Part shown: in pieces, positions 1 through 32,996 of the stretch
How the letters are laid out: every line of letters begins with the position of its first letter
Position numbering within the stretch: the first letter of the stretch is position 1
IMG/VR virus record: IMGVR_UViG_3300021963_000411
Location: 1 to 32,996 of that record
Source: a virus
Direction: 5' to 3' (one strand)
DNA length: 32,996 nt
The notes under the pieces: generated by a model
Seen by the model: the letters and a program-made list of their open reading frames with translations, nothing else
What the model was told of the DNA's origin: nothing
Databases searched by the model: none
Made by a program: the position numbers and the translations under genes

Positions 1-123
1 CAAAACCTAGCAGAATATGAATTAAACCCATCCACAGGTGAAGTGGAAAAGCGTTTTATAGATGGCGTATCTAAACCTAATGGAGAACAATTTGGCAACG
101 AGTCCGACTCAACTGAGTCTTAA
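1..123 (+). CDS. C-terminal fragment of an unidentified phage gene
   Basis: The first reading frame is open from base 1 to a TAA at 121-123 and gives the last 40 residues of a protein whose start lies outside the window. The visible part is hydrophilic, contains NPSTGEVEKRF, and ends in an acidic Ser/Glu-rich tail. That is too little to identify the family. It could be the end of a replication gene, such as the helicase whose N-terminus is at the other end of the window or a gene just after it, but nothing in the fragment proves this. It overlaps the next gene by 32 nt in another frame, as is usual in this tightly packed block. Confidence 0.6.
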   Translation, partial: QNLAEYELNPSTGEVEKRFIDGVSKPNGEQFGNESDSTES

Positions 124-409
124 AAAGTTACGAGATGAAGGTTGGTTTTGTTGGATAACTGAACATTGGAATAATTGGAGTAAAACTCGTCAAGATTTAT
201 GGGGTTTTGCAGACATCATAGCTTTAAAGCCTGGACAAATATTAGCAATACAAACAACAACAGCTACAAACATGAGTGCTAGAATTAATAAAATAGCAGA
301 CCATGAAAATGTTGGCTATGTTCGTGAAGCTGGTATTATGATTCATGTTCATGGCTGGCATCAAGATGATAAACGCAAATGGCATTGTAAAGTGAAAGAC
401 GTAAGTTGA
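92..409 (+). CDS. PD-(D/E)XK / VRR-NUC-like nuclease (small phage nuclease)
   Basis: A 105-residue protein resembling the small VRR-NUC/Holliday-resolvase-like nucleases of phage replication modules. The pattern is an N-terminal helix (TQLSLKKLRDEG), then GFADIIALKPGQILAIQTT with the acidic residue of the core in FADII, then a helix (SARINKI) and a short C-terminal strand region. The usual ExK is degenerate here: Gln replaces the Glu of a classical PD-(D/E)XK core, as in many phage members. I chose TTG at 92 as start because GGAG at 82-85 sits 6 nt upstream. ATG codons at 62 and 80 lack a ribosome binding site and would add residues outside the conserved region. Likely role: DNA processing in replication or recombination (inference). 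Confidence 0.6.
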   Translation: MATSPTQLSLKKLRDEGWFCWITEHWNNWSKTRQDLWGFADIIALKPGQILAIQTTTATNMSARINKIADHENVGYVREAGIMIHVHGWHQDDKRKWHCKVKDVS

Positions 410-786
410 AACATACAACAGAGCAATATTATTACCAATACAAAGATGCAGTTATGGAAGCTATTGGTGATGACAAAATGACATGCCAAGAAATGTCTAA
501 AAAATTAGATGTGCATTACAACAGAATTAAATGGGTAATGTTTAGACTTAGGAATGAAGAACATCTATCATCACATAAAGTTAATGATGTTGCATATTAC
601 TACAAACCTAAACCACCATTGCTACAAGATATATTTGGTCACAAAGTAAACTTTACGGAAGATCAGATAAAAGGCTCACAAGTTTATAACGAAAAAGACG
701 CTAAACATAATTTAAGATTTAACACAGATCAAGATTCATTTGGCCATTCTACATTAGGTGGCGAAGGAGTAAAAATAGGAACATGA
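406..786 (+). CDS. Winged-helix DNA-binding protein, hypothetical
   Basis: A 126-residue protein starting at a TTG that overlaps the preceding TGA stop (TTGA), a translational-coupling arrangement. Residues about 12-60 read like a winged helix-turn-helix: a helix with DAVMEAIGDDKMTCQEM, a recognition-like segment KKLDVHYNRIKWVMFRLRNE, and a wing followed by VNDVAYYYKP. The C-terminal half is polar and probably disordered. It lies between a nuclease and the Q-like antiterminator, so a regulatory role is plausible. No specific family is recognised. Confidence 0.6.
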   Translation: MKHTTEQYYYQYKDAVMEAIGDDKMTCQEMSKKLDVHYNRIKWVMFRLRNEEHLSSHKVNDVAYYYKPKPPLLQDIFGHKVNFTEDQIKGSQVYNEKDAKHNLRFNTDQDSFGHSTLGGEGVKIGT

Positions 787-905
787 CACAGGAAGAAATT
801 ATTGCTATTTACAGAAAAGTGTATCCAACTGGATACGAACCCATTACCATAGAACGCATGATTAGATTTGCTAGGCTAATAGAGGAAAAAGTTAAAAATG
901 CTTAG
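783..905 (+). CDS. Small conserved phage protein, 40 aa
   Basis: A 40-codon gene starting with ATG that overlaps the preceding stop (ATGA at 783-786) and ending at TAG 903-905, inside the start of the next gene. The peptide (begins MTQEEIIAIYRKVYPTGYEP) is amphipathic, mostly helical and ends in a basic/acidic helix. The coupled overlaps on both sides support a real gene. Function unknown. Its position just before the Q-like gene could mean it acts in the same regulatory step, but that is speculation. Confidence 0.6.
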   Translation: MTQEEIIAIYRKVYPTGYEPITIERMIRFARLIEEKVKNA

Positions 906-1230
906 TATGGATCGTCTATTATGTATATGTGAAGATTGGGCTTTATACATGAAGTCACATGATAGCCATAAGCTGGGCTATCCTAAAAAGTCTATAGGTA
1001 TGTCATCAGGCGGTGAATCTACAGCAGATGCGTTTGAAGATATGGTATCAGCACAAGACTTAAAAAATGTACACACAATAGATTCAATCATACATAGTTT
1101 ACCTAAAGAACAGCAAGATGCTATTTATTGTAGGTTTCTCAAGACTAGAAAACCTTTTGCTTATGAATATAAACTAGAACTTGCATTTGATAATTTACTT
1201 ACTATTGGTGGTAAACGTATAAATGCTTAA
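898..1230 (+). CDS. Q-like late antitermination protein
   Basis: A 110-residue protein resembling phage antitermination Q/ArpU-type late regulators. It has an N-terminal tryptophan helix (LLCICEDWALYMKSHD), a YPKKS segment, a middle helix (IDSIIHSLPKEQQDAIYCRF) and a C-terminal helix-turn-helix-like portion ending in FDNLLTIGGKRINA. This layout of a sigma-region-4-like helical domain is typical of these proteins. Context supports the call: it is the last gene before the late operon, and directly downstream is a promoter followed by an intrinsic terminator, which is where lambda-type Q acts. ATG 898 overlaps the upstream gene, with GAGG at 882-885 upstream. A second ATG at 907 is possible. The family assignment is by pattern only. 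Confidence 0.6.
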   Translation: MLSMDRLLCICEDWALYMKSHDSHKLGYPKKSIGMSSGGESTADAFEDMVSAQDLKNVHTIDSIIHSLPKEQQDAIYCRFLKTRKPFAYEYKLELAFDNLLTIGGKRINA

Positions 1231-1237
1231 AAAATAA

Positions 1238-1266
1238 TACACAAGCATGTCAAAATTTAGTATAAT
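1238..1266 (+). promoter_or_regulatory. Putative late promoter (pR'-like)
   Basis: A perfect TATAAT at 1261-1266 is preceded with a 17-bp spacer by TACACA at 1238-1243, which matches four of six positions of TTGACA. Transcription would begin near 1273, just downstream of the Q-like gene and upstream of the whole late operon. The weak -35 and consensus -10 would suit a promoter that is modified or assisted by a phage factor. No experimental support is available from sequence alone. Confidence 0.5.
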
Positions 1267-1301
1267 CGCAGTTGTGGGATAATTGTATCTATATGTTCCG
1301 C

Positions 1302-1331
1302 AAAAGCTCACTTAAAACGTGGGCTTTTTTT
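1302..1331 (+). terminator. Intrinsic terminator about 30 nt after the late promoter (tR'-like)
   Basis: AAAAGCTCAC (1302-1311) pairs with GTGGGCTTTT (1319-1328), with one T-G wobble and a 7-nt loop. The right arm runs into seven consecutive T residues (1325-1331). This is a good Rho-independent terminator placed before any coding sequence of the late operon, so default transcripts from the upstream promoter would be very short. A Q-like antiterminator next door would explain why it is there. Confidence 0.7.
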
Positions 1332-1361
1332 ATTTGTATCGCAAAAATCATTAAAATTGCA

Positions 1362-1396
1362 ACACAAACTAATTTGTGTAGCATATATTACACAAA
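1362..1396. repeat. Nested, mutually exclusive inverted repeats
   Basis: Three copies of one half-site lie in tandem: ACACAAA (1362-1368), its complement TTTGTGT (1373-1379), and TACACAAA (1389-1396). The middle copy can pair with the left copy (7 bp, loop CTAA) or, extended to TTTGTGTA, with the right copy (8 bp, loop GCATATAT), but not with both. It could be an operator made of repeated half-sites or a pair of alternative RNA hairpins in the late leader. Confidence 0.6.
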
Positions 1397-1421
1397 AAAC
1401 AGGGAAATAATACACACTAAC

Positions 1422-1583
1422 ATGAAAATTAGCGTATGCGAGAGCTGCGGAGATGCCTTTGATTATACTGGCTACCCTACTTGCCCTGAATGTATAAGAG
1501 ATGGTGATACCACCAAAACAGATAAAGAGATACCCAAATTACTCCAGAAAGCCCAAGATGCCTTACAATTTACAGCAACATAA
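1422..1583 (+). CDS. Small zinc-ribbon-like protein
   Basis: A 53-residue protein with two CxxC knuckles, C6-x2-C9 and C21-x2-C24 (ESCGDAFDYTGYPTCPEC), followed by a charged helical tail. Two such pairs about 12 residues apart form a typical small zinc ribbon. The same frame is open upstream to 1272, but ATG 1422 is the sensible start because the upstream stretch covers the terminator and repeats. AGGG at 1401-1404 is a rather distant ribosome binding site. It is the first gene of the late operon. The partner (nucleic acid or protein) is unknown. Confidence 0.65.
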   Translation: MKISVCESCGDAFDYTGYPTCPECIRDGDTTKTDKEIPKLLQKAQDALQFTAT

Positions 1584-1719
1584 ACTATTTGAAGCTGCCG
1601 CCCATGATCCAAAAGTTGCAAAAAGAGTTGGCATACCACAGGAAACTGCTCAAAAGATGGCATCAGAAGGTGTAAAGAAAGATCCACACAAATTAGCTAA
1701 GGTTTTGATGACAAAATGA
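1558..1719 (+). CDS. Small conserved phage protein, 53 aa
   Basis: The protein starts MPYNLQQHKLFEAAAHDP and continues with a basic helical region. It resembles short phage proteins that open with QQ-x-LF and carry a Lys-rich helix, superficially like the DUF3008 pattern. The frame is open back to 1501, but ATG 1558 gives the conserved-looking N-terminus. It overlaps the end of the zinc-ribbon gene by 26 nt. Function unknown; placed in the run of small proteins before the terminase. Confidence 0.55.
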   Translation: MPYNLQQHKLFEAAAHDPKVAKRVGIPQETAQKMASEGVKKDPHKLAKVLMTK

Positions 1720-2036
1720 TAGGCTCACCACAAAACAATTTCATAACTATGCAAAATCCTAAACCTAAAGGTCAAATGTTAGGTGATGCTTTGCGTAACA
1801 CACAAGATACACAAAATTACAATCAGCCTATGTTATCAGCTAATCAATATGGTAGCCCAACACCACAGATGAGCAACATGCAAATGCCACAATCCAATGC
1901 TGGATACAATTTACAACCTATGATTCCTAACGATCAACAAATGCCACAAGGCCCTATTGGCATGAATCAAACAGGTCAAAACAGATTCGGTGTAGGTCTA
2001 GCAAGACCAATGCCACAAAACACACAGGTAAGCTAA
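1716..2036 (+). CDS. Low-complexity Gln/Asn/Met/Pro-rich protein
   Basis: A 106-residue protein coupled to the previous gene by an ATGA overlap. It has almost no predicted order: Gln, Asn, Met and Pro dominate, with repeated short units such as MPQ (QMPQS, QMPQG, PMPQN). No domain is recognised. Proteins of this composition sit in the same place in related phages and may be minor virion or scaffolding-associated factors, but the sequence gives no direct evidence. Confidence 0.55.
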   Translation: MIGSPQNNFITMQNPKPKGQMLGDALRNTQDTQNYNQPMLSANQYGSPTPQMSNMQMPQSNAGYNLQPMIPNDQQMPQGPIGMNQTGQNRFGVGLARPMPQNTQVS

Positions 2037-2037
2037 C

Positions 2038-2394
2038 ATGAATGAATTTATAGCTACATTATTTTTAGCAAGAGAATTAGCTCACAGATATCATTTATCT
2101 ACTAAAAGCTATTCACAACATAAAGCCTTAGAGCATTTCTATGAGCATTTACTAGACTTAACAGATGATCTAGCAGAGATGACACAAGGCGCACATGGTA
2201 TGTTAGATATACCAATCCTTACAGAAAAGAAACAATACAAAGAGCCTTTATACTGTATTGCAGACAAACTACAATATGTAGAAAACAATCGCTATAAAGC
2301 ATTTAGCAAAGACGATACAGCATTACAAAACAAAATAGATGAGATTGTAGAAACATTCTTACGCACTATCTACAAGCTAGAAAACTTAAAGTAA
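2038..2394 (+). CDS. Helical phage protein, DUF5856/ferritin-fold-like
   Basis: A 118-residue all-helical protein. The N-terminal pattern FLARELAHRYHLSTKSYSQH followed by KALEHFYEHLLDLTDDLAEM resembles the first helices of the phage DUF5856 family, thought to adopt a ferritin-like four-helix fold. His, Glu and Asp residues at helix-compatible spacing (ELAHRYH, HKALEHFYEH) could bind metal. This is a family resemblance from memory and no function is established. It starts 2 nt after the preceding stop. Confidence 0.5.
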   Translation: MNEFIATLFLARELAHRYHLSTKSYSQHKALEHFYEHLLDLTDDLAEMTQGAHGMLDIPILTEKKQYKEPLYCIADKLQYVENNRYKAFSKDDTALQNKIDEIVETFLRTIYKLENLK

Positions 2395-2403
2395 GGCTAT
2401 AAA

Positions 2404-2580
2404 ATGACAAACAAACCTGGTTTATGGGCTAATATCCACGCTAAACAAGAAAGAATAGCACATGGATCAGGTGAACACATGCGTAAACCTGGAAGTAAAG
2501 GCGCACCAACAAAGCAAGACTTTAAAAACTCACAAGCTGATCCTAAAAAGATGGCTAAAGCACTTACAACATACAAATAA
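2404..2580 (+). CDS. Small basic conserved phage protein, 58 aa
   Basis: Begins MTNKPGLWANIHAKQERI and is rich in Lys, Gly and Pro, including RKPGSKGAPT. Short proteins with this KPGLWANIHAK-RI opening followed by MRKPGSKGAP are common just upstream of phage terminase genes and are of unknown function. The start is supported by AAGG about 6 nt upstream in the 2394-2403 gap. It is probably largely unstructured and may bind nucleic acid or pack into the virion (inference). Confidence 0.65.
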   Translation: MTNKPGLWANIHAKQERIAHGSGEHMRKPGSKGAPTKQDFKNSQADPKKMAKALTTYK

Positions 2581-2614
2581 TCACGAGGAACTGGGCTACC
2601 CTAGTTATTAGTAA

Positions 2615-2908
2615 ATGACAGATGAAGAACGTAAACAATTAGCTGCAGAACGCAGTTCAGAAATAAATAAAGGAAATACAAACTCTAATAGAAACAATAG
2701 ATTATGGGCAGATACACTTAAACGTGCATTAATCCAAGCTGATGGTAATAAGATTAGAGCTATTGCAGAAGCACTTATAGAAAAAGCAGCATCAGGTGAT
2801 GTTTCAGCTATAAGAGAATTAGGCGATAGAGTTGATGGCAAACCTACGCAACAAATAGACCAAACTACAGAGCATAGTGGTGAGGTTACATATACATGGA
2901 AGAAGTAG
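2615..2908 (+). CDS. Terminase small subunit-like protein
   Basis: A 97-residue protein with a basic N-terminus (KQLAAERSSEINKGN), a helical core (LWADTLKRALIQADGNKIRA) and the block ALIEKAASGDVSAIRELGDR-VDGKPTQ. That block is typical of short phage TerS/DUF5681-like proteins. It lies directly upstream of, and overlaps by 13 nt, the large terminase. Its expected role is to recognise phage DNA and present it to the large subunit. It is short for a canonical TerS. Its start has only a distant GAGGA (2584-2588), so an undetected alternative start is possible. Confidence 0.65.
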   Translation: MTDEERKQLAAERSSEINKGNTNSNRNNRLWADTLKRALIQADGNKIRAIAEALIEKAASGDVSAIRELGDRVDGKPTQQIDQTTEHSGEVTYTWKK

Positions 2909-4227
2909 TAATACCCTACGCACCACGAGAAGCATTTTATCCATTACACGATAGTGATAAGCGGTGGGCTGTAGTAGTTGCACATAGACGAGCAGGTAAA
3001 ACTGTAGCGTGTGTTAATCATCTTATACGAGATGCCATGACTACGCACAGAACTGACTTTAGAGGTGCATATATTGCTCCGTTCTACCGCCAGGCAAAAA
3101 GTGTTGCATGGGATTACTTTAAATACTTCACAAGAGTTATACAAGGCACTACAATTAACGAGTCTGAAATGCGAATAGACTTTGCTAACGGTGCAAGAAT
3201 ACAATTATTTGGTGCAGATAATGCAGATACATTACGAGGTCTGTTCTTTGATTGCATCATAGCTGACGAGTATGGTGACTGGAAACCGTCAGTATGGAAT
3301 TATGTTATACGCCCAGCATTAGCCGATAGACAAGGTAAAGCTATTATTATTGGCACGCCTAAAGGTCGCAATCAATTCTGGGAAGTGTATAACAGGGCTA
3401 CTACCAGTAGCGAATGGCTGGCACTCAAGATCACAGCATCAGAAAGTAATATACTTCTGCCAAGCGAATATGATTCTCTAAAAAACGAGATGACTGAAGA
3501 TGCTTGGCGACAAGAGATGGAATGTGATTTTGACGCTGCTATACCTGGTGCTATATGGGGTAGAGAGTTATACATGGCAGAGCAAGAAGGCCGTATCACA
3601 GAAGTTAAATATGACAAAGAAGTTCCTGTACACACAGTATGGGATCTAGGTTATAGTGATGATACTGCTATTTGGTTCTACCAAGTCATTCATGGTGAAG
3701 TCCATGTAATTGACTATTACGCTTCAAGTGGTAAAGAAATAGCTCACTATGCTGCGCAAGTGCTTACCAAACCTTATAAGTTTGGATTACATCATTTACC
3801 GCATGACGCTAAAGCTAAAACTCTAGCATCTGGTGGTAAATCTATTGTAGAGCAATTAGCTACTCACTTTGAGTGGAAGAATATGCGTATCACTACAAAT
3901 CTATCTATGATGGATGGTATTCAAGCTGCAAGACTTATGTTTCCGAGAGTATGGATAGATAAGGAAAACTGTGCAGACGGATTAGAAGCTCTAAAACAAT
4001 ATCAACGTGAATGGGATGAGGATCGTAAGATATTCAAAGATAAACCTAAACACGATTGGACATCTCACGCTGCTGACGCATTTAGATACCTAGCTGTATG
4101 TTGGCAAGAAGAAGCAAAGGTTGAACATAAGGATACTGCAATACGAGGTATTCATGTGGGCAAAACAGAAGTAACACTAAACGAATTATGGGAATCAGTC
4201 CCTAAAACACAAGTTGGAAGGATATAA
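2896..4227 (+). CDS. terL: Terminase large subunit
   Basis: A 443-residue packaging motor ATPase/nuclease. Walker A-like HRRAGKT is at residues 30-36, Walker B IIADEY at 121-126, and a coupling-type motif IIIGTPKG around 150-157. The C-terminal RNase H-like nuclease begins with VWDLGYSDDTAIW (first Asp about residue 250). It also contains HLPHDAKAK and, near the end, DWTSHAADAFRYL, which provides the last acidic residue. Length and motif order fit a complete enzyme. It cuts concatemeric DNA and pumps it through the portal. It overlaps the small subunit gene and is followed immediately by late structural genes. Confidence 0.93.
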   Translation: MEEVVIPYAPREAFYPLHDSDKRWAVVVAHRRAGKTVACVNHLIRDAMTTHRTDFRGAYIAPFYRQAKSVAWDYFKYFTRVIQGTTINESEMRIDFANGARIQLFGADNADTLRGLFFDCIIADEYGDWKPSVWNYVIRPALADRQGKAIIIGTPKGRNQFWEVYNRATTSSEWLALKITASESNILLPSEYDSLKNEMTEDAWRQEMECDFDAAIPGAIWGRELYMAEQEGRITEVKYDKEVPVHTVWDLGYSDDTAIWFYQVIHGEVHVIDYYASSGKEIAHYAAQVLTKPYKFGLHHLPHDAKAKTLASGGKSIVEQLATHFEWKNMRITTNLSMMDGIQAARLMFPRVWIDKENCADGLEALKQYQREWDEDRKIFKDKPKHDWTSHAADAFRYLAVCWQEEAKVEHKDTAIRGIHVGKTEVTLNELWESVPKTQVGRI

Positions 4228-4228
4228 A

Positions 4229-4504
4229 ATGGCAGGAACAGCACAAAACGTAGGTGGTTATAAACAAATTTCAGCAACAGGTAACGTATCACCATTTGGT
4301 GCTAGTTTACTAGGCATTTTTGTTTCATCATCATCTTCAGGTACTATCACAGTTTATGATAGTGCTACTACCACTACAACAGCTAAAGTGATTGACACAG
4401 TTTCAGTATCAGCAGGCACATGGTATCCAATGCCTATCGGTACAACTGCTGGCATCTATGTTGTTGTTGGCGGTACTCTTAGTGCTACTGTGGTATTTGC
4501 ATAA
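4229..4504 (+). CDS. Small beta-rich structural protein
   Basis: A 91-residue Ser/Thr/Gly/Val-rich protein with alternating hydrophobic strands (LLGIFVSSSSSGTITVYDS, GIYVVVGGTLSATVVFA). This looks like a small beta-sandwich of the kind found as virion decoration proteins. ATG 4229 is chosen because GGAAGG lies at 4215-4220 and an upstream in-frame TTG at 4214 has none. Its place between terminase and portal suggests a minor capsid or head-associated component. No family is identified. Confidence 0.6.
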   Translation: MAGTAQNVGGYKQISATGNVSPFGASLLGIFVSSSSSGTITVYDSATTTTTAKVIDTVSVSAGTWYPMPIGTTAGIYVVVGGTLSATVVFA

Positions 4505-4506
4505 GC

Positions 4507-6714
4507 ATGACTAAAGTAGAACTTTACCTAAACGTTGTCACGCAATATGACAAAGAGTTCTCCAAATGGATGAACCGTACTGACAAGATATTGCGTAGAT
4601 ACAGGGATGAACGTCAAACCAATTCAACCCAAACACGATACAACATGTTATGGGCTAATGTAAACACGCTAAAAGCTGCTACATTCTCACGCATGCCTAA
4701 GGCAGATGTATCACGCAGATTTAAAGACAATGATCCTGTAGGTAGAGTAGCATCACTAATCTTAGAAAGAGCAATGGATTTTGAGATTACTCACTATGGT
4801 GATCTTAAACATTGTTTAGAAGCATCTGTATATGACAGATTTTTAGGTGGTCGTGGATCAGCATGGGTTCGTTATGAGCCTAAGATTGAATCACAAGACT
4901 ATTCAGTATCTGAGCAAGATGAAGAATCAGATGAAGCAGCAGAATATTTAGATTCAGAAGCAGCTCCAGTAGATTATGTACATTGGAAAGACTTTGGACA
5001 TGAGCCTGCAAGAACATGGGATGAAGTAAACAAAGTATGGCGTAAAGTCTATATGACACGCAAGGCTTTAGTTGAACGCTTTGGTGAAGAACTAGGTAAC
5101 AAAGTACCATTAGACTCATCACCAGATGACCAAAAATATAAAGATTCAGATGGCATTGGTAAGAAAGGTCTTATCATTGAGCTATGGGATCGTGAAACAG
5201 AAAAAGTATTATGGATTTCTAAGTCACTTAATGAAATCCTAGATGAAAGAGATGATCCATTAGAGCTAGAGGAATTTTTCCCATGCCCTAAACCACTCTA
5301 TTCAACAATCACTAATGAAACATTAGTACCAATCCCAGATTTCACATTATATCAAGACCAAGCTAATGCTTTAGATATACTCTCTACACGCATTTCTGGG
5401 CTTATAGACGCATTAAAAGTGCGTGGTGTATATGACGCATCAGAACCAACATTACAAAGGTTATTTACAGAAGGTGAAAACAACACTCTTATTCCTGTTA
5501 AAAACTGGCCTGCGTTCTCTGAAAAAGCTGGACTTAAAGGTGCGATTGACATTGTTGATATCACACCTATCGCTATGGCTCTTAAAAATGCTTATGAAGC
5601 TATGGCACAAGTTAAGCAAGAAATCTACGATATTACTGGTATATCTGACATTATTCGTGGTCAATCTAATGTTATAGAAACAGCCACATCTGCTCAAATC
5701 AAGAGCCAATTTGCATCATTACGCTTAAAAGAATATCAAGATGGCGTAGCTTTCTATGCTTCTAACATTCTCAAGATTAAAGCACAAATTATTTGCCAAC
5801 ACTTCCAACCAGAAACATTGGTTAAGATTGGTGGCGTAAATCAGTTAAGCCCAGAAGATCAGCAATTAGTACCACAAGCTATTGCAATGCTTAAATCTAA
5901 TCCTATGCGTACATTCCGTATAGAAGTAGCTACAGACTCTATGTTGTATCAAGACGAGCAACAAGAAAAAGAAGATCGTGTAGCTTTCTTAGGTGCAGTC
6001 GGTGCATATTTAGAAAAAGCTGTGCAAGCTGCTCAAACAATGCCACCAGAAGCCACACCTTTACTCATGGACATGTTAAAATTTGGTGTTACAGGTTACA
6101 GAGTGGGTAGAGTGCTTGAAGGTGAATTTGATAACGTGGTAGATGCAATTAAAGAACAAGCTAAGATACCTAAACAGCCACAACCTGATCCAGAAGTTAT
6201 GAAGATCCAGATGGAAGCTCAAGCTAGACAAGCTGAGTTACAAGCTGAACTACAAGCTCGTGACCATGAGATTCAATTAGAAGCTCAAAAACAAGAAGCA
6301 CAAGCTAGAAACGACATGTTAGAACGTCAGCATAAAGCAGAACTAGATCAAGCATTAGCTAAACAACAATTAGAGTTTGATACATGGAAAACTCAATTAG
6401 ATAATGAAACTAAGATTTTAGTTGCAGAGCTAGACGCTAAAACAAAACTTAAACAACAATATATGCAAGCTAATCCATCAGCAGATCCATTAGTTGATAT
6501 GGACATGAATGGTAACTTACATCTTACAGACGAAATTCAAGGTGTATTGCATACTGTAAACCAAAACGTAGCTGAACTTATCCAAGCTAACCACATGCAC
6601 AATCAAGAGTTAGCTATGAAACAAGATATAGCACATCAAGCTCTTGTTGAACAGTTAAGCAAGCCTAAAACAGTTATTCGTGACGCTAACGGTAAAATTG
6701 TAGGGGTTAAATAA
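4507..6714 (+). CDS. Portal protein
   Basis: A 735-residue protein in the position and size range of podovirus-type portals (P22 gp1-like, about 725 aa). It has an N-terminal helical region (YNMLWANVNTLKAATFSRMP, then VGRVASLILERAM), an acidic clip-like region, and a central part with VYDITGISDIIRGQSNV-like wording (EIYDITGISDIIRGQSNVIE), a hallmark of these portals. A long Gln/Ala/Glu coiled coil (about residues 560-665) forms the C-terminal barrel. Twelve copies would form the DNA channel at one capsid vertex and dock terminase and connector. It follows the previous gene by 2 nt. Confidence 0.88.
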   Translation: MTKVELYLNVVTQYDKEFSKWMNRTDKILRRYRDERQTNSTQTRYNMLWANVNTLKAATFSRMPKADVSRRFKDNDPVGRVASLILERAMDFEITHYGDLKHCLEASVYDRFLGGRGSAWVRYEPKIESQDYSVSEQDEESDEAAEYLDSEAAPVDYVHWKDFGHEPARTWDEVNKVWRKVYMTRKALVERFGEELGNKVPLDSSPDDQKYKDSDGIGKKGLIIELWDRETEKVLWISKSLNEILDERDDPLELEEFFPCPKPLYSTITNETLVPIPDFTLYQDQANALDILSTRISGLIDALKVRGVYDASEPTLQRLFTEGENNTLIPVKNWPAFSEKAGLKGAIDIVDITPIAMALKNAYEAMAQVKQEIYDITGISDIIRGQSNVIETATSAQIKSQFASLRLKEYQDGVAFYASNILKIKAQIICQHFQPETLVKIGGVNQLSPEDQQLVPQAIAMLKSNPMRTFRIEVATDSMLYQDEQQEKEDRVAFLGAVGAYLEKAVQAAQTMPPEATPLLMDMLKFGVTGYRVGRVLEGEFDNVVDAIKEQAKIPKQPQPDPEVMKIQMEAQARQAELQAELQARDHEIQLEAQKQEAQARNDMLERQHKAELDQALAKQQLEFDTWKTQLDNETKILVAELDAKTKLKQQYMQANPSADPLVDMDMNGNLHLTDEIQGVLHTVNQNVAELIQANHMHNQELAMKQDIAHQALVEQLSKPKTVIRDANGKIVGVK

Positions 6715-9167
6715 TGGCAGTAACCATTAAGCATGCCAAGACGGACACCATAGCGGATTGGACACAATCGGATTTAGATGCACAGATTGCTGCAGGTAAT
6801 TATCCTGTTGGCACAGTATTAGCTGACATTGTTTTACCATCTGATTGGAATAATGACCATACTATTTCAGGTACATTACCGATTGCTAATGGTGGTACAG
6901 GACAAACTACAGCTAATGCTGCGTTTAATGCTTTAGCACCATCACAAACAGGTAACAACGGTAAATATCTTACTACTGACGGTACAAATACATCATGGGC
7001 TAGTAATCCATTAGGTGATGTAACAGGCCCATCATTAGCTACAGATAATGCTATTGCTAGATTTGATACTACTACAGGTAAATTAATTCAAAACTCTGTA
7101 GTAACAGTTAGCGATACAGGTGACATTGCTGGTGCTACTACAATTACTGATATTAATTATGTTGATTTTAATACAGGATATACAACTACATTAGCTGCTG
7201 GTCAGCTTGGTTGGGATGGTAACAATACACTTGGCTTAGGTATGTCAGGTGGTAATGTTGTACAAGAAATTGGCTTACAATCATACATCTACGGTAAAGC
7301 ATCATCTGCTATTACTAAAGGCCAGTTAATTAAAAAATCAGGTGTTAATGGCACATCTGGAGTAATTACTTTTGCTCCTACAACTGCCAACATGACTAAT
7401 GCAGATGATATTATTGGTATTGCTGCAGAAACTATAGCTTTAAATGGCTTTGGTTACATTATTTCCACAGGTAACATCAGAGGATTTAATACTACAGGCT
7501 CAAGCTCTGGTGAAACATGGGCTGACGGAGACGCTTTGTATTACAATCCAACAGGTAGTGGATTAATGACTAATGTCAAACCATCTGCACCTAACCTTAA
7601 AGTACAAATTGGTATTATTACTAACGCAAGTTCAGGTGGATCAGGTTCATTTGTTGTTGAAATTAATCATGGATCAGTATTAGGTGGCACAGATAGTAAC
7701 GTACAACTTACTTCACCTACAAATGGTCAAATACTTACATACGATACATATAATACATATTGGAAAAATACTAGCTTAACTGCTGGCACAGGTATTTCTA
7801 TATCTGCTGCAACAGGTGGCACATTAACAGTTACAAACTCTGCTCCAGATCAAACTGTATCTATTGCAGGAACAAGCCCTGTAAGCGTCACAGGAACATA
7901 TCCTAGCTTTACAGTAAGCATGACGCAAGCTAACACATCTACAAACGGATGGTTAAGCTCAACAGACTGGAATACATTTAATAATAAACAACCAGCAGGC
8001 ACTTATGTTACATCTGTAGGTGCAACTAGCCCTGTTACAAGCACAGGTGGAACAACACCTACAATTGCTATGCCAGCAGCTACTACAAGCGTATCTGGCT
8101 ACCTTACAAGTACAGATTGGAACACATTTAACAATAAAGGTTCTGGTTCAGTTACTAATGTTTCAGGCGTAGCTCCAGTAACAGTTGCAACAGGAACAAC
8201 AACTCCTGTTATATCTATGGCAGCAGCTACAGGTTCTGTAAATGGATATTTAACATCTACAGACTGGACAACATTTAATGGTAAACAAACTGCTTATACA
8301 AATTTAAGCACTTTTGGTACATTAGCTAATAGTGCTGGATGGTTATATAACAATGGCACAGGTACACTAAGTTATTCAACACCTACAGCTTCAGATGTTG
8401 GCGCAGTTCCTACATCAAGAACATTAACAATTAATGGCACAGCTTACGATTTAACTGCAAATAGAACATGGTCAGTAGGCACAGTAACATCCGTAGCAGC
8501 TTTAACATTAGGCACATCTGGAACAGATTTATCATCTACTGTAGCTACAGGAACAACTACGCCTGTAATCACGCTAAACGTACCTACAGCTTCAGCTACA
8601 AATCGTGGTGCATTATCTGCAGCAGACTGGACAACATTTAACAATAAAGGCTCTGGTACTGTAACATCCACTTCAGTAGTTTCTGCTAATGGATTTGCAG
8701 GTACAGTAGCTACAGCTACAACAACACCAGCTATTACTATTTCAACATCTATTACAGGAATGTTAAAAGGTAATGGTACTGCAATTAGCGCAGGTACAGC
8801 AGGAACAGATTATGTAGCACCAGCAACTGCTACTAACTTTACTGCTCAACAATACTTTGGTAATGCTACATTAACAGACGGTGCAACAATTGCATGGGCT
8901 GCTAACACACAACAAGTAGCTACATTTACATTTGTTACATCTAATAGAACTATGGGCGCACCTACAGGATTAGTGAATGGTGCTTATTATGGCTTAGCTG
9001 TTATTCAAAATAGCGGTAGCAATACATTAACATGGAACTCTGTATTTAAGTGGACTGGTGGATCTGCACCTACACTTTCTACAGCAGCAGGTGCTAAAGA
9101 TTACTTTGTATTCCGTAGTGACGGTACAAACTTATACGAACAAGGTCGCAGTCTGGGTGTAGCGTAA
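6714..9167 (+). CDS. Large fibre-like structural protein (817 aa)
   Basis: An 817-residue Thr/Ser/Gly/Asn-rich protein starting at an ATG that overlaps the portal stop (TAATG). The N-terminal region contains LPIANGGTGQTTANAAFN, a motif common in phage fibre or spike proteins. The middle carries four ADWTTFNNK-like repeats. The last 100 residues match 83 of 100 positions of the C-terminus of the fibre encoded at 20441-21472. It is likely a trimeric fibre or capsid-surface appendage that binds host or particle surfaces. Finding it between portal and scaffold, not with the tail genes, is unusual and suggests a head fibre. Fibre function is inferred from composition and repeats. Confidence 0.75.
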   Translation: MAVTIKHAKTDTIADWTQSDLDAQIAAGNYPVGTVLADIVLPSDWNNDHTISGTLPIANGGTGQTTANAAFNALAPSQTGNNGKYLTTDGTNTSWASNPLGDVTGPSLATDNAIARFDTTTGKLIQNSVVTVSDTGDIAGATTITDINYVDFNTGYTTTLAAGQLGWDGNNTLGLGMSGGNVVQEIGLQSYIYGKASSAITKGQLIKKSGVNGTSGVITFAPTTANMTNADDIIGIAAETIALNGFGYIISTGNIRGFNTTGSSSGETWADGDALYYNPTGSGLMTNVKPSAPNLKVQIGIITNASSGGSGSFVVEINHGSVLGGTDSNVQLTSPTNGQILTYDTYNTYWKNTSLTAGTGISISAATGGTLTVTNSAPDQTVSIAGTSPVSVTGTYPSFTVSMTQANTSTNGWLSSTDWNTFNNKQPAGTYVTSVGATSPVTSTGGTTPTIAMPAATTSVSGYLTSTDWNTFNNKGSGSVTNVSGVAPVTVATGTTTPVISMAAATGSVNGYLTSTDWTTFNGKQTAYTNLSTFGTLANSAGWLYNNGTGTLSYSTPTASDVGAVPTSRTLTINGTAYDLTANRTWSVGTVTSVAALTLGTSGTDLSSTVATGTTTPVITLNVPTASATNRGALSAADWTTFNNKGSGTVTSTSVVSANGFAGTVATATTTPAITISTSITGMLKGNGTAISAGTAGTDYVAPATATNFTAQQYFGNATLTDGATIAWAANTQQVATFTFVTSNRTMGAPTGLVNGAYYGLAVIQNSGSNTLTWNSVFKWTGGSAPTLSTAAGAKDYFVFRSDGTNLYEQGRSLGVA
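7947..8650 (+). repeat. Four degenerate STDWNTFNNK repeats within the fibre gene
   Basis: The unit (G/N)(Y/W)L(S/T)STDWNTFNNK recurs at about 7947-7990, 8095-8140, 8241-8287 and 8608-8650 (the last reads ALSAADWTTFNNKGSG). Units 2 and 4 are followed by a GSGSVTN / GSGTVTS linker. The DNA copies are diverged at synonymous sites, so they are old protein repeats and not recent tandem duplications. They probably form repeated beta elements of the shaft. Confidence 0.75.
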
Positions 9168-9173
9168 TTTATC

Positions 9174-9557
9174 ATGGCATTTGGTGCTTTTCAGACAAGT
9201 GGCTTTCAGCGTAATGCCTTTCAGATATTAACTGGATCATCACCTACACCAACGGTATTATTACCTAAAGGCGGACTAAAGAAAGAACGTACACATAATA
9301 GATCATTTAAACAGACTGTAAAAGAGTCTTTAGAAGAACTATTAGGCGAACCAAAAGTAGTAGAGCAAGTTAAGGAAATTGTTTCAGAGTATTCTAACTC
9401 TAACAAACCTACATTAAGCTCTATAGACTTAAAACTGTTATCTCAAAATGTAGCTGCAGCACAACGCATCATTATGATGGCTGAAAAACTACAATTAGAG
9501 AGATTAGAATTACAACGTGAAATGGATGATGAGGAAGCATTACTGCTTTTAATTTAA
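9174..9557 (+). CDS. Virion-associated hypothetical protein (AFQTSGFQ N-terminus)
   Basis: A 127-residue protein opening with MAFGAFQTSGFQRNAFQ, a repeated (A/G)FQ-x-(N/S) pattern often seen at the start of small phage structural proteins. It is followed by a basic stretch and a long charged helix (AAQRIIMMAEKLQLERLELQ) ending in a hydrophobic LLLLI tail. No enzyme motif is present. It sits in the head gene block, 6 nt after the fibre gene and overlapping the next gene by one base. A connector-associated or head-completion role is possible but unproven. Confidence 0.55.
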   Translation: MAFGAFQTSGFQRNAFQILTGSSPTPTVLLPKGGLKKERTHNRSFKQTVKESLEELLGEPKVVEQVKEIVSEYSNSNKPTLSSIDLKLLSQNVAAAQRIIMMAEKLQLERLELQREMDDEEALLLLI

Positions 9558-9838
9558 TGGCTAGATATATTCAAGATCCTAAAACTCATAAACTTATACC
9601 TGCTGAAGAATATTATACAGATCAGGTAGATTCACATTACATTATGACTGACTATCAACCTTATCAATCTATGGTAACAGGTGAAATGATAGAAGGTCGT
9701 AAAGCACATAGAGAACATTTAAAGCGTCACAATTTAGTAGTGGCGGAACAGAGTTCAGCAAGACCACAGAAGCCTGACGGTGGTCGGTTGAAAGAGCAAT
9801 TGGCACGTCAGGTTTACGAAAAACTTAGATATAAATAG
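9557..9838 (+). CDS. Head-module hypothetical protein, 93 aa
   Basis: A 93-residue hydrophilic protein with a conserved-looking core YQPYQSMVTGEMIEGRKAHR followed by EHLKRHNLVV and a basic C-terminus. The YxSMVTGE-I-xRxxHRxHLKxH pattern is widespread in phage head modules between portal and scaffold genes, where it has no assigned function. The His/Arg-rich helix could contact DNA or another virion protein. It starts at an ATG that shares one base with the preceding stop (TAATG). Confidence 0.6.
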   Translation: MARYIQDPKTHKLIPAEEYYTDQVDSHYIMTDYQPYQSMVTGEMIEGRKAHREHLKRHNLVVAEQSSARPQKPDGGRLKEQLARQVYEKLRYK

Positions 9839-9848
9839 GAGAAATACT

Positions 9849-10214
9849 ATGGCATTAGTAAAAACAATCTTAGGTAGTGGTAATGCTGGTCAATCAGCTC
9901 AAGCTATCGTGGGTTTCGTGTCTTTAGCACAAACAGCTTCAGGTTCTGCTCAAGGTTCACAATCATTACCAACATCAATCGTTGAATACACAGCATCAAC
10001 AAGCAACTATGGCCCAACATTGCCAGCAGATGCAGCACCTGGTGACATGTACACAGTATTTAACAACACAGCTAATACAATTAAAGTATGGCCAGCAAGT
10101 GGTTACTCATTAAATGGTGGTACAGCAGATGCTGCTCTATCAGTAGCTACTAAAAAAGTTGCAACATTTACTTCATTAGGAAATGGTAACTGGGCTTATA
10201 ACTTAACAGCTTAA
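9849..10214 (+). CDS. Beta-rich putative capsid decoration protein
   Basis: A 121-residue protein rich in Ala, Ser, Thr and Gly with alternating strand-like segments, including PGDMYTVFNNTANTIKVWP and KVATFTSLGNGNWAYNLTA. The composition and the ending resemble small beta-sandwich decoration or stabilising proteins coded next to scaffold and capsid genes. A clear ribosome binding site (TAGGAGA, 9836-9842) precedes the ATG, consistent with high expression. No named family is recognised with confidence. Confidence 0.55.
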   Translation: MALVKTILGSGNAGQSAQAIVGFVSLAQTASGSAQGSQSLPTSIVEYTASTSNYGPTLPADAAPGDMYTVFNNTANTIKVWPASGYSLNGGTADAALSVATKKVATFTSLGNGNWAYNLTA

Positions 10215-10232
10215 TAACAATTAGGAGATAAA

Positions 10233-11234
10233 ATGGATAACCAGACTACTCTGGAATCACCATCTTTGCGTGACCAATTAGAAAGTGCAATAGAAACAGT
10301 TGTAGAAACACCAGAAGTTGTAGAAACAGAAGTAACAGAAGCTAAATCAGACAAACCAAGAGATGAATCTGGTAAGTTTAAAAGCACAAAAGAAGTTACA
10401 GAAGAAGCACCTATAGAAGAAGTCCAAGAAGAAGTCGTAGCAGAAGCTAAACCTGCTAAACCAAGACCATCTTCATGGAAAAAAGACTATGAAGAATCAT
10501 GGGGTAAATTAGATCCTACATTACAGGATTATATTGCTCAACGTGAAGCAGACTTTGCTAAAGGTGTTTCTACTTACAAGAGTCAATGGGAACAAGCTCA
10601 ACCTATCCTAAATACAATGGAAAAGTTTGCTCCTACTTTACAACAAAATGGTATTGATCCAGCACAATGGATTAACAGCTTAGGTACTGCACATCAAACA
10701 TTGGTGTTTGGCAATCCTGAACAAAAATTACAAATGTTTGCGCAATTAGCAAACGATTATGGCGTAGATCTAAATGGATTAACAGGTGGACAAAGTATTA
10801 GCCCACAGTTTTCTATGATCGCCAATGAATTGAGCCAAATTAAGAATCAATGGCAACAATTCCAATCGCAACAAGAACAAATGGAACAAACCCAATTAAA
10901 GGGTGAAATAGAATCTTTTAGTAAGGACAAACCTTACTTTGATGACGTCAGAGAAACTATGGCTGGATTACTCCAGAACAATATGGCATCTGACTTGAAT
11001 ACTGCTTATGACAAAGCAATACGTTTACATGATGACATTTGGCAAAAGATACAATCCGAACAGGTAAAATCTAGTCAAACAGAGCAGAAAAGTAAAATTG
11101 CCGCAGTCAAAGCTAAGGCTATATCTCCTAAGTCAAGCTCGCCTACAGCGAATGTGAGTTTAGGTGGTAAGGGCAATAATCTTCGTGACCAATTAGCATC
11201 TATTGTAGATACTTTTTCTAGCGAAAATATTTAA
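10233..11234 (+). CDS. Scaffolding protein
   Basis: A 333-residue acidic, largely helical protein directly upstream of the major capsid gene, the usual scaffold position. The N-terminal 80 residues are disordered and Glu/Val/Thr-rich (repeated VVETPEVVETEV). A helical core follows (WGKLDPTLQDYIAQREADFA, then QEQMEQTQLKGEI). The C-terminus carries a basic patch (KSKIAAVKAKAIS) of the type that binds the inner face of the capsid. It would direct procapsid assembly and then leave. AGGAG at 10222-10226 precedes the ATG. Confidence 0.8.
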   Translation: MDNQTTLESPSLRDQLESAIETVVETPEVVETEVTEAKSDKPRDESGKFKSTKEVTEEAPIEEVQEEVVAEAKPAKPRPSSWKKDYEESWGKLDPTLQDYIAQREADFAKGVSTYKSQWEQAQPILNTMEKFAPTLQQNGIDPAQWINSLGTAHQTLVFGNPEQKLQMFAQLANDYGVDLNGLTGGQSISPQFSMIANELSQIKNQWQQFQSQQEQMEQTQLKGEIESFSKDKPYFDDVRETMAGLLQNNMASDLNTAYDKAIRLHDDIWQKIQSEQVKSSQTEQKSKIAAVKAKAISPKSSSPTANVSLGGKGNNLRDQLASIVDTFSSENI

Positions 11235-11258
11235 TTAAACTAACAAAGGAGTTTTATT

Positions 11259-12254
11259 ATGGCATTTGCCAATTCTTCAGTTAGTGACATTATCGCTACC
11301 ACCATTCAATCACGTTCTGGTGAATTAGCTGACAACGTAACTAACAACAATCCGCTTCTATTAAAATTGAAGTCAAAAGGTAACGTACGCCCATTTTCAG
11401 GCGGTAACGTAATTTTAGAAGAAATCATGTACAATGATACTTCAACAAACAACACTAACTCATATAGTGGCTTTGAAACATTAAACATTTCACCAAATAG
11501 CCCAATTTCTGCAGCTCAATTCAGCATTGCTCAATACGCTTCAGCAGTTACTATTTCTGGTCTTGAAATGTTACAAAACTCTGGTAAAGAAGCAATCATT
11601 GACTTACTAGAAGGTCGTATCAAAGTAGCAGAAGCACAATTAGCTAACCGTATCAACCTTGACTTATATGGCAATGGTACTGGTAACGGTGGTAAGAACC
11701 TTACTGGTTTAGCAGCAGCAGTTGCTGACAGCCCAGCTTCAGGTACTTACGGTGGTATCAATCGTGCAACATGGTCTTTCTGGCAAAACCAAGCGTTTTC
11801 TGGCGTGACTAACGGTGGTGCAGCAGTTTCAGCAGCTAACATTCAATCTTACATGACTCAATTAGCTATCAAGCTAGTTCGTGGTACTGATAAGGCTGAC
11901 TTAATCGTAGCTGACAATAACTACTACAACCTATATGTAAACAGCTTACAAGCTATCCAACGTGTAACTGATCCAGAAATGGCTGGTTCAGGTTTCGCTT
12001 CACTCAAATTCTACGGTGGTGGTACATCTGCTGACGTAGTATTAGGTGGCGGTATTGGTAATCAAGAACCTGCAAACCATATGTATTTCTTAAACACAGA
12101 CTACATTTTCTTCCGCCCACACAAAGACAGAAACTTTGTGCCAATCGGTGGTGAACGTCAATCTGTAAACCAAGACGCTATTGTTAAATTAATCGGTTGG
12201 GCAGGTAATCTTACTAGCTCTGGCGCACAATTTAACGGCGTTTTAACAGCTTAA
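11259..12254 (+). CDS. Major capsid protein
   Basis: A 331-residue protein after the scaffold gene, with the strongest ribosome binding site in the region (AAAGGAG, about 10 nt before ATG). Its sequence fits the HK97-type capsid families of short-tailed phages: an N-terminal arm (TTIQSRSGELADNV), the segment SAAQFSIAQYASAVTISGLE, a spine-like helix (KEAIIDLLEGRIKVAEAQL), and a C-terminal domain with YFLNTDYIFFRPHKDRNFVP. Hundreds of copies form the head. No protease gene was seen nearby and there is no long propeptide, so maturation probably relies on the separate scaffold. Codon use includes more C-ending codons than its neighbours, as expected of a highly expressed gene. Confidence 0.88.
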   Translation: MAFANSSVSDIIATTIQSRSGELADNVTNNNPLLLKLKSKGNVRPFSGGNVILEEIMYNDTSTNNTNSYSGFETLNISPNSPISAAQFSIAQYASAVTISGLEMLQNSGKEAIIDLLEGRIKVAEAQLANRINLDLYGNGTGNGGKNLTGLAAAVADSPASGTYGGINRATWSFWQNQAFSGVTNGGAAVSAANIQSYMTQLAIKLVRGTDKADLIVADNNYYNLYVNSLQAIQRVTDPEMAGSGFASLKFYGGGTSADVVLGGGIGNQEPANHMYFLNTDYIFFRPHKDRNFVPIGGERQSVNQDAIVKLIGWAGNLTSSGAQFNGVLTA

Positions 12255-12270
12255 TTAAGGAGATAATACT

Positions 12271-12570
12271 ATGGCTTATTCAGTAACCCCTATCTCTGGC
12301 GTAGATTTAACATCAGCAGCACAAACACAAACAGCATCTGACGGTACAACACTAATCCCTAACATGGGCCCATTAGGTAACGAAGTATTCGGTTCAGACG
12401 GTCTACGTTATGTTTTTGCTAAAGCTGGTAATGCATTTACAGCTGGAGAAACATCATGCTCTATTAACACAACTACATTTGTTGCAACTTCTACAGGTGG
12501 TGCATACATTGCTCCATCTACAGCACTTGCTTCAGGTCAATACGGTTGGTTTGGTAAGGCTTCAGTATAG
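12271..12570 (+). CDS. Small capsid-associated (decoration-like) protein
   Basis: A 99-residue beta-rich protein immediately after the major capsid gene, with AAGGAGATAA (12257-12266) as ribosome binding site. It contains NEVFGSDGLRYVFAKAGNAF and ends in SGQYGWFGKASV, a short domain like those found in virion surface proteins. It shares the strong translation signal of the capsid gene and lies before the tandem hairpins, so it is probably made in similar amounts. Decoration is inferred from position. Confidence 0.6.
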   Translation: MAYSVTPISGVDLTSAAQTQTASDGTTLIPNMGPLGNEVFGSDGLRYVFAKAGNAFTAGETSCSINTTTFVATSTGGAYIAPSTALASGQYGWFGKASV

Positions 12571-12579
12571 TGACAAGTA

Positions 12580-12604
12580 CTCCCCTAGCAATAGGGGGGT
12601 TTCT
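12580..12604 (+). terminator. Hairpin/attenuator after the capsid genes
   Basis: CTCCCCTA (12580-12587) and TAGGGGGG (12592-12599) form an 8-bp GC-rich stem, with one T-G wobble, closed by a GCAA tetraloop (a GNRA loop), then GTTTCT. The U-tract is short, so termination is likely partial. It lies after the capsid and decoration genes and would reduce transcription of the tail genes or stabilise the 3' end of capsid mRNA. Confidence 0.7.
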
Positions 12605-12632
12605 CAAGTCTATTCATGGTGAGTAGGCTTGA
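12604..12632 (+). other. Second hairpin in tandem with the capsid attenuator
   Basis: TCAAGTCTA (12604-12612) pairs with TAGGCTTGA (12624-12632), with one T-G wobble and an 11-nt loop. It begins where the first hairpin's T-rich tail ends. Together the two structures occupy most of the 88-bp gap between 12570 and 12659. It has no U-tract and is better explained as an RNA-stability or processing element, or as an inverted-repeat binding site. Confidence 0.5.
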
Positions 12633-12658
12633 CAAACCAAACTACTTTGGAGAATTAA

Positions 12659-13258
12659 ATGTCAGACACAGGCGCATTAGCAGTAAGATTTTATAGTAAA
12701 GAACTACAAAACGATTTTCTAACCAATAAAGAAGGCAGACCAATTAGCTACATGGCTGACTTTGTTAGAATTGAAATACCAGGTAATCAACTAAGCATTA
12801 TTGATACCTTTGTGAATAACTCACATAAACAACAATTCCCTACACAATGGGCAATGTATTTAAATGAAAAAGCAGATGGCAACCACAATCCTGATAACGT
12901 ACAAGGTACATTATTAAGAGATTGGCCAATTCTCAATGCTGCACAAGCTACAGAATTAAAACACTTTAAGTTCTACACAGTAGAGCAAGTGGCAAATGCT
13001 TCAGATCAACAACTTATGGCAATCGGTATGACAGCAGGCATGTCACCATTAGCATTAAGAGATAAAGCTCAAGCGTTTTTAGAAAACGCTAAAGATTCAT
13101 CCTTTGCACAGAAACAAGCTGAGGAATTAAATTTAAGAGATCAACAAATTGCTGATCTTAAAGCTCAGATGGAAAGAATGGCAAAAATGATAGAGGAAAA
13201 ATCTAAATCTGATAAAACTGAAGCAAAATCAGAAACGAAAGAACCTAAAAAGGACTAA
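12659..13258 (+). CDS. Post-capsid hypothetical protein with C-terminal coiled coil
   Basis: A 199-residue protein. The first 130 residues form an alpha/beta domain (MADFVRIEIPGNQLSIIDTF, WAMYLNEKADG, GTLLRDWPILNAAQATELKH). After a helical linker, residues about 150-199 are a Lys/Glu/Gln coiled-coil tail (RDQQIADLKAQMERMAKMIE). Proteins with this build follow the capsid gene in many short-tailed phages and have no known function. A head-completion or minor virion role is inferred from place. TTTGGAG (12647-12653) is the ribosome binding site. Confidence 0.6.
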   Translation: MSDTGALAVRFYSKELQNDFLTNKEGRPISYMADFVRIEIPGNQLSIIDTFVNNSHKQQFPTQWAMYLNEKADGNHNPDNVQGTLLRDWPILNAAQATELKHFKFYTVEQVANASDQQLMAIGMTAGMSPLALRDKAQAFLENAKDSSFAQKQAEELNLRDQQIADLKAQMERMAKMIEEKSKSDKTEAKSETKEPKKD

Positions 13259-13261
13259 TAA

Positions 13262-14164
13262 ATGGCATCAACTCTATTGCAACTCGTTCAACAGGCTACA
13301 GGTGAAATGGGTTTAACCCAACCTACGCAAGTCGTAGGTAATACTGCAGCAGACGTTGTACAGATTTATGCTCTTATGAACTCTATTGGTTATGAGATTC
13401 AAAGAGATCATAATTGGGAAGCATTAGACAAAGAATACCGTTTTTATACAGTCTATGAAACACTTACTTGTACCCTTGTGGAAAACTCTGTCAATGTATT
13501 AACGGTAGAGCCTACCACAGGGCTAAGTAATTTATGGATCGTTACAGGTACAGGTATCAATCAAGATACTTATGTTAATACTGTAACAGGCACTAATTCA
13601 CTTACATTATCACAAGCCGCCACACAATCTGGCGTGTTTACACTTTACTTTTCACAAGCTAAATACCCATTACCAAGCGATTGGGATAGGCAAATAGATC
13701 GTACACATTACGATAAGTCTAAACGCTGGGAAATGTTAGGCCCTACAGATGCGCAACAATGGCAATTCTTAAAGTCTAGCTATATTTCAACAGGCCCTAG
13801 AATCCGTTACAGAATTTTAGGTGGATACTTCCAAGTATGGCCTGCTATGAATACAGATGAGTATTTAGGCTTTGAATACATGAGTAACCAATGGGCTACA
13901 AGTGCAGCAGGAGTGACACAATCATCATTTTTAGCTGATACAGATACTTGTGTATTCCCTGATCGTTTAATGGTTACAGCTTTGAAAAAGAAATACTTTG
14001 AAATTAAAGGTTTTGACGCAACAGCATTTACAAGAGATTATTTACAACAATTATCATTCGCTAAAGCAAACGATTCTGGTTCAGCTACATTGAGCTTTGC
14101 TCCAGTACCTGGATCAATCTTAATCGGATTTGAAAATATACCTGACGCTAATTACGGACAGTAG
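13262..14164 (+). CDS. Head-tail connector / adaptor protein (P22 gp4-like position)
   Basis: A 300-residue protein with an N-terminal helical domain (LLQLVQQATGEMGLTQPTQV, then IYALMNSIGYEIQRDHNWEA), a beta-domain insertion around residues 60-125, and a C-terminal helical region (FPDRLMVTALKKKYFEIKGF). This is the layout of podovirus adaptor proteins that form a ring below the portal and start tail assembly. It sits between capsid and tail hub genes, 3 nt after the previous gene. Family membership is inferred from pattern and synteny. Confidence 0.7.
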   Translation: MASTLLQLVQQATGEMGLTQPTQVVGNTAADVVQIYALMNSIGYEIQRDHNWEALDKEYRFYTVYETLTCTLVENSVNVLTVEPTTGLSNLWIVTGTGINQDTYVNTVTGTNSLTLSQAATQSGVFTLYFSQAKYPLPSDWDRQIDRTHYDKSKRWEMLGPTDAQQWQFLKSSYISTGPRIRYRILGGYFQVWPAMNTDEYLGFEYMSNQWATSAAGVTQSSFLADTDTCVFPDRLMVTALKKKYFEIKGFDATAFTRDYLQQLSFAKANDSGSATLSFAPVPGSILIGFENIPDANYGQ

Positions 14165-14166
14165 TA

Positions 14167-14553
14167 ATGGATAACTACACTCTTAAATTAGCAAAATTAT
14201 TACAAGGCGCATCACCAAAACAAGGTGGTTTAAGCGTAGGTGATTATCCTAATCCTTATGGGCTAAGAGCATATCAAAATCCTAATGGTACTTATGGCGG
14301 TCAAATGATGCCTAAATATACAGGATGGATGGGAGTGCAAACTAATCCAAAAGGTCAAAGCGTAACAGAATTATCTATTGGAGATAGCATTGGTGATTTT
14401 CCATCTATTGTACCTACATTAAACAAAAAAGAACTTACTGAGATTGTGCAACATGAAAATATAATGCCGTCTGCTAGATCAAAAGCAGAACAATGGGCTA
14501 TACAAAGACGATCACAAGGATTAAATCCTTTTAAAGATATTTGGGATAAATAA
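14167..14553 (+). CDS. Small tail/virion module protein, 128 aa
   Basis: A 128-residue protein. Its central part (GWMGVQTNPKGQSVTELSIG, then GDFPSIVPTLNKKELTEIVQ) matches a module frequently found in phage structural proteins: a short strand pair with a sequence like 'TE-SIG--IG---IPTLVPTLT--E' followed by a helix with KAEQWAIQRRSQGLNPF. Here the module stands nearly alone with a short N-terminal extension. It is encoded between connector and tail hub and overlaps the next gene's start (TAATG). Role in the virion unknown. Confidence 0.6.
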   Translation: MDNYTLKLAKLLQGASPKQGGLSVGDYPNPYGLRAYQNPNGTYGGQMMPKYTGWMGVQTNPKGQSVTELSIGDSIGDFPSIVPTLNKKELTEIVQHENIMPSARSKAEQWAIQRRSQGLNPFKDIWDK

Positions 14554-16079
14554 TGTTTCCAGTAAAACAAAAATCAGCAGGAAGCGTATCGTTACCAGCA
14601 CCAGTAGGCGGATGGAACGCAAGAGATAGTTTAGGTGACATGCCTGTAACAGATGCAGTTTATCTTACTAACTGGTTTCCTGCGACAACAGAATTACAAT
14701 TAAGAAGTGGTTATACAAAGTGGGCTACAGGATTGCCTGCTGAAGTAGATACACTTATGAACTATGAAAGTGGCACTACAGGTAAGCTATTAGCTATATC
14801 TAATGGCGGTGTTTATGATGTTACATCACAAGGTGCAGTAGGTTCTGCATTATTAACAGGGTTAGGTAATTCACGTTGGCAATATTGTAATATTACAACT
14901 GCTGGCGGATCATTTTTAATGATGGCTAATGGTGTTTCTACACCTTATGTTTATAATGGCACTACATGGACAAGCATTACAGGCGCATCTACACCAGCAA
15001 TTACAGGCGTTACTACTACTACATTAAATAACCCAATCGTATTTAAAAGTAGAGTATTTTTTACGCAAACAGATACATTAAAAGTATGGTATTTACCTGT
15101 GTTATCTATAGGTGGAGCAGCTAAATCATTAGATTTAAGCTCATTTGCTTATAAAGGCGGTAAGATTATTCAGCATGCAACATGGACAATAGATGCTGGT
15201 TACGGTGTTGATGACTACTATGTAGCTTATACATCTAAAGGCCAAGTAATTGTCTATAAAGGATCTGATCCTGATACAGATTTTGCATTAGCAGGCGTAT
15301 GGGATTTAGGAACTCCTGTAGGCACTCGTTGTTTATACAAATATGGTGGTGATTTACTTGTTTTAGGTAAAGATGGTATTACTCCATTAGCTTCAGAATT
15401 ACAATCATCAAGACTTGATCCAAGAGTAGCTATTACAGACAAAATTCAATGGGCTGTATCAGAAGCTATTACACAATATGGCGATCAATTTGGTTGGCAA
15501 ATGTTGTTTTATCCACAAGAAAACCAATTATGGTTAAATGTACCTAATCCAATACAAATTAACCAATTTGCTATGAATAGCATTACAACTAATTGGTGTA
15601 ATTACACAGGTTGGAACGCATATTGCTGGGAATTGTTTAACGATCAACCTTATTTTGGTGGATCTAATTATGTAGGTCGTGCATGGTACACAAACGCTGA
15701 TAACGGTGCTAATATTACAGGAGTAGCATTACAAGCGTTCTCTGCTTTTGGTAGTCCAGGTGAACTTAAACGCTTCACAATGGCTAAACCAATATTTAGA
15801 ACATCTGGTAATCCTTCTATCTACACAAATATTAATGTAGATTTTAATACAAGTTTACCTACTACAATCCTAAACTATACACCTTCAGCTATTGGCTATT
15901 GGGATACTGGAATATGGGATTCTGCATTATGGGGTGGTGGTTTATCAGTCTTGCAACAATGGCAAGGTGTTAATGGCGTAGGTTATTATGGTGCGCCAAT
16001 CGTATCCACTACATCTCAAGGCATTGACGTAAGATGGGTTTCAACAGATATAGTAATTGAAAAGGGTGCAGTACTATAA
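14553..16079 (+). CDS. Tail hub protein, P22 gp10-like beta-propeller-type
   Basis: A 508-residue, Trp/Tyr/Gly-rich beta protein. It opens with a proline-containing segment (SLPAPVGGWNARDSLGDMP, then YLTNWFPATTELQLRSGY) that is characteristic of packaged-DNA stabilisation or tail hub proteins in short-tailed phages. Repeated strand blocks follow (LLAISNGGVYDVTSQGAVG, DLLVLGKDGITPL, QMLFYPQENQLWLNVP), consistent with a propeller. It should cap the connector and seal DNA in the head. Its last codons overlap the start of the GNAT-like gene. Confidence 0.7.
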   Translation: MFPVKQKSAGSVSLPAPVGGWNARDSLGDMPVTDAVYLTNWFPATTELQLRSGYTKWATGLPAEVDTLMNYESGTTGKLLAISNGGVYDVTSQGAVGSALLTGLGNSRWQYCNITTAGGSFLMMANGVSTPYVYNGTTWTSITGASTPAITGVTTTTLNNPIVFKSRVFFTQTDTLKVWYLPVLSIGGAAKSLDLSSFAYKGGKIIQHATWTIDAGYGVDDYYVAYTSKGQVIVYKGSDPDTDFALAGVWDLGTPVGTRCLYKYGGDLLVLGKDGITPLASELQSSRLDPRVAITDKIQWAVSEAITQYGDQFGWQMLFYPQENQLWLNVPNPIQINQFAMNSITTNWCNYTGWNAYCWELFNDQPYFGGSNYVGRAWYTNADNGANITGVALQAFSAFGSPGELKRFTMAKPIFRTSGNPSIYTNINVDFNTSLPTTILNYTPSAIGYWDTGIWDSALWGGGLSVLQQWQGVNGVGYYGAPIVSTTSQGIDVRWVSTDIVIEKGAVL

Positions 16080-16501
16080 TAGTTCAAGGACAAGAAGTAG
16101 GAGAATGGGTTTGTCAGAAAGCTGGCGGATCATGGACTCCTATTTGCCAAGCAATAGGTCAAGTTTATAAAGGTCAGTTAATTGCTGGTCTTATGTATGA
16201 TGGTTATACAGGATCATGTATAGCAAGTCATTCAAGATGTGATGATCCACGTCATGTATCTAGGGAATTTTATTTTGCAATATTTAATTACCCTTTCAAT
16301 GTATTAAAAGTAAAACAGTTAAAAGGATTAGTCTCTACAGCTAATCTAAAAGCTCAAAAAGTAAATGTTCACTTAGGATTTAAGCAAGAAGCATTGCTTA
16401 AAGATTATTTCCCAGATGGTGATGGCATTGTTTATACAATGTCACCTGAAGATTGTCGTTGGTTAAAACTTAAAGATAGATATATAAAGGAAAAAGTATG
16501 A
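16076..16501 (+). CDS. GNAT-like N-acetyltransferase with ATA start
   Basis: A 141-residue protein resembling GNAT-fold proteins that occur between tail genes of many short-tailed phages. N-terminal strand and helix: VQGQEVGEWVCQKAGGSWTP, then QAIGQVYKGQLIAGLMYDGY. The C-terminal half has the GNAT-type segment VKQLKGLVSTANLKAQKVNV-HLGF-QEALLKDYF and a last strand GIVYTMSPEDCRW. The first ATG (16193) would delete about 39 residues, including core strands. Upstream the frame runs to a stop at 16058-16060 with no ATG, GTG or TTG. ATA at 16076 overlaps the preceding TAA stop (ATAA) with AAGGG at 16062-16066 nine nt upstream, the geometry of an ATGA coupling. Start therefore inferred as ATA. The substrate is unknown. 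Confidence 0.65.
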   Translation: MIVQGQEVGEWVCQKAGGSWTPICQAIGQVYKGQLIAGLMYDGYTGSCIASHSRCDDPRHVSREFYFAIFNYPFNVLKVKQLKGLVSTANLKAQKVNVHLGFKQEALLKDYFPDGDGIVYTMSPEDCRWLKLKDRYIKEKV

Positions 16502-17589
16502 AATTGTTAGATTTTAAATGGTTATTACCAGCATTAGGTGATTACTTTACATTCTATGGCGGTGGTAAAGGTTCTGCTCCACCACCACCAGATTACACAG
16601 GTGCTGCACAAGCAACTGCTGCTGGTAACTTAGAAGCTGCTAGAGCAACTGCTGCTGCAAACCGTACAAATCAAATTACACCATACGGTAATTTAATTTA
16701 TACAGCTAATCCTGGTACTGATCCATACGGTAATACTTTATATACTGCTACACAAACATTAGCACCTGCTCAACAAGAGCTATTAAATAAAACCAATGTA
16801 TTAAATACAGGTTTAATGGATACAGCTAATAGAGGTTTAAATTATGCTAATACTGTATTATCACAACCTGGTGTAGATACATCTCAATTACCTACTACAG
16901 GAATCAATCCTGGTCAATCATATCAAGATGCTATTATGAGCAGACTTGGCCCACAAATTGATCGTGAAAATGCTGCATTAGATCAACAATTAGCTAATAG
17001 AGGTATTGCTGCAGGTACAGAAGCATACAAACAAGCTAAAATGTTACAAACTCAAAAACAAAATGATTTACTTAATAGTGCAGTTGTTCAAGGTATGGGA
17101 ATGGGACTTAATGCTAATCAACAAGCATTTCAACAACAAGCATACAATCAAATGCAACCTATTAACGTCATTAATGCACTACGCACAGGTTCTCAAGTTC
17201 AAAATCCTAACTTTGTAAATACACCTAATCAGGCTTACACAGCAGGCCCAGATTTACTTGGTGCTGCTAATGCAAGTTATCAAAATCAACTTAATGCTTA
17301 CAATGCTCAACAAGCTGCAAGCGGTGGATTTATGGGTGGTTTAATGAATCTTGGTGGTGCATTAGGAAGTGCATATATTAAATCTGATAAACGCCTTAAA
17401 AAATATATTAAGAAAATTGGTACATTATCTAATGGTCTTAATGTTTATAAATATCATTACAAAAAAGGCTTTGGCTTACCAGAAGGTCAGCAAATTGGTG
17501 TTATGGCTCAAGAAGTTGAAAAAGTTATACCAGAAGCAGTTATTACAATGGCTGATGGATATAAAGCTGTTAATTACGCATTAATCTAG
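16498..17589 (+). CDS. Virion protein with C-terminal peptidase S74 chaperone domain
   Basis: A 363-residue protein. The N-terminus (MKLLDFKWLLPALGDYFTFY) precedes a GGGKGSAPPPPDYTGAAQAT motif common in podovirus virion proteins. The middle is a Gln/Asn/Ala-rich helical region. At residues 296-363 is a short S74 intramolecular chaperone domain: SDKRLKKYI with Ser296 and Lys301 at the positions of the self-cleavage Ser/Lys pair, then YHYKKG and IGVMAQEVEKVIPEAV. These domains help trimeric proteins fold and then cleave themselves off. The domain ends right after VNYALI, slightly short. It overlaps the GNAT-like gene (ATGA). Confidence 0.75.
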   Translation: MKLLDFKWLLPALGDYFTFYGGGKGSAPPPPDYTGAAQATAAGNLEAARATAAANRTNQITPYGNLIYTANPGTDPYGNTLYTATQTLAPAQQELLNKTNVLNTGLMDTANRGLNYANTVLSQPGVDTSQLPTTGINPGQSYQDAIMSRLGPQIDRENAALDQQLANRGIAAGTEAYKQAKMLQTQKQNDLLNSAVVQGMGMGLNANQQAFQQQAYNQMQPINVINALRTGSQVQNPNFVNTPNQAYTAGPDLLGAANASYQNQLNAYNAQQAASGGFMGGLMNLGGALGSAYIKSDKRLKKYIKKIGTLSNGLNVYKYHYKKGFGLPEGQQIGVMAQEVEKVIPEAVITMADGYKAVNYALI

Positions 17590-17597
17590 GAGCAAAT

Positions 17598-18536
17598 ATG
17601 GCAATTATGGATTTTTTCCCACAGTTTGGGGATAACACAGATCAAACATCTGATGATGCTAATTTAGCTGCGATTAATCTTAAACGCAAACTTGCTTTAG
17701 CTGATTCTTTAAGAAATGCACCTATGCCACAAGGTCAAATGGTGGGCAATAGATATGTAGCTCCATCATGGACTCAATATCTTGCTGGTGCAGTTAGTCA
17801 AGGTTTGGCTGGCATGAAAGAAAAAGAAGCTATGAAAGAGTATGGAGATATTCTGAAATCTCAAGAAGCTAAAAAGCAAACAGGATTAGCTAGATTATTA
17901 AGTGACTTAAATCCTAAACCTACAGAACAAATTACAATGCAACCTACTACAGTAGATTTGCAACAAGGAATGAATGTTCCTACATCACCTTATGGTACTG
18001 CTGAACAAGTTGGCATGACTTCACCATATAATACACAAAATATGCAAGGTCAAACTAATGTAATGCAACCTGTAACAACACAAATACCTGCACAACCATT
18101 ATCAAAACAAGATATTTTAGGTGCTGTAACTAGATATGGTCAAACTATTGGTGATAATAAAATAGGTGAAGGTGCTATTTTAGATTATGTTAAACAAATG
18201 TACACACCTAAAAAAGCTACATGGATTAATGCAGGCGGTAATTTAGTTCAAGTTGATGAAACAGGTCAGCCAACAGGCGCAACAATGCCTATAGGTATTT
18301 CTGCAAATACAGCTGCTACATTAGAGCAATCTGGTAAACAACATGATATTACAAATAAATTTAAAGAAAGAGAATTGGAAATAGAAAAGAAAAAACTTAA
18401 TCCATTAAATCTTCCTGATTTATCTACATCATCAAAACCAATGACAAATAAAAAAGGATGGACTTTACATACAGATGCTAATGGTAATCAAGCATACGTT
18501 AGTCCAGATGGAAAAAATTATGAGGAGGCTAACTAA
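17598..18536 (+). CDS. Internal virion/ejection-type protein, 312 aa
   Basis: A 312-residue protein with helical N-terminal part (NLKRKLALADSLRNAPMPQG, WTQYLAGAVSQGLAGMKEKE) and a long low-complexity Gln/Thr/Pro region. A small domain at the end contains WINAGGNLVQVDETGQPTG and GWTLHTDANGNQAYVSPDGK, a short beta hairpin module. No catalytic motif. The MPQGQMVGNRYVAPSWTQYL phrase is familiar from podovirus proteins between tail and fibre genes, often annotated as internal or DNA-ejection proteins. Ribosome binding site AGGAG at 17588-17592. Confidence 0.6.
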   Translation: MAIMDFFPQFGDNTDQTSDDANLAAINLKRKLALADSLRNAPMPQGQMVGNRYVAPSWTQYLAGAVSQGLAGMKEKEAMKEYGDILKSQEAKKQTGLARLLSDLNPKPTEQITMQPTTVDLQQGMNVPTSPYGTAEQVGMTSPYNTQNMQGQTNVMQPVTTQIPAQPLSKQDILGAVTRYGQTIGDNKIGEGAILDYVKQMYTPKKATWINAGGNLVQVDETGQPTGATMPIGISANTAATLEQSGKQHDITNKFKERELEIEKKKLNPLNLPDLSTSSKPMTNKKGWTLHTDANGNQAYVSPDGKNYEEAN

Positions 18537-19393
18537 TGCCATTTGATTTATCTACTGCTACTCCAGCTACAGCACAAAGTGTGCAAAGTCTTACAGGCGA
18601 AGATTATTTAAAAACATTACCTGTTGGTACTGCAAACTTAATTAAAAAATATGCAAATGGTGAGCTTGCTGTAACTCCACAAATTACTAGAACTCCTGCT
18701 GGACAACAATTACTTGGTGCTATTACACAATACGATCCTACATTTGATGCTACTAATTTTCAAAAAAGACAGCAAACTGCAACAGCTTTTGCTAAAGGCA
18801 AGCAATCAGATGCAATTCGTGCAGCTAATCAAACTTTATATCACATGGGTAATTTGTATCAAAGAGCAGAAGATTTAAATAATTTTGATATTTTACCTGG
18901 ACTTTTAAATGCACCAATTAATTATATTGAGCAAAAAGGATTTGGCGATACAAGACAAGGAAATTATGAAGCATCTAAAAAAGCTGTTGCATCTGAATTG
19001 CGCAAAGTATTTGCTGCATCTGGTGGTGGAAGTTTAAAGGAATTAGAAGATTGGGAAAACGCATTTGATCCAAATGCAGGAGAAAAACAACAAAAATCAT
19101 ATATTCAAAATGGTGTTGATTTATTGCGTGGAGCTTTGAAATCTTTAGAATCACAATATCAAGCTGGTATGGGATTAAATAAAAATATAAACGATTTATT
19201 AACACCTGAAGCTAGAAATGTATATGAAAAATTAGAATTAGGTCAAAATCCTAAAGTTAAAAAAACTACAGCTCAAAAACAAGGTGATATTTTAGCTCAA
19301 CCTAAAAAAATTACTAATGATGCTGAATATAATTTACTTCCATCTGGCACTACATTTGTAGATCCAAATGGTGTTACTAGAGTTAAACCATAA
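18536..19393 (+). CDS. Internal virion/DNA-ejection protein, 285 aa
   Basis: A 285-residue helical protein containing LTGEDYLKTLPVGTANLIKK, YDPTFDATNFQKRQQTATAF, TLYHMGNLYQRAEDLNNF and LTPEARNVYEKLE. This ordered set is well known from large ejection-type proteins of short-tailed phages, where it is usually a region within a bigger polypeptide. Here it is a separate gene coupled to its upstream neighbour (stop and start share one base), so a split of a longer ancestor is likely. It probably travels inside the head and passes into the host with the DNA. Enzymatic activity is not visible. Confidence 0.65.
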   Translation: MPFDLSTATPATAQSVQSLTGEDYLKTLPVGTANLIKKYANGELAVTPQITRTPAGQQLLGAITQYDPTFDATNFQKRQQTATAFAKGKQSDAIRAANQTLYHMGNLYQRAEDLNNFDILPGLLNAPINYIEQKGFGDTRQGNYEASKKAVASELRKVFAASGGGSLKELEDWENAFDPNAGEKQQKSYIQNGVDLLRGALKSLESQYQAGMGLNKNINDLLTPEARNVYEKLELGQNPKVKKTTAQKQGDILAQPKKITNDAEYNLLPSGTTFVDPNGVTRVKP

Positions 19394-19403
19394 GGAATAA
19401 ATA

Positions 19404-20441
19404 ATGGGATGGCAAGACGCACCAGTTAAAAACGCATGGGAAGTAGCTCCTGCAATTAAACCAGGATTTGATCCACAAACTAATGCACCTTATGATCCTT
19501 CTATTCCTACTAATATGACATTAGCAAGTGGTAGAAATGCTGCACCATATAAACCAAGCGTCATGGAAAGAATTGGTAATGCTTGGGAAGCAAGTAAATT
19601 AGAAGGATTAGCACCAGAAATATATCCTATTGGCGGTCTTACTAAAACACCAATGGTAGAAAAAGGTAAAGTAGCTGCAGAAACAATAGCTAATGAAATT
19701 AAAACTTCAGATACTGCACAAAAATTAGCTAATTTATTAAGCAAATCTAGTGGCTTTGTAAAATCTATTCCTAATAGAGTATTGGCATTTGAATCAGGTA
19801 AAGATCCTGAAGCATTTAACACTATTTATCAAGCATACAAACAAGATATTCCTGAATTAAAGCAAGCTATCAATGAAGCTACGCCATTAGGTAAGCAATT
19901 ATACAATGACATGGTTTATAACTACACACGCAAACTACAAGTTCCGCATGATGTAGCTATACTTGCAGAAGATTATACAAAAGGACATCCTGAAGGATTA
20001 GGAGCTTGGGATTTATTAGCTCAACATTATAAAGAATTACCAAAAGATATGCCTGCAGCATTAAAAAGAACCACCATGCCAGCATATAACCCATTTGAAG
20101 GATTAAGTGAAGCTGAAAGATTAAAACAAGCTACACAAGCTGGCGTAGATACTGCTACATGGAGTCCAATACCAGCAAGAACAGGTAGCAATGATTTAGC
20201 AAATATGGCATTAAGTCTTGGTAAAAAAGCTATATTACCTAGTATATTTCATGTAACAGCACCTTTAACATCACCTAGAATTGCTCGTTTAGCGACTATG
20301 TTAGCAGGTAAAACTGCAAATGTTGCAGGAAAAGCAGGTGAAAAGGTTACAGAATTAGTCAATATGTTGCCTGAAGCATCATTAGAAAACATAATTAATA
20401 CAGCAATTTTAACGAATAAAGCAAACAAGGAGCAACAATAA
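19404..20441 (+). CDS. Internal virion/ejection-type protein, 345 aa
   Basis: A 345-residue helical protein starting MGWQDAPVKNAWEVAPAIKP, the WQDAPVV-x-PAW-like opening found in many podovirus internal proteins. Later parts are helical with Ala/Lys/Leu repeats, and near the C-terminus is an amphipathic stretch (SLGKKAILPSIFHVTAPLTS, then IARLATMLAGKTANVAGKAG) that might interact with membranes. It follows two other ejection-type genes and precedes tail fibres. Function in genome delivery is inferred from context. Confidence 0.6.
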   Translation: MGWQDAPVKNAWEVAPAIKPGFDPQTNAPYDPSIPTNMTLASGRNAAPYKPSVMERIGNAWEASKLEGLAPEIYPIGGLTKTPMVEKGKVAAETIANEIKTSDTAQKLANLLSKSSGFVKSIPNRVLAFESGKDPEAFNTIYQAYKQDIPELKQAINEATPLGKQLYNDMVYNYTRKLQVPHDVAILAEDYTKGHPEGLGAWDLLAQHYKELPKDMPAALKRTTMPAYNPFEGLSEAERLKQATQAGVDTATWSPIPARTGSNDLANMALSLGKKAILPSIFHVTAPLTSPRIARLATMLAGKTANVAGKAGEKVTELVNMLPEASLENIINTAILTNKANKEQQ

Positions 20442-21472
20442 TGGCAAGAAATGGATCAGGCGTATATTCGCTTCCAGCAGGAAATCCAGTCGTAACAGGA
20501 ACGGTCATATCATCTACATGGGCTAACACAACCCTAAATGATCTTGGAAATGCTATGACAGCATCTCTTGCGTATGACGGACAAACTACTCCTGTTGCTA
20601 ATTTGCCTATGGGCGGTTATATACACACAGGTGTAGGTAATGCTCTATTAAGAACAAGCTATCCTGCTGCAGGTCAAGTTCAAGACGGTACTTTAACATA
20701 CTTAACAAGCGTATCTGGCACAGACACTATTACTGCTACTGCACCACTTTCCATGACTGCTTATGTTGCTGGTCAATCATTTACATTTATTGCTGCAAGT
20801 GCTAATACAACTACAGGCGTTACTATTAATATTAACGGTATCGGTGCTAAAAATATTACTAAAAATGGTGCTACTGCATTAGCTATTGGTGACATTATTT
20901 CAGGATCTGTAGTTACAATTAATTATGATGGCACACAATTTCAAGTATCTAGCATAGCTGCAGCATCACTTTTAGGCTCTAATAATACTTGGACAGGTAC
21001 AAACGCATTTAGTGCAGCTTTATCATATACAAGCACACTTACAGGCGGAACTGGTATAATTGCTATTGGTACTAACCAAATCTATAAAGATTCATCTGGT
21101 AAAGTAGGTTTAGGAACTGCTAGCCCATCTGCAAAATTATCTGTAGTAGGCACAGGATACTCACCTAATATTACACTTACAGACGCATCTACAATAGCTT
21201 GGGATACATCTACAGGACAAACAGCAACATTTACTTTTGTGTCTAGCAATAGAACAATGGGTGCGCCAACAAACTTAGTAAACGGTGCATTTTATGCTTT
21301 AGCAGTTATACAAAACGCAGGATCTAATACACTCACATGGGATACTGTGTTTAAATGGACAGGTGGTTCAGCACCAACACTATCAACTGCTGCAAGTGCA
21401 AAAGACTATTTTGTTTTCCGTAGTGATGGTACTAATTTATATGAACAAGGCAGATCACTAGGAGTTTCTTAA
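20441..21472 (+). CDS. Tail fibre protein with conserved N-terminal anchor
   Basis: A 343-residue fibre. The N-terminus (MARNGSGVYSLPAGNPVVTG, then STWANTTLNDLGNAMTASLA) is a very widespread phage fibre anchor. It is followed by a beta-domain (INGIGAKNITKNG, SGSVVTINYDGTQFQVSS) and a segment ASPSAKLSVVGTG. The last 100 residues are nearly the same as the C-terminus of the fibre at 6714-9167 (83 of 100 identical, 38 of the last 40). That shared tip is probably a trimerisation or binding domain. The gene shares one base with the previous stop (TAATG) and with the next start. Confidence 0.85.
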   Translation: MARNGSGVYSLPAGNPVVTGTVISSTWANTTLNDLGNAMTASLAYDGQTTPVANLPMGGYIHTGVGNALLRTSYPAAGQVQDGTLTYLTSVSGTDTITATAPLSMTAYVAGQSFTFIAASANTTTGVTININGIGAKNITKNGATALAIGDIISGSVVTINYDGTQFQVSSIAAASLLGSNNTWTGTNAFSAALSYTSTLTGGTGIIAIGTNQIYKDSSGKVGLGTASPSAKLSVVGTGYSPNITLTDASTIAWDTSTGQTATFTFVSSNRTMGAPTNLVNGAFYALAVIQNAGSNTLTWDTVFKWTGGSAPTLSTAASAKDYFVFRSDGTNLYEQGRSLGVS

Positions 21473-23847
21473 TGCTTAATTTAGTAGCAAATGGCCCATC
21501 AGGATATAACTTAACTAATTCTTTAAGGTTTAGAAGTAGTGCTAGTGCAAAACTATCTAGAACACCTACTTTAGCATCTAATAGAACTACATGGACATGG
21601 AGTGGTTGGGTTAAAAGAGGTGCATTAAGTTCACTTCAAGTATTATGGGGAGCTTCTATACCAAGTAACCCTGCAGGTTTGACAATGCTTCAATTTCAAG
21701 CTGATGATACTGTAAGGTTTTATTTAGATGATGGTTCTACTTCTTATGGTTTTATTACAACACAAGTATTTAGAGACCCTAGTGCTTGGTATCACTTTGC
21801 TTTAGCATTTGATACAACTCAAGCTACTGCAGCTAACAGAATTAAGTTTTATGTGAATGGTACTCAAGTAACTGCATTTTCAAGTTCATCATATCCATCA
21901 CAAAACTCTGCTTTCTCACAAGTAAATAATACTCAATTACATAATTTTGGTGTATATCCTTATGATGGCTCAAGACCATTTGACGGCTACATGACTGACA
22001 TTAACTTCATTGACGGACAAGCCCTAACACCATCATCATTTGGCTCTACAAACGCAACCACAGGCGTATGGCAACCAGCTAAATACACAGGCACTTATGG
22101 CACTAACGGATTCTACCTAAACTTTAACAGTATAGCACTTACATCAGGTTCTAACACAGGACTAGGTAAAGACAATTCAGGCAACGGAAACTATTGGAAT
22201 ACTAATAATATATCTGTAACAAGTGGCACAACTTATGATGCTATGACAGATGTTCCTACATTGACATCAACAACGACTGCTAATTATGCTGTATTAAATC
22301 CTTTAGGATATACAGGCGTATTTACTTTTGCAGATGGTAATTTAAAAGTTACAGGCACAAGCGGTGGTAACAATGTTCAAGCCCAAGGCACTATATTTGT
22401 TAATAGTGGTAAATGGTATTGGGAAATTACAGATTTAAATGGTGGTGCTGGTTCTTGTATTGGTATATCTGATGTATCAGTATCCACTACAACCGCAGTA
22501 GGAACATCTGCATTATCTTATGGATATTTAGCAAATAGTGGTAACAAAATTAATAATGGTTCAAGTGTAGCTTATGGCGCAACATTTGGTGCTAATGATG
22601 TTATTGGTGTTGCATTAGATTTAACTGCTGGAACACTTGTATTTTATAAAAATGGTGTATCACAAGGAACTGCATATTCAAGTTTAACAGGAACATTTAG
22701 TGCGGCAGTAGGCGATAATTCAGGCGCATCAACACCAGCTTATACTGCTAATTTTGGACAACGCCCATTCTCATACACACCTCCTACAGGCTATGTAGCT
22801 CTTAATACTTACAATTTACCTACTCCTACTATATTACAGGGTAATAAGTATATGGATGCTACTACATTTACAGGTAATGCAACTACACAAGTAATAGTTA
22901 ATCAAGGTCAAATTAAACCTGACTTGGTTTGGTTAAAGTCAAGAACAAATGCAAATAACCACACAATTTATGACTCAATTCGTGGTGCAGATAATATTTT
23001 ATATCCAAACTTAACAAATGCTGCTGTTGCAGGTTCTGGAAATTTAACTGCATTTAATAGTAATGGCTTTACTCTAGGTGCTAGTGAAAATTCAAATGAT
23101 AGTTCTGGTGAGTCATCTGTAGGTTGGCAATGGCAAGCTGGTCAAGGTTCAACATCATCTAACACTTCAGGCTCTATTACATCTACTGTATCTGTAAACA
23201 CAACTGCTGGGTTTAGTATTGTGACTTATACAGGTAGTGGTTCATCAAGTGGAACTTTTGGACACGGACTTGGCGTAGCACCTGCTATGTTTATAATTAA
23301 GTCTAGGTCACAAACAGGTGAAAATTGGGTTACATGGCACAAGTCATTTTCAAACACAGCACAAGGAAATATGTCTTTAAATACTACTGGTGCAGTAAGT
23401 AATTCAGCTTCAGTTTGGGGTAACACAGCACCTACATCCACATTAATTACAGTAGGAAATTCAGCAGTTAATAATAATACATCTACTTATGTAGCCTATT
23501 GCTGGGCAGATGTATCAGGGTTCTCTAAAGCGTTTAGTTATACAGGAAATGGTAGTACTGACGGTAGCTTTGTATATGTTGGCTTTCTCCCTCGCTTTGT
23601 GATGATTAAACGAACAGATACTACAGGCGATTGGTATATGTGGGATACTGCTAGAAATACTTATGATGTGATAACCAATACTTTATTAGCTAATAGTAGT
23701 GCAGCAGAAACATCTGCAACATCTATAGATGCTTTATCTAATGGCTTTAAGTTAAGAAATACTACAGCAGGCTTTAATGCCAATGGTGGAACTTACATTG
23801 GTATGGCATGGGCTTCAAGTCCCTTTAAGAACAGCAACGCCTTCTGA
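21472..23847 (+). CDS. Receptor-binding/tail protein with LamG-like and SPRY-like domains
   Basis: A 791-residue beta-rich protein. Residues about 25-200 resemble a concanavalin A/LamG domain (TTWTWSGWVKRG, DPSAWYHFALAFD, IKFYVNGTQV, FDGYMTDINFIDGQ). Residues about 285-425 resemble a SPRY domain (GKWYWEITDLNGG, IGVALDLTAGTLVFYKNGVS). The rest contains KPDLVWLKSRTNANNHTIYD and FGHGLGVAPAMFIIKSR, a beta repeat (VAPAMFIIKSR / LPRFVMIKRTD) seen in aquatic phage tail proteins. Such lectin-like folds suggest binding of host surface glycans. It ends at a TGA that shares one base with the HNH gene's ATG. Confidence 0.75.
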   Translation: MLNLVANGPSGYNLTNSLRFRSSASAKLSRTPTLASNRTTWTWSGWVKRGALSSLQVLWGASIPSNPAGLTMLQFQADDTVRFYLDDGSTSYGFITTQVFRDPSAWYHFALAFDTTQATAANRIKFYVNGTQVTAFSSSSYPSQNSAFSQVNNTQLHNFGVYPYDGSRPFDGYMTDINFIDGQALTPSSFGSTNATTGVWQPAKYTGTYGTNGFYLNFNSIALTSGSNTGLGKDNSGNGNYWNTNNISVTSGTTYDAMTDVPTLTSTTTANYAVLNPLGYTGVFTFADGNLKVTGTSGGNNVQAQGTIFVNSGKWYWEITDLNGGAGSCIGISDVSVSTTTAVGTSALSYGYLANSGNKINNGSSVAYGATFGANDVIGVALDLTAGTLVFYKNGVSQGTAYSSLTGTFSAAVGDNSGASTPAYTANFGQRPFSYTPPTGYVALNTYNLPTPTILQGNKYMDATTFTGNATTQVIVNQGQIKPDLVWLKSRTNANNHTIYDSIRGADNILYPNLTNAAVAGSGNLTAFNSNGFTLGASENSNDSSGESSVGWQWQAGQGSTSSNTSGSITSTVSVNTTAGFSIVTYTGSGSSSGTFGHGLGVAPAMFIIKSRSQTGENWVTWHKSFSNTAQGNMSLNTTGAVSNSASVWGNTAPTSTLITVGNSAVNNNTSTYVAYCWADVSGFSKAFSYTGNGSTDGSFVYVGFLPRFVMIKRTDTTGDWYMWDTARNTYDVITNTLLANSSAAETSATSIDALSNGFKLRNTTAGFNANGGTYIGMAWASSPFKNSNAF

Positions 23848-24320
23848 TGCCTAAAAAACTAAATATTATTGGTAAGAAGTTTAATAGACTTACCATTGTT
23901 TCTAGAGCCGCTAATGAAGATACTAGAGCAGCATGGAATTGTATATGTGACTGTGGTAATACCATAACTCTTAATGGAAAACAAATAAGAAGTGGTCATA
24001 CCAAGTCTTGTGGATGTATTAGAAAAGAAACTTCTGCATTACAAGGCAAAGCTAATACTAAACATGGTTTATCAAGAACAAAAGGATATGCAAGATTTCA
24101 TAGTCGTTTAAGGGAAATTGCAGAAATTAGACAAAGACCTAAATGGGCTAATTTAAAAAAAATTATGGAAATATATGTGAATAGACCTGAAGGTTATCAT
24201 GTAGACCATATCATACCTCTACGAGGAAAAACAGTATCAGGACTCCATGTTGAAAGTAATTTACAATACTTGCCAGCATTAGAGAATATGAAGAAACACA
24301 ACACTTTTAAAGGACTATAA
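23847..24320 (+). CDS. HNH endonuclease (homing-type)
   Basis: A 157-residue protein. The N-terminal 60 residues form a Cys-rich AP2/NUMOD-like DNA-binding module (GKKFNRLTIVSRA, then WNCICDCGNTI-LNGKQIRSGHTKSCGC). The C-terminal HNH has VDHIIPLRGK (Asp120, His121), Asn138 in VESNLQYLP, and a terminal ENMKKHN. This is the build of free-standing phage homing endonucleases. It is wedged between the large tail protein and a fibre-assembly-like gene with one-base overlap upstream and a 1-nt gap downstream, a typical mobile-gene site. It would cut a DNA target in related phages and spread its own gene. Confidence 0.8.
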   Translation: MPKKLNIIGKKFNRLTIVSRAANEDTRAAWNCICDCGNTITLNGKQIRSGHTKSCGCIRKETSALQGKANTKHGLSRTKGYARFHSRLREIAEIRQRPKWANLKKIMEIYVNRPEGYHVDHIIPLRGKTVSGLHVESNLQYLPALENMKKHNTFKGL

Positions 24321-24321
24321 T

Positions 24322-24828
24322 ATGTTTTACAGCACCGCAGACGGACAATATATACAAGAAGGACAAGCCTTTACTATAAATGATGTGCAGTATCCATCAA
24401 ATTGGCTTAACCTTTCAACACCAGAAGAAAAGTCAGAAATTGGTTTAGAGGAAGTAATTGCTACTAACTCACCAGCTAATGACCAATATTACTGGGTATC
24501 ATCAACATTAGACAAAGCTACATTAACTTATGTAAATACACCTAAAGATTTAACATCTGTGAAATCTGGTGCATTATCACAAATCAACAACACAGCTTAC
24601 ACAATCCTACAACCTAGTGACTGGATGGTAGTAAAAGCTACAGAAACATCAACACCAATCAACCCAGACTGGAATACTTACAGAGCTAGTGTAAGATCAA
24701 CTGCTGACCAAACTAGAACAGCAATTACAGCAGCACAAGACGTAGATGCAGTAGCAACTATTATGGGTTCTATCGCATGGCCTAAATCACCTAGCCAAGT
24801 AGCTGCTGAAGCTCCTGTGAGTGAATAA
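24322..24828 (+). CDS. Tail fibre assembly-like protein
   Basis: A 168-residue protein. The N-terminus (MFYSTADGQYIQEGQAFTIN, then YPSNWLNLSTPEEKSEIGLE) describes a short beta-domain. The C-terminal half has NNTAYTILQPSDWMVVKATE followed by a helix with YRASVRSTADQTRTAI. The wording 'YTLLQPTDWMVI---E----I---W--YR--IR' is typical of small proteins after tail fibre genes in aquatic phages and resembles DUF4376/tail fibre assembly proteins. It likely helps fold or attach the neighbouring fibres. Confidence 0.6.
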   Translation: MFYSTADGQYIQEGQAFTINDVQYPSNWLNLSTPEEKSEIGLEEVIATNSPANDQYYWVSSTLDKATLTYVNTPKDLTSVKSGALSQINNTAYTILQPSDWMVVKATETSTPINPDWNTYRASVRSTADQTRTAITAAQDVDAVATIMGSIAWPKSPSQVAAEAPVSE

Positions 24829-25034
24829 TGAACGACATTAATCCTGTATCTTATGGTAAGCTCATAGGCAAAGTAGAATCTTTAGAGGGTAAAGTAGAAA
24901 GCCTTGAAAAAGATATTAAAGAACTATTAGAGCTTGCCAACAAATCTAAAGGCGGTTTGTGGACTGGCATGATGATCGCATCATCTGTCGGTGGTTTTAT
25001 AGGTTACTTCATGCATTTATTCTCTGGAAAATAA
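24828..25034 (+). CDS. XhlA-like small membrane protein (holin-associated)
   Basis: A 68-residue protein with a heptad coiled coil (KLIGKVESLEGKVESLEKDI, then KELLELANK) and one C-terminal membrane segment (GMMIASSVGGFIGYFMHLF). This order is that of XhlA-type proteins, which associate with holins. It opens the lysis cluster: SprT-like, a 52-residue protein, a GTA-type holin and a peptidase-like lysis protein follow. It starts at an ATG overlapping the previous TAA. Confidence 0.65.
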   Translation: MNDINPVSYGKLIGKVESLEGKVESLEKDIKELLELANKSKGGLWTGMMIASSVGGFIGYFMHLFSGK

Positions 25035-25378
25035 TGTGGATTACCGAAGATACGTTGGCAGCTTTGTACACCGCATTTACACAAATAGAGCCATTCGCAT
25101 CTATGCAATTTCCACCTGCCAAGCGTGTAGAATTTGTGGTTTGCAATAACCCTGATCTATACGGAGAATACTCACCAGAACCGCACACTATAACAATATC
25201 TACAGGCAAATGTAGCCATTTAGATACTGTTATAAAAACCCTACTTCACGAGATGATACACCAAGTCATATACATAAAGTATCCAAATTCCGAAAAATAC
25301 CTATCCCACAAAGGTGAATTTAAACAAATGCAAAAGAAAGTAGCCAAGCAATTTGGCTTTGATCCATTGGAGCTATAA
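25034..25378 (+). CDS. SprT-like zinc metalloprotease
   Basis: A 114-residue SprT-like protein. It carries HEMIHQ (HExxH, His72, Glu73, His76) and a third likely zinc ligand His92 in LSHKGEFKQM, the spacing of the SprT/zincin family. Preceding strands include RVEFVVCNNP and HTITISTG. The ATG at 25034 shares one base with the preceding TAA; the frame runs further upstream but that would overlap the previous gene heavily. Phage SprT-like genes are common between tail and lysis genes. Their substrate is unknown, with possible roles in processing virion or host protein-DNA complexes. Confidence 0.75.
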   Translation: MWITEDTLAALYTAFTQIEPFASMQFPPAKRVEFVVCNNPDLYGEYSPEPHTITISTGKCSHLDTVIKTLLHEMIHQVIYIKYPNSEKYLSHKGEFKQMQKKVAKQFGFDPLEL

Positions 25379-25536
25379 TGAAAATATTAGAAACATTACA
25401 AAAGGTTTTTGCTAAAGGCCCTAAAGAATTAAAAGAAGATCCTATTAAAAAAGATTTTCCATATAATATTTTAAGACAAAAAAAGCAAGATCAACCTGAA
25501 ATTCATCATCATAATCATGGAAGTTCAACAACATAA
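25378..25536 (+). CDS. Small His-tailed hypothetical protein, 52 aa
   Basis: A 52-residue protein between the SprT-like and holin genes, with one-base overlaps on both sides (TAATG type). It has a short amphipathic start (MKILETLQKVFAKGP), a Lys-rich middle, and a C-terminus with EIHHHNHGSSTT, a histidine cluster that could bind metal ions. The overlap pattern makes a real gene very likely. Function unknown; the context suggests lysis or late virion function. Confidence 0.6.
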   Translation: MKILETLQKVFAKGPKELKEDPIKKDFPYNILRQKKQDQPEIHHHNHGSSTT

Positions 25537-25928
25537 TGGCACTCATTGATACCATATTTGGCACTATTAGTTCTGTTTTAGATAAAGTCATTCCAGATGC
25601 TAATGCTAGAGCAAAAGCTAAAGAAGAATTACAAAGGAGTTTAAATGACCAAGACTTTCAAATTGCACTTGAACAAATTAAAGTTAATCTTGCAGAAGCT
25701 CAATCAGAAAGTTTTTTTAAGTCAGGTTGGAGGCCTAGCGTTGGCTGGATATGTTCCATTGCCTTTGGACTCCACTTCGTTATTCTCCCCTTATTCAACT
25801 ACTTTATCATGCTCTGGGGACAACAGCCTATTCTTGTGCCTTTTCAAATGGACACTCTTTTAACAGTTTTACTAGGTCTTTTAGGTATGGGTACTTTAAG
25901 GACTGTGGAGAAAATGAAACTTAAATGA
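25536..25928 (+). CDS. Holin, GTA-type three-transmembrane family
   Basis: A 130-residue protein matching the 3TM holin family of gene transfer agents and phages. It has a soluble N-terminal helical region (VIPDANARAKAKEELQRSLN), the conserved SGWRPSVGWICSIAFGLHFV first membrane stretch, a second segment (ILPLFNYFIMLWG), and a third with LLTVLLGLLGMGTLRTVEKM. The phrase W-RP--GW and GMG--R--EK are hallmarks. It would form the inner-membrane hole for lysis. It overlaps the next gene by ATGA. Confidence 0.82.
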   Translation: MALIDTIFGTISSVLDKVIPDANARAKAKEELQRSLNDQDFQIALEQIKVNLAEAQSESFFKSGWRPSVGWICSIAFGLHFVILPLFNYFIMLWGQQPILVPFQMDTLLTVLLGLLGMGTLRTVEKMKLK

Positions 25929-26314
25929 AATTAAGACTTGAACGATTTGAATATGGTACTACATATACTATCGGTAAGTTTTATATAGATGGTGTATTTC
26001 ATAGTTTTTCTTTAGAAGATGTAGTTCGTAAAGGAGAAAAGGTAGATGGAAAAACAGCTATTCCTACTGGCACTTACTCTGTCATTATTGATGTTTCTAC
26101 TCGTTTTGGTAAGCAACTTCCCCATATATTAGATGTACCTAATTTTACAGGTATTCGTATTCATCCTGGCAATACATCTAAAGACACAGATGGATGTATC
26201 TTATTAGGATACACATGGACAGGTGGAGATTTCATAGGTAAATCTAAAGACGCATTTAATGACTTCTTTGCAAAACTACAAGAAGCTAAAACAGCGACTA
26301 TTGTAGTATGTTAG
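25925..26314 (+). CDS. DUF5675 family protein, probable lysis enzyme
   Basis: A 129-residue protein with the DUF5675 layout. It starts with RLERFEYGTTYTIGKFYIDG and SFSLEDVVRKG, then PTGTYSVIIDVSTRFG, and the core with GIRIHPGNTSKDTDGCILLG. The order HPGN-x-DT-GC is typical; His and Cys in it resemble the L,D-transpeptidase-type active site, suggesting peptidoglycan peptide cleavage. It follows the holin gene directly (ATGA), which supports a lysis role. The enzymatic activity of the family is not well established, so endolysin is inference. Confidence 0.72.
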   Translation: MKLRLERFEYGTTYTIGKFYIDGVFHSFSLEDVVRKGEKVDGKTAIPTGTYSVIIDVSTRFGKQLPHILDVPNFTGIRIHPGNTSKDTDGCILLGYTWTGGDFIGKSKDAFNDFFAKLQEAKTATIVVC

Positions 26315-26415
26315 ATTACGCAATTTGCTACACGCTTTGTGCTATAGAAGATATTAAGTATATTCTTGCAATTATATTATTACTTATAGTGTATAATGAG
26401 GCAACACAACACTAG
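26308..26415 (+). CDS. Very small membrane protein, 35 aa
   Basis: An ATG at 26308 overlapping the previous stop opens a 35-codon frame ending TAG 26413-26415. The peptide has a short polar start with two Cys and then one hydrophobic segment DIKYILAIILLLIVY followed by NEATQH. It is a single-pass membrane peptide right after holin and lysis enzyme genes, a place where spanin-like genes occur, though it lacks a long periplasmic helix or a lipobox. No ribosome binding site is obvious; translation would depend on coupling. Confidence 0.45.
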   Translation: MLDYAICYTLCAIEDIKYILAIILLLIVYNEATQH

Positions 26416-26424
26416 GAGAGTTAC

Positions 26425-27159
26425 TTGAAGATACTACTTTTAGATATAGAAACAAGTCCTAATACAGCGTATGTTTGGGGATTATGGAACGAAAATATAC
26501 CATTAGCAAGATTAATAGATTCATCTCAAGTTTTATGTTGGGCTGCAAAATGGCATGGTGAATCTAAAATTATGTTTGATTCAATTCATAAATCTAAACA
26601 TAAAAATATGATTAAAGGTATTCATTCCCTTATGGATGAAGCCGATGCAATCGTACATTATAATGGCTCAAGATTTGATATTCCAACTATTAATAAAGAA
26701 TTTTTATTGCATAAATTTTCTCCTCCAGCACCATATAAACAAATTGATTTATTACAAGTAGCTAGAAAACAATTTAGATTTACTTCTAATAAATTAGATT
26801 ATGTAGCTCAAAAATTAGGTTTTGGAAATAAAAATGAAACTAATTTTCAGCTATGGGTTGATTGTATGAATAAAAATTCAGCAGCATGGAAAATAATGGA
26901 AGCATATAACAAACAAGATGTATTATTGTTAGAAAAAGTATATGACCATTTAAAAGGATGGATTAAATCACATCCTAATCATAATGTATATTCTGCAAAT
27001 ATTTGTTGTCCAAATTGCGGATCACGCAAATTAAACAAACGTGGTACAGTAAGATCAAGAGTATCAGTATTCCAACGCTATCAATGTCAATCTTGCGGTG
27101 CGTGGGCAAGATCAGCTACTAAAGAAAAAATTAGCACAGAATCACTTATTAATATTTAA
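26425..27159 (+). CDS. RNase H-like 3'-5' exonuclease (YprB-like) with zinc ribbon
   Basis: A 244-residue nuclease of the DnaQ/RNase H-like superfamily. The first motif LLDIETS (Asp7, Glu9) is at the very N-terminus; ADAIVHYNGSRFDIPTINKE gives the second acidic position, and AYNKQDVLLLEKVYDHL the last Asp. The C-terminus has a zinc ribbon with CPNC (195-198) and CQSC (221-224). This resembles YprB-type predicted exonucleases in phages. Start is TTG 26425, with AGGAGAG at 26414-26420 close upstream. Likely DNA repair or degradation; it sits at the end of the late operon. Confidence 0.75.
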   Translation: MKILLLDIETSPNTAYVWGLWNENIPLARLIDSSQVLCWAAKWHGESKIMFDSIHKSKHKNMIKGIHSLMDEADAIVHYNGSRFDIPTINKEFLLHKFSPPAPYKQIDLLQVARKQFRFTSNKLDYVAQKLGFGNKNETNFQLWVDCMNKNSAAWKIMEAYNKQDVLLLEKVYDHLKGWIKSHPNHNVYSANICCPNCGSRKLNKRGTVRSRVSVFQRYQCQSCGAWARSATKEKISTESLINI

Positions 27160-27167
27160 GGATAAAT

Positions 27168-27350
27168 ATGTCTGCTACAGCACAACAAATTTGCGATCAT
27201 CTTGTAGGTAAAACTGTTGTGTCTGCCGAATTAGATTATGCTGAAAGCACAATCATCCTAGAAATATCTGACGGAAGTTATATAGAAATATCAGGCGAGG
27301 AACTATCTATTTATGCTGAATTACAGCATGATGATGACATTATTCACTAA
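27168..27350 (+). CDS. Small acidic hypothetical protein, 60 aa
   Basis: A 60-residue acidic alpha/beta protein. A helix (AQQICDHLVGKTVV) is followed by strands SAELDYAESTIILEIS and GSYIEISGEELSIYAEL and a terminal DDD. The pattern of a short strand pair ending in 'I-ISGEELSIY' is familiar from aquatic phage genes of unknown function. AAGG at 27159-27162 serves as ribosome binding site. Last gene of the rightward late operon, followed by a bidirectional terminator. Confidence 0.6.
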   Translation: MSATAQQICDHLVGKTVVSAELDYAESTIILEISDGSYIEISGEELSIYAELQHDDDIIH

Positions 27351-27358
27351 ATAAAAGA

Positions 27359-27379
27359 AAAGGGCTAAAACAGCCCTTT
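27359..27379. terminator. Bidirectional intrinsic terminator between convergent operons
   Basis: AAAGGGCT (27359-27366) and AGCCCTTT (27372-27379) form a perfect 8-bp stem with loop AAAAC. Read leftward, the stem is followed by a T-rich run (CTTTTCTTTTATTTAG on the minus strand), making a good terminator for the early operon that ends at 27483. Read rightward it is followed by only TTTCT, a weaker signal for the late operon. I see nothing else convincing in the rest of the 27351-27482 gap. Confidence 0.78.
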
Positions 27380-27482
27380 CTGTGCGAAACAAAGGTATTG
27401 TTAAGCCAACATCAGAGGATGTAGTAAGTTTAGTATTTTTTGGCTTTCTGCTAAACGTGTAATAACTACCAAATTTGGATAC

Positions 27483-28322
27483 CTAATCTCCACAAAAGCA
27501 AGGGATCGCTTCTTCAGTTTTATCAAACATATCAGATTGATTTAAAGCGTAGTCATACATTTGCTGGTAGCTTGGGCGATCTTTTCTAAACCTTCCACCG
27601 TCACCAAAAGTTTTGTTAGAAGTCTGGACAGACTTCTCAGCATTTATCCACCATATAGCCCTAGATGGTTTTTCTTGTATTAAGCTCATAATTTGATGTG
27701 CTGGTTTTAAAAAGCATAAATCACAATTACCATGCATAGTTACACCATTATTATTTGGTAATTTAAGGTCAAAAGATTGTTCTTGCCAAAATTTACCTAC
27801 ATCTTGTTTTGTTACTCCTGCTGTAACTAATGGAGTTCTTTCACGATCTATTTTAGCAGCTCTACGCATTTCATCTGCTCTAATTCCTACCCAATCCATA
27901 TTTTCATTATGTTTCCATCCTAAAGACTTTAAATACTTATCAATAGTGCGAATCTTTAATGTTACGGTGCATATTCTAGCTACTGGATTAGGTAAATAAC
28001 CTGTGGATTCATGAATCATAGCCATAAAAGGCTCACCATTACGACTTGCAGTATTAAAATCTACTTTTTTAAATCTTAATTTTGAATCTTCATTCCATTG
28101 ATATTCAAGCCAATGAATAGGGACATTCCAATTTACTTCACAATCTCTTACAAATTCAAGCGTTTCTTCTTCTTCTTTGCCTGTATTGGCAAAACATACA
28201 ATAGCGTCATTAGGAAGTTTACCATTATTAGATTGCAATATACGCCAAAGCATATATGCAGAAGTACGACCACCGCTAAAACTAATAACGGTGGGTTCTA
28301 TAATCTTAAATGGATCAGTCAT
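27483..28322 (-). CDS. PP-loop / PAPS-reductase-like protein
   Basis: A 279-residue protein with a PP-loop VISFSGGRTSAYM (SGGRTS, residues 16-21) followed by DAIVCFANTGKEEEETLEFV, as in PAPS reductase/ATP-pyrophosphatase proteins. A Cys in ARICTVTLKIRTIDKYL lies where these families have a CxxxLK motif. Further cysteines occur in GNCDLCFLKP and PCFCGD, possible iron-sulphur or zinc ligands. The classical CysH ending with ECG-H is absent, so true sulphate assimilation is not assured. Phage members are often annotated PAPS reductase and may act in DNA or RNA modification. It is the last gene of the early leftward operon and overlaps DUF3310 by 8 nt. Confidence 0.75.
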   Translation of the reverse strand: MTDPFKIIEPTVISFSGGRTSAYMLWRILQSNNGKLPNDAIVCFANTGKEEEETLEFVRDCEVNWNVPIHWLEYQWNEDSKLRFKKVDFNTASRNGEPFMAMIHESTGYLPNPVARICTVTLKIRTIDKYLKSLGWKHNENMDWVGIRADEMRRAAKIDRERTPLVTAGVTKQDVGKFWQEQSFDLKLPNNNGVTMHGNCDLCFLKPAHQIMSLIQEKPSRAIWWINAEKSVQTSNKTFGDGGRFRKDRPSYQQMYDYALNQSDMFDKTEEAIPCFCGD

Positions 28323-28590
28323 CTACCATTTCAAGACGTTGTAATTGAGCAGCAATCTCTGGTGGATTTACAGCATCAGCTTTAGATTCTCGTAATTGTT
28401 TTTTCTTTTCTTGTAGCCAAAAAATACATTTATCAATATCTAATTCTTCATCACCTTTTCTACCAGCTCTTAAACAATACTGAGCAGCAGTAAACATTAT
28501 TGGATCATTTGGAAAATAAGCCAATAAAATATCTTTTGTTTCATACCCATTCACCAAATAATGTGGCGGTTTATTTACCATATCTACCAT
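28315..28590 (-). CDS. DUF3310 family protein
   Basis: A 91-residue protein matching DUF3310, a short phage family. It has NKPPHYLVNGYETKDILLAY near the start (family pattern N-P-HY---G-E--D), then FTAAQYCLRAGRKGDEELDI and a final helix KCIFWLQEKKKQLRES. DUF3310 proteins are 'nucleotide kinase'-labelled in some annotations, but their function is unproven. Two start codons lie 6 nt apart; the minus-strand AAGGGG touches the first ATG (28596) and is 6 nt from the second (28590), so I take the second. Confidence 0.78.
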   Translation of the reverse strand: MVDMVNKPPHYLVNGYETKDILLAYFPNDPIMFTAAQYCLRAGRKGDEELDIDKCIFWLQEKKKQLRESKADAVNPPEIAAQLQRLEMVDD

Positions 28591-28709
28591 ATACATCCCC
28601 TTATAAAAAACATATCAATTAAACGAAAAATACCCATTGCCAACCCAAAAATACTAAATCCAATTAATAAATAAATACACCATTCAACTGCTTTTTCTAG
28701 CATATCCAT
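28584..28709 (-). CDS. Very small membrane protein, 41 aa
   Basis: On the minus strand, a GGAG lies about 5 nt upstream of an ATG at 28709 and opens 41 codons ending at TAG 28586-28584. The peptide starts MDMLEKAVEWCIYLLIGFSI and continues hydrophobic (FGLAMGIFRLIDMFFI), so it is a single or hairpin membrane segment. It overlaps the end of the preceding gene (26 nt) and the start of DUF3310 (7 nt), filling what would otherwise be an empty gap in the operon. Function unknown. Confidence 0.6.
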   Translation of the reverse strand: MDMLEKAVEWCIYLLIGFSIFGLAMGIFRLIDMFFIRGCIW

Positions 28710-28899
28710 TGCGTTCTCCAAAAGGCGTAGGTAATGGCAATTTAATTTGCCCTGTTCTATATAAATAATCTAATCTATATCGTGTTACGCCACAATCTTG
28801 AATGATAGATTTTAAATTAGAATTAGGATGAGATCTTATATATTCTCTTACTTTTAGAGCTTGTTGTTCTTCCCTAGCTATTGAATAATTGGTTCTCAT
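28684..28899 (-). CDS. Small helix-turn-helix-like protein, 71 aa
   Basis: A 71-residue basic protein with an HTH-like central part: ALKVREYIRSHPNSNLKSII, QDCGVTRYRLDYLYRTGQIK. The first helix with 'EYIRSHP' and the later 'GVTRYRLDYL' are like a small winged helix or MarR-like recognition element. The C-terminus is Pro/Gly/Arg-rich. It starts at an ATG overlapping the previous gene's stop by one base. A regulator of host or phage transcription is plausible but not proven. Confidence 0.55.
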   Translation of the reverse strand: MRTNYSIAREEQQALKVREYIRSHPNSNLKSIIQDCGVTRYRLDYLYRTGQIKLPLPTPFGERNGYARKSS

Positions 28900-29132
28900 T
28901 ATAATCCATTATTAGCTTCAGTTAATCTTTTACTATCGTATTTAGATAAACCTTTATATTCTTCTACAGGTTCACCTGCAAATAAAGGTGTTATTTTAAT
29001 GTGATGTGTTGTATTTTTAAGGTCGTTAAGATATGACAATTGATTAGGATGAAATGACCATAAGTAAGACTTTTTAAGATCACCTGACTTAACGTCATAT
29101 TCTTCATATAAATAAGCTAGTGGAGTTTTCAT
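28899..29132 (-). CDS. Hypothetical protein, 77 aa
   Basis: A 77-residue soluble protein starting MKTPLAYLYEEYDVKSGDLK, with strands (KKSYLWSFHPNQLSYLN, HHIKITPLFAGEPV) and a charged end. The opening P-AYLYE-YDVKSG and later ITPLFAG are a pattern I associate with small phage early proteins of unknown function. One-base overlaps with both neighbours mark it as a real gene of the leftward operon. Confidence 0.55.
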   Translation of the reverse strand: MKTPLAYLYEEYDVKSGDLKKSYLWSFHPNQLSYLNDLKNTTHHIKITPLFAGEPVEEYKGLSKYDSKRLTEANNGL

Positions 29133-29509
29133 TAGTAAAATATCATCCTTCCAATTTTTGCTTTACGCTTTTGACCAAACCAGTAATTTTTTGTTTGCAT
29201 AGAATCATCATGGAAAAACAACGCATCTGCAACTGGGTTAGCATATTTATGAAATACAATTGTGTCAAGAACCAATAGCTTGGTTTCCAAGTAGGTTTTC
29301 TCATCAACTTTTTCATGTGTGTCATCCCATACTCCGACAAACTGATTATCAGCATAAACAACAGAGCATACGCTAGAACCCCAACGCCCAGTATTAAGCC
29401 GATTACGAATAACATTGATGATGGCGATTCGTTCATATTTATTTGATCCTTCGTGATAAGCTGCGGTAGCATAACATACTACATCCATTTCTAAAGATTG
29501 TATATCCAT
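29132..29509 (-). CDS. SleB/CwlJ-type cell wall hydrolase
   Basis: A 125-residue protein matching the Hydrolase_2 (SleB/CwlJ) domain. The early AAYHEGSNKYERIAIINVIR gives the catalytic-type Glu in a short helix and NVIRNRL motif. CSVVYADNQFVGVWDD is the SVV----QF----D element; PVADALFFHDDSM and WFGQKRKAKIGRMIFY close the fold. The family hydrolyses peptidoglycan glycan strands. It has no signal peptide. It lies in the early operon, away from the lysis genes, so it could act in entry or modify the wall later, or depend on the holin. ATG 29509 has a minus-strand AGGGG 12 nt upstream, a rather long spacing. Confidence 0.75.
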   Translation of the reverse strand: MDIQSLEMDVVCYATAAYHEGSNKYERIAIINVIRNRLNTGRWGSSVCSVVYADNQFVGVWDDTHEKVDEKTYLETKLLVLDTIVFHKYANPVADALFFHDDSMQTKNYWFGQKRKAKIGRMIFY

Positions 29510-29540
29510 ATATTACATACCCCTAGTTAATGATTTTACT

Positions 29541-29570
29541 GTTACGCCAAAATCTGTAGAAGCGTATAAT
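29541..29570 (+). promoter_or_regulatory. Putative promoter of the pqqA gene
   Basis: A perfect TATAAT at 29565-29570 lies on the plus strand 34 nt before the pqqA start. An 18-bp spacer upstream is GTTACG (29541-29546), which matches three of six -35 positions, so the -35 is weak. Transcription would start near 29577 and give a leader of about 27 nt. The surrounding genes are on the other strand, so a dedicated promoter is needed for pqqA to be expressed at all. Confidence 0.4.
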
Positions 29571-29603
29571 TCACATATAAATCTAAAAGAAAGGAGATCT
29601 GCT

Positions 29604-29675
29604 ATGTGGACTAAACCTACTGCTACAGAAATGCGTTTTGGCTTTGAAGTAACCATGTATATAATGAATAAATAG
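29604..29675 (+). CDS. pqqA: PqqA, precursor peptide of pyrroloquinoline quinone
   Basis: A 23-codon gene. The peptide starts MWTKPTATEMRFGFEVTMY and ends with IMNK. PqqA peptides are 22-24 residues with the form MW-KP----R-G-EVT-Y; Glu15 and Tyr19, the two residues joined to make PQQ, are in the exact positions. PqqE and PqqD act on this peptide before PqqB, PqqC and proteases finish the cofactor, used by periplasmic methanol, glucose and other dehydrogenases. AAGGAGA (29591-29597), 6 nt before ATG, is an excellent ribosome binding site. It is the only plus-strand gene within the leftward operon, and no other pqq gene is present, so it would feed the host's own PQQ enzymes. Identity is by strong pattern match; benefit to the phage is inference. 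Confidence 0.88.
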   Translation: MWTKPTATEMRFGFEVTMYIMNK

Positions 29676-29688
29676 TTATAAAGTGTTT

Positions 29689-29722
29689 GGGGATGATCCT
29701 AGAAAGGAACAGAATCATCCTC
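29689..29722. other. Inverted repeat after pqqA
   Basis: GGGGATGAT (29689-29697) pairs with ATCATCCTC (29714-29722), 9 bp with one G-T wobble and a 16-nt loop that itself holds CCT-AGAA-AGG. It covers the stop codon and last codons of the SSB-like gene on the minus strand. It has no T-run on either strand. It may protect the 3' end of the pqqA transcript or be incidental to the SSB-like acidic tip. Confidence 0.35.
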
Positions 29723-29971
29723 AACCACAACATCTGCACCCTTAGCAGATTCTTGATCTCTTGGCACAAACTGATTACCAAAAGCTACTTTTACATAATT
29801 CTTACCTTGTGCATTTACTTTATTAGTTACATAAAACCAATAATTAGTATTTGGCTGTAAATCTTCAGGTGTGATAATTGTACCTTTAAAGTCAGCTTGC
29901 CAATCTTCAACTTTTTTAGGGTTAGGAAATAGATAAGCAGTTCCTGGTTTTGGGATAAATGGTTCAACCAT
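29699..29971 (-). CDS. SSB-like protein with acidic C-terminal tip
   Basis: A 90-residue protein with strands that fit a compact OB-fold (AYLFPNPKKVEDWQADFKGT, TNYWFYVTNKVNAQGKNYVK) and a disordered acidic end finishing in EDDSVPF. The ending Asp-Asp-x-x-Pro-Phe is the signature of bacterial single-stranded DNA-binding proteins, used to recruit repair and replication partners. It is far shorter than cellular SSB. It follows YqaJ exonuclease and annealing protein genes, making a recombination set. Ribosome binding site AAAGGAG on the minus strand lies 6 nt upstream of ATG. Confidence 0.65.
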   Translation of the reverse strand: MVEPFIPKPGTAYLFPNPKKVEDWQADFKGTIITPEDLQPNTNYWFYVTNKVNAQGKNYVKVAFGNQFVPRDQESAKGADVVVEDDSVPF

Positions 29972-29974
29972 GTG

Positions 29975-30523
29975 TTACTCCTTTGTGTAAATAGGTTTAC
30001 GTTTCCAGCGTGTAGGTTCAGTATCTGTTTCTACAAACTGCATGAATTCTAGCAGTAAAGGCTTATACCAGTCAAGCCATTTTTCATCTTTCTTAACTAA
30101 CTCAACTGTAATGCCATTAGGTGTCCATACGCTAAACCATCCTTGCTCACGTTTGCAACAATGTATTTGCATTTGAACTTGCCAATAATAGCGTTCTGGT
30201 ATGTCACCATAAAACTCCATGCTAAATGGACATTTAAACTCACATGGATCACCGTTTAAATAGGCATCAGCACTAGCACCCATAGGCAAACTATCATGCA
30301 CTATAAGTTTATTGCCAGGCTCACATATTTCACCCATCTCTTTTTCAAAAGCTGACAAAGCATCCTTTTCGTGAAGATTACCCCACGCAGTCGCTTCATT
30401 ACCTTCAAAAGGTGGTTCACGCATAGTCATCTGACGCCAGAGCTTTTGTCTTTCATTGACAGAAGCCCAAGCATTAGATGCTGTTACTATGTTATGCCTA
30501 CGATTGTCGGTTAAATGACTCAT
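29975..30523 (-). CDS. YqaJ-type viral recombinase/exonuclease
   Basis: A 182-residue nuclease of the YqaJ (lambda exonuclease-like, PD-(D/E)XK) family. Motifs: an N-terminal TASNAWASVNERQKLW helix, EATAWGNLHEKDALSAFEKE, the catalytic core SADAYLNGDPCEFKCPF (Asp in SADAY and Glu-x-Lys in EFK), and YYWQVQMQIHCC, where the Gln helps shape the active site. It would resect double-strand ends 5'-3' to give single strands for the annealing protein encoded just upstream (ATGA overlap). It is on the short side but carries all key residues. Confidence 0.88.
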   Translation of the reverse strand: MSHLTDNRRHNIVTASNAWASVNERQKLWRQMTMREPPFEGNEATAWGNLHEKDALSAFEKEMGEICEPGNKLIVHDSLPMGASADAYLNGDPCEFKCPFSMEFYGDIPERYYWQVQMQIHCCKREQGWFSVWTPNGITVELVKKDEKWLDWYKPLLLEFMQFVETDTEPTRWKRKPIYTKE

Positions 30524-31038
30524 GCAGACTTTTTAAGCTCATTAGCATATTCACGCAATAACTCTTGAACTGCTGGTTTTAATCCAAAAAATGTTTCTTT
30601 AAGATTGCCTTTTTTGTTAGCTTCTAAAAGATTGTTTTTAGCAGATGTTAATTCAGCTTCAGATACTTGCTCTTTAACTGGATTATTTTGTTGATAAATA
30701 GCATTAACAACTTCATTAGCTGAAGCAAACTCAGTACCGCCAATACCAAGACAAGCCAAAGCCCTACCGATAGCAGAAGTTTCACAATTTTCCACATAAG
30801 ATGTACCATTGATTTGACTTGCTTTACGGAACTCTTGAGCATGGCCTGTAGCAAATGTTTGAACTGAGCCATCATCTTTGTGTTGGCCGACATAAGCCTT
30901 AATAATACATTGGTCATCATCAATCTTCACAATCTCTGTTGTTAAATAATAATTAGGATACTTTTCTCTAAACTCTGCTACACGCAAAGCTACTGTTTTG
31001 TATTCTTTACCCCTAATATTTACGATACCGTTACTCAT
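30520..31038 (-). CDS. Single-strand DNA annealing protein (Erf/Sak-like)
   Basis: A 172-residue protein. The core has VALRVAEFREKYPNYYLTTE, CIIKAYVGQH, FATGHAQEFRKASQINGTSY and the motif VENCETSAIGRALACLGIGG, followed by EFASANEV. The 'E-TSAIGRALA-LG--G-EFAS--E' block is the conserved part of phage Erf/Rad52-like annealing proteins. A helical Lys/Glu-rich C-terminal domain completes it. It pairs with the YqaJ exonuclease next to it as a Red-like system that repairs and recombines phage DNA. AAAGGAAAT on the minus strand precedes the ATG. Confidence 0.78.
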   Translation of the reverse strand: MSNGIVNIRGKEYKTVALRVAEFREKYPNYYLTTEIVKIDDDQCIIKAYVGQHKDDGSVQTFATGHAQEFRKASQINGTSYVENCETSAIGRALACLGIGGTEFASANEVVNAIYQQNNPVKEQVSEAELTSAKNNLLEANKKGNLKETFFGLKPAVQELLREYANELKKSA

Positions 31039-31255
31039 TATTATTTCCTTTATGTAAATTAATTTCTATATATTCATATTTTTGTTTTTCTTCATTCCAA
31101 AAATATCCTAATTTTGCTAATTCTATTGGATTTGGTGCGCCCATATAACTTCTCCAAACATGTGATTTGTTACCAAGAATAAGCAATGGCAAACAAAAAA
31201 CAATACCTAATATAAGTAAACATACCATAATAACTAAAAATATTGTATCATTCAC
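31031..31255 (-). CDS. Small membrane protein, 74 aa
   Basis: A 74-residue protein with an N-terminal membrane segment (TIFLVIMVCLLILGIVFCLP) and a polar C-terminal half ending in a Lys/Glu/Asn-rich tail. The middle (HVWRSYMGAPNPIELAKLGY) is short and has no recognised motif. It begins with an ATGA overlap with the gene before it and overlaps the annealing-protein start by 8 nt. Function unknown; one of five small proteins at the front of the early operon. Confidence 0.55.
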   Translation of the reverse strand: MNDTIFLVIMVCLLILGIVFCLPLLILGNKSHVWRSYMGAPNPIELAKLGYFWNEEKQKYEYIEINLHKGNNNE

Positions 31256-31428
31256 TCACATTCTCCTTTACATTTTCCGCAGCAGATTCTAGCATCTCCA
31301 GTTCTTGCATCACTTGTTGGTAAAACATCAGTTGATCCATATTTAATATCCATCCTATCGTTATGATCTTTTAAATCTTGATTGATTAATTGTAATTCTT
31401 TCAGTATTTCTGATAATGGCCTTAACAT
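31252..31428 (-). CDS. Small protein with C-terminal cysteine cluster, 58 aa
   Basis: A 58-residue protein. A helix (MLRPLSEILKELQLINQDLK) is followed by a polar linker and a terminal RICCGKCKGECE, a Cys-rich tail (CC-x2-C-x3-C) that could bind zinc or iron. ATG 31428 is chosen because GGAG lies 6 nt upstream on the minus strand; the frame is open further to 31473 without a ribosome binding site. The start overlaps the stop of the previous small gene. Function unknown. Confidence 0.55.
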   Translation of the reverse strand: MLRPLSEILKELQLINQDLKDHNDRMDIKYGSTDVLPTSDARTGDARICCGKCKGECE

Positions 31429-31493
31429 ATAATTCTCCAAGCAAAGTATGCTACAAACACGATCATAAAGCAAACAATAAATTTAGTCATCAT
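31422..31493 (-). CDS. Very small membrane peptide, 23 aa
   Basis: Minus-strand ATGATG at 31493/31490, preceded by AGGAG at 4 and 7 nt, opens a 23-codon (or 22-codon) frame ending TAA 31424-31422. The peptide reads MMTKFIVCFMIVFVAYFAWR plus a short tail, so almost all of it is one membrane helix. Overlap with both neighbouring small genes and its own ribosome binding site support translation. Such short early membrane peptides often act on host membrane proteins, but no role can be assigned. Confidence 0.5.
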   Translation of the reverse strand: MMTKFIVCFMIVFVAYFAWRIIC

Positions 31494-31593
31494 GTTTCTC
31501 CTGTTGATCTAGTTTATGTTGAGCTTCTTGTTCTTGTTGGTCAAGACGATCCATTTCGTTTAAATAAGCATCAGGATCTAAATGTCTTTCCAT
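31483..31593 (-). CDS. Very small hydrophilic protein, 36 aa
   Basis: An ATG at 31593 that shares one base with the stop of the preceding gene (TAATG on the minus strand) opens 36 codons ending TAA 31485-31483. The peptide is highly charged and helical: MERHLDPDAYLNEMDRLDQQ, then Glu/Gln/His/Lys repeats. The ribosome binding site AGGAG for it lies within the previous gene's GGCAGGAGCA. No family is recognised. Confidence 0.5.
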   Translation of the reverse strand: MERHLDPDAYLNEMDRLDQQEQEAQHKLDQQEKHDD

Positions 31594-31688
31594 TATATTG
31601 CTCCTGCCAATTTACCCATTACATAAAGGCACAATCCTACATAAGCCCAAAACGCTACTGCTGTTACAATCATTGTTTTAATACTCAT
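31593..31688 (-). CDS. Very small membrane protein, 31 aa; first gene of the early leftward operon
   Basis: ATG 31688 with AGGAG six nt upstream on the minus strand opens 31 codons, ending TAA 31595-31593. The peptide starts MSIKTMIVTAVAFWAYVGLC and is mostly one membrane helix with a short Gly/Lys end. It lies about 28 nt after the predicted start of the early transcript, so it should be the first product made from that operon. Function unknown. Confidence 0.55.
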   Translation of the reverse strand: MSIKTMIVTAVAFWAYVGLCLYVMGKLAGAI

Positions 31689-31722
31689 ATTATTCTCCTA
31701 AGGGTTAAATGTTGCATTTCCT

Positions 31723-31750
31723 ATATTAGACCTATTCAAAACCATGTCAA
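31723..31750 (-). promoter_or_regulatory. Leftward early promoter
   Basis: On the minus strand a perfect TTGACA (31750-31745) is followed by a 16-bp spacer and TAATAT (31728-31723), four of six matches to the -10 consensus. Transcription would start near 31716 and enter the five small genes and the recombination genes. The region 31689-31820 is the divergence point between leftward and rightward genes. On the plus strand I see no comparably good promoter for the replication genes. Confidence 0.65.
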
Positions 31751-31820
31751 GCATTATTTAGTAAAATGTTAGTAATAAAATAGTTTGCTTCTAGTAATTC
31801 TTTGTGTTAGTGTTTTGGCT

Positions 31821-32006
31821 ATGGAAATCTTACGCTTTATTATATTAGACGAATTTGATGGAAAACCGCTTAGAGCCTTTAGTAACAAGGCATCTGCTTT
31901 ATGGTTTCTTGAAAATAGGCCTAATTGTAAGCTCCATATTTTGGCTAGGCAGCCTAAAGCAAAAGTCGTGCCAATGTCAGAAATTTATGAAGAATGTTTA
32001 TTTTAG
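31821..32006 (+). CDS. Small hypothetical protein, 61 aa
   Basis: A 61-residue protein starting MEILRFIILDEFDGKPLRAF, then KASALWFLENRPNCKLHILA. The strand-helix-strand layout, with 'DEFDGKPLR-F--K--A-WF---RP', is a pattern seen in short early phage genes. The frame is open to 31785, but ATG 31821 gives the conserved-looking start. No clear ribosome binding site is present, so expression might be leaderless or low. First gene of the rightward replication block. Confidence 0.55.
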   Translation: MEILRFIILDEFDGKPLRAFSNKASALWFLENRPNCKLHILARQPKAKVVPMSEIYEECLF

Positions 32007-32014
32007 GAGATATT

Positions 32015-32173
32015 ATGTTATCAGCAAGAGAAGCGTTATTACAAATTAGAGCAGTTTTAGATGTATGTTCAGGTGATTTAACAGAAGGTGGAGTTGAATT
32101 AAATGAAACTGAATTAAATTTTATTACTATGACTATTGCTAAAGGATTGGATGCTACAGATGCTAAAAATTAA
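32015..32173 (+). CDS. Small hypothetical protein, 52 aa
   Basis: A 52-residue helical protein starting MLSAREALLQIRAVLDVCSG and containing a polar middle with ELNETELNFITMTIAKGL. TAGGAGATATT (32004-32014) is a good ribosome binding site directly before ATG. It ends at TAA 32171-32173, overlapping the start of the next gene by 14 nt. No family recognised; placed immediately upstream of the replication protein. Confidence 0.6.
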   Translation: MLSAREALLQIRAVLDVCSGDLTEGGVELNETELNFITMTIAKGLDATDAKN

Positions 32174-32771
32174 GAACTGGGAAAAATTTAATTTATATAA
32201 TGCCAAGAATCCACGCTATCAAAAAAAGATGACTTGGTTCAAATTTTATGGCACAGATTATATAAATAATATTGAAATTCACAAGTTGAGTTTTGAGCAA
32301 AAAGCTATTTTAGTTGAATTATGGTGTTTAGGATCTGAAAGTGATGGTGTATTACCTGATAACTTTGAAATATCTTTTAGATTACATTACCCTGTTGATT
32401 TTATTGAAAAAATAGTAGGTGAGTTACTTACTAGAGGTTGGCTAGAGGATTACCAGCAGTCTGTTAGCATAGAGAAGAGAAGAGAAGATAAGATAAGAGA
32501 AGATATAGTGTTGGATAAATTTCAAGAATTTTGGAAATCGTATCCAAGCAGTAATCGTAAAGTAAATAAAACTGGTTGCATGAAATTATGGCAATCTCAA
32601 AATCTTGAACCATTAGGTGACAAAATTATTAATCATGTTAAAATGATGTCAGAAACAGATTGGAAAAAAGATAACGGACAATGGATACCTATGCCAGCTA
32701 CATATTTACGTCAAGAAAGATTTAATGCAGATGTTGCTCCTAAGCGTAAAGCATGGGAAGGTGGAATATGA
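32160..32771 (+). CDS. Replication initiation / replisome organiser-like protein
   Basis: A 203-residue protein. The N-terminal domain (IKNWEKFNLYNAKNPRYQKK, then LSFEQKAILVELWCLGSESD and GVLPDNFEISFRLHYPVDFI) is a winged-helix DNA-binding domain as in phage replisome organisers. A charged linker with RREDKIREDI leads to a C-terminal domain (FQEFWKSYPSSNRKVNKTGC, then WIPMPATYLRQERF) typical of proteins that load the helicase. ATG 32160 is preferred over an upstream TTG at 32136, which lacks support. It is followed by, and overlaps (ATGA), a DnaB-like helicase gene. Confidence 0.72.
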   Translation: MLKIKNWEKFNLYNAKNPRYQKKMTWFKFYGTDYINNIEIHKLSFEQKAILVELWCLGSESDGVLPDNFEISFRLHYPVDFIEKIVGELLTRGWLEDYQQSVSIEKRREDKIREDIVLDKFQEFWKSYPSSNRKVNKTGCMKLWQSQNLEPLGDKIINHVKMMSETDWKKDNGQWIPMPATYLRQERFNADVAPKRKAWEGGI

Positions 32772-32996
32772 ATCTAGGCGAAGTCATTGATAAGCTCACA
32801 GTAACTCAAGAAAAAGTACAAGAGTTTTACAATGGTGGATATGCAGAATCCGAGTTTAAGGTAAAAGACACTTCATTGTTTACAGAAGATGTTGTAAAGT
32901 ATTTTAACGAGGAAATACATTCAGGGAAGTCTTTAGGATGGATAAAGACAGAAGATAAATTTAGAGTTCGTCATGCAGAATTTACTGTAATCACAG
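32768..32996 (+). CDS. DnaB/Twinkle-like replicative helicase, N-terminal part
   Basis: The first 76 residues of a gene that continues beyond the window. It begins MNLGEVIDKLTVTQEKVQEF and contains KYFNEEIHSGKSLGWIKTED followed by KFRVRHAEFTVIT. In Twinkle/DnaB-type helicases the wording 'G---GW--ld--frvr-gEftvitG-pG-GKS' leads directly into Walker A, so the window stops just before the ATP site. The coupling to the replication-initiator gene supports the call. Only the family-typical lead-in is visible, not the catalytic motifs. Confidence 0.6.
   Translation, partial: MNLGEVIDKLTVTQEKVQEFYNGGYAESEFKVKDTSLFTEDVVKYFNEEIHSGKSLGWIKTEDKFRVRHAEFTVIT

Follow-up and report, generated by a model that had tools for sequence, protein, structure and literature searches.

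In a podovirus-like phage, the gene for a GNAT-fold acyltransferase-like protein most probably starts (we put the probability at about 0.76) at an AUA codon (16076-16078, plus strand), a very uncommon start, that overlaps the stop codon of the preceding tail hub gene. Judged from sequence comparison, initiation at this codon would be weak, coupled to hub termination and inherited throughout a clade of uncultured phages, and probably keeps expression of the protein low. The start position, its conservation, its homology to canonical starts, the purifying selection on the N-terminal codons and the fold rest on sequence and on a structure model, from which we infer initiation, coupling, low expression and selection for it.

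Genomic context

The window, that is, the whole stretch of DNA analyzed, is a 32,996-base IMG/VR virus record of this phage, with the gene order terminase, portal, major head, hub, GNAT, S74-domain and tail genes. The hub gene (14553-16079, plus strand) encodes a podovirus tail hub or stabilization-type protein of 508 amino acids (phrog_5107) and ends in GTA CTA TAA; the GNAT gene (16076-16501, plus strand; stop TGA at 16499-16501) encodes 141 amino acids counted from the AUA; and the downstream gene (16498-17589, plus strand), comprising a Peptidase_S74 domain, overlaps the GNAT stop through a regular ATGA. At this second junction, a regular ATG overlaps the end of the GNAT gene both in the window and in a relative (L021).

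The GNAT protein of the window matches phrog_4470 in a profile search (E 2.6e-31); of 55 family members, up to 20 are recognized by Pfam GNAT models, the window protein not being among them at E 0.01. Both the profile match and the predicted fold place it among the GNAT fold acyltransferases of phrog_4470, so that the product appears to be a GNAT-fold acyltransferase-like protein with a predicted enzyme role. A search of genome contigs returned as sole matches five distant Burkholderiaceae loci (33-36% identity), which do not identify the host. A phage tRNA was considered as an explanation for the AUA and dropped, the tRNA search of the window having returned none.

Elsewhere in the window, a phosphoadenosine phosphosulfate reductase-like gene (phrog_424; 27483-28322, minus strand) represents an auxiliary metabolic gene, and a DNA polymerase exonuclease-like gene (26425-27159) has a TTG start; the latter is without the N-terminal part of its family, because its profile match begins only at position 65 of 321.

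The hub-GNAT junction

The sequence and the ORF lists agree that no stop interrupts the GNAT frame between 16061, just past an in-frame TGA (16058-16060, plus strand), and its own stop at 16499-16501, and that no ATG, GTG or TTG occurs in it between that TGA and 16193. The first canonical codon, an ATG at 16193-16195 (plus strand), corresponds to codon 40 and is not conserved; a start there would leave 102 amino acids and remove 39 residues, as the initial annotation had noted. The candidate AUA overlaps the hub stop TAA (16077-16079, plus strand), and a weak Shine-Dalgarno (SD)-like AAGGG lies within the hub gene nine nucleotides 5' of it (16062-16066, plus strand; -4.5 kcal/mol with the anti-SD), positions that were all given correctly in the first reading of this DNA.

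The arrangement is singular on its strand. A uniqueness scan compared the window ORFs of at least 70 amino acids, on both strands and with shadows included, with four near-full-length relatives. Sixty-two of these ORFs match at least one of the four, and in nine the conserved part extends at least 12 codons upstream of the first canonical codon. Of the nine, the GNAT frame alone is on the plus strand; the other eight are minus-strand ORFs that all lie opposite plus-strand ORFs.

Conservation of the AUA codon among relatives

A first IMG/VR scan returned 48 contigs with a relative, 47 of them spanning the junction and the 48th (L046) stopping short; ATAA stands at the junction in 45 of the 47, and TTG occupies the identical codon in two (L043 and L048). 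Further scans brought the clade, defined at a threshold of at least 65% identity, to 169 loci, many of which are re-fetched copies of the same contigs, and these collapse to 41 distinct 120-nt junction haplotypes. In the alignment of relatives, proposed earlier as the means to tell ATG from ATA at the start, ATA is found exactly at the 16076 site in 39 of the 41 haplotypes and TTG in two, where the hub stop is displaced upstream. The alignment shows that ATA is kept in the clade. Of the alternatives offered by the initial annotation, AUA initiation with translational coupling is supported, and a fresh start-codon lesion or a base error is ruled out by the presence of ATA in 39 of 41 haplotypes drawn from many metagenomes.

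The two TTG loci read CTT TAA GAA TTG ATA GTT at the junction; the hub ends earlier, and the GNAT gene sits in the hub's own frame, with its TTG start precisely at the position of the ATA of the others. Their lineage is nested within the clade; the hub stop and the GNAT start have there been remade as TAA GAA TTG, and the gene has thereby reverted naturally to a canonical start.

The 39 ATA haplotypes have no conserved substitute start: counting from the ATA, the first in-frame ATG, GTG or TTG ranges from codon 8 to codon 122. It falls at codon 8 in four haplotypes, at codon 12 in two, at codon 23 in two, at codons 39-40 in 17 and at codons 96-122 in 14. In these last 14 it stands at codon 96 or beyond, too late for any downstream start to yield the protein. 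Homologues beginning at the residue of ATG 16193, named at the outset as an observation that would count against a longer protein, were not found, the Met codon being missing in many relatives. The junction displays the features looked for in a conserved AUA start, comprising (i) the lack of a canonical start for the full-length protein, (ii) homologues with canonical codons at the same site, and (iii) retention across the lineage.

The hub side of the overlap was also compared. In each of the 48 full-length hubs followed by an ATA start, the final Leu codon has A as its third base, and CTT is found in just two rows, those with the TTG start; none of the other 17 amino-acid-invariant hub Leu columns has a fixed third base, compared with 37 of all 240 amino-acid-invariant hub columns, the last Leu column included. 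For the invariant A that distinguishes TAA from TGA, the hub Lys, Glu and Gln columns serve as comparison: 9 of 24 have A as third base in every row, and the invariance was dropped as proof of selection. Selection against a return to ATGA is undemonstrated on account of these equally invariant columns; that the weak start is favoured by selection is what we infer.

Selection and predicted fold of the N-terminal part

The pN/pS ratio, computed over 43 of 44 rows after removal of one that contained an N, comes to 0.30 in codons 2-39, compared with 0.29 in codons 40-128; purifying selection acts on the first part just as it does on the remainder of the frame. A structure model built on an alignment of 55 family members has a mean pLDDT of 94.3, with strand 1 at residues 2-4, and the predicted fold from residue 2 is a complete GNAT. 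A Foldseek search of the PDB returned 383 matches with E ≤ 0.001, headed by GNAT acetyltransferases (2zxv_A, E 2.5e-08). Translation from ATG 16193 would truncate strand 3 in the model; the loss of core strands anticipated for it is borne out in the predicted fold, which would be deprived of strands 1 and 2, helix 1 and most of strand 3. With the codon missing in many relatives and the fold cut, a start at ATG 16193 was rejected.

These data bear directly on the view that the window gene is damaged, or its base wrong, and that just the 102-residue product from ATG 16193 is made, or nothing. That ATG is indeed the earliest canonical codon; yet the ATA is common to 39 of 41 haplotypes, ATG 16193 is unconserved, codons 2-39 are under purifying selection, and the shortened fold would want two strands, a helix and most of a third strand. 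The view is already refuted as far as sequence can refute it, and we regard it as scarcely credible.

Ancestry of the start codon

In the closest outgroup (L104, 61% identity), the homologous codon is a GTG that belongs to a GTGA overlap, and the SD is stronger (-9.8 kcal/mol). Two further outgroup loci show GTGA (L049) and ATGA (L052), and more distant relatives display GTGA, ATGA or TTGA overlaps, with TAATG in one (L105); the hub frames of unannotated outgroup loci were read by eye. A tree of the proteins (59 rows) places the 41 sequences with ATA, together with one nested TTG sequence, in a single group (support 92/73) surrounded by GTG, ATG and TTG starts; the deeper branches of this tree are long and poorly resolved. 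The proposed descent of the junction from an overlap of canonical start and TGA stop is correct in general type, as the GTGA, ATGA and TTGA overlaps of the outgroups indicate; the single step from ATGA to ATAA that went with it is undemonstrated, because the nearest outgroup has GTGA, two changes away from ATAA.

In one outgroup record (L049, MW202489.1; 2468-2518), the annotated GNAT start is an ATG at 2516, 16 codons inside the gene, and a GTG at 2468 overlapping the hub TGA is a better fit to the family.

Frameshifting as a possible alternative route

The rivals to AUA initiation are all weaker, and the chief one is a programmed -1 frameshift near the hub stop, at a possible slippery heptamer A_AAG_GGT (16061-16067, plus strand), which would yield a hub-GNAT fusion and turn the ATA into an internal Ile codon. 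The GNAT frame does lie at -1 to the hub and is open from just past the TGA at 16058-16060; moreover, A_AA.G_GG.U and A_AA.G_GG.C are reported among the heptamers giving >0.10% frameshifting in E. coli with no stimulators (PMC4066793), the first being the one found here. The slippery Lys codon is AAG in 32 of 50 hubs, compared with 116 of 822 hub Lys codons overall, a preference that a better SD explains equally well, and the heptamer is missing in the other 18 of 50 hubs, which have A_AAA_GG. RNAalifold gives no consensus structure for 21 relatives (consensus energy 0), and the strong hairpin of the window is confined to close relatives among those folded. In the two TTG loci, the GNAT gene follows the stop in the hub's frame, so that a -1 shift cannot yield the GNAT protein there; ordinary start codons occupy this site in the outgroups, and the five residues of the linker show non-conservative changes. 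A programmed -1 cassette would comprise the heptamer in all members, a conserved stimulator and -1 reach in all, and none of the three was found. Programmed frameshifting as the route to the GNAT protein is consequently judged unlikely, and low-level frameshifting may occur alongside AUA initiation.

Two local features deserve description in their own right. The AAG preference at the hub Lys codon 16062-16064 may reflect either the SD or the slippery run. The RNA hairpin (z -3.4) occupies 16095-16145 in the window, 19-69 nt past the AUA; it is shared with two loci (L001 and L006) and was not seen in most other relatives folded; in that subgroup it could stall or position ribosomes.

Possible initiation one codon downstream and a possible promoter at the junction

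Initiation at the second codon (16079-16081) in place of 16076 would use a codon that is likewise AUN, one codon on and served by the same SD-like site upstream. Among 44 rows this second codon is ATA in 34, ATC in 4 and ATT in 6, whereas the first is always ATA (the rows having been selected for ATA), and the TTG of the two rebuilt junctions and the GTG of the closest outgroup align with the first codon; a start at the second codon is thus quite improbable. Just as improbable is that the ATA is kept for transcription, as part of a promoter -10 box TATAAT (16075-16080). The hexamer is perfect in the window and in 44 of 44 aligned rows (junction columns read by eye), but a scan for sigma-70-like sites found none at 16075-16080, the 34 TATAAT copies in the window are below the number in shuffles, the hexamer is missing where TTG stands, and under this reading the GNAT gene would remain without a start codon. 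TATAAT could still account for part of the ATA conservation.

Proposed mechanism of AUA initiation

Initiation at the AUA, the reading preferred here, would proceed from ribosomes that end the hub at the UAA (16077-16079) and are already in place near the AUA. With assistance from the weak AAGG(G) SD-like site nine nucleotides upstream, a minority of them would begin again at the AUA in the overlap, where the initiator tRNA would pair with a mismatch at the third codon base. The SD-like site scores between -3.4 and -4.5 kcal/mol in the window and the 12 ATA relatives computed, and 18 of the 32 other listed starts of the window (ATG 16193 and the second ATA excluded) score better than -4.5. A strong extended SD, as described for the Staphylococcus cases, is missing here and is not required of AUA starts generally. 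The overlap of stop and start codons that defines the termination-reinitiation class is found, and the nearby terminating ribosomes, on which initiation would depend, may offset both defects, the AUA and the weak SD.

In evolutionary terms, the ancestral junction would have been an ordinary NTGA overlap (GTGA or ATGA), and the shift to ATAA would have preserved the hub stop while weakening the downstream start. The clade has kept ATAA, which is most simply understood if little enzyme relative to the hub suffices or is preferred, and coupled AUA initiation would predict a low GNAT-to-hub ratio. A more elaborate version, possible yet doubtful, holds that AUA and UAA together form a selected set-point, in which the GNAT protein would come from few reinitiating ribosomes, would be sensitive to IF3 or to the growth state of the host, and would perhaps be joined by a rarer hub-GNAT fusion from -1 frameshifting at AAAAGGG. 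If true, two low-yield routes would give free and virion-anchored forms of one enzyme.

Comparison with known systems

A 2017 study by Hecht et al. reportedly examined all 64 codons as sites of initiation. Records of AUA starts kept throughout a lineage are rare, and the bacterial cases found in print are those of Staphylococcus, with ccpN also in Bacillus. No phage AUA-start case was found in open-licence full texts, a coverage that most subscription journals fall outside. The junction matters in practice, since a gene caller restricted to ATG, GTG and TTG would begin the gene too late (at codon 40 in the window) or overlook it, as in the 14 of 39 haplotypes that offer no canonical codon before codon 96. 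It also provides a natural comparison set, with AUA, TTG and GTG at one homologous codon, for relating start codon and stop overlap to expression in a phage operon.

AUA starts have been reported for S. aureus infC, ccpN and citZ, the last being lineage-specific (PMC13009471). According to the same report, (i) the non-canonical starts of Staphylococcus that were tested give about 10% of AUG output in reporters, ccpN reaching up to 30% in rich medium; (ii) they carry extended SDs; (iii) initiation at such AUA starts is low and modulated by IF3; and (iv) the AUA of ccpN is retained in both S. aureus and B. subtilis (PMC13009471). Like infC and ccpN, the junction described here would have a near-cognate AUA starting an intact gene; unlike those cases as reported (PMC13009471), it concerns a phage gene whose AUA overlaps the upstream stop (AUAA), whose SD-like site is weak and whose start is predicted from sequence. 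It resembles the ATGA termination-reinitiation overlaps (Huber et al. 2019, PMC6728339) in the four-nucleotide overlap of stop and start, with translational coupling expected, and departs from them in having AUAA in place of AUGA, that is, a non-canonical start and a UAA stop (PMC6728339).

Among phages, the podovirus phrog_4470 acyl-CoA N-acyltransferases belong to the same family and share the predicted GNAT fold, and ctMlz233 and BUCT555 show the same hub-then-GNAT gene order as the window; unlike the window, relatives of the ctMlz233/BUCT555 type start with GTG (L049, read by eye) or ATG. Conserved AUA starts are known from Staphylococcus; what appears new here, as read from sequence, is a clade-wide phage AUA start set within a stop overlap in a structural-gene operon.
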